Shown: piece by piece, positions 1 to 52,757 of the stretch
How the letters are laid out: every line of letters starts with the position of its first letter
Position numbering within the stretch: the stretch's first letter is position 1
DNA from: Actinomycetota bacterium
GTDB lineage: Bacteria; Actinomycetota; Aquicultoria; Aquicultorales; Aquicultoraceae
Reading direction: 5' to 3'
Assembly: GCA_030018005.1 (NCBI GenBank)
Contig: JASEGT010000005.1
Coordinates: 1 to 52,757, forward strand
Length of the DNA: 52,757 nt
Program-made: the position numbers and the translations under genes
The notes under the pieces: model-generated
Database searches by the model: none
Told to the model about the DNA's origin: nothing
Seen by the model: the letters and a program-made list of their open reading frames with translations, nothing else

Positions 1-144
1 CCAACTTCCGCTGATTGATTGCTAATTTAAGGGGGGGGTTTGCGCCACAGGCTCTAATCTGCATAAAATAATTCACCTCACCAGAGATCGACTAGCTATT
101 ATCTATGATACACCAGCGGAGTGCTACTTCGAATAGTTTATCTT

Positions 145-320
145 TGATTTTCAAAATGATTTTGACAATCCATCGCGACCGCGGAGATGAGCGACGCATC
201 TATGAGTTCGCACAATCATCCCAGTGGCCAGAGAACTCCTTGAAGAGACTGTAAAGAGCCTCTAGGCCATTCTTCTTGATGAGCCTCAAAAGCTCGACTA
301 AGCCGCTATCCGGCTCGGTA
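145..320 (-). pseudogene. Decayed internal fragment of nrdG
   Basis: Read on the minus strand, this stretch resembles the middle of the intact nrdG at 1237-1947. Segments 182-222 and 266-311 match about 1571-1611 and 1646-1692 at roughly 80-85 percent identity by eye. The encoded peptide DSGLVELLRLIKKNGLE differs from the intact protein by one residue (K for Q). Similarity fades on both sides; the CX3CX2C radical-SAM region and the C-terminus are absent, and frameshifts separate the matching blocks. A 63-codon frame at 200-391 covers part of it but has no plausible gene architecture. I read it as a relic of a second or duplicated nrdG, now lying on the far side of the toxin-antitoxin pair from the intact copy. 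Confidence 0.75.
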
Positions 321-394
321 AAGATAATCGCTACGTTATTCGCAGTATAGCTTGGAGTAAAGTATACAGCCGCTATAGACGAAGTGTACATAAT

Positions 395-409
395 ACTGTT
401 GACAATAGT
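395..409. promoter_or_regulatory. Inverted repeat upstream of the toxin-antitoxin operon
   Basis: ACTGTTG-A-CAATAGT is a 15-bp dyad with one mismatched pair. It overlaps a TTGACA hexamer at 399-404 that has TATACG 16 bp downstream, so it could be the operator of a secondary promoter. Phd-type antitoxins usually repress their own operons through such dyads. The assignment rests on symmetry and position only. Confidence 0.3.
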
Positions 410-457
410 GTATATTTGGGTATACGCTTTTTATATCGACAAAGTTTGCTTAGCTTT

Positions 458-486
458 TTGAAAGGCATTCGATTGGCGGCTATATA
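458..486 (+). promoter_or_regulatory. Likely promoter of the toxin-antitoxin operon
   Basis: TTGAAA (458-463) is separated by exactly 17 bp from TATATA (481-486). A strong ribosome-binding site, AGGAGG at 504-509, lies 8 bp before the antitoxin ATG. Together these make a compact sigma-70-type start region with a short leader. Confidence 0.6.
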
Positions 487-517
487 AAGGTGAGGATTAT
501 ACCAGGAGGTTCGTAGT

Positions 518-814
518 ATGAGCAAGATCATAGGGGTTACGGAAGCTAGGTCGAAGTTAGGAGAGATCGTCAGCGATGTTTCAAAGAAAAAGGAGTCTTA
601 TATATTAACAAGAGGAAGCAAGCCTCAGGCAGCAATAATTCCATATGATGAATACCTGGCAATCGAAGAACGAGAGAAACAACTTTGGGATGAACGTTTT
701 GAACTGGCTATAAATAAATCTCGCACGCTGTTTAACGAGTGGTTGCGCAGTAGAGGATACGATCCGGAAAAATTGACTGAGGAAGAGGCAGAAAGGATAA
801 TCAAAAGTGCCTGA
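518..814 (+). CDS. Phd/YefM-type antitoxin
   Basis: This 98-residue protein has the N-terminal Phd/YefM pattern: a short strand, then TEARSKLGEIVSDV, then a second strand with RGSKPQAAIIPYDEY. In this family that domain binds operator DNA. The highly charged C-terminal part (about 50-98) would be the segment that wraps the toxin. It is followed with an 8-bp overlap by a PIN-domain gene, the usual antitoxin-first order. The ATG at 518 is well supported by AGGAGG at 504-509. The gene is more AT-rich than the surrounding chromosomal genes, which fits horizontal acquisition. Family assignment is confident; neutralisation of the neighbouring toxin is inferred from the arrangement. Confidence 0.85.
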   Translation: MSKIIGVTEARSKLGEIVSDVSKKKESYILTRGSKPQAAIIPYDEYLAIEEREKQLWDERFELAINKSRTLFNEWLRSRGYDPEKLTEEEAERIIKSA

Positions 815-1217
815 TAAGCCTCGGGTTGTTCTTGATACCAATGTTTTTATCTCTGCCGTTCTTTTTGGGAAAACGCCGGGTGAGATTATTAAATTATGGC
901 AGGAAGAGGCTTTTTACCTTATCGTTTCGCCCGAAACTTTGGCTGAGTTAATTGGGAAGCTTAAATTTAAGTTTGGTTTACCCCATGATCTTGTTGAGGA
1001 GTGGCAAGATCTTATAAGTAAGCGCAGTATCCACGTTATGCCGGAATATCAGACCAAAATCTGCCGCGATCCTGAAGATGATAAGTTCCTTGATGTGGCT
1101 TTGAATGCTAAGGCAGATTTTTTGGTCACTGGGGACGAGGATTTGCTTGTGCTTAAGAGTTATTCCAATGTAAAGATTTTAAGACCAGCTGAATTCCTGG
1201 ACATTCTAGCCAAATAA
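807..1217 (+). CDS. PIN-domain ribonuclease toxin (VapC-like)
   Basis: The 136-residue protein is a full-length single PIN domain of the 'putative toxin, PIN family' type. Acidic residues expected to hold the catalytic metal are visible: D10 in VVLDTNVFISA, E47 in the SPETLAEL helix, D92 in DPEDDKFLDVAL, and D110/D112 in TGDEDLL. Such proteins cleave RNA, typically tRNA or mRNA, when released from their antitoxin. The GTG start at 807 overlaps the antitoxin stop by 8 bp, implying coupled translation. The gene converges on nrdG, whose end lies only 19 bp beyond this stop, with no obvious terminator between them. Confidence 0.87.
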   Translation: MPDKPRVVLDTNVFISAVLFGKTPGEIIKLWQEEAFYLIVSPETLAELIGKLKFKFGLPHDLVEEWQDLISKRSIHVMPEYQTKICRDPEDDKFLDVALNAKADFLVTGDEDLLVLKSYSNVKILRPAEFLDILAK

Positions 1218-1236
1218 ACTTCAAACTCGTGGCTTT

Positions 1237-1947
1237 TCATAGAGCGGATACCTTTTTGACCAGTTCTTTGAGGGCTTCAGTCGTAAGCGGATTGATTTTG
1301 CCGGCTGCGGGGGTCATGACCGTCTTAGGGTTGAACTGCTGCAGCGTGTAGCGTTTAGCCCCCGCGCTCCGTAGATAATTAGCGATAGCTAGCACGTCGT
1401 CTTGCTCGACGATAGTCGGGACAACGGTAGTTCTAAACTCGACCTCGAGCAATCCTTTCGCTTCGGCCTTGACCAGAAGCCCGATGCTCTCCCTCGCCCG
1501 GTCCGGCGCATCCTTCGCTTTTGCCACGAGGTTGTATTTATCAAAGGATGTTTTGATATCCATAGCGACTGCCGAGATGAGAGACTCGTCTATGAGTTCG
1601 CTCAATACATCCGGGCGGGTTCCGTTAGTGTCGAGCTTTGTTTCAAGCCCGTTCTGCTTGATGAGCCTTAACAGCTCGACCAGGCCGCTATCGAGGGTCG
1701 GCTCGCCCCCCGATACGCAAACCCCGTCTATCCAGCCGGCTTTTTCCGCTAGCACCCTTTCGATGATGTCCCAGGGGACATCGGGCAGCTGCCCCGCGCC
1801 GGTCACGAGTTCCGCATTATGGCAGAACGAGCAGTGGAAATTGCAGCCGCCGAGAAAGAGGGTCGTAACGAGGCGACCCTCCCAGTCGAGCATGCTAAGC
1901 GGGATATAGCCTTTTATGGCGAAATTCTGCTCAGTTTTTACAGCCAT
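1237..1947 (-). CDS. nrdG: Anaerobic ribonucleotide reductase activating protein (radical SAM)
   Basis: NrdG uses S-adenosylmethionine and a [4Fe-4S] cluster to install the glycyl radical on NrdD. The cluster motif is C35-NFH-C39-SF-C42 (CX3CX2C), and SGGEPTL at about 79-85 is the SAM-binding GGE-type motif. At 236 residues it has the length of the longer activases of class III reductases and fits the NrdG2/pyruvate-formate-lyase-activase-like branch. The start overlaps the end of the upstream thioredoxin-fold gene by 10 bp, so the two are co-translated as the last members of the nrd operon. A degenerate relic of the same gene lies at 145-320. Confidence 0.9.
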   Translation of the reverse strand: MAVKTEQNFAIKGYIPLSMLDWEGRLVTTLFLGGCNFHCSFCHNAELVTGAGQLPDVPWDIIERVLAEKAGWIDGVCVSGGEPTLDSGLVELLRLIKQNGLETKLDTNGTRPDVLSELIDESLISAVAMDIKTSFDKYNLVAKAKDAPDRARESIGLLVKAEAKGLLEVEFRTTVVPTIVEQDDVLAIANYLRSAGAKRYTLQQFNPKTVMTPAAGKINPLTTEALKELVKKVSAL

Positions 1948-2183
1948 TCGACAATATCCTTCTTGCTCGGGACCTCACCGCGCCACGCGGCGAGTTCCTG
2001 GCCTCCACTGTTGGTCACGATGATCGACGGAGTCGACATTACGCCGTAAAAGGCGCCCTCGGCCATCCCGTCGACCTCGTCGAGATTGAAAAGCTCCGCG
2101 TTGCCGCTCCCCGATACCAGAGCTTTGGCCGCCGGACATTTAGGACAGTTGTTTTTCCAAAAGACTTTGACTTTCTGCGACAT
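1938..2183 (-). CDS. Small thioredoxin/glutaredoxin-fold protein
   Basis: This 81-residue protein has a redox-active NCPKCP motif (C13 and C16) near its N-terminus, followed by the MSTPSIIV segment containing the cis-proline typical of thioredoxin folds. It lies between nrdD and nrdG in one operon. It may therefore supply electrons to the reductase or keep its cysteines reduced; class III enzymes in some bacteria use a thioredoxin-type donor instead of formate. It resembles NrdH-like or 'thioredoxin family protein' entries, but I cannot separate these by sight. The start is preceded by a purine-rich stretch ending about 5 nt before the ATG. Confidence 0.8.
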   Translation of the reverse strand: MSQKVKVFWKNNCPKCPAAKALVSGSGNAELFNLDEVDGMAEGAFYGVMSTPSIIVTNSGGQELAAWRGEVPSKKDIVEWL

Positions 2184-2200
2184 TTATTGCATCCTCCAGC

Positions 2201-4399
2201 CTAACAGCCACATCCGTTGCCGGAGACGCTCGTCTCCGCAATCAGCCCGGTTCTTATTCTATCAATCAGTTCGCCCGCTTTGCCCTTGTTCCAAGTCGGT
2301 ATCTTCGAGTAATACCCTACAATCCTGGTTATGCCGTAGACCTCTTCCGAACCGCACTCCGGGCAGGCATCCATGAGTCCTCTTGAGGTGCGCCGGCAGC
2401 CTTCGCATACCGTAAACTCGGGGCTGAACGCGATTTGCTCGGCGTGAGTGCCCTTAAAGGTCTTTAAGACGAAGTTCTCGATCGATTTCGCGGAAGGCTC
2501 TTTCTCGCCTAACCAAACATGTATAATCGCACCCGCCTCTATCAGCGGATGGAACAGGCTCTGCTTTCTCACGCGCTCGACGTAGTCTACCGGCGCCTCG
2601 ACCGAGATGTGGATGCTGTTCGTATAGTAATACTCGTTGGTCTCGAGCTTGCCTTTGATGACTTTCTTGGTCTGCGTCGGATAGTACTTCATATCGAGCT
2701 TGGCGAGTCGGTAGCCGGATGATTCGGCCGGCGACTCCTCGAGAACCATCTTGATATCATACTGCTCGGAGAGTTGCCTGCACTTCAAATTCATGTGCGA
2801 GATGACTTTGAGGCCAAATTTCAGGGCTTCGTCCGAGTCGTGAAGCTGCATGCCGGTGTGCGTCTCGACCAGCTCGTTTAGCCCGAGAAGGCCGCAGAGG
2901 TAGGTTAAGCGATCCATCCTTAGGTACGGCTCCCCGTCGCGGGATGAGCACAGCATCGCAAGCGGTCCGCGCTGACCCAGCTCCATCAACTCGCTTATGA
3001 AGGCCTTCTTCTGGACGTGCGCCTTGGCCACCATCTCCATAGTCCGGTTTAGCTCGGCAAAGAGCAATTCGTCGCTGCCCATCGCCTTATATGCGATTCT
3101 CGGCAGGTTGATAGTGACATTTTGCAGTGCCGAGAACCTCATCTTCTCGGGCGCTTTGGCTTCCACCAAGTCTTGTTCGCCCAACTTTAGTTTGAGGCGG
3201 CAGCACTGGCTCACGGTTACCTCATCTCCACGGTCGAAGACGAAGTAGGTGATGCCCTGCTTCGACGCGACATGGCACGCCAGCTCCAGGAATTCTTCCC
3301 AGCCGTTCGTTTTAAAGAATTCGTCGTTGATGTGGAGGAGCGGCTTCGGAAAGACGAAGGTCTTACCGTTCGCATCTCCCTCGAGGTAGACCTCGAACAT
3401 GGCTCTTACGAAAGCCTGCGCCTCTTTTTCATACTCTTTATAGGTCTTGCCGGTGTACTCCCCGCCCGGGCCTACGGCCGGCGTGTCCGCAAAGTGTTTC
3501 GGGATGTTCCAATAGAGGTTGAAATCGGTAAAGGTGACCTGCGAACCTCTAGCACCGGCCAGCTGGTTGAACTCGTATATCAGCATCTGCGCGAGCTGCT
3601 TGATGTTATCGTATGTCCGGTCGACGAGATACGGCGCAAAGAACATGTTGACGGCTTCCCAGCCGACCGCGCCGGCGTAGTGTGCCTGCAGGCTCGAGGC
3701 CATCTTTACCATGTGTCCAATCAAAACCTCAGGGTGACGCGCCGGTTTCGATGTGCTCGTTATGTTGGGAAGCGACAAACCGAACTTCTTGATATATTCG
3801 AGCGAGTGGCCTCCGCAGTATGGTCTGATTATGAATCCGAGGTCATGAAGGTGGAGATCGCCCATCAAGTGCGCGAGCGCCACATCCTCGCTGAAGACCT
3901 TGCGCAGCGCGAACTCTTTGAGAATCGTCTCGGCGAGCGTAAGGTTTATAGACTCCGGATTATGGGTCGTGTTGCTGTTTTCGTTGTTGGCGTTGTTGAT
4001 TATCTCTTCCACATCGAACATCGGCAAGCCGAGGTGCGAGTGTTTCTTGTGCATGATGGTCAAGTTTCTCTGGAGTAGCTCCAAATCGACAAGCTCTCTG
4101 ATGATGCTGGTAGTTATAGAGCTGAAGTTGCTCTCAAAGAGCTTGCGCTCGACCGCATCGGCTATCTCTCTCGCGAGGCTCTCGCTCGCACCGGTCTCTT
4201 TGATGAGCGAGTTCGTTATCTTCTCTTTGTCCCAGATGTTTATTTCGGCTTTGGATGATGTGCTGACCAGGAGCGCGATATCGGTAGCGCTGCCCTCTTC
4301 GGGATGGGTTTTGACGACATTTATGATTCTCTCGTTCTTCAGCTTACTGTCAGGCTCTCTCGATTCTTCGGTCTCTGCTGCGACGCTGAACTTGGACAT
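2201..4399 (-). CDS. nrdD: Anaerobic (class III) ribonucleoside-triphosphate reductase
   Basis: NrdD reduces ribonucleotides to deoxyribonucleotides without oxygen, using a glycyl radical. The 732-residue chain has an N-terminal ATP-cone-like allosteric region (about 25-115) and the large catalytic barrel. Its C-terminus carries a Cys4 zinc site (C665, C668, C679, C682) followed by RIVGYYSK, in which G695 is the expected radical site. The C-terminal tail GNGCGC carries two extra cysteines that could take part in electron transfer. SD GGAGG lies about 10 nt before the ATG at 4399. It sits downstream of nrdR and upstream of its redox partner and activase. Confidence 0.95.
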   Translation of the reverse strand: MSKFSVAAETEESREPDSKLKNERIINVVKTHPEEGSATDIALLVSTSSKAEINIWDKEKITNSLIKETGASESLAREIADAVERKLFESNFSSITTSIIRELVDLELLQRNLTIMHKKHSHLGLPMFDVEEIINNANNENSNTTHNPESINLTLAETILKEFALRKVFSEDVALAHLMGDLHLHDLGFIIRPYCGGHSLEYIKKFGLSLPNITSTSKPARHPEVLIGHMVKMASSLQAHYAGAVGWEAVNMFFAPYLVDRTYDNIKQLAQMLIYEFNQLAGARGSQVTFTDFNLYWNIPKHFADTPAVGPGGEYTGKTYKEYEKEAQAFVRAMFEVYLEGDANGKTFVFPKPLLHINDEFFKTNGWEEFLELACHVASKQGITYFVFDRGDEVTVSQCCRLKLKLGEQDLVEAKAPEKMRFSALQNVTINLPRIAYKAMGSDELLFAELNRTMEMVAKAHVQKKAFISELMELGQRGPLAMLCSSRDGEPYLRMDRLTYLCGLLGLNELVETHTGMQLHDSDEALKFGLKVISHMNLKCRQLSEQYDIKMVLEESPAESSGYRLAKLDMKYYPTQTKKVIKGKLETNEYYYTNSIHISVEAPVDYVERVRKQSLFHPLIEAGAIIHVWLGEKEPSAKSIENFVLKTFKGTHAEQIAFSPEFTVCEGCRRTSRGLMDACPECGSEEVYGITRIVGYYSKIPTWNKGKAGELIDRIRTGLIAETSVSGNGCGC

Positions 4400-4566
4400 G
4401 ACGACTATTACCTCCTGTGAAACCGCCTGTACATTAAAAATACGCTTTGCCTCTGTTCGACTTCGAATATCACTGCGACAAGTAGTGCGATAAAATAGTA
4501 TGTCTACGGCTGATTTTTATAACAAGGATTACTGCGTTATGATCTTAATTTTTGCTTCTAATCGGA

Positions 4567-5013
4567 CTACGTTAGTATCTTCAATTCTTGTGTGAACTCT
4601 TCTAAATCTTTAAAGTCCCGATAAACAGAGGCAAAGCGAATATAAGCCACTTTGTCTACTTCCTTTAGAGCCCTGAGAACCCGGTCTCCGAGTTCTCGAG
4701 ATGCGACCTCGTGCCTAAACTCGTTCCTTAGGCTACTTTCGATATCGTCGACTATCCGCTCGATTGTCTCCCTTTCTACCTGCCTCTTAACAAGCGCTCT
4801 CAAGATACCTTCCAGCAGCTTAGTTCTACTGAACGGCTCGCGTTCCCCGTTCTTCTTGATGATGGTAAGCGGTTGCTCTTCTATTCTTTCAAAGGATGTT
4901 ACTCGTTTGCCGCACTCCAAGCATTCGCGCCTCCTCCGAGTCACGTCGCCCGCTTCGTTCAGCCTCGAATCGATCACCTTTGAATCAGCATAACCGCAGT
5001 AAGGACACCTCAC
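4567..5013 (-). CDS. nrdR: Transcriptional repressor of ribonucleotide reductase genes
   Basis: NrdR is a zinc-finger plus ATP-cone regulator that senses dATP/ATP and represses nrd promoters. The N-terminus VRCPYCGYADSKVIDSR and the later CLECGKR supply the four zinc cysteines; the ATP-cone follows with KKNGEREPFSRTKLLEGI. I place the start at GTG 5013, giving 148 residues, the family norm. AAGGTG lies 7 nt upstream, and the alternative start at 5058 would put the first 15 residues over an NrdR-like box and two DnaA boxes. The gene is followed 167 bp later by nrdD, without a visible terminator, so NrdR probably controls its own target operon. Confidence 0.95.
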   Translation of the reverse strand: MRCPYCGYADSKVIDSRLNEAGDVTRRRRECLECGKRVTSFERIEEQPLTIIKKNGEREPFSRTKLLEGILRALVKRQVERETIERIVDDIESSLRNEFRHEVASRELGDRVLRALKEVDKVAYIRFASVYRDFKDLEEFTQELKILT

Positions 5014-5033
5014 GCTCGCACCTTGTTCACTTG

Positions 5034-5054
5034 TTATCCACAGGTTTATCCACA
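5034..5054 (+). promoter_or_regulatory. Two DnaA boxes in the nrdR leader
   Basis: TTATCCACA occurs twice, at 5034-5042 and 5046-5054, as direct repeats 12 bp apart. Both match the stringent DnaA-box consensus. They lie between the predicted nrdR transcription start (about 5069) and the GTG at 5013. In E. coli DnaA is known to modulate nrdAB, so a link between replication initiation and dNTP supply is plausible here. Confidence 0.6.
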
Positions 5055-5103
5055 ACATATTGAGTGCTTTTTATAAGTATACCACTATATATGGTGTCGG
5101 CAA
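5052..5103 (-). promoter_or_regulatory. nrdR promoter with NrdR boxes
   Basis: On the minus strand TTGCCG (5098-5103) and TATACT (5076-5081) are separated by 16 bp. Those 16 bp (5082-5097) match the NrdR-box consensus acaCwAtATaTwGtgt at about 14 of 16 positions. A weaker second box is at 5052-5067, 30 bp away; paired NrdR boxes about three helical turns apart are the known arrangement. A repressor bound there would cover the promoter completely. Confidence 0.7.
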
Positions 5104-5217
5104 TCCATATTCGGAAGAAACTTTTGCGCAGCCAAAATAACCGCTGGATAGAGTGGTCGAAAAATTTCAAGCGCTCCCTTGCCAATCATATACCTGGACG
5201 GGACGCCACCGTTCAAT

Positions 5218-5257
5218 CGAACCTATGTTTGTGGGGAACATAGTTTTGTGTTATAGT
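5218..5257 (+). promoter_or_regulatory. lexA promoter with SOS boxes
   Basis: CGAAC-ctat-GTTTG at 5218-5231 fits the Gram-positive LexA operator (CGAAC-N4-GTTYG). A poorer copy, GGAAC-atag-TTTTG, follows at 5235-5248. The promoter TTGTGG (5229-5234), 17 bp, TATAGT (5252-5257) overlaps both. This predicts LexA autorepression and a leader of about 150 nt before the lexA ATG. I see no gene in that leader: the reading frame crossing it has no SD or recognisable protein features. Confidence 0.75.
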
Positions 5258-5412
5258 CTCAACAACTATCACAACGCGTTGGAAGGAGCCCGACGGTGCT
5301 TTAAGCCATTGCGCATGATGTCGTTAGTGGAGGCGTTCAGGTGTTGTTATAGATATCACGACAAGATAAGTCGAGCTGCAGCATCAGCACTTATTTCAGC
5401 AGAGGAGGCACT

Positions 5413-6033
5413 ATGGAGCGCAACGATTTGACCCAGCGTCAGCAGCAGGTATTAGACTATATTCTTAACGAGATAAGCAGAATCGGATATCCCCCATCGG
5501 TTAGAGAGATAGGCCGGGCGGTCGGGTTGACGTCTAGTTCGACCGTCCATAGCCACCTGGCCGCGCTTGAGAAGAAGGGCTACATCAGGCGTGACCCAAC
5601 GAAACCGCGCGCCCTCGAAGTCTTAGATTTTCGAGCGGGCACGGCGGGAGTGAGCCCGTCCAAGGTAAAAAGCCTTCCGCTAGTCGGACGGGTCGCGGCG
5701 GGTATGCCTTTGTTAGCCCAGGAGAACATCGAGGATATTATCGCGGTTCCGGTAGAGATAGCCGGCGATAACAGCTTCCTTCTTAAGGTCACCGGCGAGA
5801 GCATGATAGACGCGGGCATATTCGATGGCGATTATCTGGTCGTGCGCCAGCAAAAAAACGCTGATAACGGAGATATCGTAGTCGCGCTCGTCGAAGACGA
5901 GGCCACCGTCAAGCGTTTCTTTAAGCGAGAAAAAAGCTTCATGCTCAAAGCCGAGAACCCGCGAATGGAACCGATCATCGTCGACGATCTTACAATACTC
6001 GGCAAGGTTGTCGGCTTGATGCGAAAGCTCTAG
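5413..6033 (+). CDS. lexA: LexA repressor, SOS regulator
   Basis: LexA represses DNA-damage genes until RecA filaments trigger its self-cleavage. The 206-residue protein has the winged-helix domain at 1-65 ([23 protein letters not shown] as the recognition region, seen around 27-49). The cleavage bond is A96-G97 in GRVAAGMP, and the serine/lysine dyad is S130 (TGESM) and K167 (EATVKRFF). AGGAGG at 5403-5408 lies 4 nt before the ATG. It is divergent from nrdR, the two sharing a 400-bp control region, and convergent with the BlaI-type gene. Two putative LexA sites are visible in this window: at lexA itself and at 22279 upstream of the transposon-split recA. Confidence 0.96.
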
Positions 6034-6120
6034 CAAGAAAGCTAAAGGGATGAGCTATGTTTTTAGGTGCCAACGCTCGTAGCTCAGGACTTTAGCCCTG
6101 ATTGCCGGCCCTGACAGTTG

Positions 6121-6525
6121 CTATTTAGCGCCCGCTAGTTTCTGCTCCAACATCGTCAATTCATCTAACGTGAAGTTGTACTTTTTTATGATACCGATGA
6201 CGACGTCGGCACTGACATTGCCCAGCACCTTGTTGACGACAGAGTTTATCATGCTCTCCGCCATCTCCTCCTGGCCGACTTTCGCCTTATAGTAATAGGT
6301 TTTGGCCGTCCTATCCTGTTCGAGAACGCCTTTTTCGGCGAGCCTTCTCATGACTGTCATTATGGTTGTATATGCAAGACGTTTCTTTGGATATAATTCT
6401 ATAAAGACGTCCTTGACCGTATTGATGTTTTTTTCCCAGATTATCTTCATTACCGCAGCTTCGAGTTCGCCAAGGCCGATATCGGCCAGTGCCGGTGTTT
6501 CTTTGGTGTTAGAACGTCGCGCCAT
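6121..6525 (-). CDS. BlaI/MecI/CopY-family transcriptional repressor
   Basis: The 134-residue protein has the family's N-terminal winged helix (LGELEAAVMKIIWEK, then RLAYTTIMTVMRRLAEKGVLEQ) and a C-terminal dimerisation helix region. Classical members are inactivated by a BlaR1-type membrane protease, but no blaR1/mecR1 gene lies nearby, so its signal is unknown. The ATG at 6525 is preferred over 6531: the SD AAAGGAG sits 6 nt before it but abuts the earlier ATG directly. It follows hflX at 180 bp and has its own apparent promoter and operator. Confidence 0.88.
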   Translation of the reverse strand: MARRSNTKETPALADIGLGELEAAVMKIIWEKNINTVKDVFIELYPKKRLAYTTIMTVMRRLAEKGVLEQDRTAKTYYYKAKVGQEEMAESMINSVVNKVLGNVSADVVIGIIKKYNFTLDELTMLEQKLAGAK

Positions 6526-6559
6526 AGTCATCTCCTTTTAGATATAGATGATAAGTATT

Positions 6560-6592
6560 TACATACTAGATGAGAATGCATGTACTATGCAA
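6560..6592 (-). promoter_or_regulatory. Promoter and likely operator of the BlaI-type gene
   Basis: On the minus strand TTGCAT (6587-6592), 18 bp, TAGTAT (6563-6568) form a promoter. TACAT and ATGTA half-sites (6560-6584) form an inverted repeat lying in the spacer and -10 region. BlaI-family operators are built from TACA/TGTA dyads, so autorepression is likely. Confidence 0.5.
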
Positions 6593-6705
6593 TAGCTAAT
6601 ATTCCCGTTCCTGAGCGATATCTTCGGAAATTGCTGTCTTGAACATGGAGTATTAGCCTTTACTCACTCTTTTGGGTGAAGGCGGTCATTGTTGCGGTTG
6701 TTCGG

Positions 6706-7950
6706 CTAACTCCCTGCATGTGCGAACTGCGCGTATTCGTCGAGGTCGCCTTCGGGCACATCGACTACGAGTTCGGTGCCTTCGCCGGTGTGAGTCTCCG
6801 ATATGATGGTTCCGGTGCTGTATAAACGCTGAAGAAACGCTCCCTTTGTATATGGGACCAGCAGGTGGAGCCGGACTGTGCGTTTGCGCAACTCGTGCTC
6901 GATGGCCTCCTGTATCCCTTCCAGCCCAGTCCTGTTGACCGCCGAGACAAGGACGCTCTCGGGGTAGATTCTTTTAAGCCGCTCGCGATCCGCATCGTCG
7001 AGGAGGTCTATTTTGTTGAAGACGAGTATCTGGGGTTTATCCTCGGCCTCGATCTTGGCCAAAACGTCTTCGACCGCCCTTATCTGCCCTTCCATGCGCG
7101 GATGGCCGGCGTCGACGACGTGCAGGAGCAAATCGGCCATTCTCACTTCGTCGAGGGTCGAGCGGAATGCCGCCACCAGCTGATGCGGCAGCTTCTTGAT
7201 AAACCCCACCGTGTCTGAGAGCACGACCTCTTTTCGATGGTCGACACTGAGTTTACGGGTCGTCGAATCAAGCGTGGCGAAGAGTTTGTCTTCGACGAGC
7301 ACGTCCGCTCCGGTCAGTGCGTTCAATAGTGTCGATTTGCCCGCGTTTGTGTATCCCACTAATGATACGCTGAATATTCCCTTTTTTTGCCGTCGCTGCC
7401 TCTGAACCGAACGGTTCTTTTTAAGCTCCTCTATCTCGCTCGTAAGGCGTTGAATGCGCTTGCGTATCATCCGCTTATCCGACTCGAGCTGGGTCTCACC
7501 CGGCCCTCTGGTGGGCCCTCTGGTGCCGATTCCGCCCGAGAGGCGCTCAAGGTGTCCCCACATCCCTTTAAGGCGTGGTAGGATGTAGTTCATCTGCGCC
7601 AGTTCGACCTGGAGCTTGCCTTCGGCCGAGCGTGCGTGCTGTGCGAAGATGTCGAGAATCAAGCCGGTGCGGTCGAGAATCTTTATATTAGCCATGATGT
7701 CTTCGAGGTTTTTCTGCTGTGACGGTGAGAGGTCCACATCGAAGAAGACGATATCCGCGCCCGCGTTCTTTGCGGCCTCGAATATCTCCTCGGCCTTGCC
7801 GGGTCCGATAAAGGTGCGCACGTTAGGTTTTGAGAGCCGTTGGCTCACCCTGTCGACCACCACGGCACCCGCTGTAGAGGCGAGCTGTTCTAGCTCGTTT
7901 AGGGTCTGCTCAGCCTCCCAGTCGCTCTCGGTGCCAACCTGTACCCCCAC
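6706..7950 (-). CDS. hflX: Ribosome-associated GTPase HflX
   Basis: HflX binds the 50S subunit and splits stalled ribosomes. Counting from GTG 7950, the N-terminal HflX domain spans about 1-180 with the GTRGPTRGPGETQLE signature (142-156). The GTPase domain follows with G1 GYTNAGKST (199-207), G3 DTVGF and G4 NKID. The true N-terminus is probably longer. Codons upstream remain open and encode family-like IFETEKKVEKAIIVGVQVG, but contain no ATG, GTG or TTG before the upstream dapL stop. A GGGGGG tract ends about 5 nt before an in-frame ATC at 7999-8001, so a rare ATC or ATT (7987-7989) start is possible. Confidence 0.92.
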   Translation of the reverse strand: MGVQVGTESDWEAEQTLNELEQLASTAGAVVVDRVSQRLSKPNVRTFIGPGKAEEIFEAAKNAGADIVFFDVDLSPSQQKNLEDIMANIKILDRTGLILDIFAQHARSAEGKLQVELAQMNYILPRLKGMWGHLERLSGGIGTRGPTRGPGETQLESDKRMIRKRIQRLTSEIEELKKNRSVQRQRRQKKGIFSVSLVGYTNAGKSTLLNALTGADVLVEDKLFATLDSTTRKLSVDHRKEVVLSDTVGFIKKLPHQLVAAFRSTLDEVRMADLLLHVVDAGHPRMEGQIRAVEDVLAKIEAEDKPQILVFNKIDLLDDADRERLKRIYPESVLVSAVNRTGLEGIQEAIEHELRKRTVRLHLLVPYTKGAFLQRLYSTGTIISETHTGEGTELVVDVPEGDLDEYAQFAHAGS

Positions 7951-8012
7951 TATGATCGCCTTTTCGACTTTCTTTTCGGTCTCAAAAATCGTCTGCTTGA
8001 TGTTTTCCCCCC

Positions 8013-9170
8013 CTAAACAAGCGTCTTTATTCTATCGAGCGCCTCGACTAGGCGGTCGTCTTTGACGCTCAAGCAGATTCTCACATATCCCTCGCCGGAC
8101 GGCCCGTAGGCGTTGCCCGGCGATACGATGACGCCGACGCTATCGAGCACATGTGTAGCGAAGCTTGCCGAGGTGTAGCCCGCCGGGACTTTGACCCAGA
8201 CGTAAATCGTCGCTTTCGGTTCACGCGCCTCGAGACCCAGCTTGCCGAGTGCGTCCATGACCAGGTCGCGGCGCTTCTGATAGATGTCGCACATCTCTTT
8301 TATAATGCCTTGCGGGCCTTCGAGCGCTTCGATTCCCGCATACTGTATGGCGTTGAAGATGCCCGAGTCGATATTGGTCTTGACCCTGCCTAGAGCTTCG
8401 ATGACTTTGGCGTTTCCGCAAACCCAACCGATTCGCCAGCCGGTCATATTGTACGTCTTCGACAAGGAGTTGAACTCGATGCCGACCTCTTTGGCGCCCG
8501 GGTACTGCAGGAAGCTCGGCGCGACGTACCCGTCGAAGGTTATTTCTGAGTAGGGGTTATCGTGGGCGATGATTACCTGGTTCTTCTCACCCCAACCGAT
8601 GAGGTCTTTGAAGAAGTCGTCGCCGGCTATGGCTGAGGTCGGGTTGTTCGGATAGTTCAACATCAGCATCTTTGCCGCTTTGCTGGTGCCCGCGTCAATC
8701 GCATCGAGGTCTGGAAGGAAGTCGTTCTTCTCGACCAGCGGCACGTGAACCGGGTTGACACCTGCCAGAATCGCGCCGGTATTATAGACTGGATAGCCGG
8801 GATCGGCAATGAGCGTCGTATCGCCGGCATCGAGCACGGCGAAGTTTATATGTGCGATACCCTCTTTCGAGCCAACGAGCGGCAGGACCTCGGTGTCCGG
8901 GTCTAGGTCGACATTGAAACGCTTTTTGTACCAGCCGGCAATCGAGCGTCTGAAGCCGGGCATGCCGAAATAGGATGGGTAGCGGTGGTTCGCGGCGTTT
9001 GCGGCCTGCTCCGCAAGTTTTTCGATTATGTTTTTCGGCGTCGGCTCCACCGGGTCGCCTATGCCTAGGCTTATGACATCTACTCCCAGCGCCCTCTTCT
9101 CCGCAACCCTTTTGTCGATTTCCGCAAACAAATATGGTGGAAGGTTGTCGATTCGCTTTGCAAGTTTCAT
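8013..9170 (-). CDS. dapL: LL-diaminopimelate aminotransferase
   Basis: DapL converts tetrahydrodipicolinate to LL-diaminopimelate with glutamate in one step, for lysine and peptidoglycan synthesis. The 385-residue fold-type I PLP enzyme shows SLGIGDPVEPTP near the N-terminus, NYPNNPT, and the PLP-lysine motif SLSKTYNMTGWRIGW. dapF, the next enzyme of the DAP-aminotransferase route, lies directly upstream, which favours DapL over a generic aspartate aminotransferase. GAGGAGG precedes the ATG by about 11 nt. The 226-bp gap before it holds a likely promoter and otherwise nothing I recognise. Confidence 0.88.
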   Translation of the reverse strand: MKLAKRIDNLPPYLFAEIDKRVAEKRALGVDVISLGIGDPVEPTPKNIIEKLAEQAANAANHRYPSYFGMPGFRRSIAGWYKKRFNVDLDPDTEVLPLVGSKEGIAHINFAVLDAGDTTLIADPGYPVYNTGAILAGVNPVHVPLVEKNDFLPDLDAIDAGTSKAAKMLMLNYPNNPTSAIAGDDFFKDLIGWGEKNQVIIAHDNPYSEITFDGYVAPSFLQYPGAKEVGIEFNSLSKTYNMTGWRIGWVCGNAKVIEALGRVKTNIDSGIFNAIQYAGIEALEGPQGIIKEMCDIYQKRRDLVMDALGKLGLEAREPKATIYVWVKVPAGYTSASFATHVLDSVGVIVSPGNAYGPSGEGYVRICLSVKDDRLVEALDRIKTLV

Positions 9171-9202
9171 TACCGCTACGTCCTCCTCATTCCTATCCGA
9201 GA

Positions 9203-9230
9203 GCTATAGCCCACTCGGTCCGCATAACAA
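9203..9230 (-). promoter_or_regulatory. Probable dapL promoter
   Basis: TTGTTA (9225-9230) and TATAGC (9203-9208) on the minus strand are separated by 16 bp and lie about 35 bp ahead of the dapL ATG. The -10 hexamer is weak, so confidence is moderate. Confidence 0.4.
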
Positions 9231-9396
9231 TTTGCTTTTAAAACTAACATATATTGCCCTGGTAATGCTAGGCATTAATGGTAAATTCGGGCAATAAAGG
9301 ATTGCTGCACAAAGAAATGCTCGATTAAGGTTGAGAAACGCCGGATGCTATGGTTTGCGGGGCGACCCGGCATTGTAGTATGTATAAAGCCTAGCG

Positions 9397-10236
9397 TTAC
9401 TTAATGTCTATGGTTCCTGTGAAGACCTTTTTGGCGGGCCCCTCCATCAGTATGCGGTTATCGTCATTCCAGGTAACAGAGAGGTCTCCGCCGAGCAGGT
9501 GTACGACCGCGAAACGGCCGGTCCTGTCGTTGAGCGCGGCGGCGACCAGCGTAGCGCAGGCACCGGTTCCGCAAGCGAGCGTTTCCCCGCAGCCCCGTTC
9601 CCAGACGCGCAGCGCGATTTCATCTTTCGATATGATTTGTGCGAATTCGACGTTTGTTTTCTGTGGAAAGTAGTCACTCGTCTCGATAACCGGACCTAGT
9701 GTTTGAACAGGCGCTTCTTTTACATCATCGACAAAGATGACGCAATGCGGGTTGCCCATCGAAACACAGGTCGCTCTAATAATGGTATCGCCGAAGGTAA
9801 ATTGCTCATCTATCGCCCGCTCGACTTCGACACGAACCGGTATCTTCAGCGTTTCAAGTTCGGGTGCGCCCATGTCTACCTTTGCACCGATCGCCTTTCC
9901 GCCGTCAAGGATGAGCTCGACCTGTTTGTGTCCGGCTCTGGTCTCGATAATTAGAGTGGACTTATCGGTCAACCACTCGTCTACCAGGTACTTAGCGTAG
10001 CACCGGATACCGTTGCCGCACATCTCGGCGAGCGAGCCGTCCGAATTATAGTAGTCCATAAAGAAATCGGCGTTGACCGAAGGCCTGGCGAATATCAAGC
10101 CGTCGGCACCGATTCCGAAGTTGCGGTCGCAGAGGAGCGCTATTTGTTCGACAGTCAGAGCAATCGAGCCGTCCAAATTTTTTATTATTATGAAGTCGTT
10201 TCCCAAACCCTCATATTTGGCGAAATTCAGTAACAT
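9397..10236 (-). CDS. dapF: Diaminopimelate epimerase
   Basis: DapF interconverts LL- and meso-diaminopimelate without a cofactor, using two cysteines. Both are visible: C73 in EMCGNGIRCYAKYL and the second in RGCGETLACGTGACA. The 279-residue length is standard. I start it at ATG 10236 (MLLNFAKYEGLGNDF, the family N-terminus); the frame continues upstream through the miaA end with no family similarity. Only 2 bp separate it from miaA, so it is translated as part of the miaB-AMMECR1-miaA-dapF operon. Confidence 0.95.
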   Translation of the reverse strand: MLLNFAKYEGLGNDFIIIKNLDGSIALTVEQIALLCDRNFGIGADGLIFARPSVNADFFMDYYNSDGSLAEMCGNGIRCYAKYLVDEWLTDKSTLIIETRAGHKQVELILDGGKAIGAKVDMGAPELETLKIPVRVEVERAIDEQFTFGDTIIRATCVSMGNPHCVIFVDDVKEAPVQTLGPVIETSDYFPQKTNVEFAQIISKDEIALRVWERGCGETLACGTGACATLVAAALNDRTGRFAVVHLLGGDLSVTWNDDNRILMEGPAKKVFTGTIDIK

Positions 10237-10238
10237 GG

Positions 10239-11183
10239 TTATCCTTTCAAAACAAATCGGCCTCCGAGCTGGGCTAATATCTCTTCGGCAGCTACGCCGG
10301 CGGATTTCTCCGTCATGTCGACCCACCTTATGCGCGGGTCGGCCTTGAACCATGTCATCTGGCGTTTAGCGTATTGCCTGGTTCTTACTTTTATCGTCGA
10401 AATCGCGTCTTCCAAAGACAGCTCGCCATTTATGTGGCGAATAATTTCTTTATACCCTATGGCCTGCTGTGATGTCAAAAATTGTTCATAACAGGCCTCG
10501 ATGAGCGAATGCACTTCTTCGAGCAAACCATCCGCGACCATACGGTCCACCCGAACGTCAATGCGCTCACGTAGCAATGCCCGCTCCATGGTTAAGCCAA
10601 ACATCGCCAGGTCGTAATGAGAGTTTCGGTCCGACCAAGCCTTATGAAAATCGCTAAACGGCCGCCCGGTCTGCTCGATTACCTCGAGTGCGCGGATGAT
10701 GCGGCGTTTGTTTTTGGGGTGGATGATATTTTCGGCCGCCGGGTCTTTAGCGAGCAGCTCGCGGTAGAGCGTCTCGGGCTCTGTGCCGGCCGCGCGGTCC
10801 TCCAGGCGCTCCCGTATCTCGGATTTGAGGTCTCCCGCCGGGAACTCCAAGTCGTCTATGACAGACCTGATATACAAACCGGTGCCGCCTACCAGGATAG
10901 GCAGTTTACCGCGCGCCGTGATTTCTTTTACAGCAGCGTCCGCGAGGAGCTGGTACGCGGCTACGCTAAAAGGCTCACTCGGCTCGATGATATCGATGAG
11001 GTGGTGCGGCACTCCGGCCATTTCTTCTGCGGTTACCTTAGCCGTCCCGATGTCGAGGTGTCGATAAACCTGCATAGAGTCGGCTGATACGATTTCGCCG
11101 TCGAGCTTTTTCGCCAGTTCTACCGATACGGCGGTCTTGCCGGTCGCAGTCGGACCGGCGATTACCATCAGTTTGCTATTCAT
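10239..11183 (-). CDS. miaA: tRNA dimethylallyltransferase
   Basis: MiaA adds the dimethylallyl group to A37 of tRNAs reading UNN codons. The P-loop GPTATGKT is at residues 10-17, followed by the DSMQVYRHLDIGTAK substrate motif and the family's C-terminal region ending near KRQMTWFKADPRIRW. Length 314 is normal. MiaB, which methylthiolates the same nucleotide, is encoded two genes upstream, so the operon performs both steps. The start overlaps the preceding AMMECR1/MEMO gene by 8 bp. Confidence 0.96.
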   Translation of the reverse strand: MNSKLMVIAGPTATGKTAVSVELAKKLDGEIVSADSMQVYRHLDIGTAKVTAEEMAGVPHHLIDIIEPSEPFSVAAYQLLADAAVKEITARGKLPILVGGTGLYIRSVIDDLEFPAGDLKSEIRERLEDRAAGTEPETLYRELLAKDPAAENIIHPKNKRRIIRALEVIEQTGRPFSDFHKAWSDRNSHYDLAMFGLTMERALLRERIDVRVDRMVADGLLEEVHSLIEACYEQFLTSQQAIGYKEIIRHINGELSLEDAISTIKVRTRQYAKRQMTWFKADPRIRWVDMTEKSAGVAAEEILAQLGGRFVLKG

Positions 11184-12660
11184 ACCTGGTCACTTTGAAT
11201 CTGTATAGGTCGGTCTCGTCGTGTATCGGGATGCCCGCTTTTTGCTTAGCGATAGCCAGTTGATGCTCGACCGTATCGACGCCCTCTATATTGGGCAAGA
11301 GCAAGCCGGTCTTCGAGCCTTTCCTGACGATCACTCCGTATAGCTTGGGGTCGAGGTGCGAAGTCGAATCTATTTTTTCCGGCGCGTCCAGAATATCCAC
11401 CGAGTATTGAAGGAACGGCAACTCCGCTTCGCTTACAGGGGCAAAACGGGGGTCGGCATGGGCGGCCTGGATGACATTGACCATTATTTCTCGCGCGATG
11501 TTCTCTTCTGTAGGCTGAATCGTTCCGATGCAGCCCCTGAGCTCGCCATCGATTTTGATACAGACAAAGGTCCCCGCACGTCTGTCGAGCAATTCCTGGA
11601 GGGTATTAGCGGGCGGCTCGACGATATGCCCAACTCGAATATAGTGCTCAAGACCGAGTTTGGCCAGCTTGACGGGCTCGCTCAAAGGCTCGTTTGTCCG
11701 GAGAGAAATGTCGGCCGCATCGTCAATGCAGGAGTCCGGGTCGGATTCCGCAGGAGCCGGCGGAGCCGTATCATCCTTGGTAGCCGAAGCGCCGCCGGCC
11801 GCTTCTCCGAAATCCAGCACCATAAATTCGCGCTCGGGGTCGGGTTGACCAGGGAGGATCGACGCCACCAGGTAACCGACGCCAAACGGTCCCTCATAAG
11901 AATGGATATCGGTGTGAACTTGCCGCCCATTAAAGCATCCCGCGAGCGCGTATATCGATCGCAAGCCGCATTCGCCGGCATCTTCGACGAGCATCGGGTC
12001 GAGTTCGAAGAGTTCATTGAAGTCTCCGGTGTCGATTATCCCGTCTATCTTCGCGTCGAAGTCGATTCCGCGCGGGTTAAAGCCGGCAGGCGCACCCGGG
12101 GTGAGCCGGTGCGAGAGGTCACCGCTGGCGATGACGGCCACTCTCCTGTCGACGCGATTAGCGGCTTTCTCGATAGTGACGCCAAGCGCGTAGTGCTCGT
12201 CCGCTCCCGCGTAGCTCACAGCGAGCGATACCATCGGGACATCGACATATCTTTGAAGGAAATAAAGCGGCACCAGGACACCGTGGTCGAGTTCCTCCGA
12301 CTGGAATAATTTGATGTGGTCGTTTCCAATTTTGGTCAGGGATACGCCATACCTCTCGGCCTCGACAAACAACGCAGTGAGGAGTTCTTCGTCAAGATTT
12401 GCCGTCAGGCGGATATTCGGGGCACCGAAATCCTTGAATGAGCCGGTCAGAATCCGGGTCGCTTTGACCGCAATACTGTCGGCAAATCCGGCGCTGTGCG
12501 GCGATATGACGACGAGTGCCTCGGGATTGGCTTGGGCGACAGCGGCGCATATGACATCCATCGCCCGCACTGTCGACGATACGCGATCGATATTGTCCCT
12601 TCCTATCTCGGGGATTATGATAGGCGGGTGAGGCATCAAACAACCGATTACAACAGGCAT
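11176..12660 (-). CDS. MEMO/LigB-like and AMMECR1 domain fusion protein
   Basis: Two domains are fused in 494 residues. The N-terminal part (about 1-275) is a class III extradiol-dioxygenase/MEMO-like domain with histidines in MPHPP and SPHSAGF and a GDLSHRL segment. The C-terminal part (about 320-494) is an AMMECR1 domain with the FVCIKIDGELRGCIGT signature. A low-complexity acidic/proline linker (about 285-315) joins them. These are the A and B components of the uncharacterised AmmeMemoRadiSam set; the radical-SAM partner is not in this window. The reaction is unknown. It overlaps miaA by 8 bp and follows miaB by 40 bp, placing it in a tRNA-modification operon. Confidence 0.88.
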   Translation of the reverse strand: MPVVIGCLMPHPPIIIPEIGRDNIDRVSSTVRAMDVICAAVAQANPEALVVISPHSAGFADSIAVKATRILTGSFKDFGAPNIRLTANLDEELLTALFVEAERYGVSLTKIGNDHIKLFQSEELDHGVLVPLYFLQRYVDVPMVSLAVSYAGADEHYALGVTIEKAANRVDRRVAVIASGDLSHRLTPGAPAGFNPRGIDFDAKIDGIIDTGDFNELFELDPMLVEDAGECGLRSIYALAGCFNGRQVHTDIHSYEGPFGVGYLVASILPGQPDPEREFMVLDFGEAAGGASATKDDTAPPAPAESDPDSCIDDAADISLRTNEPLSEPVKLAKLGLEHYIRVGHIVEPPANTLQELLDRRAGTFVCIKIDGELRGCIGTIQPTEENIAREIMVNVIQAAHADPRFAPVSEAELPFLQYSVDILDAPEKIDSTSHLDPKLYGVIVRKGSKTGLLLPNIEGVDTVEHQLAIAKQKAGIPIHDETDLYRFKVTRYE

Positions 12661-12700
12661 TAGCTCCCCCTTTGCCGCTCAAAACGGCATGACCACGACA

Positions 12701-14029
12701 CTAGCTTTTAACTGCTACTTCGAGCAGCTCACCGCGTAAAGACCACGTTTTGGCTTGGGTTATTCGGATAACCGCCTCGGTATGGACTAAGTCGGCGGGT
12801 CCTTCGAAATTGACTATTTTATTACTCCGGGTTCTCCCGGTCAGTATGCTTTCGTCCCTCTTGCTGACGCTTTCGACAAAGACCTCTAGCTCTTTGCCAA
12901 GGAGCGCCAAGTTGTTCTCGAGGTTTATCTGGTTGAGCAAGGCCAACAGCCGGTCGAATCGCTCCGATTTTATGCCTGGCGATACCGTGTTCTCCATTTT
13001 AGCAGCCGGCGTGCCCTCGCGCGGCGAGAAGATGAATGTAAACGCGGAGTCATAACGCGCTTTTGCGACAATATCCAGGGTGTGCAAAAAATCTTCCTCG
13101 GTCTCACCCGGAAATCCCACCATAATGTCGGTTGTGATGCTGACCCCAGGTATCGCTTCATATATCTTCGAAATCGTCGCCAAATATCCTTCTTTTGTAT
13201 ATTTTCTGTTCATGGCACGAAGAAGCCTGTCCGAGCCTGCCTGTACGGGCAGATGAATATGTTCGCAGATATTATCACCGTTTGCGATGGCATAGATGAT
13301 ATCATCGGTCAGGTCTTTCGGGTGTGACGTCATAAAGCGTATCCGGCGCAGCCCGGCTACATCGTTGAGTCTGTTCAAGAGCTGCGCGAACCTGCTTTCG
13401 CCATAGATGTCGCGCCCATAGGAATTGACGTTCTGGCCCAGAAGCGTTATCTCGATGACTCCTTCGGAGACAAGTTGTTCTACCTCATTGACTATATCCT
13501 CTTGCGTACGGCTCGTCTCGCGCCCGCGCGTATACGGAACGATGCAATAGCTGCAGAAGTTGTTGCAGCCGATAATGATAGGAACCCACGCACGGTGGGC
13601 TTCTTCGCGCGAACTCGGCACGGCGGTCGGCAATATCTCTATCTCGTCGGCGACCGCGCAGACCGCGCGCCTGCCTTGCTCCGCCGCGTCGACCATGAAT
13701 CCGAGATTGGGCATATTGTGCGTGCCGAATACAATGTCGACATGGGGGGATTTCTCTAGGATGCGCTCGCGTTCGGCTTGCGCGACACATCCGCCCACCG
13801 CGATGATGAGGTCCGGGTTGGCTTTCTTGTCGGCTTTCAGGTTGTTCAGGTTTCCAAAAAAACGGTCTTCGGCGTGTTGGCGGACAGCGCAGGTGTTGAA
13901 GATGACGACATCCGCTTCTGTGGGGTCGCCGCAGGGCGCGTAACCGCGCTCTATGAGGAGTCCGGCCATGCGCTCCGAATCATGCTTGTTCATCTGGCAA
14001 CCAAAGGTCGTTATATGGAATTTCTTCAT
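12701..14029 (-). CDS. miaB: tRNA-2-methylthio-N6-dimethylallyladenosine synthase
   Basis: MiaB is a radical-SAM methylthiotransferase acting on i6A37 tRNA. The N-terminal UPF0004 domain cysteines are C11 (FGCQMN), C47 (NTCAVR) and C81 (GGCVAQ). The radical-SAM cluster motif is CNNFCSYC, and a C-terminal TRAM-like domain ends the protein. I use ATG 14029 (MKKFHITTFGCQ), giving 442 residues; the 60-codon upstream extension has no family similarity. RimO, a paralogue of the same family acting on ribosomal protein S12, is encoded at 24882-26240. Confidence 0.95.
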   Translation of the reverse strand: MKKFHITTFGCQMNKHDSERMAGLLIERGYAPCGDPTEADVVIFNTCAVRQHAEDRFFGNLNNLKADKKANPDLIIAVGGCVAQAERERILEKSPHVDIVFGTHNMPNLGFMVDAAEQGRRAVCAVADEIEILPTAVPSSREEAHRAWVPIIIGCNNFCSYCIVPYTRGRETSRTQEDIVNEVEQLVSEGVIEITLLGQNVNSYGRDIYGESRFAQLLNRLNDVAGLRRIRFMTSHPKDLTDDIIYAIANGDNICEHIHLPVQAGSDRLLRAMNRKYTKEGYLATISKIYEAIPGVSITTDIMVGFPGETEEDFLHTLDIVAKARYDSAFTFIFSPREGTPAAKMENTVSPGIKSERFDRLLALLNQINLENNLALLGKELEVFVESVSKRDESILTGRTRSNKIVNFEGPADLVHTEAVIRITQAKTWSLRGELLEVAVKS

Positions 14030-14102
14030 GGCAAATATTGTAACAAATGTACGGTAAAACTTCAGCAGCCAGGCGCTGCTTCCGGCAAGGCCGCGCTCTA
14101 TG

Positions 14103-14921
14103 TCAGCGCTTAGCAGCCGCTGAGAGAGCATCGATGACCTCGTCGGGGACGAGAAACCGGCCAAGTCGCTGACCATGCGTCGAGACCGGTCCATGGCAAT
14201 CGGACCCACCGGTCACCAGCAAGCCCTTTTTCTCGGCAAGCCTCAAATAGCGCTTGGTGTCTCGCTCGGAGTGCTCGACATGGTATGCCTCGAATCCGTC
14301 TAGGCCCATGGCGATGAATTCATCGATATGCTCGTCGAGTTTGGCCAGCCCGGGGTGAGCGAAGACGGCAAGGCCCCCGGCGTCGTGAATAATCTCTATC
14401 GTCGCCTGCAGCGGATAGACGAATTTCTCCAAGAAACAAGGTGCTCCTCTTTTTAAAAATTGCGTGAAAGCCGCTCTGAAGTCGCTTACGTAGCCACTTC
14501 TAACCATTGCTCTTGCGATATGCGGTCTACCGACCGACGAGTTCTTCGCTTGTTCAAGCACGTTCGAGAAGTCGATATCCACGCCAATACCTTGGAGGCA
14601 TTCGACGATACGCCTGGCGCGTTCTTCTCTAGAGGCGCGAAGACGCTCAAGCGATGCCAGCAGTTTCTCGTTCGTGTCATCGACATAGTATCCGAGGACA
14701 TGGATATCTTTGCCCTTATAGCGCGAGCTCAGTTCGATGGCGGGTATTATGCCCACACCGAGTTCGGCTCCATAGCGCCGGGCGTCCCCCAGCGCCGCTA
14801 CCGTATCGTGGTCGGCGATGGCAATCGTCTGCAGGTTCGACGCGGCAGCGATTTCAACGACTTCTTTCGGCGTGAAGCTTCCATCTGAAGCCGTTGTATG
14901 AATATGTAGGTCAACCGGCAT
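14103..14921 (-). CDS. PHP-domain phosphoesterase (TrpH/YciV type)
   Basis: The 272-residue protein begins with the metal-binding HIHTTASDGSFTP motif and continues with IADHDTV and AIELSSRYKGKDIHVLGYY. FAHPGLAK and GGSDCHGP supply the C-terminal metal ligands of a PHP active site. Relatives include the E. coli enzyme that hydrolyses 3',5'-nucleoside bisphosphates and short 5'-phosphorylated RNA. The substrate here is not established by sequence. It lies 73 bp upstream of miaB on the same strand and just downstream of the spoVS terminator. Confidence 0.9.
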   Translation of the reverse strand: MPVDLHIHTTASDGSFTPKEVVEIAAASNLQTIAIADHDTVAALGDARRYGAELGVGIIPAIELSSRYKGKDIHVLGYYVDDTNEKLLASLERLRASREERARRIVECLQGIGVDIDFSNVLEQAKNSSVGRPHIARAMVRSGYVSDFRAAFTQFLKRGAPCFLEKFVYPLQATIEIIHDAGGLAVFAHPGLAKLDEHIDEFIAMGLDGFEAYHVEHSERDTKRYLRLAEKKGLLVTGGSDCHGPVSTHGQRLGRFLVPDEVIDALSAAAKR

Positions 14922-14967
14922 GCGCGCCCCTTAAATCGAGAGTGGTCAACAGGCTTGGTTTTTGCAC

Positions 14968-15006
14968 AAAAAAAAGGCTGTGCAAAGATTATCTTAGCAC
15001 AGCCTT
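14968..15006 (-). terminator. Rho-independent terminator after spoVS
   Basis: A perfect 10-bp stem, AAGGCTGTGC (14974-14983) with GCACAGCCTT (14997-15006) and a 13-nt loop, is followed on the minus strand by a T8 run (complement of 14968-14975, partly overlapping the stem base). It closes the spoVS transcript before the PHP gene. Confidence 0.85.
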
Positions 15007-15061
15007 ATACGCTTTATTAAACCGTTAACAAACTATTAGATATTTATCTAATAGTCGATTG

Positions 15062-15322
15062 CTACTTAGGTTCTACAAGTAACTTGATAGCGGTTCGCTC
15101 TTCGCCATTGATCGTAATGTCTGCAAATGACGGCTTGCATACCAGGTCGAGTCCGCCGGGCGCAACGAATCCACGCGCGATGGCTATGGCCTTTACTGCT
15201 TGATTGAGTGCGCCGGCTCCTATTACCTGCATTTCCGCGGCTCCGCGCTCTCTTACCACTCCAGCTAAAGCGCCGGCCACGGAGTTGGGGCTCGATTTTG
15301 ATGAAACCTTTAGTACTTCCAT
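15062..15322 (-). CDS. spoVS: Stage V sporulation protein S
   Basis: The 86-residue protein is a full-length SpoVS (MEVLKVSSKSSPNSVAGALA...), an Alba-like-fold protein needed for spore coat assembly in Bacillus. It is also widespread in non-spore-formers such as Thermus, where its role is unclear, so its presence does not prove sporulation. AAGGAGG stands about 6 nt before the ATG. The upstream gap contains a SigH-like promoter and the gene ends at a strong terminator, so it can be expressed as a single unit. The upstream GHKL ATPase gene ends 100 bp away. Confidence 0.95.
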   Translation of the reverse strand: MEVLKVSSKSSPNSVAGALAGVVRERGAAEMQVIGAGALNQAVKAIAIARGFVAPGGLDLVCKPSFADITINGEERTAIKLLVEPK

Positions 15323-15376
15323 AAATTCCTCCTTAGCGGTCTACGTCTAAATATTATGACACGCTGTAATACTGTT

Positions 15377-15404
15377 ATTCGATGCGGTTCTAAGAAAGTC
15401 CTGC
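15377..15404 (-). promoter_or_regulatory. SigH-like promoter of spoVS
   Basis: The minus strand reads GC-AGGA-CTT, 14 bp, CGAAT. This fits the Bacillus sigma-H pattern RWAGGAWWT-N14-HGAAT in spacing and all but two positions. It lies about 55 bp before the spoVS ATG. In B. subtilis spoVS is a sigma-H gene. No good sigma-70 pair was found in the same gap. Confidence 0.4.
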
Positions 15405-15422
15405 TATAATTTTGCAGATATG

Positions 15423-16517
15423 TTAATAATTCCCTTTTGATTGTAGCTTAATCGTTACCCTAATACAATCCCTATCTGCACAAACCTCTGGGTCAGGCGA
15501 TATTTCCATAAAATACTTATCGCCGATAATCTTAAGTTCATCGCTAACCTTGTGCGCGATATGCTCAAGGTCTGCTTGTGATATCCTTTTTGCAAGAGGC
15601 TCCGTCTTCATAAGGTCTATTCTTTTGCGTTCGGGCTCTTCTTGCTCTTCCGGCTTGGCCATGAGCGTCTCGAGTAATGGCTTGAGCATGACGATGCGCT
15701 CGCTCATGATCCGTTGCGCGTTTCTTATAGAGACCTTAAGGCCGAGTCTGCGTTCTGCGATATCCGATAGAATGCCGGCCGCTTTGATCGGTTTTAAACA
15801 CCGCCAGATCTTGTAGTCCTCGGACTTCGCGCTAGTCCCGCGCGCCTTCTCGTCGAGGCACATCTTTTGCATTGTCGCCAGCACTTCTGTCGGTGAACCG
15901 AGATATATTTCAAGGTGCTGGTGGTCGAGGTTGAACTCGAGCACCGTTCGTATTATGTTATGCGGTCCCTTGATGATTATCGGCTCGCCATTGCGATACT
16001 TTATAGTCGGATATGTAGACTGGTCCTTTCTCTCGCTAAGGAGACCTGTGCTCGTCTGCACTCTAAATACAGTACCCCTTCCGGGGGCCGAAAAAACCAA
16101 GTCGATCTCGTCGGAGACCTGTTTTATCGAGAAGAGCGCCATGCCGCGGCCGTGGATTCCGTACCTGTCGGTAATGAGGTTTTCGAGCTTGGATGTGACC
16201 CGTGGCTCAAAGACTCTATCGTGAAGCTCGGTGGGGATGCCGGCCCCGTCGTCGATTATCGTCACTTTGCGAATAAGGTTGTCTTCTTTGGTCGACGCGA
16301 TGAAGATTCTTGACGCTCCGGCGTCGCGGGAATTTCTGAGCATCTCGAGGACGATATCTTCCATCGATTGGATATCGTGTTTAGCTTGCCGCCGCTCCGC
16401 TTCGCTTATGTTGAGGCGAACAAAACCCTGACCCAGGTCTTCCTCTACTTTGAGGTATTGATTTCCGGTTAGGTTTGCTACGAAGTTTATTAGGGGATTG
16501 TTCTCGTTATCTGCCAT
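15423..16517 (-). CDS. GHKL-family ATPase of unknown function
   Basis: The N-terminal half has all motifs of a GHKL (MutL/Hsp90/gyrase B/kinase) ATP site: N box MLRNSRDAGASRIFI, G1 DDGAGIP, and G2 RYGIHGRGMALFSI. There is no histidine-kinase dimerisation helix, and no MutL or Hsp90 domain is recognisable. The C-terminal half (about 170-364) is unassigned, ending with CADRDCIRVTIKL. ATG 16517 (MADNENNP), 364 residues, is chosen because GGTAGGT stands upstream. An earlier GTG at 16586 would add 23 residues but has no SD. It lies between rny and spoVS on the same strand, with a terminator separating it from rny. Confidence 0.75.
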   Translation of the reverse strand: MADNENNPLINFVANLTGNQYLKVEEDLGQGFVRLNISEAERRQAKHDIQSMEDIVLEMLRNSRDAGASRIFIASTKEDNLIRKVTIIDDGAGIPTELHDRVFEPRVTSKLENLITDRYGIHGRGMALFSIKQVSDEIDLVFSAPGRGTVFRVQTSTGLLSERKDQSTYPTIKYRNGEPIIIKGPHNIIRTVLEFNLDHQHLEIYLGSPTEVLATMQKMCLDEKARGTSAKSEDYKIWRCLKPIKAAGILSDIAERRLGLKVSIRNAQRIMSERIVMLKPLLETLMAKPEEQEEPERKRIDLMKTEPLAKRISQADLEHIAHKVSDELKIIGDKYFMEISPDPEVCADRDCIRVTIKLQSKGNY

Positions 16518-16692
16518 GATGATACCTACCGCTAGCACTATGTATTTGTCTCTATTGTCCTGCGTATATAGGGCTTTGTCAAACACTAGAACGACGAGCG
16601 GGTGCGCTTTTGGCGTGTTCTCGCACCGCTATTTCGAAGGCCATAAGACATTTTACCGGACTTGATAACCTTGTAAGCATTGAAAGAGAGCA

Positions 16693-16723
16693 GAAAAAAT
16701 AGAGGGCCGTTGCCGGCCCTCTA
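16693..16723 (-). terminator. Rho-independent terminator after rny
   Basis: A perfect 9-bp stem, TAGAGGGCC (16700-16708) and GGCCCTCTA (16715-16723) with a 6-nt loop, is followed on the minus strand by TTTTTTCTG. It lies 16 bp past the rny stop codon. Confidence 0.9.
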
Positions 16724-16739
16724 TGCATTCGTCTTTATC

Positions 16740-18284
16740 CTACTTCGCGTACTCTATAGCCCGGTGTTCTCTGATGACTATGACCTTTATTTGTCCCGGA
16801 TACTCGAGTTCACCCTCGATTTGTTTGGCGATGTCTCTGGCCATCAAGTCGGCCATCGCGTCATCGATTCCCGCCGGTTTTACCATGATTCTCAGCTCAC
16901 GCCCTGCTTGCATGGCGTAACATTTCTCGACGCCGCTGTGTGACTCGGCGATTGCCTCTAGTTTCTCAAGACGCTTGATATAGCTCTCGAGAGTCTCTCT
17001 GCGAGCGCCGGGTCGTGCGCCTGAAATCGCGTCCGCCGCCTGAACGAGCACCGCTTCCACAGTATTCGGGTCTATCTCCCCGTGATGAGCTCCGATTGCA
17101 TGGACGATTTGCGCATGCTCGTTAAAGCGCTTTGCAAGTTCGGCGCCGATTACCGCGTGTGGTCCTTCGACTTCGTGGTCGATAGCTTTTCCAAGGTCAT
17201 GGAGTAGTCCCGCTCTTCTCGCAAGCTTTACGTCCGCGCCTAGCTCTGCCGCCATGATGCCTGCCAGATGCGCTACTTCAATCGAGTGCTGCAGGACGTT
17301 CTGACCATAGCTCGTCCTGTACTTGAGCCTGCCCAAGACCCTGATAAGCTCGTGGTGCAGACCGTGAATATCGGTGTCGAATGTCGCTTGCTCCCCGACT
17401 TCGCGGATATGAGCGTCGACCTCTTCACGCGCTTTCTCGTACATCTGCTCGATGCGTGCCGGATGAATCCGTCCATCCGCGATAAGCCGCTCCAGAGTAA
17501 GCCTTGCGATTTCGCGCCTGACCGGATCGAAGCTCGACAAGATGACCGCCTCGGGAGTATCGTCGATGATCAGGTTGATACCGGAGATATTCTCGAATGT
17601 GCGGATATTGCGTCCTTCTCGTCCGATGATACGTCCCTTCATCTCGTCGCTTGGCAGGGGCACAACCGAGACGGTCGTCTCAGCCACGTGGTCTGCCGCG
17701 CAACGTTGGATGGCGAGCGCGATAATATCACGCGATTTCTTATCCGCCTCATCTTTGGCTTTCGCCTCGATTTCGCGGACCATCATCGCTGTTTCGTGTC
17801 TCGTCTCATCCTCTACTCTCTTTAAGAGCAGCTGACGCGCTTCTTGTGCTGTCAACCCTGCGATTTGCTCCAGTAAACGCATTTCTTTCTCGTAAATCTC
17901 GGATAGCTCACCCTCGATTTTCGCCATCTCTTTTTCTTTGTCGGTCAAGCCTCGTTCTCTTCTGTCGAGCCCGTTAGACCTTGAATCGAGCGACTCCTCT
18001 TTTTGAGTAAGGCGCTTCTCTAATCGCTGGATTTCGTTCCGCCGATCGCGCATCTCTCGCTCATTATCTGAGCGGATTGCATGAATCTCGTCTTTGGCAT
18101 TGATTAAAGCCTCTTTTTTTCGCTGCTCAGCTTCCTTTTCTGCGTCAGACAATATTCGTTTTGCGGCTTCTTCGGCGGAGGCGATTTTAGCTTCGGACGA
18201 AATGCGACGGATAGCATACCCTGTCGCGACGCCGGCTGCTGCGGCTATGATGCCTACTAAAACATAAATTAGCACTTGGTCCAT
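16740..18284 (-). CDS. rny: Ribonuclease Y
   Basis: RNase Y is the membrane-anchored endoribonuclease that initiates mRNA decay in many Gram-positives. The 514-residue protein has an N-terminal membrane helix (about 3-25) and a long charged coiled coil (about 30-190). The KH domain shows [15 protein letters not shown], and the HD domain shows [13 protein letters not shown] and [19 protein letters not shown] precedes the ATG at 18284 by 6 nt. A terminator-like hairpin stands directly before this SD, so its expression may be attenuated. Position downstream of recA-recX is the common order. Confidence 0.97.
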
Positions 18285-18610
18285 TGCTGCCTCCTTCCAT
18301 TTAAATAAAAAATACCGAGCTATTGCTCGGCAAAAATCTCTCTAAGTTAAAATTGCGCCCTTCAGCCGGCTGTGGCTATGCACTCGCCTCATTGCTGCAC
18401 CATACAGGCTGTTTATCGTTTCTTTAGTTTTTATAATCTATGTAAAACTAAATATTTTTACTTAGTAGAGCATTTTTGCCTTCTACAACTACAACTACAA
18501 CTATATACTAAAGCTCTAGCATTTTAGTGTCAAGGAATTTGCCTTTGGCGGCGGCGCTACCGTTCTGGGGAAACTTTAGATAGGAGGCGGCAATCGACGT
18601 CAAGTCCGGT
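18285..18610. other. Gene-free recX-rny spacer
   Basis: These 326 bp hold no credible gene. Contents seen: the terminator-like hairpin at 18305-18330; the palindrome CAGCCGGCTG at about 18363-18372; a tandem hexamer CTACAA, 3.5 copies, at 18483-18503; and AT-rich sequence around 18430-18480 that could contain the rny promoter, though no hexamer pair stands out. Confidence 0.6.
18305..18330 (-). terminator. Terminator-like hairpin in the rny leader
   Basis: The stem CCGAGC-aata-GCTCGG (18315-18330 read on minus) is followed by TATTTTTTATTT and then, within about 10 nt, by the rny SD. There is no room for a promoter between hairpin and gene, so rny transcripts must read through it. It may end recA-recX transcripts or attenuate rny. 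Confidence 0.6.
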
Positions 18611-19261
18611 TCAATCGGGATTGGGCAAAATGTTTTTGCAGACCCGATAAGCGATTGCCGCGCTATAGCCTCTTCGCATCAGAAACCGGCTCAGGCGCCG
18701 TTGTGACTTTTGGGCATCAGAGCTCTCATAGGAGCCTACTTTTCCTTGTGCCAGCTTAAATGCTCTCGCATATTCGCTATCGTCGGAAGAGTGCGGTGCC
18801 AGGTGCTCGTCTATCATGTCGTCGGCAATCCCTTTTAGCTTAAGCTCGTGTTTTATGCGGTTTTTGCCGTATAGCTTAGTTTGTATGCGATTTTGAAGCC
18901 AGGAATTCGTGAAATCGTTGTCATCGAGATAATCGAGGCTCTGCAGCCTTTCGACGACCTCCGCGACGACCGCTGCCTCAAAGCCTGCTCGGCCGAGTCG
19001 TTCCGACAGCTCTTTGGTACTGCGAGAACGATGCGATAGCAGATTAAACGCCCGCCCCAGAGCTTTTTTAGTTTCGAGCGCGTGGCCCAGTCGGCTCAAC
19101 TCATCATCTGAAAGACGCTGCCCCTCACGGAGCCCGAGCTCGGCGACGATTTCCGTGTCGAGCGCGCGCCAGAAACTACCATCTATAAATATCGATGTTC
19201 GCCACGCCCTTCGCTCTTGTTGAGCCAGTGCGGTTATCGCGTAAGTCTTTTGCCTCTCCAT
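18611..19261 (-). CDS. recX: Regulatory protein RecX
   Basis: RecX binds RecA filaments and limits their extension. The 216-residue protein shows the helical-repeat pattern of the family: ALGRAFNLLSHRSRSTKELSERL, LDYLDDNDFTNSWLQNRI, and YGKNRIKHELKLKGI (each part of longer repeats). It starts 8 bp after the recA stop and is cotranscribed with it. Any effect of the transposon upstream of recA should therefore also reach recX. Confidence 0.92.
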   Translation of the reverse strand: MERQKTYAITALAQQERRAWRTSIFIDGSFWRALDTEIVAELGLREGQRLSDDELSRLGHALETKKALGRAFNLLSHRSRSTKELSERLGRAGFEAAVVAEVVERLQSLDYLDDNDFTNSWLQNRIQTKLYGKNRIKHELKLKGIADDMIDEHLAPHSSDDSEYARAFKLAQGKVGSYESSDAQKSQRRLSRFLMRRGYSAAIAYRVCKNILPNPD

Positions 19262-19269
19262 TTGACGGT

Positions 19270-20304
19270 CTATTCTTCGGTCGGCGCCTCAGCGGCCTCT
19301 TCGGACGTCGCCGGCGGCTCCGCGAGGCCAACCTTCTCTTTGACTTTAGTCTCGATCTCATCCGCGAGTTCATTGTGGTCGACGATAGTCTGCTTTGCCG
19401 CCTCTCGGCCTTGTCCGAGCCGCTCTTCGCCGTAGGTATACCACGAGCCGCTTTTCTGGACGATGCTGTGTTCGACCGCTAAATCGAGCATGCTGCCGGC
19501 CTTGGAAATCCCTTCGCCGAACATGATGTCGAATTCTGCTTGCCGAAACGGCGGAGCCATCTTATTCTTGACTACTTTTACACGGACTCGGTTGCCCATG
19601 ATATCGGTTCCCTGCTTTATCGAATCGATTCTTCTGATGTCGAGGCGGACCGAGGCGTAGAACTTGAGTGCACGACCACCGGGTGTGGTCTCCGGACTGC
19701 CGAACATCACGCCGATTTTTTCCCTGAGTTGGTTGATAAAGATGGCCGTGGTCTTGGATTTATTGATAGAACCGGCGAGTTTTCGCAGCGCCTGGCTCAT
19801 CAGGCGCGCCTGTAAACCGACATGCGAGTCTCCCATTTCACCCTCTATCTCGGCTCTCGGCACAAGCGCGGCGACCGAGTCGATGACCACAACGTCGAGC
19901 GCGCCCGAGCGTACCAGCATATCGGCTATCTCAAGGGCTTGCTCGCCGGTGTCAGGCTGCGATATGAGCAACTCTTCGGTATTGACACCGAGGTTGCGCG
20001 CGTATATCGGGTCGAGGGCATGCTCCGCATCTATAAACGCGGCTACACCGCCGGTTTTTTGCGCTTCGGCTACGATATGAAGGGCCAACGTCGTCTTGCC
20101 GGACGATTCCGGGCCGTAGATCTCGACTACTCTGCCTCTGGGGACGCCCCCGATGCCGAGTGCGATATCGAGGGCGAGCGTGCCCGTCGGTATTATCGCG
20201 ACATCCATGCGTGACGGGTTCTCGCCGAGCCTCATCAGAGAGCCCTTGCCGTATTTCCTCTCTATCTGTTCTTTGGTTATCTCGATTACTTTGTCGCGAT
20301 CCAT
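19270..20304 (-). CDS. recA: Recombinase RecA
   Basis: RecA forms filaments on single-stranded DNA, drives strand exchange and promotes LexA cleavage. All 344 residues are intact: Walker [10 protein letters not shown] (64-72), the [11 protein letters not shown] Walker B strand, loop L2 around [14 protein letters not shown], and an acidic tail. The only ribosome-binding sequence before the ATG is a weak CCAGG 4 nt away. No promoter or LexA box is found in the 90 bp upstream, which instead look like the right end of an IS607-type element. The expected promoter and a strong orphan SD occur on the far side of that element. Confidence 0.98.
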
Positions 20305-20310
20305 ATATCC

Positions 20311-20394
20311 TGGTTTACCAAACCTGCCTAAATCGCAAGTCTGGACGGCTGCCTTTCTTCAGCCATATTTTCACGTTTCAACGCAGGTTGCTCT
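20311..20394 (-). ncRNA. Right end of the element, candidate omega-RNA region
   Basis: The 84 bp between the tnpB stop and the inferred right border contain a hairpin GGCTG-N8-CAGCC (20347-20364). TnpB guide RNAs start inside the 3' part of tnpB and run through the right end into flanking DNA, so an omega-RNA is expected here by family knowledge. It was not demonstrated. Confidence 0.4.
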
Positions 20395-21552
20395 TCAAGA
20401 GTCTGACACCCGCTCCACGCGCGTTTTACCTGTCCGTGAACCCACTCCGGCCAGGGTTCTTAATGCTTCTGTCTCAATATTGCGGGCAGCGTTCAGGTCA
20501 CGATCGTGTACTGCGCCGCAATCGCAAATCCAAGTTCTATCTGATAGAGTGAGTTCGCCGTTGATTGTTCCACAATACGAGCACAAGCGGCTACTCGGAA
20601 AGAATCTGTCTACCACCATCAACTTCGACCCGAACCATGCGCATTTGTACTCCAACTGTCTCCGAATCTCACCAAACCCCACGTCTGCGATGGACAAAGC
20701 CAGGCGATGGTTTCTCAGCATCCCGGACACATTTAAATCCTCTATGCCCACGACCTGATAGGTTTGAGTAATCTCTGTAGTCATCTTGTGCTGGTAATCT
20801 AAACGCCTATCTGCCACACGCCGATGCAACTTTGCCAACTCGCGCTTGGTGCGTTGCCAGCGACCACTTCCTTGTTGACGGCGGGACAGTTCACGACTGA
20901 GACGCTTGACCTTGCGTAATTCTAACCGTAGCAGCTTTTGATTCTCAAACTGCGCGCCATTAGAAAGCACGGCCAATGTCTTTATGCCTAAATCAACTCC
21001 AACCGATTTCTGTTGACACTCGTGTTCCGGTGTTTCTACTGCTACATTGATAGCAGCGTACCAGTGTCCTGCGTCTTCGGAGATTGTGACCGATTTGATC
21101 GTGCCATCAAATCGCAAGGTTTCAGTCATATTGATCGGCGTATCCAGCCGCTCCAACTTGAGCCGGCGCCCATCAATTTTGATTCGTGATCCATCCATCC
21201 TAAATGACTGTCGGCTCTGCTTCTTGCTCTTGAAATTCGGGTAGCCTTTCTTGGCCTCGCCACTCTTACAGCGACGGAAGAAATTCTTGAACGCAGCGTC
21301 AAGATTACGAAAGCCGGTATCTGCGGCACATTTGGTCACATCATAAGACCAAGGAAATTGCTCACGCTTGGTGGCGTTAAACTGCTTTTTGAGTCTATAG
21401 GATGAGGACTTCTCGCCAGCCTCATATTGCCGTTTCCACTCAGACAGCCCCCAATTAAAGCAGAACCTGGCCACGCCACAGGCTTGCCGTAGGTATTGCT
21501 CTTGCTCCGGTGTTGGGTTTAACCTGATCTTATGCGCTCGGGGAGCCGGCAT
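20395..21552 (-). CDS. tnpB: TnpB RNA-guided nuclease, IS607-associated
   Basis: TnpB proteins are OrfB-type RuvC nucleases guided by omega-RNA that help the element persist. Numbering from an upstream alternative GTG at 21582, the RuvC acids are D197 (GVDLGI), E281 (GIEDLNV) and D362 (DRDLNAARNI). The zinc ribbon is C334-SY-C337 and C353-D-C355. All three catalytic acids are present, so activity is plausible. I prefer ATG 21552 (MPAPRAHKIRLNPT), giving 385 residues; it overlaps tnpA by 23 bp. It lies 90 bp upstream of recA on the same strand. Confidence 0.92.
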   Translation of the reverse strand: MPAPRAHKIRLNPTPEQEQYLRQACGVARFCFNWGLSEWKRQYEAGEKSSSYRLKKQFNATKREQFPWSYDVTKCAADTGFRNLDAAFKNFFRRCKSGEAKKGYPNFKSKKQSRQSFRMDGSRIKIDGRRLKLERLDTPINMTETLRFDGTIKSVTISEDAGHWYAAINVAVETPEHECQQKSVGVDLGIKTLAVLSNGAQFENQKLLRLELRKVKRLSRELSRRQQGSGRWQRTKRELAKLHRRVADRRLDYQHKMTTEITQTYQVVGIEDLNVSGMLRNHRLALSIADVGFGEIRRQLEYKCAWFGSKLMVVDRFFPSSRLCSYCGTINGELTLSDRTWICDCGAVHDRDLNAARNIETEALRTLAGVGSRTGKTRVERVSDS

Positions 21553-22180
21553 TATCAGCCACCTTGCGTTTGGGCCCACCATGCGCCTCGTAAATCCGCG
21601 ACGAAAAGCTTACAATCATAGTCAGGATGTTCTCGACCAGTTCTTCGTGTTCGCTTTTGTCTTCGGTCTTTTCTAAAACCTCTACTGTGCAGCCTACGCC
21701 GTTGAAAAACCGCTCTATGGTTCGGAAACCAAAGCGGGTAAATCGGTCTCGACGCTCTACCACAACCCGTTTGACACCGCCCTTGCAAGCCGCATCTACG
21801 ATTTTGAAGAACTGATGGCGATTGTCGTTTAGGCCAGAAGTAATCTCAGAACAATCCAAGACAATGCGATAGCCGCGCTCGCCGCAGGCTTCAAACAATC
21901 GCTCATGTTGACGAGTAAGGTTCTCGGCCTGTTTTTGCGTACTGACCCGCGCATACAACGCGACATCCTTCTCTGTGGCCGCAACGCCATCAGACACAGA
22001 CAGGAGTGTTTCGATTTCTGCTCGATTTCCGATTGCCTTAACAACATCAACCATTACCTCATTCAACGGGGTTTCATATTCTTGCTTATCAGGTAAGGTT
22101 TCAAATGGCGGGTCAACCTTGATTCGTTCTCCGTTGACCACTACGAAATCCTCACGAATCTCGTCAATGGTATAGAACAT
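21530..22180 (-). CDS. tnpA: IS607-family serine recombinase (transposase)
   Basis: The 216-residue protein has the serine-resolvase catalytic domain from about residue 72: ALYARVSTQKQ with nucleophile S80, then CSEITSGLNDNR and VVVERRDRFTRFGF with catalytic arginines. The N-terminal 60 residues (MFYTIDEIREDFVVVNGERIK...) do not show the usual MerR-like helix-turn-helix of IS607 OrfA. Either the DNA-binding domain is highly divergent or it has been replaced. GAGGTGA 4 nt before ATG 22180 is its own SD. Transcription could come from the SOS promoter at 22271-22299. Confidence 0.88.
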   Translation of the reverse strand: MFYTIDEIREDFVVVNGERIKVDPPFETLPDKQEYETPLNEVMVDVVKAIGNRAEIETLLSVSDGVAATEKDVALYARVSTQKQAENLTRQHERLFEACGERGYRIVLDCSEITSGLNDNRHQFFKIVDAACKGGVKRVVVERRDRFTRFGFRTIERFFNGVGCTVEVLEKTEDKSEHEELVENILTMIVSFSSRIYEAHGGPKRKVADNAGSPSA

Positions 22181-22229
22181 TTCTCACCTCTGTCAAGCGG
22201 TATGGTCAGTTATTCGGAAACTGCTTTCA

Positions 22230-22236
22230 CCTCCTC
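22230..22236 (-). promoter_or_regulatory. Orphan ribosome-binding site GAGGAGG
   Basis: GAGGAGG on the minus strand has no ATG, GTG or TTG at a usable distance downstream; tnpA has a separate SD 40 nt further on. It is best explained as the original recA SD, cut off from its start codon by the inserted element. Confidence 0.65.
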
Positions 22237-22270
22237 AAGGTTAAAAGGCTATGATTTCTATCACTACCAT

Positions 22271-22299
22271 AGCATATGCGAACACGTGTTCGCTGTCAA
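22271..22299 (-). promoter_or_regulatory. SOS promoter, displaced from recA
   Basis: On the minus strand TTGACA (22294-22299), 17 bp, TATGCT (22271-22276) form a strong promoter. The spacer contains CGAACACGTGTTCG at 22279-22292, a perfect LexA operator. Position downstream of thpR and directly before the element marks it as the native recA promoter. It now precedes tnpA. The rest of the 310-bp gap (22300-22490) shows nothing I can name. Confidence 0.85.
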
Positions 22300-22490
22300 G
22301 ACGTTTAAGCCAAAAATGACGCAGGCGGTACCGGGTGTGAAATATTCTGCTTTCCCTGCAAGGCCCGCGGTTTGGATCCATCCTGCAAGAGCCGGGCTGC
22401 CGACTATTTGCACAACAGCATACTTATACATATCATAAATTTGAGAGTCGAGCAAGAGCTATGTGATGATATGTGAGCTATGGCGCTGAG

Positions 22491-23051
22491 CTATTCTTGC
22501 AGCGGGATAAACGCCCTTGAGGTGTATTCCACGCCTGTGGGTTTTAAGTGGCTTTGATATATTGTAATGCCTCTTACAGGGATGTTTCGCCCTTGATATG
22601 GGGTCTCTGTAACCGTTCTTAAGGCTTGTTCTACAGGCTTGGGTGGATTAAGGCGTGCCAGCGTTATATGGGGCTTAAACGGCTTATCGTCGCGCGCAAA
22701 ACCTAGGGGCTCAAGAGCATCTTCTACGAGCATACTAAGCTCGACAAACTCCCGTTCGCCGCGGTCGACGCCGACCCAGAGTACACGCGCTCTCTTTTGA
22801 TTCGGAAAAGCGCCGAGCGCTCCGCACTCGAAGGAGAATTGATTGAAGGCGGCGGCTTTGCTTAGCAGGGCTGTTTCGGTTTCGGCCAACTGCTCTTCGG
22901 TTATCGAGCCTAGGAATTTAAGAGTGAGATGGATGTTGTCCCTGGCGACCCACCTCGCACCCTCGATGGTTGCTTTGAGCTGGTTGGAAACTTCGAAAAG
23001 TTCTCCTTTTAGCCGGCCCGGCAGGTCCAGGCCGATGAAGATGCGTAACAT
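22491..23051 (-). CDS. thpR: RNA 2',3'-cyclic phosphodiesterase
   Basis: The 186-residue protein belongs to the 2H phosphoesterase family formerly called 2'-5' RNA ligase. The two HxTL active-site motifs are present: HLTLKFLG near residue 41 and HITLARL near residue 128. It hydrolyses 2',3'-cyclic phosphate RNA ends. The ATG overlaps the cinA stop by one base, so translation is coupled, and the order cinA-thpR-recA is common in Gram-positive genomes. Confidence 0.93.
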   Translation of the reverse strand: MLRIFIGLDLPGRLKGELFEVSNQLKATIEGARWVARDNIHLTLKFLGSITEEQLAETETALLSKAAAFNQFSFECGALGAFPNQKRARVLWVGVDRGEREFVELSMLVEDALEPLGFARDDKPFKPHITLARLNPPKPVEQALRTVTETPYQGRNIPVRGITIYQSHLKPTGVEYTSRAFIPLQE

Positions 23052-24319
23052 TAAGACGCGTCGCCTCCCGCCCGTTCGAAGTTGTCCAAGATGTAATAGC
23101 GGAGCATGTCGAGCGCCGCGTTTGCGCTCTTTATCCGCACGGTGTCACGAGAGCCGAAGAAGACGAAGCGGTTGCTGTAATTGGTCACCTGATTAGATAG
23201 GGCGACGTAGACCAAGCCGACCGGTTTTTCTTCGGTGCCGCCATCGGGGCCCGCGATACCGGTTATCGAAAGACCGACATCCGCGTTGAATCTATCGCGG
23301 ACGCCGAAGGCCATTGCCAACGCGGTGGCCGCACTGACCGCCCCGTGACGCACGAGTGTCTGGCTCGACACGTTCAAGAGCGATTTCTTGGCGTCGTTGT
23401 TGTAAGCTATAATGCCACCGCTGAAATACTCGGAGCTGCCCGCGATATCTGTGATTTTCTTGCCGACCAGGCCGCCCGTACAAGATTCGGCGACGGCGAG
23501 AGAGAGGTCGTGTTTGAGCAAGAGTTTGCCTATGACCTCTTCGAGTGTCTCGTCGTCGTAACCGTAGACGATATTGCCGAGGCGTTCTTTGAAAAGCGTC
23601 TCGGCACGGCCGACTATTGCTTTTGCCTCACCCATGTCCGCGCCTTTCGCGAGGAGCTGGAGTTGTATCTCGCCCGGATAGGCCAGTATTCCGACGTCAA
23701 CGTCTTGGAGGGACCGCACCAGGTCTTCTATGGATTCTTGGAGGGATGCCTCGGACTTGGCGGTGGTGCGCAGCACCCTGACCGCATGGGCGACCCCGCG
23801 ACAAAATCTTGTCTCTAGCCACGGGATAACGCTATTTTGCAACATATCCGCCATCTCCCGGGGGACACCCGGCAGGGAGAACAAGAATTTCTCGTCTTCG
23901 CTGATGATGATACCCGGGGCGCTTCCAATGGTCGGGTCAATCGCCTCGGCGCCTTTTGGCAGGTAGGCCTGGCGATAGGTTATCTCGGGCAGCGGAATCG
24001 CGCGGTTTCCGTAACGCGCCTCGATGATTTGGGCAAGCCGTTCTTGATACTCGAGTTCGCGGCCGAGTGCCTGGCCGATAGCATTCCTCGTCAAATCGTC
24101 TATGGTCGGTCCAAGCCCTCCGGTTATGATGATACCGTCGGCCTGCGCGAGCGACTCGCTTATGGCATCGGCGATGAGGTCGATCTTGTCGGGAACGCTG
24201 ACATGGCGCACGCAGGTAAACCCGTGTTTTCCGAGCGTCTTAGATATGAAAGCGGCATTTGTGTCGACCGACAGTCCAAGAGTAAGTTCAGAGCCGACTG
24301 TTATTATCTGGTACCTCAT
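23051..24319 (-). CDS. cinA: CinA, competence/damage-inducible protein with NMN-deamidase domain
   Basis: The 422-residue protein has an N-terminal MoCF/COG1058 domain (IITGGLGPTIDDLTRNAIGQ region at about 65-84) and a C-terminal PncC-type domain with ESCTGGLVGKKITD and GIAGPDGGT. Bacterial CinA degrades ADP-ribose and deamidates nicotinamide mononucleotide in NAD recycling; in pneumococcus it is co-expressed with recA and recruits it to the membrane. Here it lies two genes upstream of recA, with the transposon between. It ends by overlapping thpR by one base. Confidence 0.94.
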   Translation of the reverse strand: MRYQIITVGSELTLGLSVDTNAAFISKTLGKHGFTCVRHVSVPDKIDLIADAISESLAQADGIIITGGLGPTIDDLTRNAIGQALGRELEYQERLAQIIEARYGNRAIPLPEITYRQAYLPKGAEAIDPTIGSAPGIIISEDEKFLFSLPGVPREMADMLQNSVIPWLETRFCRGVAHAVRVLRTTAKSEASLQESIEDLVRSLQDVDVGILAYPGEIQLQLLAKGADMGEAKAIVGRAETLFKERLGNIVYGYDDETLEEVIGKLLLKHDLSLAVAESCTGGLVGKKITDIAGSSEYFSGGIIAYNNDAKKSLLNVSSQTLVRHGAVSAATALAMAFGVRDRFNADVGLSITGIAGPDGGTEEKPVGLVYVALSNQVTNYSNRFVFFGSRDTVRIKSANAALDMLRYYILDNFERAGGDAS

Positions 24320-24346
24320 GCCACCACCCTTTTAGCTGTTAAAGCG

Positions 24347-24898
24347 CTATTTCAGTTGCGCGCCGCCGTTTAGGACCCGCCAGGACTTCAAGAAGTAGTC
24401 GGCGCCCGATATTATCGTCAGAACAACGGCTATCGCCATAAGCCACAGACCCAGTGTCATTCCGCCGAAACTAATAGGTATATTAATCATAATAGCGATA
24501 ATTGCCACAATCTGGGAGATAGTCTTTATTCGGCCCCACAGGCTTGCCGCGATTACCTTGTTCCCGGTCAGTGCGAGGAGCCTTAATCCCGAGACGGCAA
24601 ACTCCCGCGCGATTATCAGTACCGCGACCCAGGCCGACAACAAACCCAGTTGTACTAGCGATATTAGAGCCGCAGACACCAGAAGTTTATCGGCTAAGGG
24701 ATCCATGAGCTGTCCGAAGACGGTTATCTGGGACTGGCTGCGCGCTACATATCCATCGATGGAGTCGGTTATCGCCGCTATCGTGAAAATGGCGGCGGCG
24801 ATATATGCACCCATCGGCTGCGGGGCCGAGAGCAGAAAGACCATGAATAACGGTACGAAGAGGATGCGGGCTATAGTTATCTTATTTGCCAGGCCCAC
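24347..24898 (-). CDS. pgsA: CDP-diacylglycerol-glycerol-3-phosphate 3-phosphatidyltransferase
   Basis: PgsA makes phosphatidylglycerol phosphate in the membrane. The CDP-alcohol phosphotransferase signature D-G-x2-A-R-x8-G-x3-D-x3-D is seen as DGYVARSQSQITVFG followed by QLMDPLADK. Several hydrophobic membrane segments surround it, and 183 residues is typical. Its start overlaps the end of rimO by 17 bp, as in many relatives. Confidence 0.95.
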   Translation of the reverse strand: MGLANKITIARILFVPLFMVFLLSAPQPMGAYIAAAIFTIAAITDSIDGYVARSQSQITVFGQLMDPLADKLLVSAALISLVQLGLLSAWVAVLIIAREFAVSGLRLLALTGNKVIAASLWGRIKTISQIVAIIAIMINIPISFGGMTLGLWLMAIAVVLTIISGADYFLKSWRVLNGGAQLK

Positions 24899-26240
24899 TT
24901 ATCAACCTCCCGTGGTGGTCGCAACCGTCGAACTCATCGAGCGTTACCGGCACTATGTCACCAATCGTCGGCGTCTGTGTCTGCGCGCCGACTTTCGCCC
25001 CGGCAATCGTTCGGAAACGGATGAGGCCATCGATCTCCGGTGCCTGCCAGTAGCCTCTGCCCTCGAACAAACCGGGCTCGATTTCGGCTTCGACCAGCAC
25101 AGCGACTGTCCGGCCGATTTTCTCTTTATTTCGCTCTTCGCCGATGGAATCCTGCAAGGCCGTCAGTTGGTGATAGCGCTCTGTAATGATTTCTCGGGAC
25201 AGGTGGCCCGCGATGCTCGCAGCTGCCGTCCCCTCTTCCTGGGAGTACTCGAAAATACCGAGATGGTCGAGTTGCGCCTGCTCGACGAAATCGGCCAGCT
25301 GCCGGAAATCATTCTCGGTCTCGCCGGGGAACCCGACGATAACGGAGCTGCGCAGAACGACACCGGGTATCGCGGTGCGCAGCCAGGCGATCTGCGCGAG
25401 AAAATCAGAGTCCTCGCCGGTGCGGTTCATGGCCCTAAGTATTCTAGGGCTCGCATGCTGGAACGGGATATCGAGGTATGGCACGATAAGCTGGTTTGCC
25501 CTGACAGCCTCGATAAGCTCCTCGTTGATGTGCGGTGGTTGTAGGTATAACAGCCGTATCCAGCGAATATTCGAGAAGCCGGTGAGCGCGTGCAACAGGT
25601 CATGCAGTCTGAGTCTGCCGTAGAGGTCATAGCCATAGCGTCCGGTGTCCTGTGCTATCAGGTTGACTTCGACGACCCCGCTCTCGTCGAGCATACGGGC
25701 TTCCTCCAGCACTTTTTCCAGCGGTTTACTTTTGAAGCGGCCGCGAATGAGAGGGATCGCGCAGTAGGCGCACCAGTTGTCGCAACCGTCCGCGACCTGC
25801 AAGTAGGCAGAGGGATGGCCGGTGAGCTTGCGCGCCGGATAAGAGGCGAAATCACGACCGACGGTGTTGGGCGCGATGCTTGCGAGTTCGTCGCTCGCGA
25901 TCATCGCCGCGATGTCCCATTCGCCGGCGATGCCGGCGAGCATATCTACCTCCGGTATCTCGCGCGCTAGTTCGTCGTAGTACCGCTGTGCCAGGCAGCC
26001 GGTCACGATGATCTTCTTAAGGTTGTTCTTGTCTTTAAGTGCTATCGCCTCAAGGATGGTATCGATGGATTCCTGTTTGGCCGCCTCGATGAAGCCGCAG
26101 GTGTTGATGATTATATAATCCGCGTAGCGCGGGTCTTCGCAGACCTCGATAGCTTTTTCGAGCAGTGAGCCCCGGATGTGCTCACTGTCGACCGAGTTCT
26201 TCGCGCACCCCAGTGTTATAACGGCGACTCTCTTAGACAA
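24882..26240 (-). CDS. rimO: Ribosomal protein uS12 methylthiotransferase
   Basis: RimO methylthiolates an aspartate of ribosomal protein S12. N-terminal domain cysteines occur in TLGCAKNSVDSE, NTCGFIEAAK and TGCLAQRY. The radical-SAM motif is CDNWCAYC, followed by AIPLIRGRFKSKP, which is RimO-like rather than MiaB-like. A TRAM domain closes the 452-residue chain. It heads the rimO-pgsA-cinA-thpR unit. Confidence 0.95.
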   Translation of the reverse strand: MSKRVAVITLGCAKNSVDSEHIRGSLLEKAIEVCEDPRYADYIIINTCGFIEAAKQESIDTILEAIALKDKNNLKKIIVTGCLAQRYYDELAREIPEVDMLAGIAGEWDIAAMIASDELASIAPNTVGRDFASYPARKLTGHPSAYLQVADGCDNWCAYCAIPLIRGRFKSKPLEKVLEEARMLDESGVVEVNLIAQDTGRYGYDLYGRLRLHDLLHALTGFSNIRWIRLLYLQPPHINEELIEAVRANQLIVPYLDIPFQHASPRILRAMNRTGEDSDFLAQIAWLRTAIPGVVLRSSVIVGFPGETENDFRQLADFVEQAQLDHLGIFEYSQEEGTAAASIAGHLSREIITERYHQLTALQDSIGEERNKEKIGRTVAVLVEAEIEPGLFEGRGYWQAPEIDGLIRFRTIAGAKVGAQTQTPTIGDIVPVTLDEFDGCDHHGRLISGPGK

Positions 26241-26402
26241 GATAAATTACTCCTCCCGACGTATTGCTTGGATACGATTATACGGGTGTGGTGACGGGTG
26301 GTCTAGTTGCGGGTCTGTAGTCAAGAAAGTATGACGCCGGGTGGAGCGAGACACTCCGGGCGAATGAAGCTTATTGGATTCTACTCCCGGGCGCGGCGTG
26401 TC

Positions 26403-27080
26403 TCAAGCAGCGCCGTGCGTCGCGGATGCCCCGAGGTGTTTGACAAACCAGTCGCGGGCCAGGCTTGCGACCTCCTCAAGTGCTCCCGGCTCCTCGAAGA
26501 GATGGCTTGCCCTGGGGACGATGACTAGCTTGTTGTTCTTCGATGGCGGCATGTTCTTGAGTGCTTGTTCATTGAGCTGGATGACGACCTCATCGTAACC
26601 ACCGACTATGAGCAGCGTTGGCGCTGTGACCTGTGATAGGGCGTGCTCGGCTAGGTCGGGGCGTCCCCCGCGCGAGACGACCGCGACGACCGTATCCCTG
26701 CGCGCCGCCGCTATGAGCGCCGCCGCCGCGCCGGTGCTGGCGCCGAAACAGCCTATCTTCAGGTGGCGCGTCTCTTCATTAGTCGCAAGCCAGTCGATGA
26801 CCTCGACGAGACGGTCGGCAAGGAGTCCGATGTCGAACCTTAGCTCGGCGGTTATCATATCGACGGCTTCTTCTTCCACGGTGAGCAGGTCGAAGAGGAG
26901 CGTAGCGAGGCCGGCATCGTTGAGGGTTCCCGCCACAAAGCGGTTTCTGGGGCTGAATCGGCTGCTGCCACTTCCGTGCGCGAAGACAACGATTCCGGAT
27001 GCCCCATCAGCAATGGTAAGGCTGCCCATCAACTGTACGGCGTCTATCGGTATCGCTATCTCTCGTGACATTGGAGACAC
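26403..27080 (-). CDS. Alpha/beta hydrolase (dienelactone-hydrolase-like)
   Basis: The protein has the alpha/beta-hydrolase pattern: IVVFAHGSGSSRFSPRN (oxyanion strand), the nucleophile elbow GCFGASTGAAAAL with the serine in GAST, an aspartate in VGGYDEVV, and the histidine in RASHLFEEPG. Close relatives are annotated as dienelactone hydrolase or phosphoribosyltransferase-associated hydrolases; the substrate is unknown. I prefer GTG 27080, 6 nt after GAGGTGA, giving 225 residues. A longer frame to 27155 exists without SD. It stands alone between rimO and a PAS sensor. Confidence 0.82.
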   Translation of the reverse strand: MSPMSREIAIPIDAVQLMGSLTIADGASGIVVFAHGSGSSRFSPRNRFVAGTLNDAGLATLLFDLLTVEEEAVDMITAELRFDIGLLADRLVEVIDWLATNEETRHLKIGCFGASTGAAAALIAAARRDTVVAVVSRGGRPDLAEHALSQVTAPTLLIVGGYDEVVIQLNEQALKNMPPSKNNKLVIVPRASHLFEEPGALEEVASLARDWFVKHLGASATHGAA

Positions 27081-27221
27081 GGGTATCACCTCATTAATCG
27101 TGACCGATATGGTGTCGATTTGCATCGCTTTGGTGCTTGCAAGCGATACTGTCAAATTTATGTTGTGTTTTTATATACCCGTTTAACGGCATCATCATAT
27201 AAACCACGTGAAAAATATGGC

Positions 27222-28916
27222 TCAGCGAGCGCGCCCGTTCCACTGGAACTCAAGAATAATAGTTGTTCCGGCCGGGCCGGTAGCGAGGTAGAGATGATCC
27301 GCGAACTCCAACATAATAGTAAAGCCGAAGCCGAGCGTACCCTTTGTTGAAAACCCGAGCATAAGCACAGAGCGCGGTAGCATCGCGAAGTTAATCCCAG
27401 GGCCGGAATCAACGACCTCGATTTGGAGGACTTCGTCGGCGCGAATCTCTATTCTGCCACCAGCAGCGTATTTTACTATGTTTCCAAGTGCCTCGGTTGC
27501 CGCAATCTGGATCTCGTATTTTCGACCAATATTTACGCCGCGCTTTAATAGGTATAGATCCAGAAGTGCGCGAACCGGGTGTATCTCCTCCGGCTTAGTC
27601 ACATCATGGCTAAAAACGACTCGGCCTCGGCGATGATCTCCGATATTCTCGTGTGCGCAGAGCATGAACTGTCCGCCCGTTACGGCCGCCATTGCATCCG
27701 CATAGATCTGTTTTTCCTGTTCGCGTCTTCTTTCAAGCTCTTCTTCCATTCGCTTCCGTTCGGTAATATCCTGAAACGCTGTGACCGATCCCACAACACG
27801 CTTATCTTCAATAACGGGGGTGGAAATGTAGGAAACCGTAAACGTTGTCCCGTCTTTTCTGGTAAAGACATCAGCTTCGGTTCGGTAGACGCCACCAGAA
27901 TTATTTATTTCGAGGATGTGGCATTCCTCGGGAAGCACCCGAGTTCCGTCAGCTCGTTTGCGGTGAATCGTTTCATGTAAGTCATTGCCGAGCAGCTCTT
28001 CTGCAGGCCAGCCCAGAAGGCGCTCTGCAGCCGGATTCATAAAAATGACCCGGCCGTTTATGTCCAACTCATATACGCCCTCACCTAGCGCCGATGCGAT
28101 GTCACGCAGCCTTCTCTCGGTTGCCTTAAGAGCCTCCTCGGCCCGCTTGCGCTCCGTGATGTCTCGTACAATATTTATGACTATTATCCTTCCTTCAAAT
28201 TCGACGACGCGAGCGTTGACTTCAACAGGCATGACAGTCCCGTCCCTCTTTAGGTGAGCGGACTCAAAACTAGCACTGCCGATTTTTTCTAGAAATTTCA
28301 TCCTGGATCTTGTCAAGCTCGCATACTCCGGCGCTTCAAGCTCTAGAAGTGACATGGTCATAAGTTCTTCTCTCGTGTATCCCCTAGTTTTATAGGCTGC
28401 CTCGTTTATGTAGATCATCTTTCCTTCAAGATCATGGACGATCATCGAGTCCAACGCGCTATCGAGCAGCAAAGATCTAAACTTTAATTCTTCCTCTTCT
28501 CTTCTACGCTCAGTGACATCTCTAAGCGATAAGACCGCACCCTCGGGGGTCCCGTTTTTACTATGCAGTAGTGCGGTGTTTGTAGACAGGACAGCCGAGG
28601 TCCCATCGGGACGTTCGTATGCGTGGTCGACACCAGATGCCAGCAAGCCCGCCTCAAAAACCTGAGTGAGCGGGTCGTCCGTTTCAGGGAAGGAACTCTC
28701 GTCAGCCAAAGGGCGTTTCAATAGCACATCTTCTAAGGTCCGTCCAATAATTTCGTTTCTTTTAAGACCAAGGAGTCTCTCTGCTGCTGTATTAGCAGAC
28801 GCAATGCGAGCATACCGGTCTATGACAACGATGCCGTCAGGAAGGGTCTCAAACATGTGTACTACCTTTTCTCTCGATTTAGAGAATTCCTTGTGCAAAC
28901 TTCTACCACAATGCAA
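27222..28916 (-). CDS. Multi-PAS sensor with RsbW-like ATPase domain
   Basis: Three PAS domains can be followed, roughly residues 15-135, 145-255 and 262-390. The first two end in DVTERR and DITERK and the third in DITERKRMEEEL. A linker helix leads to a C-terminal GHKL ATPase domain (about 440-564) with N box ATEALGNIVKYA, G1 VVDSGPGI and G2 STKGTLGFGF. No histidine phosphoacceptor (HisKA) helix is seen, so the output is more like an RsbW/RsbT serine kinase or an orphan sensor than a classical two-component kinase. No response regulator or anti-anti-sigma gene is adjacent. It appears cytosolic, without membrane helices. Confidence 0.82.
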   Translation of the reverse strand: MHCGRSLHKEFSKSREKVVHMFETLPDGIVVIDRYARIASANTAAERLLGLKRNEIIGRTLEDVLLKRPLADESSFPETDDPLTQVFEAGLLASGVDHAYERPDGTSAVLSTNTALLHSKNGTPEGAVLSLRDVTERRREEEELKFRSLLLDSALDSMIVHDLEGKMIYINEAAYKTRGYTREELMTMSLLELEAPEYASLTRSRMKFLEKIGSASFESAHLKRDGTVMPVEVNARVVEFEGRIIVINIVRDITERKRAEEALKATERRLRDIASALGEGVYELDINGRVIFMNPAAERLLGWPAEELLGNDLHETIHRKRADGTRVLPEECHILEINNSGGVYRTEADVFTRKDGTTFTVSYISTPVIEDKRVVGSVTAFQDITERKRMEEELERRREQEKQIYADAMAAVTGGQFMLCAHENIGDHRRGRVVFSHDVTKPEEIHPVRALLDLYLLKRGVNIGRKYEIQIAATEALGNIVKYAAGGRIEIRADEVLQIEVVDSGPGINFAMLPRSVLMLGFSTKGTLGFGFTIMLEFADHLYLATGPAGTTIILEFQWNGRAR

Positions 28917-29042
28917 CGTTTACTCGAACCTATCTCATACATCGGATCCCACGCATATTATTACCCAATATTAACCAAGTTATTCTAGTGAGTCAGGCTA
29001 AAAACGCGGTTTTTACCGACAAGGCGAGTACCAAGCGCAAAG

Positions 29043-29069
29043 AAAAAGGCTCTAGGATCTTCCTAAAGC
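29043..29069 (-). terminator. Rho-independent terminator after the 358-residue gene
   Basis: The minus strand reads GCTTTAGG-AAGAT-CCTAGAGC, an 8-bp stem with one G-U pair, followed by CTTTTTC. It ends the transcript of the gene at 29088-30164. Confidence 0.8.
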
Positions 29070-29087
29070 ACTAGATAGACGATTAAA

Positions 29088-30164
29088 CTAATTTGTAAAG
29101 AAATCGAGAGCGTATTTAGTCAATACGTTTTTGCAGTTAAGATCGGCGATTTTGCCTTCGGTGCGACTTTTCTCATGAATGTGAGGAATTATCTCATCAC
29201 GAATGTTCTCGATCGCCTCGTCGATTTCGTGAATGCGCGCAGTTTCCTCTGTCGTGAAATCGTAGACTTCTTCATCCTCTTTGTCTGCGAGCGCAACCCT
29301 GGACAGCTCATCCATCCCCGTTTTCATCTTGTGGCGTTCGTAGACTACTTTATAGATGGCTTGCTTAACTTCGAGAAGACCATTGGCTTTGGACTCTAAG
29401 GCATCTATTGTTTCTGTAGCCTCTTTGTTTATCGCCATGTTCTCGCGCAGCTCTTTATCGATAAGCGCGAGCAGCTTTAGCCCCTGCTCTTCGATGAGTA
29501 ACCGCATGCCTTTCCAACCGGCTAATTGTTTGAGTAAAATACGGCATTCCTCTTTCGCAAGCTCGAGCTCTTCCCCTGTGGCGTCTTTATGCCTCATGCG
29601 GAACCCTTGCGTATACGCCATGGCAAACCGTATGCCGACATAAGGCTCCTCGGGCCGCTTCCATAGCTTTGCCGCGAAGCTAGTCCAGAAACCACTGGTT
29701 TCGCTGTCTTTTGACAGAAGCTCTCCCATGTCGGGGTTTTCAACCAAGCGCGCCTCAAAGAGATTCTTGGGGCAATGATAGTCGAACTTGATTCCATAGA
29801 GGTCGGTTACGACATCTATGGCCGCCGGAACACTCTCGATGATGTCGTGCCAGTATTCGGAATCGGCGAATATCTTCGCCACATATCCCTCTTTATAGGT
29901 AAACCATGGAGAGTACGCGATGATCCTGTTAAGGCCGAAGTTGTTACCGAAACAGCCTCCGTCGGTAGCCAAGAGGTGTCCCGTCGGCTCGCCTTGACCA
30001 AAAAATCCATCGACGGCATCTCTGATTATCAATTTTTCTCCCGGTTTTACCTTGCCTTTATCGATGAGGCCTTGCCTGATGTGGTCCATAAACGCCCAAT
30101 GCGCTACTCGCTCGCTCTTACGGACAATGCTGGTTTTTGATTTCTTTACCGTGTTTGTAGCCAT
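29088..30164 (-). CDS. Unrecognised 358-residue protein
   Basis: I do not recognise this family. The basic N-terminus (KKSKTSIVRKSERVAHWAF) precedes a folded-looking region with GGCFGNNFGLNRIIAYSPWF and YHCPKNLFEARLV, then a mostly helical charged half from about 200 with coiled-coil character (ELAKEECRILLKQL, EATETIDALESKAN). Cysteines in GGCFG, YHCPK and LNCKN could bind metal but form no known motif. No signal peptide or membrane segment is visible. It has its own promoter (30219-30247), an SD of AAGGAG, and a terminator, so it is a single-gene unit and likely expressed. Confidence 0.75.
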   Translation of the reverse strand: MATNTVKKSKTSIVRKSERVAHWAFMDHIRQGLIDKGKVKPGEKLIIRDAVDGFFGQGEPTGHLLATDGGCFGNNFGLNRIIAYSPWFTYKEGYVAKIFADSEYWHDIIESVPAAIDVVTDLYGIKFDYHCPKNLFEARLVENPDMGELLSKDSETSGFWTSFAAKLWKRPEEPYVGIRFAMAYTQGFRMRHKDATGEELELAKEECRILLKQLAGWKGMRLLIEEQGLKLLALIDKELRENMAINKEATETIDALESKANGLLEVKQAIYKVVYERHKMKTGMDELSRVALADKEDEEVYDFTTEETARIHEIDEAIENIRDEIIPHIHEKSRTEGKIADLNCKNVLTKYALDFFTN

Positions 30165-30218
30165 AGCCCCCGCTCCTTAATCGATCCCCCAAACCAAGCT
30201 CCCACTTGACAATTTATA

Positions 30219-30247
30219 AGCATACCAGTAGAGAGGTGAATATTCAA
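30219..30247 (-). promoter_or_regulatory. Promoter of the 358-residue gene
   Basis: TTGAAT (30242-30247) and TATGCT (30219-30224) on the minus strand are spaced by 17 bp. They lie about 55 bp before the ATG at 30164. Confidence 0.6.
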
Positions 30248-30314
30248 TCGAGGTTTAGCAGGTGCGCGCTGTGCGCGAATGCTGTATAAACGGATACAGA
30301 GTTGCGCAGGCGGC

Positions 30315-33023
30315 TTACGCGAGAGCACTGGGGGGTGCGACCCGCTGACGGCTTTGCAAGCGCCGCCAGGCTTTCTCCATCTCGACCGCAAAGAAGACGA
30401 TGGTGGAAGCGACAAGGGTGATACCGAGCTCTGTGACCGTCAGGGCTTGGGTTTTAAAGATGGGTTGCAAGAACGGGACGTACACGGTAGAGAGCTGTAG
30501 GAGAAGTGTGAGGCTCACGGCGGCCAGCAGCGGCTTGTTAGAGAACAAGCCCTGAGTGAAGAGCGACTGGTTTTCGGATCGCACCGCCAGAACATGGCCC
30601 ATTTGAGAGAGGGTCAAAACAGTGAAGACGATGGTCTGCCAGTGGCCGAGGCCCAGGTGTATCGAGCCCGCCTGCATTATGAGGGAGACCGCGCCCATTA
30701 ACAAGCCGACCCAGAGAATATGCGAGGCCATCCCGTGCGCGAAGACGCTCTCCTGGGGGTGGCGCGGCGGCCGGCGCATGATATCGGGCTCGTGTCGCTC
30801 GGATGCGAGCGCCAAGCCGGGCAAACCATCGGTGACGAGGTTTATCCATAAGATGTGGATGGGCAGGAGCGGTATAGGCAACCCGAGGAATGGTGCGAGA
30901 AATATCGTCCATATCTCACCCGAGTTGCTCGTCATAGTATAGCGGATGAACTTGCGGACGTTATCGTAGATGCGCCGCCCCTCGCGCACCGCCGCGACGA
31001 TAGTGGCGAAGTTGTCATCGAGGAGTATCATATCACTCGCCTCTTTGGCGACATCGGTGCCGGTAACACCCATCGCCACCCCGATGTCCGCGTTTTTTAG
31101 CGCCGGTGCGTCATTGACACCGTCGCCGGTCATCGCGACTATCTCACCGCGATCCTGGAGCGCCGTGACGATTTTCACCTTCTGCTCGGGCGCGACTCGC
31201 GCGTACACCCTGATGTGCTGGACGTGCTCCTCGAATTCGGCAAGCGGCATGCGCGCGAGTTCTTCGCCCGTTATTATCTCGGCACTCTCGTCGATAAGGC
31301 CGAGGCGGGTTCCGATGTTTTTGGCGGTCAGGGGGTGGTCGCCGGTTATCATGACCGGATGTATTCCGGCGCTGCGGCATATCTCTATCGCCTCACGCGC
31401 CTCGGGCCGCGGCGGATCGACGATGCCTACCATACCGACAAAGACGAGGCCTTCCTCGATGACCTCGCTTGCGGCCGGTGGCAGCGAGTCGTGGAACTTG
31501 CAGGCCAGCCCAAGCACGCGTAGCCCCTGCGACGCCATCTCGTCGCCGATAGCGGCAAGTTCGTTCGCGCGCTTCCGACTCAATGCGGAAACCGTAAGTG
31601 ACGGTGTGAGTTCTCCCGCGGCGCGTCCCAAGATAACATCGAGCGCCCCCTTGGTATATGAGACGAACCCGCCGCCCTCCCGCGCGTGTACCGTGGTCAT
31701 AAGCTTGCGCTCAGAGTCGAACGGGATCTCCGCTAGTCTCGGGAACTGCTCCCCGGCATCTTCCTTGGTAAGCCCCGCTTTGGCCGCCACGACTAGGAGC
31801 GCGGCTTCGGTAGGGTCACCGAGTATCTCATGGGTTTCGCCATGCTGTAAGAGCGTAGCGTCGTTATTGAGGGCAAGGCCTCTGAAAAAAAGGCGCCATT
31901 GTTGGTCTTCCACGAACACCGCCGGTCGATCATCCGCGTCCACAAACTCTCCGGTCGGTCTATAGCCGGTTCCTGTCACATGGTAGCGCGCAGTGCCGAC
32001 GTAGACCTCCTCTACCTTCATCTTGTTTTCGGTGAGTGTCCCGGTCTTGTCGCTGCAGATAAAAGTGACCGAGCCGAGGCTTTCGACCGCGGGTAGCCTG
32101 CGCACGAGCGCCCGGTTTCTGACCATCCGCTTTGCGCCAAACGCGAGCGCGATGGTGATGACTGCCGGCAAGGCCTCTGGGATGGCGGCAACCGCGAGAC
32201 TTATCGCGGTCAAGAAGATGAGGCCGAGCGGCTCTCCGCGAATGACGCCAACTGCGAAGACGATGAAGGATATGGCAATGGCGGCGAGCGCCAGATACTT
32301 GCCGAAGATAGCGAGGCGTTTCTGCAAGGGGGTCTTGATCTCTTCGGCCTCCTGGATGAGCGCCGCGATCTTGCCGAACTCGGTCTTCATGCCGGTGGTG
32401 ACGACAACGCCTATTCCCCGCCCATATGTGGCAAAAGTGCCGCCATAGGCCATATTGGTGCGGTCCCCTAAAAGGATGTTCTCGCTCTTGATGCTCGCGC
32501 TTGTCTTCTCGACCGCAACAGACTCACCGGTTAGCGCCGACTCGTCTATTTTAAGCTGCGCGACCTCGAAGAGGCGCGCGTCCGCCGGGATGATGGCGCC
32601 CGCTTCGATGGTGACGATATCGCCTGGGACCAGCTCGGAGGTGGTGATGGTGCGGGCTTTGCCGTTCCTAAGGACGGTTGTCGACGGCGCAGCCATCACC
32701 TTGAGTGCCTCTATTGCGCGCTCGGCCCGGTATTCCTGGACGAAACCGATGGTCGCATTGAGGATGAGAATGACGATGATGGCGATGGTGTCGACTGCCT
32801 CGCCGACAAACCCTGAGACCAATGCGGCGGCAATGAGGACGATTATCATGAAATCTTTGAACTGGTCCATAAAGAGGACGACTGGACTCCTGGCCTTTTT
32901 CGTCTCGATTTCGTTCGGCCCGAATTCGACGCGCCGCCTCAAAGCCTCCTCTTCAGTGAGGCCGCTGGGGCCGGTATCGAGTATGTCGAAAGAGGCTTCT
33001 GCCGTCGCTTGATGCCAGTTCAA
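30315..33023 (-). CDS. Cation-transporting P-type ATPase, Ca2+-type
   Basis: The 902-residue pump has the P-type order: N-terminal cation-ATPase domain (1-60), membrane helices, actuator TGES (165-168), PEALP ion-binding helix (282-286), phosphorylated aspartate D325 in SDKTGTLT, hinge MTGDGVNDAPALK, and C-terminal helices. The PEALP/NATIGFVQE and C-terminal sequence pattern fits type II pumps (SERCA/PMCA-like Ca2+ or Na+/K+ types), so export of Ca2+ is most likely, with ion specificity not proven. It starts 24 bp after the M16 peptidase stop, at the tail of the long translation operon. Confidence 0.92.
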   Translation of the reverse strand: MNWHQATAEASFDILDTGPSGLTEEEALRRRVEFGPNEIETKKARSPVVLFMDQFKDFMIIVLIAAALVSGFVGEAVDTIAIIVILILNATIGFVQEYRAERAIEALKVMAAPSTTVLRNGKARTITTSELVPGDIVTIEAGAIIPADARLFEVAQLKIDESALTGESVAVEKTSASIKSENILLGDRTNMAYGGTFATYGRGIGVVVTTGMKTEFGKIAALIQEAEEIKTPLQKRLAIFGKYLALAAIAISFIVFAVGVIRGEPLGLIFLTAISLAVAAIPEALPAVITIALAFGAKRMVRNRALVRRLPAVESLGSVTFICSDKTGTLTENKMKVEEVYVGTARYHVTGTGYRPTGEFVDADDRPAVFVEDQQWRLFFRGLALNNDATLLQHGETHEILGDPTEAALLVVAAKAGLTKEDAGEQFPRLAEIPFDSERKLMTTVHAREGGGFVSYTKGALDVILGRAAGELTPSLTVSALSRKRANELAAIGDEMASQGLRVLGLACKFHDSLPPAASEVIEEGLVFVGMVGIVDPPRPEAREAIEICRSAGIHPVMITGDHPLTAKNIGTRLGLIDESAEIITGEELARMPLAEFEEHVQHIRVYARVAPEQKVKIVTALQDRGEIVAMTGDGVNDAPALKNADIGVAMGVTGTDVAKEASDMILLDDNFATIVAAVREGRRIYDNVRKFIRYTMTSNSGEIWTIFLAPFLGLPIPLLPIHILWINLVTDGLPGLALASERHEPDIMRRPPRHPQESVFAHGMASHILWVGLLMGAVSLIMQAGSIHLGLGHWQTIVFTVLTLSQMGHVLAVRSENQSLFTQGLFSNKPLLAAVSLTLLLQLSTVYVPFLQPIFKTQALTVTELGITLVASTIVFFAVEMEKAWRRLQSRQRVAPPSALA

Positions 33024-33047
33024 ATCTGTTCCCCGGATGATTGAAGT

Positions 33048-34310
33048 CTAGGCCAGATGCGCCAGCTTCTCGAGTTCGAAGGGGCCGATGACGGTGAGGA
33101 CCATTTTCTCCGGTTTGAAAAGCTCCTGCGCCAGCTCGGTTACCCCATCTCGCGTTACGGCGTCGATCTTTTCGACTAATTCGTCGAGCGAGAGGATCTC
33201 GCTATCGGTTATCTCGAGTTTACCGAGCCTGGTCATGCGCCTACCGGTACTTTCAAGGCCGAGGACGAGATGGCCCTTGATGCTCTCTTTGGCTCTATAT
33301 ATCTCCTCGTCGGTCGCGCTTCCGCTTGCCAGGCCTTCAATTTGCTCCTGAACGAGTTTAATAACCTGTTCCGTATTGTCCGGCGCGGTGCCGGCGTACG
33401 CCGCGACCATTCCTGTTTCGGCGTAGAGCGAATGGTAAGAGTAGGTACTGTAAGCAAGCCCTCGCTTCTCTCTTATCTCTTGGAAAAGGCGCGAACTCAT
33501 CCCGCCCCCCAGGATGTTGTCGAGAATCGATAGAGTGTACCGACGGCCGTCATTTGCCGGGATGGCTTCAGTGCCGAGGCATATGTGCGCCTGTTCGGTC
33601 TTCTTGGTGTAGACGTCGAGCTTCTTCTCGACATGCGGAGCTATGTGCTTGCGCCCGACTCTATCCCTTCCCGAACTCGTAAAATGCTTCTGCGCGAATT
33701 CGACTATCATATCGTGGTCGACGTTTCCGGCAACAGCTAGAATCATGTTTTTCGGGATGTACTCCTGTCGGTAATAGCCGAGGACGTCTTCGGCCGTGAA
33801 GCTGTCGACAGTCTCGGCGTGGCCGAGTATCGGCTTGCCCAGCGCGTGCGTCGGCCAGAGCGCTTCCATAAACAGGTCGTGAATTCGCTCGTCGGGGCTA
33901 TCCTCGTGGAGATTAATCTCCTCGAGGACAACCTTACGCTCGGATTGTATGTCGTCCGGCGCGAAGAGCGGGTTTTGTATCATATCCGACAATATCTCGA
34001 TGCCTGTCTCGACATGCTGGTCGATCAAGCGTGTATAGTAGCAGGTATACTCTTTGGCCGTAAACGCGTTGAATTCGGCTCCTAAAGTATCGAATGCTTC
34101 GGAAATTTCGCGAGACGAGCGGTTCTTCGTACCCTTGAAGAGCAAGTGCTCGATAAAGTGTGACATCCCGCCTACACCGTCGACCTCGTCACGAGAGCCG
34201 ACGCCGAGCCAGTACCCGAGCGCCACGGAGCGTACCTGCGGCATATGCTCACTCATCACGCGCAAACCCGACGGCAGTGTAGTTTTTTTGAAGAACGTCT
34301 CGCCCGGCAT
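33048..34310 (-). CDS. M16-family zinc peptidase
   Basis: The 420-residue protein carries the inverted zinc motif HFIEH (51-55) with a downstream glutamate in VVLEEINLHEDSP, as in mitochondrial processing peptidase and insulinase relatives (YmxG/PqqL type). The second domain lacks a zinc motif, as is usual. It begins one base after the pnp stop codon (pnp-ymxG order, as in Bacillus), so it is translated from the pnp transcript. Its natural substrate is unknown. Confidence 0.92.
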   Translation of the reverse strand: MPGETFFKKTTLPSGLRVMSEHMPQVRSVALGYWLGVGSRDEVDGVGGMSHFIEHLLFKGTKNRSSREISEAFDTLGAEFNAFTAKEYTCYYTRLIDQHVETGIEILSDMIQNPLFAPDDIQSERKVVLEEINLHEDSPDERIHDLFMEALWPTHALGKPILGHAETVDSFTAEDVLGYYRQEYIPKNMILAVAGNVDHDMIVEFAQKHFTSSGRDRVGRKHIAPHVEKKLDVYTKKTEQAHICLGTEAIPANDGRRYTLSILDNILGGGMSSRLFQEIREKRGLAYSTYSYHSLYAETGMVAAYAGTAPDNTEQVIKLVQEQIEGLASGSATDEEIYRAKESIKGHLVLGLESTGRRMTRLGKLEITDSEILSLDELVEKIDAVTRDGVTELAQELFKPEKMVLTVIGPFELEKLAHLA

Positions 34311-34311
34311 C

Positions 34312-36474
34312 CTATTGGCCCGCTTTCGGCTCTTTATATTCGAGATTTAATGCCTTCAAGCCTATCTTGCCCTGGTCGGTTATTTCTACGACCTCGACGA
34401 GGATCTTATCGCCGACATTGACAACCGACTCGACCGTCGGAACGCGCTGTTTGGTCAATCGAGAGATGTGAACGAGCCCCTCTTTGCCGGGGAGAATCTC
34501 GACGAAGGCTCCAAAGCCGGTCGTTTTGGTGACCGTTCCCATAAATTGCTCGCCGATTTTAGCCTCTCTCGTGATAAGCTCGACCAGCTCGCGCGCCCGG
34601 TCGCCGGCCGCGCCGTCGGTCGCTGCGATGAAGACCGTGCCGTCCTCTTCGATGTCGATAGTGACGAGGTTCGAACCGACCTCCTCGATAATAGCCCTGA
34701 TATTCTTGCCCTTCGGTCCGATAAGGTCGCCGATTTTATCCTGCGGTATTTTGACGGTCATGATGCGCGGCGCATACTTCGATAGTTCGGCGCGCGGTGC
34801 GGGGAGGACCTCCAGGATGCGGTCGATGATATATAAGCGGGCCTGGCGTGCTTGCTCGAGCGCTTTAGCTAAGACTTCTCCGCCGACGCCCGCGACCTTC
34901 ATATCCATCTGAAGGGCGGTGATTCCCGCGGCTGTGCCTGCTACTTTGAAGTCCATGTCGCCGAGAGCGTCTTCTAGGCCGAGAATATCGGTTATGACCG
35001 CTACCTCGTCGCCCTCTTTAATGAGACCCATCGCGATACCCGCGACCGGAGCTTTTATCTTGACGCCCGCGTCCATTAAAGCGATGGTGCTTCCACACAC
35101 GCTCGCCATCGACGAGGAGCCATTCGATTCCAAGACCTCGGAAACGATACGAATCGTATATGGGAACTCGTCTTCTTGCGGGATTACCGGGAATATCGAG
35201 CGTTCCGCCAGCGCGCCGTGGCCTATGTCGCGCCTTTTCGGGCCGCGCATGAAGCCGATTTCGCCGGTGCAAAACGGTGGGAAGTTATAGTGGTGCATAA
35301 AGCGCTTGGAGTCTTCGACGCCAAGCCCGTCGATCATCTGCTCTTCGCGAACCGTTCCGAGGGTCACGATGGAGAGTACCTGCGTTTGGCCGCGTGTAAA
35401 GAGACCCGAGCCGTGCGGGCGCGGAAGCGCGCCTGCCCTAATCAGAATCGGGCGGATATCGGTCGTCCCGCGGCCGTCCGCGCGCACTCCCTCGTCGAGG
35501 ATCATGCGGCGCATTTCTTCTTTCTTGATTTGCTTGAGCGCTTTTGAGACATAGGATTCCTTGCCCTCGACCATTTCCGCTAGCTCCGCGAGCACTTCCT
35601 CCGCGATGAGTTCTTGTTGGCGGTCGCGCTCGAGCTTGTCGGCGTTTCTCAGGGATTCCTTTATTTTGCCGGTAGCGAGTGCGCGGACGCGCTCCTCTAT
35701 CTCCGCATATGCGGGATCGGGCTGTGCTACTTCGATTACTTTATTTGAAGGCGGCTTGATGTCGGCATATGCCGCTTTGAAGCGCTCTTGAAAATCACAG
35801 AGCTTGACGATAGCGTCGTGCGCCAAGTCCAGCGCCTTAACGACGTCGGCTTCGATGACCTCACTGGCTCCTGCTTCAACCATGAGAATAGCGTCACGGT
35901 TGCCCGCGACTATCATCTCGAGGTCGCTCGCGTCGAGATCCTCGAATGTAGGATTGAGGATAAACTTGCCGTCAACCCTGCCGATTCTTACACCGGCGAC
36001 CGGGCCGCTAAACGGGGCATCGGCCAGCAGCAGCGCCATCGACGCTCCGTTGAGGGCCAGGATATCCGGCTGGTTGGCGAAGTCGACCGAGAGTATCGTT
36101 GCCAGCACCTGAATCTCGTTATAAAATCCTTTGGGGAACGATGGCCGAAGCGGCCTGTCGATTAGGCGCGCGGTTAGCGTTGCTTTCTCGCTCGGCCGGG
36201 TCTCGCGCTTGATAAAACCGCCCGGAATCTTGCCGGCGGCGTACATCTTCTCTTCTACGTCTACGGTTAAAGGCAGAAAGTCTTTGCCCTCGGTTGCCTT
36301 GCTTGCGATAACGGCGGTTACCAGCGTTATCGTCTCGCCCATTTGAACCGTTAGCGCGCCGTCAGCCTGTTGGGCCAGCAGGCCAGTCTCAAAGGCTATC
36401 GTCTTTCCGTCCAGGTCTAACTCTTGCCTCAAAACTTCCCTTACTTGCGTACCATTTTGTTGATTAGGCTCCAT
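34312..36474 (-). CDS. pnp: Polynucleotide phosphorylase
   Basis: PNPase degrades RNA 3' to 5' with phosphate. The 720-residue protein has two RNase PH domains (first from about 12, second about 320-540), an intervening helical domain, a KH domain ([16 protein letters not shown]) and a C-terminal S1 domain ([21 protein letters not shown]). GGAGG precedes the ATG at 36474 by about 10 nt. A strong hairpin separates it from rpsO, as at the well-studied rpsO-pnp locus of E. coli. Confidence 0.97.
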
Positions 36475-36515
36475 AAATTTTGAGAACCTCCTAAAATATT
36501 CTTTAATATAGATTT

Positions 36516-36539
36516 AGGGCAACCTATGGAGGTTGCCCT
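36516..36539 (-). other. Hairpin between rpsO and pnp
   Basis: AGGGCAACC (36516-36524) pairs perfectly with GGTTGCCCT (36531-36539) around a 6-nt loop. On the minus strand it is followed by AAATCTATATT and not a clear T run, so it may be a partial terminator or an RNA-processing hairpin ahead of pnp. Confidence 0.6.
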
Positions 36540-36552
36540 TCAAGCTTGACTA

Positions 36553-36822
36553 TTACGCTCTTAGCCCCAGTTTGGCTATGAGCTCTCTGTATCTCTCGAT
36601 ATTCTTGTTCTTGAGATAGTTGAGCAGTCTTCTGCGATGGCCGACCATCTTCAGAAGACCACGGCGCGAGTGATGATCCTTCTTGTGTTCTTTCAGGTGT
36701 TGTGTAAGGTCATTGATTCGCCTGGTGAGCATCGCTACCTGCACTTCGGGTGAGCCGGTGTCTCCGTCGTGGACTTTGTGCTCATCGATGATGCTGGTTT
36801 TGAGTTCCTTATCGAGTGCCAT
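36553..36822 (-). CDS. rpsO: Ribosomal protein uS15
   Basis: The 89-residue protein is a complete S15, with the [25 protein letters not shown] rRNA-binding segment seen around residues 45-69. It binds 16S rRNA early in 30S assembly. AAGGAGGTGA stands 4 nt before the ATG. The structured leader upstream may serve the autoregulation known for rpsO in other bacteria. Confidence 0.98.
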
Positions 36823-36846
36823 GGTGTCACCTCCTTGTTTTACCCG

Positions 36847-36937
36847 AGCAAATCGACGCTCGACGCCGAAGCTTTTGCCCGGCGCCGCCCCGATATCGGG
36901 TTTGATTCACCGCAAACCAAGTAACCGTTGGTGAATC
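36847..36937 (-). promoter_or_regulatory. Structured rpsO leader, possible S15-binding element
   Basis: The region upstream of rpsO contains a perfect stem GATTCACC/GGTGAATC (36904-36911, 36930-36937), a 12-bp palindrome CCCGATATCGGG (36889-36900), and shorter GC-rich pairs nearer the SD. rpsO leaders in several phyla bind S15 for feedback repression. The fold here is only a visual inference. Confidence 0.4.
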
Positions 36938-37013
36938 GGTAACCTAGTGAGCGGTAATTACTCATACTTTACCTATCAAATATTAACACAAAGTCAAACC
37001 TGCGTAAACGCAA

Positions 37014-37952
37014 TTAAGGTCGATTTGCGAGCAGGTCTTTTGCGCGCTCGATATCCGTCCGGATGTTGGCCTTCAGTTCCTCAATCCCAGAGAAGGTCAT
37101 CTCGTCGCGCAGGCGGGCTCGTATCTCGACGTCTAAAGTATTACCGTAAATGTCTTTATTAAAACCTAAAATATGGACATGTATCTCCGCTTTACGTAAG
37201 TCGCCAAATGTCGGCGACCACCCGATATCTATGACACAGGGGTAGCGCTCGCCGTCGGTGAGCGCATATCCGGCATATACCCCCGGTCTCGGCGTCAACT
37301 CGTTATGGAAGATCTCGATGTTGGCGGTGGGGAACCCGATTATTGAGCCGCCGCGCCCGAAGCCCCGGGCAACCTGGCCCCGGAATTTGGGATATCGTCC
37401 TGTAAGGGCTCGCACGCCTTCGATGTCACCTTCTTTAAGGCGCCTTCTCACCTCGGTGCTACTGATGATCGTATCGCTCTCTCGTACATGCTCGACAGCG
37501 ATGATATCGAGCCCCTTCGGAGCACCGTAGGCGCGCAGGAAATCTACGGTGCCTTGACGGTGCTTACCGAACGAGAAATCCTCTCCTATTACTACATATA
37601 GTGCGTGCAGCTTACCGAGAAGGACGTCGTCGACAAAATCCTTGGCTTTCATATTGGCGATCTCGCCGGAGAAAGGTATTACCAGGAGAAAGTCGGCGCC
37701 CAGCTCCGCGATATACTCCGCCTTAAGCTCGGTAGAGGTCAACAGGGACGGCTCGCTTCCCGGCTTGACGATGGCGAGGGGGTGCGGGTCGAAGGTGACG
37801 ACGACGCTCTTCCCACCTATCGAGGCCGCGAGATCGATGGCTTTTCGAATAATCGTCTGGTGCCCAAGATGAACGCCGTCGAAGACACCGATGGTGACGG
37901 CGGTCGGACCCCCGATATGTTCGATACTGTCGATTCCTTTTATGATTTCCAT
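37014..37952 (-). CDS. ribF: Bifunctional riboflavin kinase/FAD synthetase
   Basis: RibF makes FMN and FAD from riboflavin. The N-terminal adenylyltransferase domain has VTIGVFDGVHLGHQ; the C-terminal kinase domain has GRGGSIIGFPTANIE and PGVYAGYA. ATG 37952 (MEIIKGIDSIEHIGG) gives 312 residues, the normal size; 20 further upstream codons are open but unlike the family. It sits between truB and rpsO, the usual place. Confidence 0.95.
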   Translation of the reverse strand: MEIIKGIDSIEHIGGPTAVTIGVFDGVHLGHQTIIRKAIDLAASIGGKSVVVTFDPHPLAIVKPGSEPSLLTSTELKAEYIAELGADFLLVIPFSGEIANMKAKDFVDDVLLGKLHALYVVIGEDFSFGKHRQGTVDFLRAYGAPKGLDIIAVEHVRESDTIISSTEVRRRLKEGDIEGVRALTGRYPKFRGQVARGFGRGGSIIGFPTANIEIFHNELTPRPGVYAGYALTDGERYPCVIDIGWSPTFGDLRKAEIHVHILGFNKDIYGNTLDVEIRARLRDEMTFSGIEELKANIRTDIERAKDLLANRP

Positions 37953-38090
37953 CGTTCTTGCTCCCGGACTAAATCGTCGCATAATATAGCACCCGCAAGC
38001 TCGCGGATCCAATACATAAGAGTTATTGTTCCCCCGTAACAGAATAACCGATATTTATAAAAACCGCAGCTGCTTGATGGCAGTTTGTTC

Positions 38091-38999
38091 TTATTGGGCC
38101 AAGACCACCTCGGGCGCTACGGAGAAGCCTTCGCCCATGCGCACCCGTCCAAGTCCCAAAAACTCGCCATCGGTCGTCTTTATTCGAAGGTATGATTGCG
38201 GTGCGGCGCCTTCGGGGTACGCTATCAGCACGTCTTCATCGAGGAGTCGGCCGTTCTTGACGAAGGAGACAGCATCCGTTTTGATCGTGGCCTCTGCCAG
38301 GTGATCTAGCGCGCTGTCGATGCTGAGTAGGTGCTCTGTGATGGCGTTTGAGTCGTCGTGCAAAGCGTCTATCGTAAGTGCATGCTCCAAGTTGAACCGG
38401 CCTACCCGTACCCGTCTGAGAGCGCTGAGCGCGGCCCCGCTGCCTGCCCGCTCGCCGAGGTCGTGGAGGAGCGTTCGCACATAGGTACCTCCCGAACACT
38501 CCACCTCGAAGACGGCTTTGAGACGACCTTCCGCTTCGTACGACTCGATCAGCTCGAAGCGGAAGATGTGAACGCTTCTCGCGGGACGCTCGACTTCGTG
38601 ACCTGCCCGGGCTAATTTATATAGCTTCTGACCCCGGATTTTTACCGCTGAGACCATAGGTGGAACCTGAAGTATGTCACCGGTAAACCCCGGCAACAGC
38701 CGCTTTATAGTCGCTTCATCCGGCATCCCGGCGGATTCGCTTAAGACTTCTCCGGTGATATCCTGCGTATCCGTGGTGATTCCGAAAGTGGCTTCTGCGA
38801 TATATGTCTTGGGCTCCAGCTGCAGAAAACGGCTGACCCGGGTAGCTCTGCCGACTAGGATGACCATGATTCCGGTCGCCATGGGGTCGAGCGTGCCTGT
38901 GTGTCCAATTCTTTTTATGCCGGACTTGCGCCGCAGGATATCGACTATATCGTGCGAGGTCGGCCCGGATGGTTTATCGATTACTAAAATGCCTTCCAT
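38091..38999 (-). CDS. truB: tRNA pseudouridine-55 synthase
   Basis: TruB makes pseudouridine 55 in the T loop of tRNAs. The catalytic motif GHTGTLDPMATGIM contains the essential aspartate, and GGTYVRTLLHDLGE is also typical. ATG 38999 (MEGILVIDKPSGPTSHD) gives 302 residues and follows the nrnA stop by 5 bp; an earlier start at 39044 would overlap nrnA. No clear SD is seen, so translation is probably coupled. Confidence 0.95.
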   Translation of the reverse strand: MEGILVIDKPSGPTSHDIVDILRRKSGIKRIGHTGTLDPMATGIMVILVGRATRVSRFLQLEPKTYIAEATFGITTDTQDITGEVLSESAGMPDEATIKRLLPGFTGDILQVPPMVSAVKIRGQKLYKLARAGHEVERPARSVHIFRFELIESYEAEGRLKAVFEVECSGGTYVRTLLHDLGERAGSGAALSALRRVRVGRFNLEHALTIDALHDDSNAITEHLLSIDSALDHLAEATIKTDAVSFVKNGRLLDEDVLIAYPEGAAPQSYLRIKTTDGEFLGLGRVRMGEGFSVAPEVVLAQ

Positions 39000-39004
39000 G
39001 TCGT

Positions 39005-39979
39005 CTACGATGGAGTCTGTGCCGAAATGCGCGCGGATATCCATGCGACAGCTTCGTCGAGTGACTTGTCTGTGGTCAGGCCTGCGGCATTGCGGTGGCC
39101 TCCACCGCCTCCTTCTCTTGCAATCGAGCCGACATCTACCACGCCTTTTGAGCGCAGGCTTACCTTCAGCTTGCCCTCGGGAGTTTCCTTCAGGATGGCA
39201 GCGACCTCTGCTTCTCTTGCCACCCTCAAGTAATCAATGAAGCTCTCGGTGTCGCCGAGCGAGGCTCCGGTAGCCTTGAGGTCTTCAGCGCAAACATATG
39301 AAAAGACGAGGCTCGAGGCATCGATGAATACGGCGCGCTCCAGAATGGCCCCGAGCCATTTGAGTGAAGCAAACGACATGCTCTCATAGACGCTTTGGAA
39401 CACCTCGTTCGGTTTGACCCCCAAGCGGATGAGGTGTGAAGCGGTGTCATGGGTCTTTGCGGTCGTGTTGGAGTATTGAAAGCGTCCGGTGTCGGTGACT
39501 ATGCCGGTATATAGCAGCGTCGCGCTTACCTCGTCGATAACCGACCCCATCAACATGAGGAGGTCGTAGACTATCTCACAACTCGCGGACGCCTCAAAAT
39601 CGAGGACATTGAGCGTTCCGAATGCCGAATTATCGATGTGGTGGTCGATGTTGACCACGGTTTTGAAGAGCGGTAGTTTCTCCGCCATAAAACCGAGCCG
39701 TTGTTCGTTTGCGCAGTCGAGCGCGAGAAGCAGGTCGGCTTCGATACACGCCCCATACTCGACTATCTCATCGATACCCGGCATCCACTGGTAGTGCGCG
39801 GGTACGCGTATCTCCTCGCCCCAGGTCACACAGACCTTCTTCCCGGCTTGTCTGAGGTGGCGGCTGATCGCCAAGATGCTTCCGAGCGCATCGCCATCGG
39901 GCTGAATATGCGTTGTGATCACAATTGAAGAAGCGTTAGCGAGCGCTTCGGCGACCTCCCCCAACACCTTTCTATCCAT
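39005..39979 (-). CDS. nrnA: DHH phosphoesterase, nanoRNase/pAp phosphatase
   Basis: NrnA degrades 2-5-nt RNA and dephosphorylates 3'-phosphoadenosine 5'-phosphate. The 324-residue protein has the DHH-family motifs HIQPDGDALGS, LDCAN, VNIDHHIDN and DTGRFQYSNT, and the DHHA1 GGGGGHRNAAG loop. It overlaps rbfA by 8 bp. Some relatives are described instead as cyclic-dinucleotide (pApA) phosphodiesterases. Confidence 0.93.
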   Translation of the reverse strand: MDRKVLGEVAEALANASSIVITTHIQPDGDALGSILAISRHLRQAGKKVCVTWGEEIRVPAHYQWMPGIDEIVEYGACIEADLLLALDCANEQRLGFMAEKLPLFKTVVNIDHHIDNSAFGTLNVLDFEASASCEIVYDLLMLMGSVIDEVSATLLYTGIVTDTGRFQYSNTTAKTHDTASHLIRLGVKPNEVFQSVYESMSFASLKWLGAILERAVFIDASSLVFSYVCAEDLKATGASLGDTESFIDYLRVAREAEVAAILKETPEGKLKVSLRSKGVVDVGSIAREGGGGGHRNAAGLTTDKSLDEAVAWISARISAQTPS

Positions 39980-40331
39980 TATTATCCTCGTCTTTATGGA
40001 GATTTCTTAGCAGTTTCTCTATCCGCAGACCCTTTTCAATCGACGGATCGAAGTGAAACTCGAGTTCCGGCAGATATTTTATTTTGATGCGCTTGGCGAG
40101 GAGCGTTCGCAAGAAGCCGCTTGAGCTGGTCAGACCCTGTAATGTGTTCTGCTGCTCTTTCTTGCTCCCCAGAACGGTGATATAGACGTCGGCATGTTTG
40201 AGGTCGCCGGTGACATCGACACCGGTGATCGTTACAAACCCGATTCGCGGGTCTTTCATCTCTTTCTGAATGATGTCGCTTATTTCTTCCTTTATCAGCT
40301 CGCCTACGCGACGAATGCGGCCTGATGCCAT
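39972..40331 (-). CDS. rbfA: 30S ribosome-binding factor A
   Basis: RbfA helps mature 16S rRNA in 30S assembly. ATG 40331 (MASGRIRRVGELIKEEIS) gives 119 residues with the expected KDPRIGFVTITGVDVTGDLKHADVYI core; GGGAG lies 5 nt upstream. The frame extends 30 codons further without similarity or SD. Its last 8 bp overlap nrnA. Confidence 0.95.
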   Translation of the reverse strand: MASGRIRRVGELIKEEISDIIQKEMKDPRIGFVTITGVDVTGDLKHADVYITVLGSKKEQQNTLQGLTSSSGFLRTLLAKRIKIKYLPELEFHFDPSIEKGLRIEKLLRNLHKDEDNNG

Positions 40332-40434
40332 GACGGACTCCCGTTCTCTTTCCAGCAAACTTAGGTTGTTAATCAGAAAATCCAGGGCGGCGACTTTATA
40401 TCTCGGCCCCGGACTTGCCATGAAATCGTATCAT

Positions 40435-40728
40435 CTATGTCTCGGGAGAGAACAGCAGAAGCTCCCGCTCGGTAATGACTGCTTTATCCAGGCCTTCGAC
40501 GTACCGATCGACGCTGTCCAGAACCTTCTTGGTCTGTTCGCCTTTCTGGGCTACGTGCGCTATGCCGATAGTTACTCGCTGCCACAGCTCGTGATGGTCG
40601 ACCTCGGAAACCGAGACATTGTACCTGCTCTCGACTTTACCGATGACGCTCTTGACGATTTGGCGCTTCTCTTTAAGCGTGTTCGTCCCGGGTAGATAAA
40701 GTTCTAATCTGAGCAGACCGACGACCAT
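40435..40728 (-). CDS. ylxP: YlxP/DUF503 family protein
   Basis: The 97-residue protein matches the DUF503 pattern (VGLLRLELYLPGTNTLKEKR, then KVESRYNVSVSEVDHHELWQR, each within the conserved core). It sits between infB and rbfA, as in Bacillus, where ylxP and rbfA follow infB. A role in ribosome assembly has been suggested for the family from context; none is shown here. It begins 2 bp after the infB stop. Confidence 0.9.
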   Translation of the reverse strand: MVVGLLRLELYLPGTNTLKEKRQIVKSVIGKVESRYNVSVSEVDHHELWQRVTIGIAHVAQKGEQTKKVLDSVDRYVEGLDKAVITERELLLFSPET

Positions 40729-40730
40729 AG

Positions 40731-43037
40731 TTATTCACCCAACTGGCGTTGCCTTTCAACAAGCTTATAGCTCTCCAAGATGTCGCCTTCTTTGATGTCC
40801 TGGAAGTTTGCGAGCCCGATACCGCACTCGAAACCTTCCTTAACGACTTTGACATCGTCCTTGAAGCGACGGAGAGAGACGATGCTTCCGTCATAGATTA
40901 TTTGACCCTCGCGGACCAGGCGAATCCGATGGTTTCTATCGACTTCGCCCTGTTGGACGTAGCAGCCCGCGATAACGCCGAGTTTTGGTACCTTAAAGGT
41001 GGCACGCACTTCGACACGGCCGGTATCGACCTCTTTTATCTCAGGCGATAGAAGGCCGCTCAGCGCCTGCGTAATATCTTCAACGACCTTGTAGATAATC
41101 CGGTATACGCGGATATCAACAGTCTCTTTCGCCGCCATTGCCTGCGCGTTTACATCAGGTCGAACATTGAAGCCGATAACTATCGCGTTCGACGCGGCCG
41201 CGAGCATGATATCGGTTTCGGATATACCACCGACACCGGTATGGATGATTTTAATCTGAACCTCTTCGGTGTTGAGCTTGTACAGGGCGTCTTTTATAGC
41301 CTCGACGGAGCCTTGCGTATCCGCCTTGATGACCAGGTTAAGGTCCTTGATCTCACCCTCTTGGATTCTCGCGAAGAGGTCTTCTAGCGTTACTCTGCTC
41401 CGTTCCTCCTGGGCGATCAAGCGGCGTTTAAGCGCCCGCTCTTCCGCTATGTGACGTGCTTCTTTCTCGTCTCCTACAACTTTAAGCTCCTCACCGGCTT
41501 GTGGCAGCGACGATAGTCCGACTACCTCTACCGGTTGCGCGGGTGTAGCCTCCAAGACCGTTTTGCCTTTATCATCGCTCATCGCGCGTACTTTGCCATA
41601 TGTGGCTCCGGCGACTACCGCATCTCCGACATGGAGCGTGCCCCGGTAAATCAAGACCGTCGCTACCGGGCCGCGGCCGCGCTCGAGTTTCGCCTCGATA
41701 CACGTCCCCCGTGCCCTGGTGTTCGGGTTGGCTTTCAGTTCTTTTATATCCGCAACGAGCAGAACCATCTCCAGCAGGTCCTGGATGTTGAGTTTTTGCT
41801 TCGCCGATACGTCGACGAATATCGTGTCCCCGCCCCACTCTTCGGGGATGAGCGCATATTCGGTGAGTTCCTGGCGTACTCGTGTGGGGTCCGCGTTCTC
41901 CTTGTCGATCTTGTTGACCGCGACGACTATGGGAACATTAGCGGCTTTCGCGTGGTTTATCGCCTCAACGGTTTGAGGCATAACACCGTCATCGGCGGCG
42001 ACTACCAGCACGGCGATATCCGTGACTTGCGCACCGCGCGCGCGCATCGCGGTAAACGCCTCGTGACCCGGGGTGTCTATGAAAGTTATTTTTCTTCCAT
42101 CGAGGACTACCTGGTACGCTCCTATATGCTGCGTGATGCCGCCCGCTTCGCCCGACATGACATCGGTCTTGCGGATGGCGTCCAGCAGCGACGTCTTCCC
42201 ATGGTCGACATGGCCCATAACCGTCACGACCGGCGGCCTTGGAACGAGCTTCGACAAATCCTCCTCGAATTCTTCCTCTTCTTCCAGCTCTTCCGGGCTG
42301 ATTATTTTAGGTTCGTAGCCGAGGTCGTCCGCGAGTATTTCTATAACGTCGGAGCTTAGGGACTGGTTTATCGTTACCAGCTCGCCCAGCTTGAGCAATG
42401 TCTTTATAATGGCTGTCGGCTCTTTGCCGACTAGTTCTGCGAATTCCTTGACGGTCGCGGCTCGCGGTATCTCCAAGATTTTGGCTTTTTCGACCGGAGG
42501 AGCTGCCGCTACCTGCGTCTCTTTCGCAGGAGCCTCGACTTTTGCTTCCGGTCGCAGCTGCGGCTTTTGCTCTGGTGCAGGTTTCGCGACCACCGGAGCA
42601 GGTTTTGTCTCCGGGCGCTGCGCTTGCGGCCGCGGCGCCGGCTCAGGACTCGTTTTTGGGCCGGCTTTCGGAGCCGGTTTTGACTGTGTCTTCTGGGCAG
42701 GCTTAGGAGTCGGCTTTGCCGGAGCCTTCGCGGCACCGGCGGCAGGTTTAACCGCCTTGTCACTTGCCGCTACCGGCTTCGACGCCGGTTGTGCCTTAGC
42801 GGGTTTCGCCGCTGTCGCCTCTTTAGTCACGGCAGGCTTCTTGTCGCCCACCGGTTTCTTCTTCTTGACTTCAGCTTGTGGTGACGAACCGGCAGTCTGG
42901 GCAGCCTGAAGCTCCTTTACCACCGATGGTTCGATGGCGGCAAAGTGATTCTTTACCTCGACACCTAGTTTTTGAAGTCTGTTCATGAGTTCAGTGCTCG
43001 ATACGCCCATTTGTTTAGCCAGCTCATAAACTCTCAT
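40731..43037 (-). CDS. infB: Translation initiation factor IF-2
   Basis: IF-2 positions initiator tRNA on the 30S subunit. The 768-residue protein has an N-terminal helical domain (MRVYELAKQMGVSSTELMNRL), a long lysine/alanine/proline-rich linker (about 55-180, low complexity), a second IF2_N domain (about 190-240), and the GTPase with GHVDHGKTSLLD. Standard C-terminal domains complete it. The linker is repetitive in PAKP/KPAP-like units, typical of high-GC bacteria. SD GGTGG lies upstream; the gene follows ylxR by 16 bp. Confidence 0.97.
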   Translation of the reverse strand: MRVYELAKQMGVSSTELMNRLQKLGVEVKNHFAAIEPSVVKELQAAQTAGSSPQAEVKKKKPVGDKKPAVTKEATAAKPAKAQPASKPVAASDKAVKPAAGAAKAPAKPTPKPAQKTQSKPAPKAGPKTSPEPAPRPQAQRPETKPAPVVAKPAPEQKPQLRPEAKVEAPAKETQVAAAPPVEKAKILEIPRAATVKEFAELVGKEPTAIIKTLLKLGELVTINQSLSSDVIEILADDLGYEPKIISPEELEEEEEFEEDLSKLVPRPPVVTVMGHVDHGKTSLLDAIRKTDVMSGEAGGITQHIGAYQVVLDGRKITFIDTPGHEAFTAMRARGAQVTDIAVLVVAADDGVMPQTVEAINHAKAANVPIVVAVNKIDKENADPTRVRQELTEYALIPEEWGGDTIFVDVSAKQKLNIQDLLEMVLLVADIKELKANPNTRARGTCIEAKLERGRGPVATVLIYRGTLHVGDAVVAGATYGKVRAMSDDKGKTVLEATPAQPVEVVGLSSLPQAGEELKVVGDEKEARHIAEERALKRRLIAQEERSRVTLEDLFARIQEGEIKDLNLVIKADTQGSVEAIKDALYKLNTEEVQIKIIHTGVGGISETDIMLAAASNAIVIGFNVRPDVNAQAMAAKETVDIRVYRIIYKVVEDITQALSGLLSPEIKEVDTGRVEVRATFKVPKLGVIAGCYVQQGEVDRNHRIRLVREGQIIYDGSIVSLRRFKDDVKVVKEGFECGIGLANFQDIKEGDILESYKLVERQRQLGE

Positions 43038-43053
43038 CCGATCACCACCTAAT

Positions 43054-43344
43054 CTATTTCGTGCCCTTATCCCCTAGAAGGGCTTGAACATCATCAATTA
43101 TTCGCTCCAGCGTCTCTTTCGCAATGTCCGTATCGAGCGCCTTGGCAAGCCTTCCGCTTTTTGTAGCCGCCGTAAGGCAATCTTTGCTCGGACATACATA
43201 TGCTCCCCGCCCGTTAGCTTTTCCCGTCGGGTCGACTATTATCTCTCGCTCAGGTGTTCTTACGATGCGTATCAAATCCCTTTTCGGCATAACCTCTCGG
43301 CATCCGATACACATTCGCTGAGCGGGACTCCTCGTTTTCGCCAA
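43054..43344 (-). CDS. ylxR: YlxR/RnpM family RNA-binding protein
   Basis: The 96-residue protein shows the DUF448 core RMCIGCREVMPKRDLIRIVR and GRGAYVCPSKDCL. The Bacillus homologue, RnpM, binds RNase P RNA. It lies 3 bp after nusA and ahead of infB, its universal place in Gram-positives. Confidence 0.93.
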   Translation of the reverse strand: MAKTRSPAQRMCIGCREVMPKRDLIRIVRTPEREIIVDPTGKANGRGAYVCPSKDCLTAATKSGRLAKALDTDIAKETLERIIDDVQALLGDKGTK

Positions 43345-43347
43345 CGA

Positions 43348-44520
43348 TTACCCCTCGGCTTCCTCGAGCTTTTTGTGGACACCGCAATAAGCGCTGCCTG
43401 GGCGGGCTTTGTTTGTACAGCGCTCTCCTGAAGACTTTATGGCCTCGCAGAACACATCGGCGTCCGCCGCCGATTCGGCTCCGGACGGTGTCTCCACAGG
43501 CTTTTCGCCGGCGTTGTATGCAAGTATTTCATCAGCCTCGCCCGAGTCCGTTGCTTGAGATTCACTCTTAATATCGATGCGCCATCCTGTCAGTTTTGCG
43601 GCAAGGCGGGCGTTTTGACCCTCTTTACCGATAGCCAGCGATAGCTGGTTATCCGGGACGACGACCTCGGCGGTATGATCTGCTTCATTTACCTTAACAC
43701 TTTTTACCCTCGCCGGGCTGAGTGCGTTCGCCACGAATTGTGCGGGGTCCTCGTTCCATTCCACCACATCTATTTTCTCGCCGCGCAGCTCACTTACGAC
43801 CATACGCACCCGGGAACCCTTAGGCCCGACGCATGCCCCCACCGGATCGATGCTTGCGTCTCTCGACGCGACGGCTATTTTCGAACGATAGCCGGGCTCG
43901 CGAGCGACCGACTTTATGTCGACGTAGCCCTCGTAGATCTCCGGTACCTCGAGCTCGAAAAGACGTCTCAAGAGGCTCGGGTGGGTGCGCGATACTATAA
44001 TCTGCGGCTCTTTTGTCGTCCGCCTGACTTCGACGATATATGTCTTGATACGCGTTCCATGGTCATAGCGCTCGGTCGGAACTTGTTCTGTCGGAGGCAG
44101 TAGCGCTTCAACTCTTCCCAGGTTGACCAAGGTGTAGCGCTGATCGCTCTGCTCGACAATGCCGGTAACGATGTCGCCTTCGCGGTCGATGTACTCCTGG
44201 TACATGTTTTCTCGCTCCGCTTCGCGAATTCTTTGTAGAATAACCTGCTTAGCGGTTTGTGCGGCGATTCTGCCGAAGTTATCCGGCGTTATCTCCTCTT
44301 CGATAAGCTCAGGCTCGGCGCCTTCCTTCTCGACCCACTCCTGTGAAAAAACGCTTATCTGCCCGGTTTCGGGGTGGATGTCGACCCTTATCTCCTGTGT
44401 GCCGTAGTTGCGATTGTATGCAGCCGCAAGAGATGTCTTAAGCGCTTCAAGGACGGTTTCCGGAGCTATCTGTTTTTCGCGTTCAAGTTGTTTGAGAGCT
44501 TCAATCAACTCACCGTTCAC
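43348..44520 (-). CDS. nusA: Transcription factor NusA with C-terminal zinc-knuckle-like tail
   Basis: NusA modulates pausing, termination and antitermination. The 390-residue protein has the N-terminal RNAP-binding domain (1-130), S1 (about 130-200, GDIVTGIVEQSDQRYTLVNL region), KH1 and KH2 (VGPKGSRVRMVVSEL and AIGKEGQNARLAAKL). Beyond the usual end there is a linker rich in A, E and S, then a C-X9-C-X10-C-X2-H arrangement at C358, C368, C379 and H382. It resembles small zinc knuckles of the RCxNxxxxGxxYCxxH kind. This tail is unusual for NusA as I know it. Confidence 0.94.
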   Translation of the reverse strand: MNGELIEALKQLEREKQIAPETVLEALKTSLAAAYNRNYGTQEIRVDIHPETGQISVFSQEWVEKEGAEPELIEEEITPDNFGRIAAQTAKQVILQRIREAERENMYQEYIDREGDIVTGIVEQSDQRYTLVNLGRVEALLPPTEQVPTERYDHGTRIKTYIVEVRRTTKEPQIIVSRTHPSLLRRLFELEVPEIYEGYVDIKSVAREPGYRSKIAVASRDASIDPVGACVGPKGSRVRMVVSELRGEKIDVVEWNEDPAQFVANALSPARVKSVKVNEADHTAEVVVPDNQLSLAIGKEGQNARLAAKLTGWRIDIKSESQATDSGEADEILAYNAGEKPVETPSGAESAADADVFCEAIKSSGERCTNKARPGSAYCGVHKKLEEAEG

Positions 44521-44543
44521 GTTATATGGCTCCTTTCACATGC

Positions 44544-45014
44544 CTAAAACTTTATATCGACTTGGAGGCGTGCCCTTGCCACGTTGTCGTAGTTTATCTC
44601 AAATCTCGCTTCGTCCACCTCGACCACGAAACCGGTATCGCCGGCCTCTACGAGGCGACCTTTGAAGTTCTTCCTGTTCTCTATCGCTTTATCAGTTTTA
44701 ACCGACACGTTCGAACCCGCAAACCGCTTAAAGTGCTCAGGTTTGGTAAGCGGCCGCTCAATGCCGGGAGATGAGACTTCGAGCGTGAATTTCTGCTCTA
44801 TCAAACCAGTCTCGTCGAGCAGCTTGCCGATATCCTTACTCGCTGTCGCGAGGTCATCGAGACCGACTGCGGCTGCTGTGCCGTCCAGCAAGATTCTAAG
44901 TACGAGCCCGACGGCTTCGCGCTTTAATTCGATATCGACCAGCTCAAGGTCACTTCTGTCTAAAATGGGCATTAGTAACTGTTCGACCTGGTCGATTTTT
45001 GCGTCGCGCTTCAT
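44544..45014 (-). CDS. rimP: Ribosome maturation factor RimP
   Basis: RimP supports 30S maturation. The 156-residue protein shows VDIELKREAVGLVLRILLDG, LEVSSPGIERPL and a C-terminal SH3-like part. It is the first gene of the rimP-nusA-ylxR-infB operon, with a promoter 75-100 bp upstream and a terminator-like hairpin just before its SD (GAGGGTG, 7 nt before the ATG). Confidence 0.95.
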   Translation of the reverse strand: MKRDAKIDQVEQLLMPILDRSDLELVDIELKREAVGLVLRILLDGTAAAVGLDDLATASKDIGKLLDETGLIEQKFTLEVSSPGIERPLTKPEHFKRFAGSNVSVKTDKAIENRKNFKGRLVEAGDTGFVVEVDEARFEINYDNVARARLQVDIKF

Positions 45015-45030
45015 CAGCAGGCACCCTCAT

Positions 45031-45058
45031 AAGTAAAAGAGTGGGTATCTACCCACTC
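45031..45058 (-). terminator. Terminator-like hairpin (attenuator) in the rimP leader
   Basis: GAGTGGGTA-ga-TACCCACTC is a perfect dyad (45039-45058) followed on the minus strand by TTTTACTT. It lies between the predicted rimP promoter and the rimP SD, so every transcript from that promoter must cross it. Confidence 0.65.
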
Positions 45059-45087
45059 GCAAAATTACCCATACTCAGTTCTGCCAT

Positions 45088-45116
45088 ATCATATCACAAG
45101 GTAATATATTGCGCAA
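45088..45116 (-). promoter_or_regulatory. Promoter of the rimP-nusA-infB operon
   Basis: TTGCGC (45111-45116), 17 bp, TATGAT (45088-45093) on the minus strand. The predicted start near 45081 leaves a leader of about 66 nt. Confidence 0.6.
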
Positions 45117-45130
45117 TTCACACAAACTAG

Positions 45131-45154
45131 CCTCTTAATATATTTATTAAGAGG
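45131..45154. repeat. AT-rich perfect inverted repeat upstream of the rimP promoter
   Basis: CCTCTTAATA and TATTAAGAGG pair perfectly over 10 bp around a 4-nt loop. It lacks a T run on the minus strand, so it is not a clear terminator for hpt transcripts; it could stabilise the hpt 3' end or bind a regulator. Confidence 0.5.
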
Positions 45155-45208
45155 TAAAAAGTCACTTACTATATACCCTAAAGTGATTCGAAGCTGTAGA
45201 AGCTTGGC

Positions 45209-45775
45209 TTATGGGAGCTGCTCTTTAAGGTCGAAATCGTAGATGGATTTCTTGAGGATGCCGATATACGGCAGGTTGCGGTATTTTTGGCGGTAATCGA
45301 GCCCATAACCGACTACGAAGGCGTCCGGGACATCGAAACCCTTGTATTTAATGGGCAGGTTGTCGAGTATACGTCGCGCCGATTTGTCGAGCAACACGCA
45401 CACGTTAAGGCTCGCGGGCTCGCGTGACGAAAGGTTCTTCAAAAGGTAGCCGAGGGTCAGCCCGGTATCGATGATATCTTCAACGACCAGGACGTGCCGG
45501 TCGTTGATGTTCTCCTCAAGGTCTTTGACGACTCTGACCACACCCGATGATTCTGTCGACGGACCGTAGCTGGAGATAGCCATGAAATCGACAGTGACGG
45601 GTATCGACATTTTTCGGATGAGGTCGGAGACGAAAATCACGCCTCCTCTAAGAACGTTGACAATGACGAGGTCTTTGTCTGCATATTCAGCTGAGATCTC
45701 TTTGCCGAGCTCTAGGACTTTTGCTGCGATCTCATCTTCGCTTATGAGTATCTTCTCGATATGGTCGTCGAGCAT
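45209..45775 (-). CDS. hpt: Hypoxanthine phosphoribosyltransferase
   Basis: The enzyme salvages hypoxanthine (and usually guanine) to nucleotides. The 188-residue protein carries the PRPP-binding motif VLVVEDIIDTGLTL and the upstream NVLRGGVIFVSDLIR loop; the C-terminal VVGYGLDYRQKYRNLPYIG is characteristic of Hpt. GAGG lies about 6 nt before the ATG. It faces the rimP promoter region downstream. Confidence 0.95.
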   Translation of the reverse strand: MLDDHIEKILISEDEIAAKVLELGKEISAEYADKDLVIVNVLRGGVIFVSDLIRKMSIPVTVDFMAISSYGPSTESSGVVRVVKDLEENINDRHVLVVEDIIDTGLTLGYLLKNLSSREPASLNVCVLLDKSARRILDNLPIKYKGFDVPDAFVVGYGLDYRQKYRNLPYIGILKKSIYDFDLKEQLP

Positions 45776-45846
45776 TATGCCTCCTGCGCCTGGTATCGTT
45801 TACCTAATATTATATCGGAAACTCCGGCGCGCAATAAAGACCTTAC

Positions 45847-46263
45847 TTACGGCGTCTCTTCGTGAGGCATTCCGTATTTTAGAAGAAGGTTCTTAAAGTC
45901 TTTTTGGTAGAATATCTTGATGTTGATTTCGGGGTGTAGCTCGCGCAAGCGCCTGACCTTGCGGTTTTTCTTGGTAACGAGCTTCTGGCTCATCGTCGTA
46001 AGCTCTATGTAAAGGTCGAGGTCGGATAAGTAAAAGTCGGGGGAAAAGCTTTGTGTCACGTTTCCTTCCTTATCCCATTCGATTGGAAACGTACGCGGCT
46101 CGTATTCCCACTTAATCCCGTAGAAATCGAGTATTCTTGCGCAGTGCTCCTCGCTGGGGTGAGCGAACTCGATTCCATTGTATACGATTTTCTCGGGAGG
46201 GGTGCTTACATCATCCCCAGCCTTGTTGTTTTCTATTTCTTCTTCTCTTATATCGTCGCTCAT
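45847..46263 (-). CDS. Small PD-(D/E)XK-nuclease-like protein, function unknown
   Basis: The 138-residue protein has the layout of a restriction-endonuclease-like fold: E38/E39 in HPSEEHCARILDFYGI, then W-EYEP, then the SPDFYL strand turn (D76), and a following strand with YIELT (E87). The expected E-x-K lysine is a threonine; K94 or K98/K99 in SQKLVTKKNRK might substitute. The first 22 residues are acidic and probably disordered. I recall similar conserved hypothetical proteins in Gram-positive genomes but know no function. No clear SD is seen. Confidence 0.6.
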   Translation of the reverse strand: MSDDIREEEIENNKAGDDVSTPPEKIVYNGIEFAHPSEEHCARILDFYGIKWEYEPRTFPIEWDKEGNVTQSFSPDFYLSDLDLYIELTTMSQKLVTKKNRKVRRLRELHPEINIKIFYQKDFKNLLLKYGMPHEETP

Positions 46264-46421
46264 GAAGTTCGCACACTGATAGCTTTTTCATTATAATGCT
46301 CGCGCCCATAGAATGCGCTCGCATGCCCGCAGCTTATCGTTGCAGCTTGTAGTTGCACCGCCATCCTTCAAAATATACGGTTTTATCGATTGCAGTGCAA
46401 TACGCCAATTCATTCATTATA

Positions 46422-47213
46422 TCAAAAATTCAGCTGTCGTACCTTTGCGACCGGCTCGAAGTATAGCCTGTGAATAGGCGACGGCCCATGCTTTTCGAGC
46501 GCTCTGCAATGGTCGTCGGTACCGTATCCCTTATGTCTATCAAAACCATACCGTGGATATAGACGGTGTTGCTCGACCATTATCCGGTCTCGCGTCACCT
46601 TGGCCAGGACCGACGCCGCCGCTATGGTCAACGATAAGTCGTCGCCCTTGGTGATAGCTAGATGCGGAGTCTCCAGTGATGGAAGGGCGAAAGCATCTGA
46701 AAGAACGTAGTCCGCTTGCGGGCTCAACCCGAGAACCGCTTGCTCAAGCGCATGCAGGTTCGCCCATTGAATTCCGTTTGCATCGATGAGACCGGCGTCG
46801 ATTTCTACGATATGCCATGCGCGGGCCGCTCCCTTTATCGGCTCGAACAAGCTGTCGCGCTGTTCCGGTGTTAAGCGCTTGCTGTCACGCAAGCCACGGA
46901 GTTCGGTGTTTTTGGGGAGAATAACAGCGGCGGCTACCAGCGGCCCGGCCAAGGCCCCACGCCCTGCTTCATCTACGCCGGCGACGAACTCGAAGCCTTG
47001 AGCGCCAAGATTGCGCTCATATTTGGTAAGCTCGGCCAAGCGACGTTCTTCTTGGGCTAAACGCTCTTTCCTGCGGCTCCAGGACAAGGCAAGCGACCGA
47101 AGACCGGCCCTGCCGTCGCGCTCTATAAGCCGCAGAAGCTCCTCGGCCTTGGAATCGTCAACCGAAGCGAGGTGCGTTTTTATTTCCGCGATAGTCATCT
47201 TCGAAAGGCTCAT
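46422..47213 (-). CDS. rnhB: Ribonuclease HII
   Basis: RNase HII removes RNA from RNA-DNA hybrids and single misincorporated ribonucleotides. The DEAGRG motif gives catalytic D81 and E82; LRDSKRLTPEQR and a conserved aspartate in YVLSDAFALP follow. The 263-residue length includes the 70-residue N-terminal extension common in Bacillus-type enzymes. It ends 158 bp before the small nuclease-like gene and begins 20 bp after lepB. Confidence 0.95.
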   Translation of the reverse strand: MSLSKMTIAEIKTHLASVDDSKAEELLRLIERDGRAGLRSLALSWSRRKERLAQEERRLAELTKYERNLGAQGFEFVAGVDEAGRGALAGPLVAAAVILPKNTELRGLRDSKRLTPEQRDSLFEPIKGAARAWHIVEIDAGLIDANGIQWANLHALEQAVLGLSPQADYVLSDAFALPSLETPHLAITKGDDLSLTIAAASVLAKVTRDRIMVEQHRLYPRYGFDRHKGYGTDDHCRALEKHGPSPIHRLYFEPVAKVRQLNF

Positions 47214-47233
47214 AATGATTTAGCTTGGTCGAC

Positions 47234-47896
47234 TTATTCGAAAAGGCTTATCCGGTCCAGGGGCCAATATATCATGAACGCCTTGCCGAGTATGGCGTCT
47301 TCGCGCAACTGGCCGAATACGCGCCCGTCCGCGGAGTTGGGTCGGTTGTCGCCCATGACCATGACATGGTCTTTTCTGATTACTTCCGGGCCCCAGTTGC
47401 TATAATCGCCCGGCATCGTCTCGTAATCTTGGGGCGCCGGTTTATCGTTGACGAGCAGGTCGCCTTCGCGCACCTCGACCTTGTCACCCTCGACCGCTAC
47501 GATTCGTTTGATGTAGTCGCGGTGACCTTGCGTGGGGGCTACGAACACGATTATGTCACCCGGTTTAGGTTCGTCAAACCGGTATATGAATTTGGCGACC
47601 AGAACGCGGTCTTCAGGTATGAGGGTCGGCTCCATCGATGGCGATGGAATATAAAAAGGCTGCAATATAAGCCATTTAATAACATAGGCTATCACCACAG
47701 CCGTGATTATAAGAACCGGCAATTCCTTAAGGAAAGAAATGAAAGATTCAACCTCGTTGTTGCGCGCCGGTAACTCGTTCCTATGAGCGCCTGAAATTTT
47801 ATCGCCGGTATTTTCTCCGTCACCAACAGTATTATCCGAGCGTTCTTCTCCGTTATTCGCTGTGTTTTCGCTCTCATCCGGCATATCTTCAGACAT
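47234..47896 (-). CDS. lepB: Signal peptidase I
   Basis: LepB cleaves signal peptides of exported proteins outside the membrane. An acidic, polar N-terminal tail (1-50) precedes a membrane helix (about 58-78). The nucleophile is S87 in PSPSMEPT and the general base K130 in RDYIKRIVAVEGD; MGDNRPNSADGR is box E. At 220 residues it is complete. Gene order rplS-lepB-rnhB is classic for Gram-positives. Confidence 0.96.
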   Translation of the reverse strand: MSEDMPDESENTANNGEERSDNTVGDGENTGDKISGAHRNELPARNNEVESFISFLKELPVLIITAVVIAYVIKWLILQPFYIPSPSMEPTLIPEDRVLVAKFIYRFDEPKPGDIIVFVAPTQGHRDYIKRIVAVEGDKVEVREGDLLVNDKPAPQDYETMPGDYSNWGPEVIRKDHVMVMGDNRPNSADGRVFGQLREDAILGKAFMIYWPLDRISLFE

Positions 47897-47913
47897 CCAT
47901 ATCAGATTCTTCT

Positions 47914-48258
47914 CTAAAATCTCTTTTCTTTTATGCGGGCCTTCTTGCCGATCTTCTCTCTAATGTAGTAGAGTTTCGCGCGCCTTACTTTTCCTCTCGA
48001 TAGAACCTCTATCTTTGCGACCTTCGGTGAATGCATGGGGAACGTGCGCTCAACCCCTACCCCGAAAGACATCTTGCGGACCGTAAAGGTCTCGCGAATG
48101 CCGCCATTTTGCTTCTTGATTACCGCTCCCTGAAAGACCTGGATTCTCTCGCGGCCCGCTTCAACAACCTTATAGTGAACCTTGACCGTGTCACCGGCTC
48201 TAAAGCTAGGGATGTCATCTCGAAGCTGCGCCCTTTCAATGCTTTCAATAATATCCAT
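47914..48258 (-). CDS. rplS: Ribosomal protein bL19
   Basis: The 114-residue protein is a complete L19 ([35 protein letters not shown]) that lies at the 30S-50S interface. AAGGAGG stands 7 nt before the ATG. The gene has its own strong promoter in the short gap after trmD. Confidence 0.97.
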
Positions 48259-48287
48259 GATAACCTCCTTTTTGGCACAACATTAGA

Positions 48288-48316
48288 ATTATAGCTAAAG
48301 AATATGCATATATCAA
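48288..48316 (-). promoter_or_regulatory. Strong promoter of rplS
   Basis: TTGATA (48311-48316), 17 bp, TATAAT (48288-48293) on the minus strand, near-consensus. It starts immediately after the trmD stop, giving rplS-lepB-rnhB a separate transcript with a leader of about 23 nt. Confidence 0.75.
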
Positions 48317-48327
48317 TAGACTTATAC

Positions 48328-49080
48328 TCAATCGCCGGTGTCTTTCATCGCCGCGAGCTGCTTCTTGTCGGTATCGCTTAAGTCGGCATGCGCCAACAGG
48401 TCCGGCCGCTTGGATAAGGTAGCGCTCAATCGTTTCCGGTGGCGCCACTTCGCAATTTCGCCGTGGTGTCCCGAGAGCAAGACCTCCGGAACCTGCCAGC
48501 CCATAAACTCTGCGGGGCGCGTATAGTGCGGATATTCGAGAAGCCCCCCCGTAAAACTCTCCTCGGCCAGCGACTCTTCGCCCCCAAGGACGCCGGGCAA
48601 CAGGCGCACTACGGCTTCGGTTAAGGCCATCGCGGGTATCTCCCCGCCCGATAGGACAAAATCTCCGAGTGAAATCTCGTCCGTGGCGATATGCTCGTGA
48701 ACCCGCTCGTCGATGCCCTCGTAACGTCCGCAAAGCATTACAATCCGCTCCGAACGCGTAAAATCCTCAACGGTTTTCTGATCGAGCACCTTTCCTCGCG
48801 GCGTAAACAAGACAATCCGGGAGGTCGCGTGGACCTGCTCCAGGTTTTCGGATGACGTAATATCGAGGACCGCCTTGTAAATCGGCTCGGGTTTCATAAC
48901 CATGCCGTTTCCGCCGCCATAAGGGATATCGTCTACCTGCCGGTGCTTGTTATCAGTCCAATCCCGCAAATCGTGTATGAGTATTTCGACTATTTGTTTC
49001 TCGCGCGCGATTCTCACCATGCTCTCGCCTAAGACCGCTTCGAGCATAGCCGGAAATATCGTCACAATATCTATTCGCAT
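48328..49080 (-). CDS. trmD: tRNA (guanine-37-N1)-methyltransferase
   Basis: TrmD methylates G37 of tRNAs using SAM bound in a trefoil knot. The 250-residue protein shows DIPYGGGNGMVM, CGRYEGIDERV and SLGDFVLSGGEIPAM. Upstream rimM and rpsP, its usual partners, are not in this window; trmD instead heads the group, preceded by a terminator-like hairpin. GGTGAAAAG before the ATG is a modest SD. Confidence 0.96.
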   Translation of the reverse strand: MRIDIVTIFPAMLEAVLGESMVRIAREKQIVEILIHDLRDWTDNKHRQVDDIPYGGGNGMVMKPEPIYKAVLDITSSENLEQVHATSRIVLFTPRGKVLDQKTVEDFTRSERIVMLCGRYEGIDERVHEHIATDEISLGDFVLSGGEIPAMALTEAVVRLLPGVLGGEESLAEESFTGGLLEYPHYTRPAEFMGWQVPEVLLSGHHGEIAKWRHRKRLSATLSKRPDLLAHADLSDTDKKQLAAMKDTGD

Positions 49081-49093
49081 CTTTTCACCACAA

Positions 49094-49126
49094 TAAAAGG
49101 ATTAGCGCAAATAGTCTTTGCGCTAA
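49094..49126 (-). terminator. Terminator-like hairpin just before trmD
   Basis: TTAGCGCAAA (49102-49111) and TTTGCGCTAA (49117-49126) form a perfect 10-bp stem, followed on the minus strand by TCCTTTTATT. It ends about 14 bp before the trmD ATG. It may terminate the upstream cytochrome/HMA transcript or attenuate trmD. Confidence 0.65.
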
Positions 49127-49355
49127 CTGCCTGTTGCATTTGCATCACTATATACATTTACCATGCTTTACGGGTTAGATGCAACGTCGCATGAAGTTGA
49201 TAGCATAGACGGATAAAAAGATATGTCGATAGTAGACATGTCGTAGCTTCGAACACAGAGTTGGAAAGCTAGAGCGGAGAACATTCTCTCAACGAACCGC
49301 TGTGAGCCGATAGTCGACGGTTTTCCATATCAACTATAGCTTGCCGCTATTCCGC

Positions 49356-49763
49356 CTAGGAACCCTGGATGACTGTTCCGGGGTAACCCGCCTTTTCGAA
49401 TGTCTGTAAAATCTTTTCCTTGTCCATCGTTTTAGCGTCATATTGGACGTTAAATTGTTTTGTGGTCATGTCGCATTTTATTTTGCCGATACTCCCCAAT
49501 GCGGCCAGGGCGTTTGCGATATTGTTGGCGCCGGCCTCGCCGTCGAGTTGATTGAGCTGGATTGTTAGATACTTAGCGGACGCCGGGTTCACAGGCGTGA
49601 TTTCACCTTCGAGAACGCTCACCGACTGTTCGGAGTGGTCTTCACCGCAGTCATCCCCCGTGACTTTGGGCGGTGCCGACGCGTAAGCAAACGCTATCAT
49701 CGCTGCGACTGCCATAAATAGTACGGCGAAAAATATCGCTTTTTTCCTCTTATCCACAGACAA
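49356..49763 (-). CDS. Membrane-anchored HMA-like protein lacking the CxxC motif
   Basis: A hydrophobic N-terminal segment (about 9-28) acts as anchor or signal peptide. The C-terminal 75 residues follow the heavy-metal-associated domain pattern (strand LTIQLNQL, helix, strand IGKIKCDMTTKQFNVQYD, helix KEKILQTFEKAGYPG). The usual metal-binding CxxC loop is replaced by DGEAGANN, so ordinary copper or mercury binding there is unlikely. The linker has an isolated DDCGEDH that might bind metal. It is downstream of the cytochrome on the same strand. Confidence 0.65.
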   Translation of the reverse strand: MSVDKRKKAIFFAVLFMAVAAMIAFAYASAPPKVTGDDCGEDHSEQSVSVLEGEITPVNPASAKYLTIQLNQLDGEAGANNIANALAALGSIGKIKCDMTTKQFNVQYDAKTMDKEKILQTFEKAGYPGTVIQGS

Positions 49764-49871
49764 ACTCCTTGCTCCAACAGGCTAGCTATTCACTAATGAT
49801 GATTTTACAATATTATGCTGTTATTTCCAAGGATTTCGGGGTAGACGCCTGGTTCATCCGGCGGTTTATCG

Positions 49872-52757
49872 TTAATTCAATGATGCGGTCTGGTGGCAAC
49901 CGACGCAGATATTGTCGACCTGTATGGGGCTGCTCCCTGCCTTCAGCATAGCGGGCGCCGAACCCGAAGTGTGCGGAAACATAGCGGCGACCGCAGGGTT
50001 TCCGCCGTCAGACGGGTGGCATTCTCTGCAAGTCGGACCGTTGTTGGTCCCGTCGTATGAGTTCACAATGACCTTGCCGGCCGTATTGGTTGTAGTGCCG
50101 GCGCCCGATGACGCGTGGCCGGCAGCGCGGCCGGTAAGCGCTCCCATCGGAACGATTTTGTTTTCGATGTCACTGCTTGCGCCGAAATTCGTGTTGTGGC
50201 ATGTCGAGCACCACTGGCTGAGTGTCTGGGTGCTCTCCCCAACGACCGGTGTGTAATATAGATAGCTTTTTCCCGGGTTCGGGTCCGACTTGAGGAGCTT
50301 GTTAGAGCTATAGCCCGCCGGCATGATGCTTTGGTTGTCATGGACCGAGTGGCATTCGAGACAGCCCCACATAGTCGATGAGACCGTGTACGCCGGGTCG
50401 GTGTCACCGGGCGCGATGACGGGTTTGCCGATCTTATCGGTGCTTATGCCGTGACCGTTGGCATCCAAGATAACCGTTTTGGCGGCGGCCCCGCTGATCC
50501 CATGGCAGAAGTTGCACGCGTCTCCCCTGATATCGGCCCTGGTGAGCCGATACATGCCGAGAGCTCTGTGCCCGGCATGGCAGTCCTTGCATCGATTGGA
50601 GGCGCTGGTATATTGTCCATGGGGGCCGGACGGCGTATCGGTATTGATGATAGGGTAGTTATAGCCGCCGATAGCTGTCATGTCGGTGGCGACATATCCC
50701 GAAAATTCGGTGATACCGTCATAGCTTATCAGATTGCCGCTGCGAGTGTAGTTGCCGCCCGTTACCTCGACCCACGACCCGGCGCTCGTGTAATGATATA
50801 TTTTAACGCCTTCGGTCACGTCGTTTGCGCAGCGCAACGTTATGGTTAGCGGCGGGTCGAAAGGCGGCGGCGCGTCGAGCGTAAAGGTGTAATAATAATC
50901 GCTCACGATACTCAAGCCCGCCGGTTTGGCCTCTGTTCTTACCGAAAACTGCTTGTTGGCGTAGTCGGGCGGGATGGCGATTTCGATAGACCCGTCGGCG
51001 CTCTCGACCGTTGTGGTATCACCGGTCGCCGGTAGGGTGATTTGAACGTCGACACTCTCGGCCTGTGCGGGCGCGCTCTTCACACTTTCGCCGGTTATAT
51101 TGACGGCGCTTATTTTATAGGAGTAGGTCCCTTTTACCGGAACGGTGTCCGTAAAAGAGCTGGTGGAGGTCTCATCTATATATTCGTAATTCCCGCCGCT
51201 CGCGGCTCGAAAGACCTTATACTCGGTTATGTGCTCCGAGGAGTTGTTGACGTTCCAGGCGAGATGGAATTGTCTGTTATGTTTGGCTGTGACGTTTAAA
51301 CCCGTGGGGGCCGAGGGCGACCGCGGCGTCAGCGTACTTAGCAGGCTGGAGAGCGGCGTCGATGCCAAGCTGACAATATCAGGGCTGCCCACAGAGACGC
51401 TGCCGGTGCTCTCGATCGAGCTGCCTATGGTTCGGTCGATTATCGCATCGAGCTTCGTCGAGGCCGTGACTAGAAATCGCAATGAGTTGGCGCTGGTTAC
51501 TTTAATCTCCTCTATGTCGTCGAATCGGACGCTCCCGTCAACAAAGGTGGCGCTGGAAGAAAGCTGCCAATCGAATCTGCATTTAATTCCGTCTTTGTCC
51601 TGGTCATACCATAGTTTTATCCCTCCGGGCTGCGTATCGCTGTCGAGGGCGGTGCCGATTCTACTTACATCGAGGCGGGTAATGTCGACGTAGTCCTCAT
51701 CCACCGACAGGTCGAGTATTTGTATGACATTATCCGTAGTGCCGAGGGTTATATTTCCACCGCCGGCCGCGATTTGATCGATAGTCAAGGTGTCCGGTTT
51801 GTCGAGAATCGTTAGCGTCGCACCGCTCAAGGCCGTGCAAGGCTCGATGATATCGGGCGCGTCAATAGTCACGCTATTCTGGTCGGCCAGATTGAGATGT
51901 ATTGTAGAACCGATGGTCGCCAGGCCCGATGGTCTCGCCACAACAAACACCGTTTCGGTAGTGTTTAGTGCAACATCCAGCGAGAAAGCGAAATTCACGC
52001 TTCCATCGACAAGTGTCGCCGACGAGAGTTCTACGTCACTAGCGGCATCGAAGCTCGAGTTTCCATTCGTGTCTCTGAAAAGATTTACCGACGTTATATC
52101 GGAGGCAAGTGCGGAGCCGACTTGGTCGAGGCGAAGGCCGGTAATCTGTCCGCCATCGCCGGATCTCGATGCGAACCTAAGCATGTCCACCACGTTGTTT
52201 TGGGTGCCTTGTTCAGCGCCGAAATCGGCGGGTGCGACATGCGAAACGTAGAGCGTGTCCGGTAAAGAGGTCAGCGTTATAAGGTTTGAGTTCAAATTTG
52301 TGAAACCGGCGACGCTATCGGGTGCGCTGACCGTTATGCTCGACTGGCTTGCTATCGTTGAGCCTACGGTCTCACCGGCCGAAGCACTGCCTGCTATATC
52401 GTAGAGTATGAAATATGTCTTGCTCGATGTGGTAATAGTCTGCGCCGACGACAGCGTTATATTTATAGTGCCGCCGGAAAATACGCCGCTACCAAGTTGG
52501 GTGTCACCCGCGTCGAAGAAACCATCTTCGTTGGTGTCTAAGAATATCTTGACCGCATCGATATTGCTCTCGGCCAACGTGCCGTCTTTTGTCACTTCTA
52601 TAGCGGTCAATAAAGCCGAGCTGTAGTTAGTCGAAAAGCCTAATTTTTGCATGACTACGTTTAGCTTGCCGCGATAGGCTATCGTGTCCACAGGCGCACT
52701 AGTAATAGTCACAACATCCCCGTTTAGCGTTAAGGTGTTTGAACCATGGTTAGTGAA
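49872..52757 (-). CDS. Secreted multihaem cytochrome with adhesion-like domains (5' end outside window)
   Basis: The frame is open to the window edge, so the N-terminus is missing. Numbering from an internal GTG at 52712 (946 residues), the first 460 residues are repeated beta-rich modules of about 130-140 residues, each with a calcium-loop-like D-T-N-x-D/N-x-x-F-D. A fibronectin III domain follows (about 472-560), then a ZU5/IPT-like region. A cytochrome part has six CXXCH haem motifs at about 708, 733, 784, 835, 895 and 936. The layout suggests an extracellular electron-transfer or surface redox protein. Function is inferred; haem motifs are certain. Confidence 0.82.
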   Translation of the reverse strand, partial: FTNHGSNTLTLNGDVVTITSAPVDTIAYRGKLNVVMQKLGFSTNYSSALLTAIEVTKDGTLAESNIDAVKIFLDTNEDGFFDAGDTQLGSGVFSGGTINITLSSAQTITTSSKTYFILYDIAGSASAGETVGSTIASQSSITVSAPDSVAGFTNLNSNLITLTSLPDTLYVSHVAPADFGAEQGTQNNVVDMLRFASRSGDGGQITGLRLDQVGSALASDITSVNLFRDTNGNSSFDAASDVELSSATLVDGSVNFAFSLDVALNTTETVFVVARPSGLATIGSTIHLNLADQNSVTIDAPDIIEPCTALSGATLTILDKPDTLTIDQIAAGGGNITLGTTDNVIQILDLSVDEDYVDITRLDVSRIGTALDSDTQPGGIKLWYDQDKDGIKCRFDWQLSSSATFVDGSVRFDDIEEIKVTSANSLRFLVTASTKLDAIIDRTIGSSIESTGSVSVGSPDIVSLASTPLSSLLSTLTPRSPSAPTGLNVTAKHNRQFHLAWNVNNSSEHITEYKVFRAASGGNYEYIDETSTSSFTDTVPVKGTYSYKISAVNITGESVKSAPAQAESVDVQITLPATGDTTTVESADGSIEIAIPPDYANKQFSVRTEAKPAGLSIVSDYYYTFTLDAPPPFDPPLTITLRCANDVTEGVKIYHYTSAGSWVEVTGGNYTRSGNLISYDGITEFSGYVATDMTAIGGYNYPIINTDTPSGPHGQYTSASNRCKDCHAGHRALGMYRLTRADIRGDACNFCHGISGAAAKTVILDANGHGISTDKIGKPVIAPGDTDPAYTVSSTMWGCLECHSVHDNQSIMPAGYSSNKLLKSDPNPGKSYLYYTPVVGESTQTLSQWCSTCHNTNFGASSDIENKIVPMGALTGRAAGHASSGAGTTTNTAGKVIVNSYDGTNNGPTCRECHPSDGGNPAVAAMFPHTSGSAPAMLKAGSSPIQVDNICVGCHQTASLN

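Follow-up and report, generated by a model that had tools for sequence, protein, structure and literature searches.

The window, by which we mean the whole 52,757-bp stretch of DNA analysed here, is contig 84 of a 2.19-Mb assembly (G000) that is 99.42% complete. Four genes follow one another on its minus strand: nrdR (4567–5013; TIGR00244, 183.7 bits), nrdD, encoding an anaerobic (class III) RNR (2201–4399; TIGR02487, 439.5 bits), a thioredoxin/glutaredoxin-like gene (1938–2183; PF13192), and nrdG (NrdG2), encoding the activase (1237–1947; TIGR02495, 172.6 bits). An earlier note on this DNA had described the operon as carrying nrdD and nrdG, and both were found, together with nrdR and the thioredoxin-like gene. 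Judging from stops upstream in relatives, the start codon of nrdR is probably the GTG at 5013. The NrdR protein is 98–99% identical to those of Candidatus Aquicultor primus and a Candidatus Aquicultor sp., and 78% identical to that of Candidatus Aquicultor secundus; on these identities, the Candidatus Aquicultor assemblies are the nearest named relatives. The order nrdR then nrdD was present in every family genome looked at (G001, G003 to G010, and the window, with G002 left out). The lexA gene (5413–6033) is divergent from nrdR, and it is also kept in relatives where a match was found. Between nrdR and lexA, positions 5218–5231 hold a LexA-type box, CGAACCTATGTTTG, which fits lexA autoregulation. 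Downstream of nrdG, a PhdYefM antitoxin and PIN-domain toxin-like pair was observed (518–1217).

The gap between nrdR and nrdD is approximately 170 bp, and no NrdR box was found in it. Given a gap of this length, nrdD may have its own promoter, which we counted against the operator reading given below. One terminator-like site was detected on the minus strand, inside nrdR (4632–4654), versus 4.8 expected in shuffles. A CAGAGGCAAAGCG-like word at about 4443–4455, also in the nrdR-nrdD gap, is kept in all eight aligned sequences and has no Rfam match. The genome also possesses nrdJ, a class II RNR gene. No NrdR or DnaA box passed upstream of nrdJ in the nrdJ loci from 19 class genomes, this genome included, although three of these loci say little (the open frame reaches the end of the locus in G010 and G020, and G008 reads N there). 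With neither box upstream of nrdJ, the whole dNTP supply need not depend on the nrdR site.

Predicted NrdR boxes in the nrdR promoter

Read along the operon on the minus strand, the region upstream of nrdR contains a −35-like hexamer, TTGCCG (5098–5103), predicted NrdR box 1 (ACACCATATATAGTGG, 5082–5097), a −10 hexamer, TATACT (5076–5081), 10 further bases, predicted NrdR box 2 (ACTCAATATGTTGTGG, 5050–5065) fused to a predicted DnaA box a, 3 bases, a predicted DnaA box b, a putative ribosome-binding site, AAGGTG (5019–5024), and the GTG. As had been claimed, NrdR box 1 exactly fills the 16-bp spacer of TTGCCG-N16-TATACT (5076–5103, minus strand). A weaker NrdR box had also been placed 30 bp downstream; box 2 is indeed present, but its distance from box 1 is 32 bp between starts, leaving a 16-bp gap. 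This agrees with the NrdR geometry described in the accessible text of PMC12176259, in which two 16-bp palindromic boxes lie 15–16 bp apart.

To judge these elements within the genome and the family, we used consensus searches and aligned 11 family (f1) genomes, which represent six genera. At zero mismatches, NrdR box 1 is the sole match to the consensus ACACNATATATNGTG in the 2.19-Mb assembly; at ≤2 mismatches, there are 36 matches, versus 15 in the reversed control. Exact NrdR-box pairs are located at nrdR in 10 of the 11 family genomes; three of these carry a single additional match, whose place is not shared between genomes. In the alignment, 11 of 16 columns are invariant in each NrdR box and all six in the −10 hexamer, whereas conservation of the −35-like hexamer is weak (2/6 columns). 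The promoter hexamer match alone is at chance level (four found versus 3.0 expected in shuffles); the promoter call is instead supported by the invariance of TATACT. Judged from the −10 hexamer, transcription would start near position 5069; NrdR box 2 would then span about +4 to +19, and the DnaA pair would span about +15 to +35.

A predicted double DnaA box overlapping NrdR box 2

Two perfect DnaA sites had been reported in the leader, and both are there: predicted DnaA box a (5046–5054) and DnaA box b (5034–5042) each match TTATCCACA with no mismatch on the plus strand. They are 3 bp apart, and their orientation is opposite to transcription, so that the minus strand reads TGTGGATAA. Two 9-mers close to TTATCCACA, in the same orientation and 2–3 bp apart, make up what we scored as a double DnaA box, and the accessible text of PMC11317965 describes a preference of E. 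coli DnaA for double boxes with this spacing. A tentative weak third DnaA site, with three mismatches, may lie at 5023–5031 on the plus strand, its end overlapping the ribosome-binding site. DnaA box a and NrdR box 2 have 5 bp (5050–5054) in common, an overlap absent from the earlier note; NrdR and DnaA should therefore exclude each other at this place.

The exact word TTATCCACA occurs at 22 sites in the genome, versus seven in the reversed control, and the only close pair is that at 5034–5054. Likewise, the double box TGTGGATAANNNTGTGGATAA at ≤2 mismatches has one match in the genome, at the nrdR promoter, in a count that leaves out the genome's own oriC because dnaA is missing from the assembly. 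Equal pairs at random places, which had been named as a reason to doubt the site, are thus not scattered through this genome.

Conservation of the sites among relatives

Conservation of the boxes in relatives had been proposed as a check, and they are kept in all 11 family genomes. In the alignment, DnaA box b is invariant and DnaA box a is kept in seven of nine columns, while the surroundings drift: none of the three columns of the DnaA spacer, none of the 10 before NrdR box 2, and 16 of 80 in the upstream stretch are invariant. The spacer letters between the DnaA boxes vary, and its length stays at 2–3 bp. In G005 the spacer is 2 bp long and there is one mismatch; in G004 a single mismatch falls in DnaA box a.

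We then surveyed the double box within 150 bp upstream of nrdR, allowing ≤3 mismatches in all and a spacing of 2 or 3 bp. The survey covered 51 upstream regions from 58 genomes with an nrdR match; G026 and G053 were cut at contig ends, and G027, G042, G043, G044, and G056 were left out. The double box was found in 11/11 genomes of the family and in seven of eight genomes from three other families of the class (f2, 1/1, with two mismatches; f3, 4/5; f10, 2/2). It was found in none of 14 other class genomes, none of 18 other phylum genomes, and none of the 51 reversed sequences. Among the 51 genomes, DnaA pairs are spaced by 2 bp in 12, by 3 bp in 15, and by 14 bp in 12 (other spacings, 0–3), and we read the 14-bp pairs and much of the 2-bp count as reflecting the weak third DnaA site. 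The composite of NrdR box and DnaA box, at ≤1 mismatch, matched 16 of the 36 class genomes and nothing in the control.

Two other reasons for keeping these bases were considered and rejected. An ATG at 5058 turns the DnaA boxes into codons (MLWINLWITSEQ...); this frame is stopped in seven of the 11 family genomes (G004 to G010), and the DnaA boxes are therefore not kept for a peptide. An RNA element was rejected as well: neither the window nor L211, L205, and L251, three loci with extra copies of the composite, gave an Rfam match.

The double box near dnaA and the presumed replication origin

No full-length dnaA was found in the window's own assembly, despite its completeness of 99.42%; the best DnaA matches scored 46 and 38 bits. 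All 19 other genomes searched have dnaA above the cut-off, and the missing gene presumably reflects an assembly gap at oriC. In eight of the 20 genomes (G005, G007 to G010, G014, G016, and G019), a double box at ≤2 mismatches is located 0.95–1.06 kb upstream of dnaA; no such pair near dnaA was found at this threshold in the other 12, which include the dnaA-less G000. The pairs near dnaA are mostly TGTGGAAAGNNNTGTGGATAA-like, and in G016 the first half is TGTGGATAG. G003, G009, and G010 have further double-box matches, none of them shared between genomes. From its position, the place approximately 1 kb upstream of dnaA would be oriC, and the double box probably acts at the origin of replication in this lineage. 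Its recurrence there makes it a likely DnaA site in the lineage and is the best evidence for DnaA as the binder. DnaA of the relatives contains the motif GGRDHTTV, which we counted toward DnaA.

Composite sites beyond nrdR

In a phylum sample, the composite pattern matched in 24 of 396 genomes, and the controls gave no match. Some of these matches are at nrdR, others elsewhere. In G095 and G233, it is located before dnaN, a place that is probably oriC. In G169 and G208, which belong to another order (loci L246 and L247), the gene of the replicative helicase, dnaB, is preceded by a pair of NrdR boxes at a distance of 32 bp and by an overlapping DnaA box. Three of eight genomes of the order of G208 matched the composite, namely these two dnaB cases and G120, which is without NrdR boxes. 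Further matches in the sample are at coding places in G239 and at one unassigned place in G217. In G018, the composite is at what reads like the start of nrdD, where the first 139 residues have no NCBIfam match. Among the diverse nrdR loci described below, two of 44 genomes (44 of the 77 non-Aquicultor loci) have a composite at ≤2 mismatches, both weak.

Intergenic copies of the composite without an nrd gene in front were also observed (G019:C43 at 106787, 112890, and 121527; G031:C25:1627; G024:C2:21314; G028:C24:12960). Most of these copies, including a full composite in f3 genomes, are beside a formate-dehydrogenase-like gene, named by eye, and the three in G019 bracket island-like genes. 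We treat the dnaB composite and the extra copies in f3 as leads only.

A candidate operator for NrdR and DnaA

Starting from the sites observed here, their geometry, conservation, and rarity, we favor, at about an even chance, the reading that they form a composite dual-repressor operator of nrdR-nrdD-trx-nrdG. DnaA on the double box, at about +15 to +35, would repress by clashing with RNA polymerase or by blocking it just past the start. NrdR, with dATP plus ATP, would also repress, and given the five bases that NrdR box 2 has in common with DnaA box a, the two proteins would bind in turn, not together. The operon would be off at high dATP, or at high free DnaA just before initiation, and would open once initiation has passed, at which point DnaA is drawn away or inactivated and the forks use up dNTPs. 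With the sites downstream of the −10 hexamer, the simplest interpretation is that either protein represses, the two acting one at a time. An operator of this kind would couple anaerobic dNTP synthesis directly to replication initiation, and the conserved arrangement suggests that NrdR and DnaA may compete so as to adjust the supply of DNA precursors to replication.

The sign of DnaA control is where the main rival departs from dual repression. At E. coli nrdAB, high DnaA-ATP represses and DnaA-ADP or low DnaA-ATP activates, according to the accessible text of PMC8203912, and nrdAB mRNA is up in a dnaA46 strain, as stated in the part of PMC2500167 at hand; the activation counts against assuming a repressive sign here. 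It speaks for an anti-repressor, whereby DnaA on boxes a and b would evict NrdR from box 2, as the common bases allow, and open the operon at high DnaA, yielding dNTPs just ahead of initiation. We consider this unlikely, as the DnaA sites are downstream of the −10 hexamer and of the start predicted from it, where bound DnaA should hinder RNA polymerase; the stretch from about +15 to +35 falls within that covered by RNA polymerase at initiation. The intergenic composites of f3 genomes, with no nrd gene in front, favor another reading, namely plain NrdR autoregulation beside a small DnaA-holding site that stores or re-nucleotides DnaA, like datA or DARS, with little effect on the operon. However, the double box is tied to nrdR in 11/11 family genomes, at a fixed place relative to NrdR box 2, and datA and DARS contain more DnaA boxes (PMC11853086), which makes this reading improbable.

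DnaA may also be uninvolved. DnaA binding is predicted from sequence and dnaA is absent from the assembly, which would leave room for the TGTGGATAA repeats to bind another protein or to serve the leader RNA; against this, the repeats are exact DnaA-box words at the DnaA-specific spacing of 2–3 bp, the same pair recurs approximately 1 kb upstream of dnaA in eight genomes, and there is no Rfam match, so that we regard it as quite improbable. Finally, TTGTGG, with which an NrdR box ends, is similar to the first bases of a DnaA box, and the fusion would be an easy accident. A product of chance or shared ancestry without function is nevertheless barely credible, and largely excluded by the alignment, since DnaA box b is invariant across six genera while its neighbors drift and the controls gave no match.

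How dNTP supply is matched to the initiation of replication is incompletely understood even in E. coli, in which the effect of DnaA on nrdAB changes sign with DnaA level and nucleotide. The nrdR promoter is short and kept across the family and parts of the class, and the predicted inputs of NrdR and DnaA fall on the same bases of it; their competition is therefore testable with just the two purified proteins and a single short piece of DNA. The site would also add a deep actinobacterial lineage, and a class III operon with nrdR itself in it, to the range of DnaA control of RNR. We offer only as a tentative idea, more doubtful than not, that the composite is a reusable actinobacterial operator (at nrdR-nrdDG, dnaB, and intergenic spots) and a hard-wired mutual-exclusion switch between NrdR, as dATP sensor, and DnaA, as initiator, on common bases, whereby the dNTP level would gate DnaA access and DnaA would gate dNTP synthesis.

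Comparison with known systems

Autoregulated nrdR promoters elsewhere share part of this design: many of the 80 diverse loci examined have NrdR-box-like sites, often as pairs, upstream of nrdR. In contrast, a double DnaA box within 300 bp upstream of nrdR was found in only three of the 80, all from Aquicultor; L009, L010, and L011 are apparently the contigs of G001, G003, and G008, to which they are equal in length, and were not counted as extra support. Lacking in 14/14 other class genomes and 77/80 diverse nrdR loci, the DnaA-pair form of coupling is lineage-bound.

The closest counterparts are in E. coli. Control of RNR genes by DnaA is already known there, including DnaA bound at nrdD (PMC11317965 and PMC8203912, accessible text), and DnaA ChIP-seq targets include the upstream regions of nrdA and nrdD (PMC11317965, same portion). 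As far as the available parts of PMC11317965 and PMC12176259 describe it, nrdDG resembles the present site in having NrdR boxes in tandem, with a gap of 15 bp, and in carrying within its leader a double box of the same orientation to which DnaA binds. In E. coli K-12, counted back from the nrdD ATG, the NrdR boxes start at 208 and 177 bp and the double DnaA box at 35 bp; unlike here, this double box starts 142 bp past the point where NrdR box 2 starts, three mismatches fall in one of its halves, and there is no overlap. The Salmonella counterpart differs further in having FNR sites (PMC2892513). E. coli nrdAB also combines NrdR boxes with a double DnaA box, and both proteins regulate it (PMC8203912, PMC11317965, and PMC12176259, in the text accessible), but it encodes a class Ia RNR and has Fis and IciA inputs (PMC8203912, likewise); an overlap of its NrdR and DnaA sites is not reported in the accessible text of these three papers. 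Nor did the accessible text of the open-licence literature yield a report of an overlapping NrdR/DnaA site. Taken together, leader DnaA sites of anaerobic RNR operons occur in two distant phyla, and the fusion of a DnaA box with NrdR box 2 is not present in E. coli nrdD. Control of RNR genes by both DnaA and NrdR is known in E. coli; what is new here is that the two sites have bases in common.
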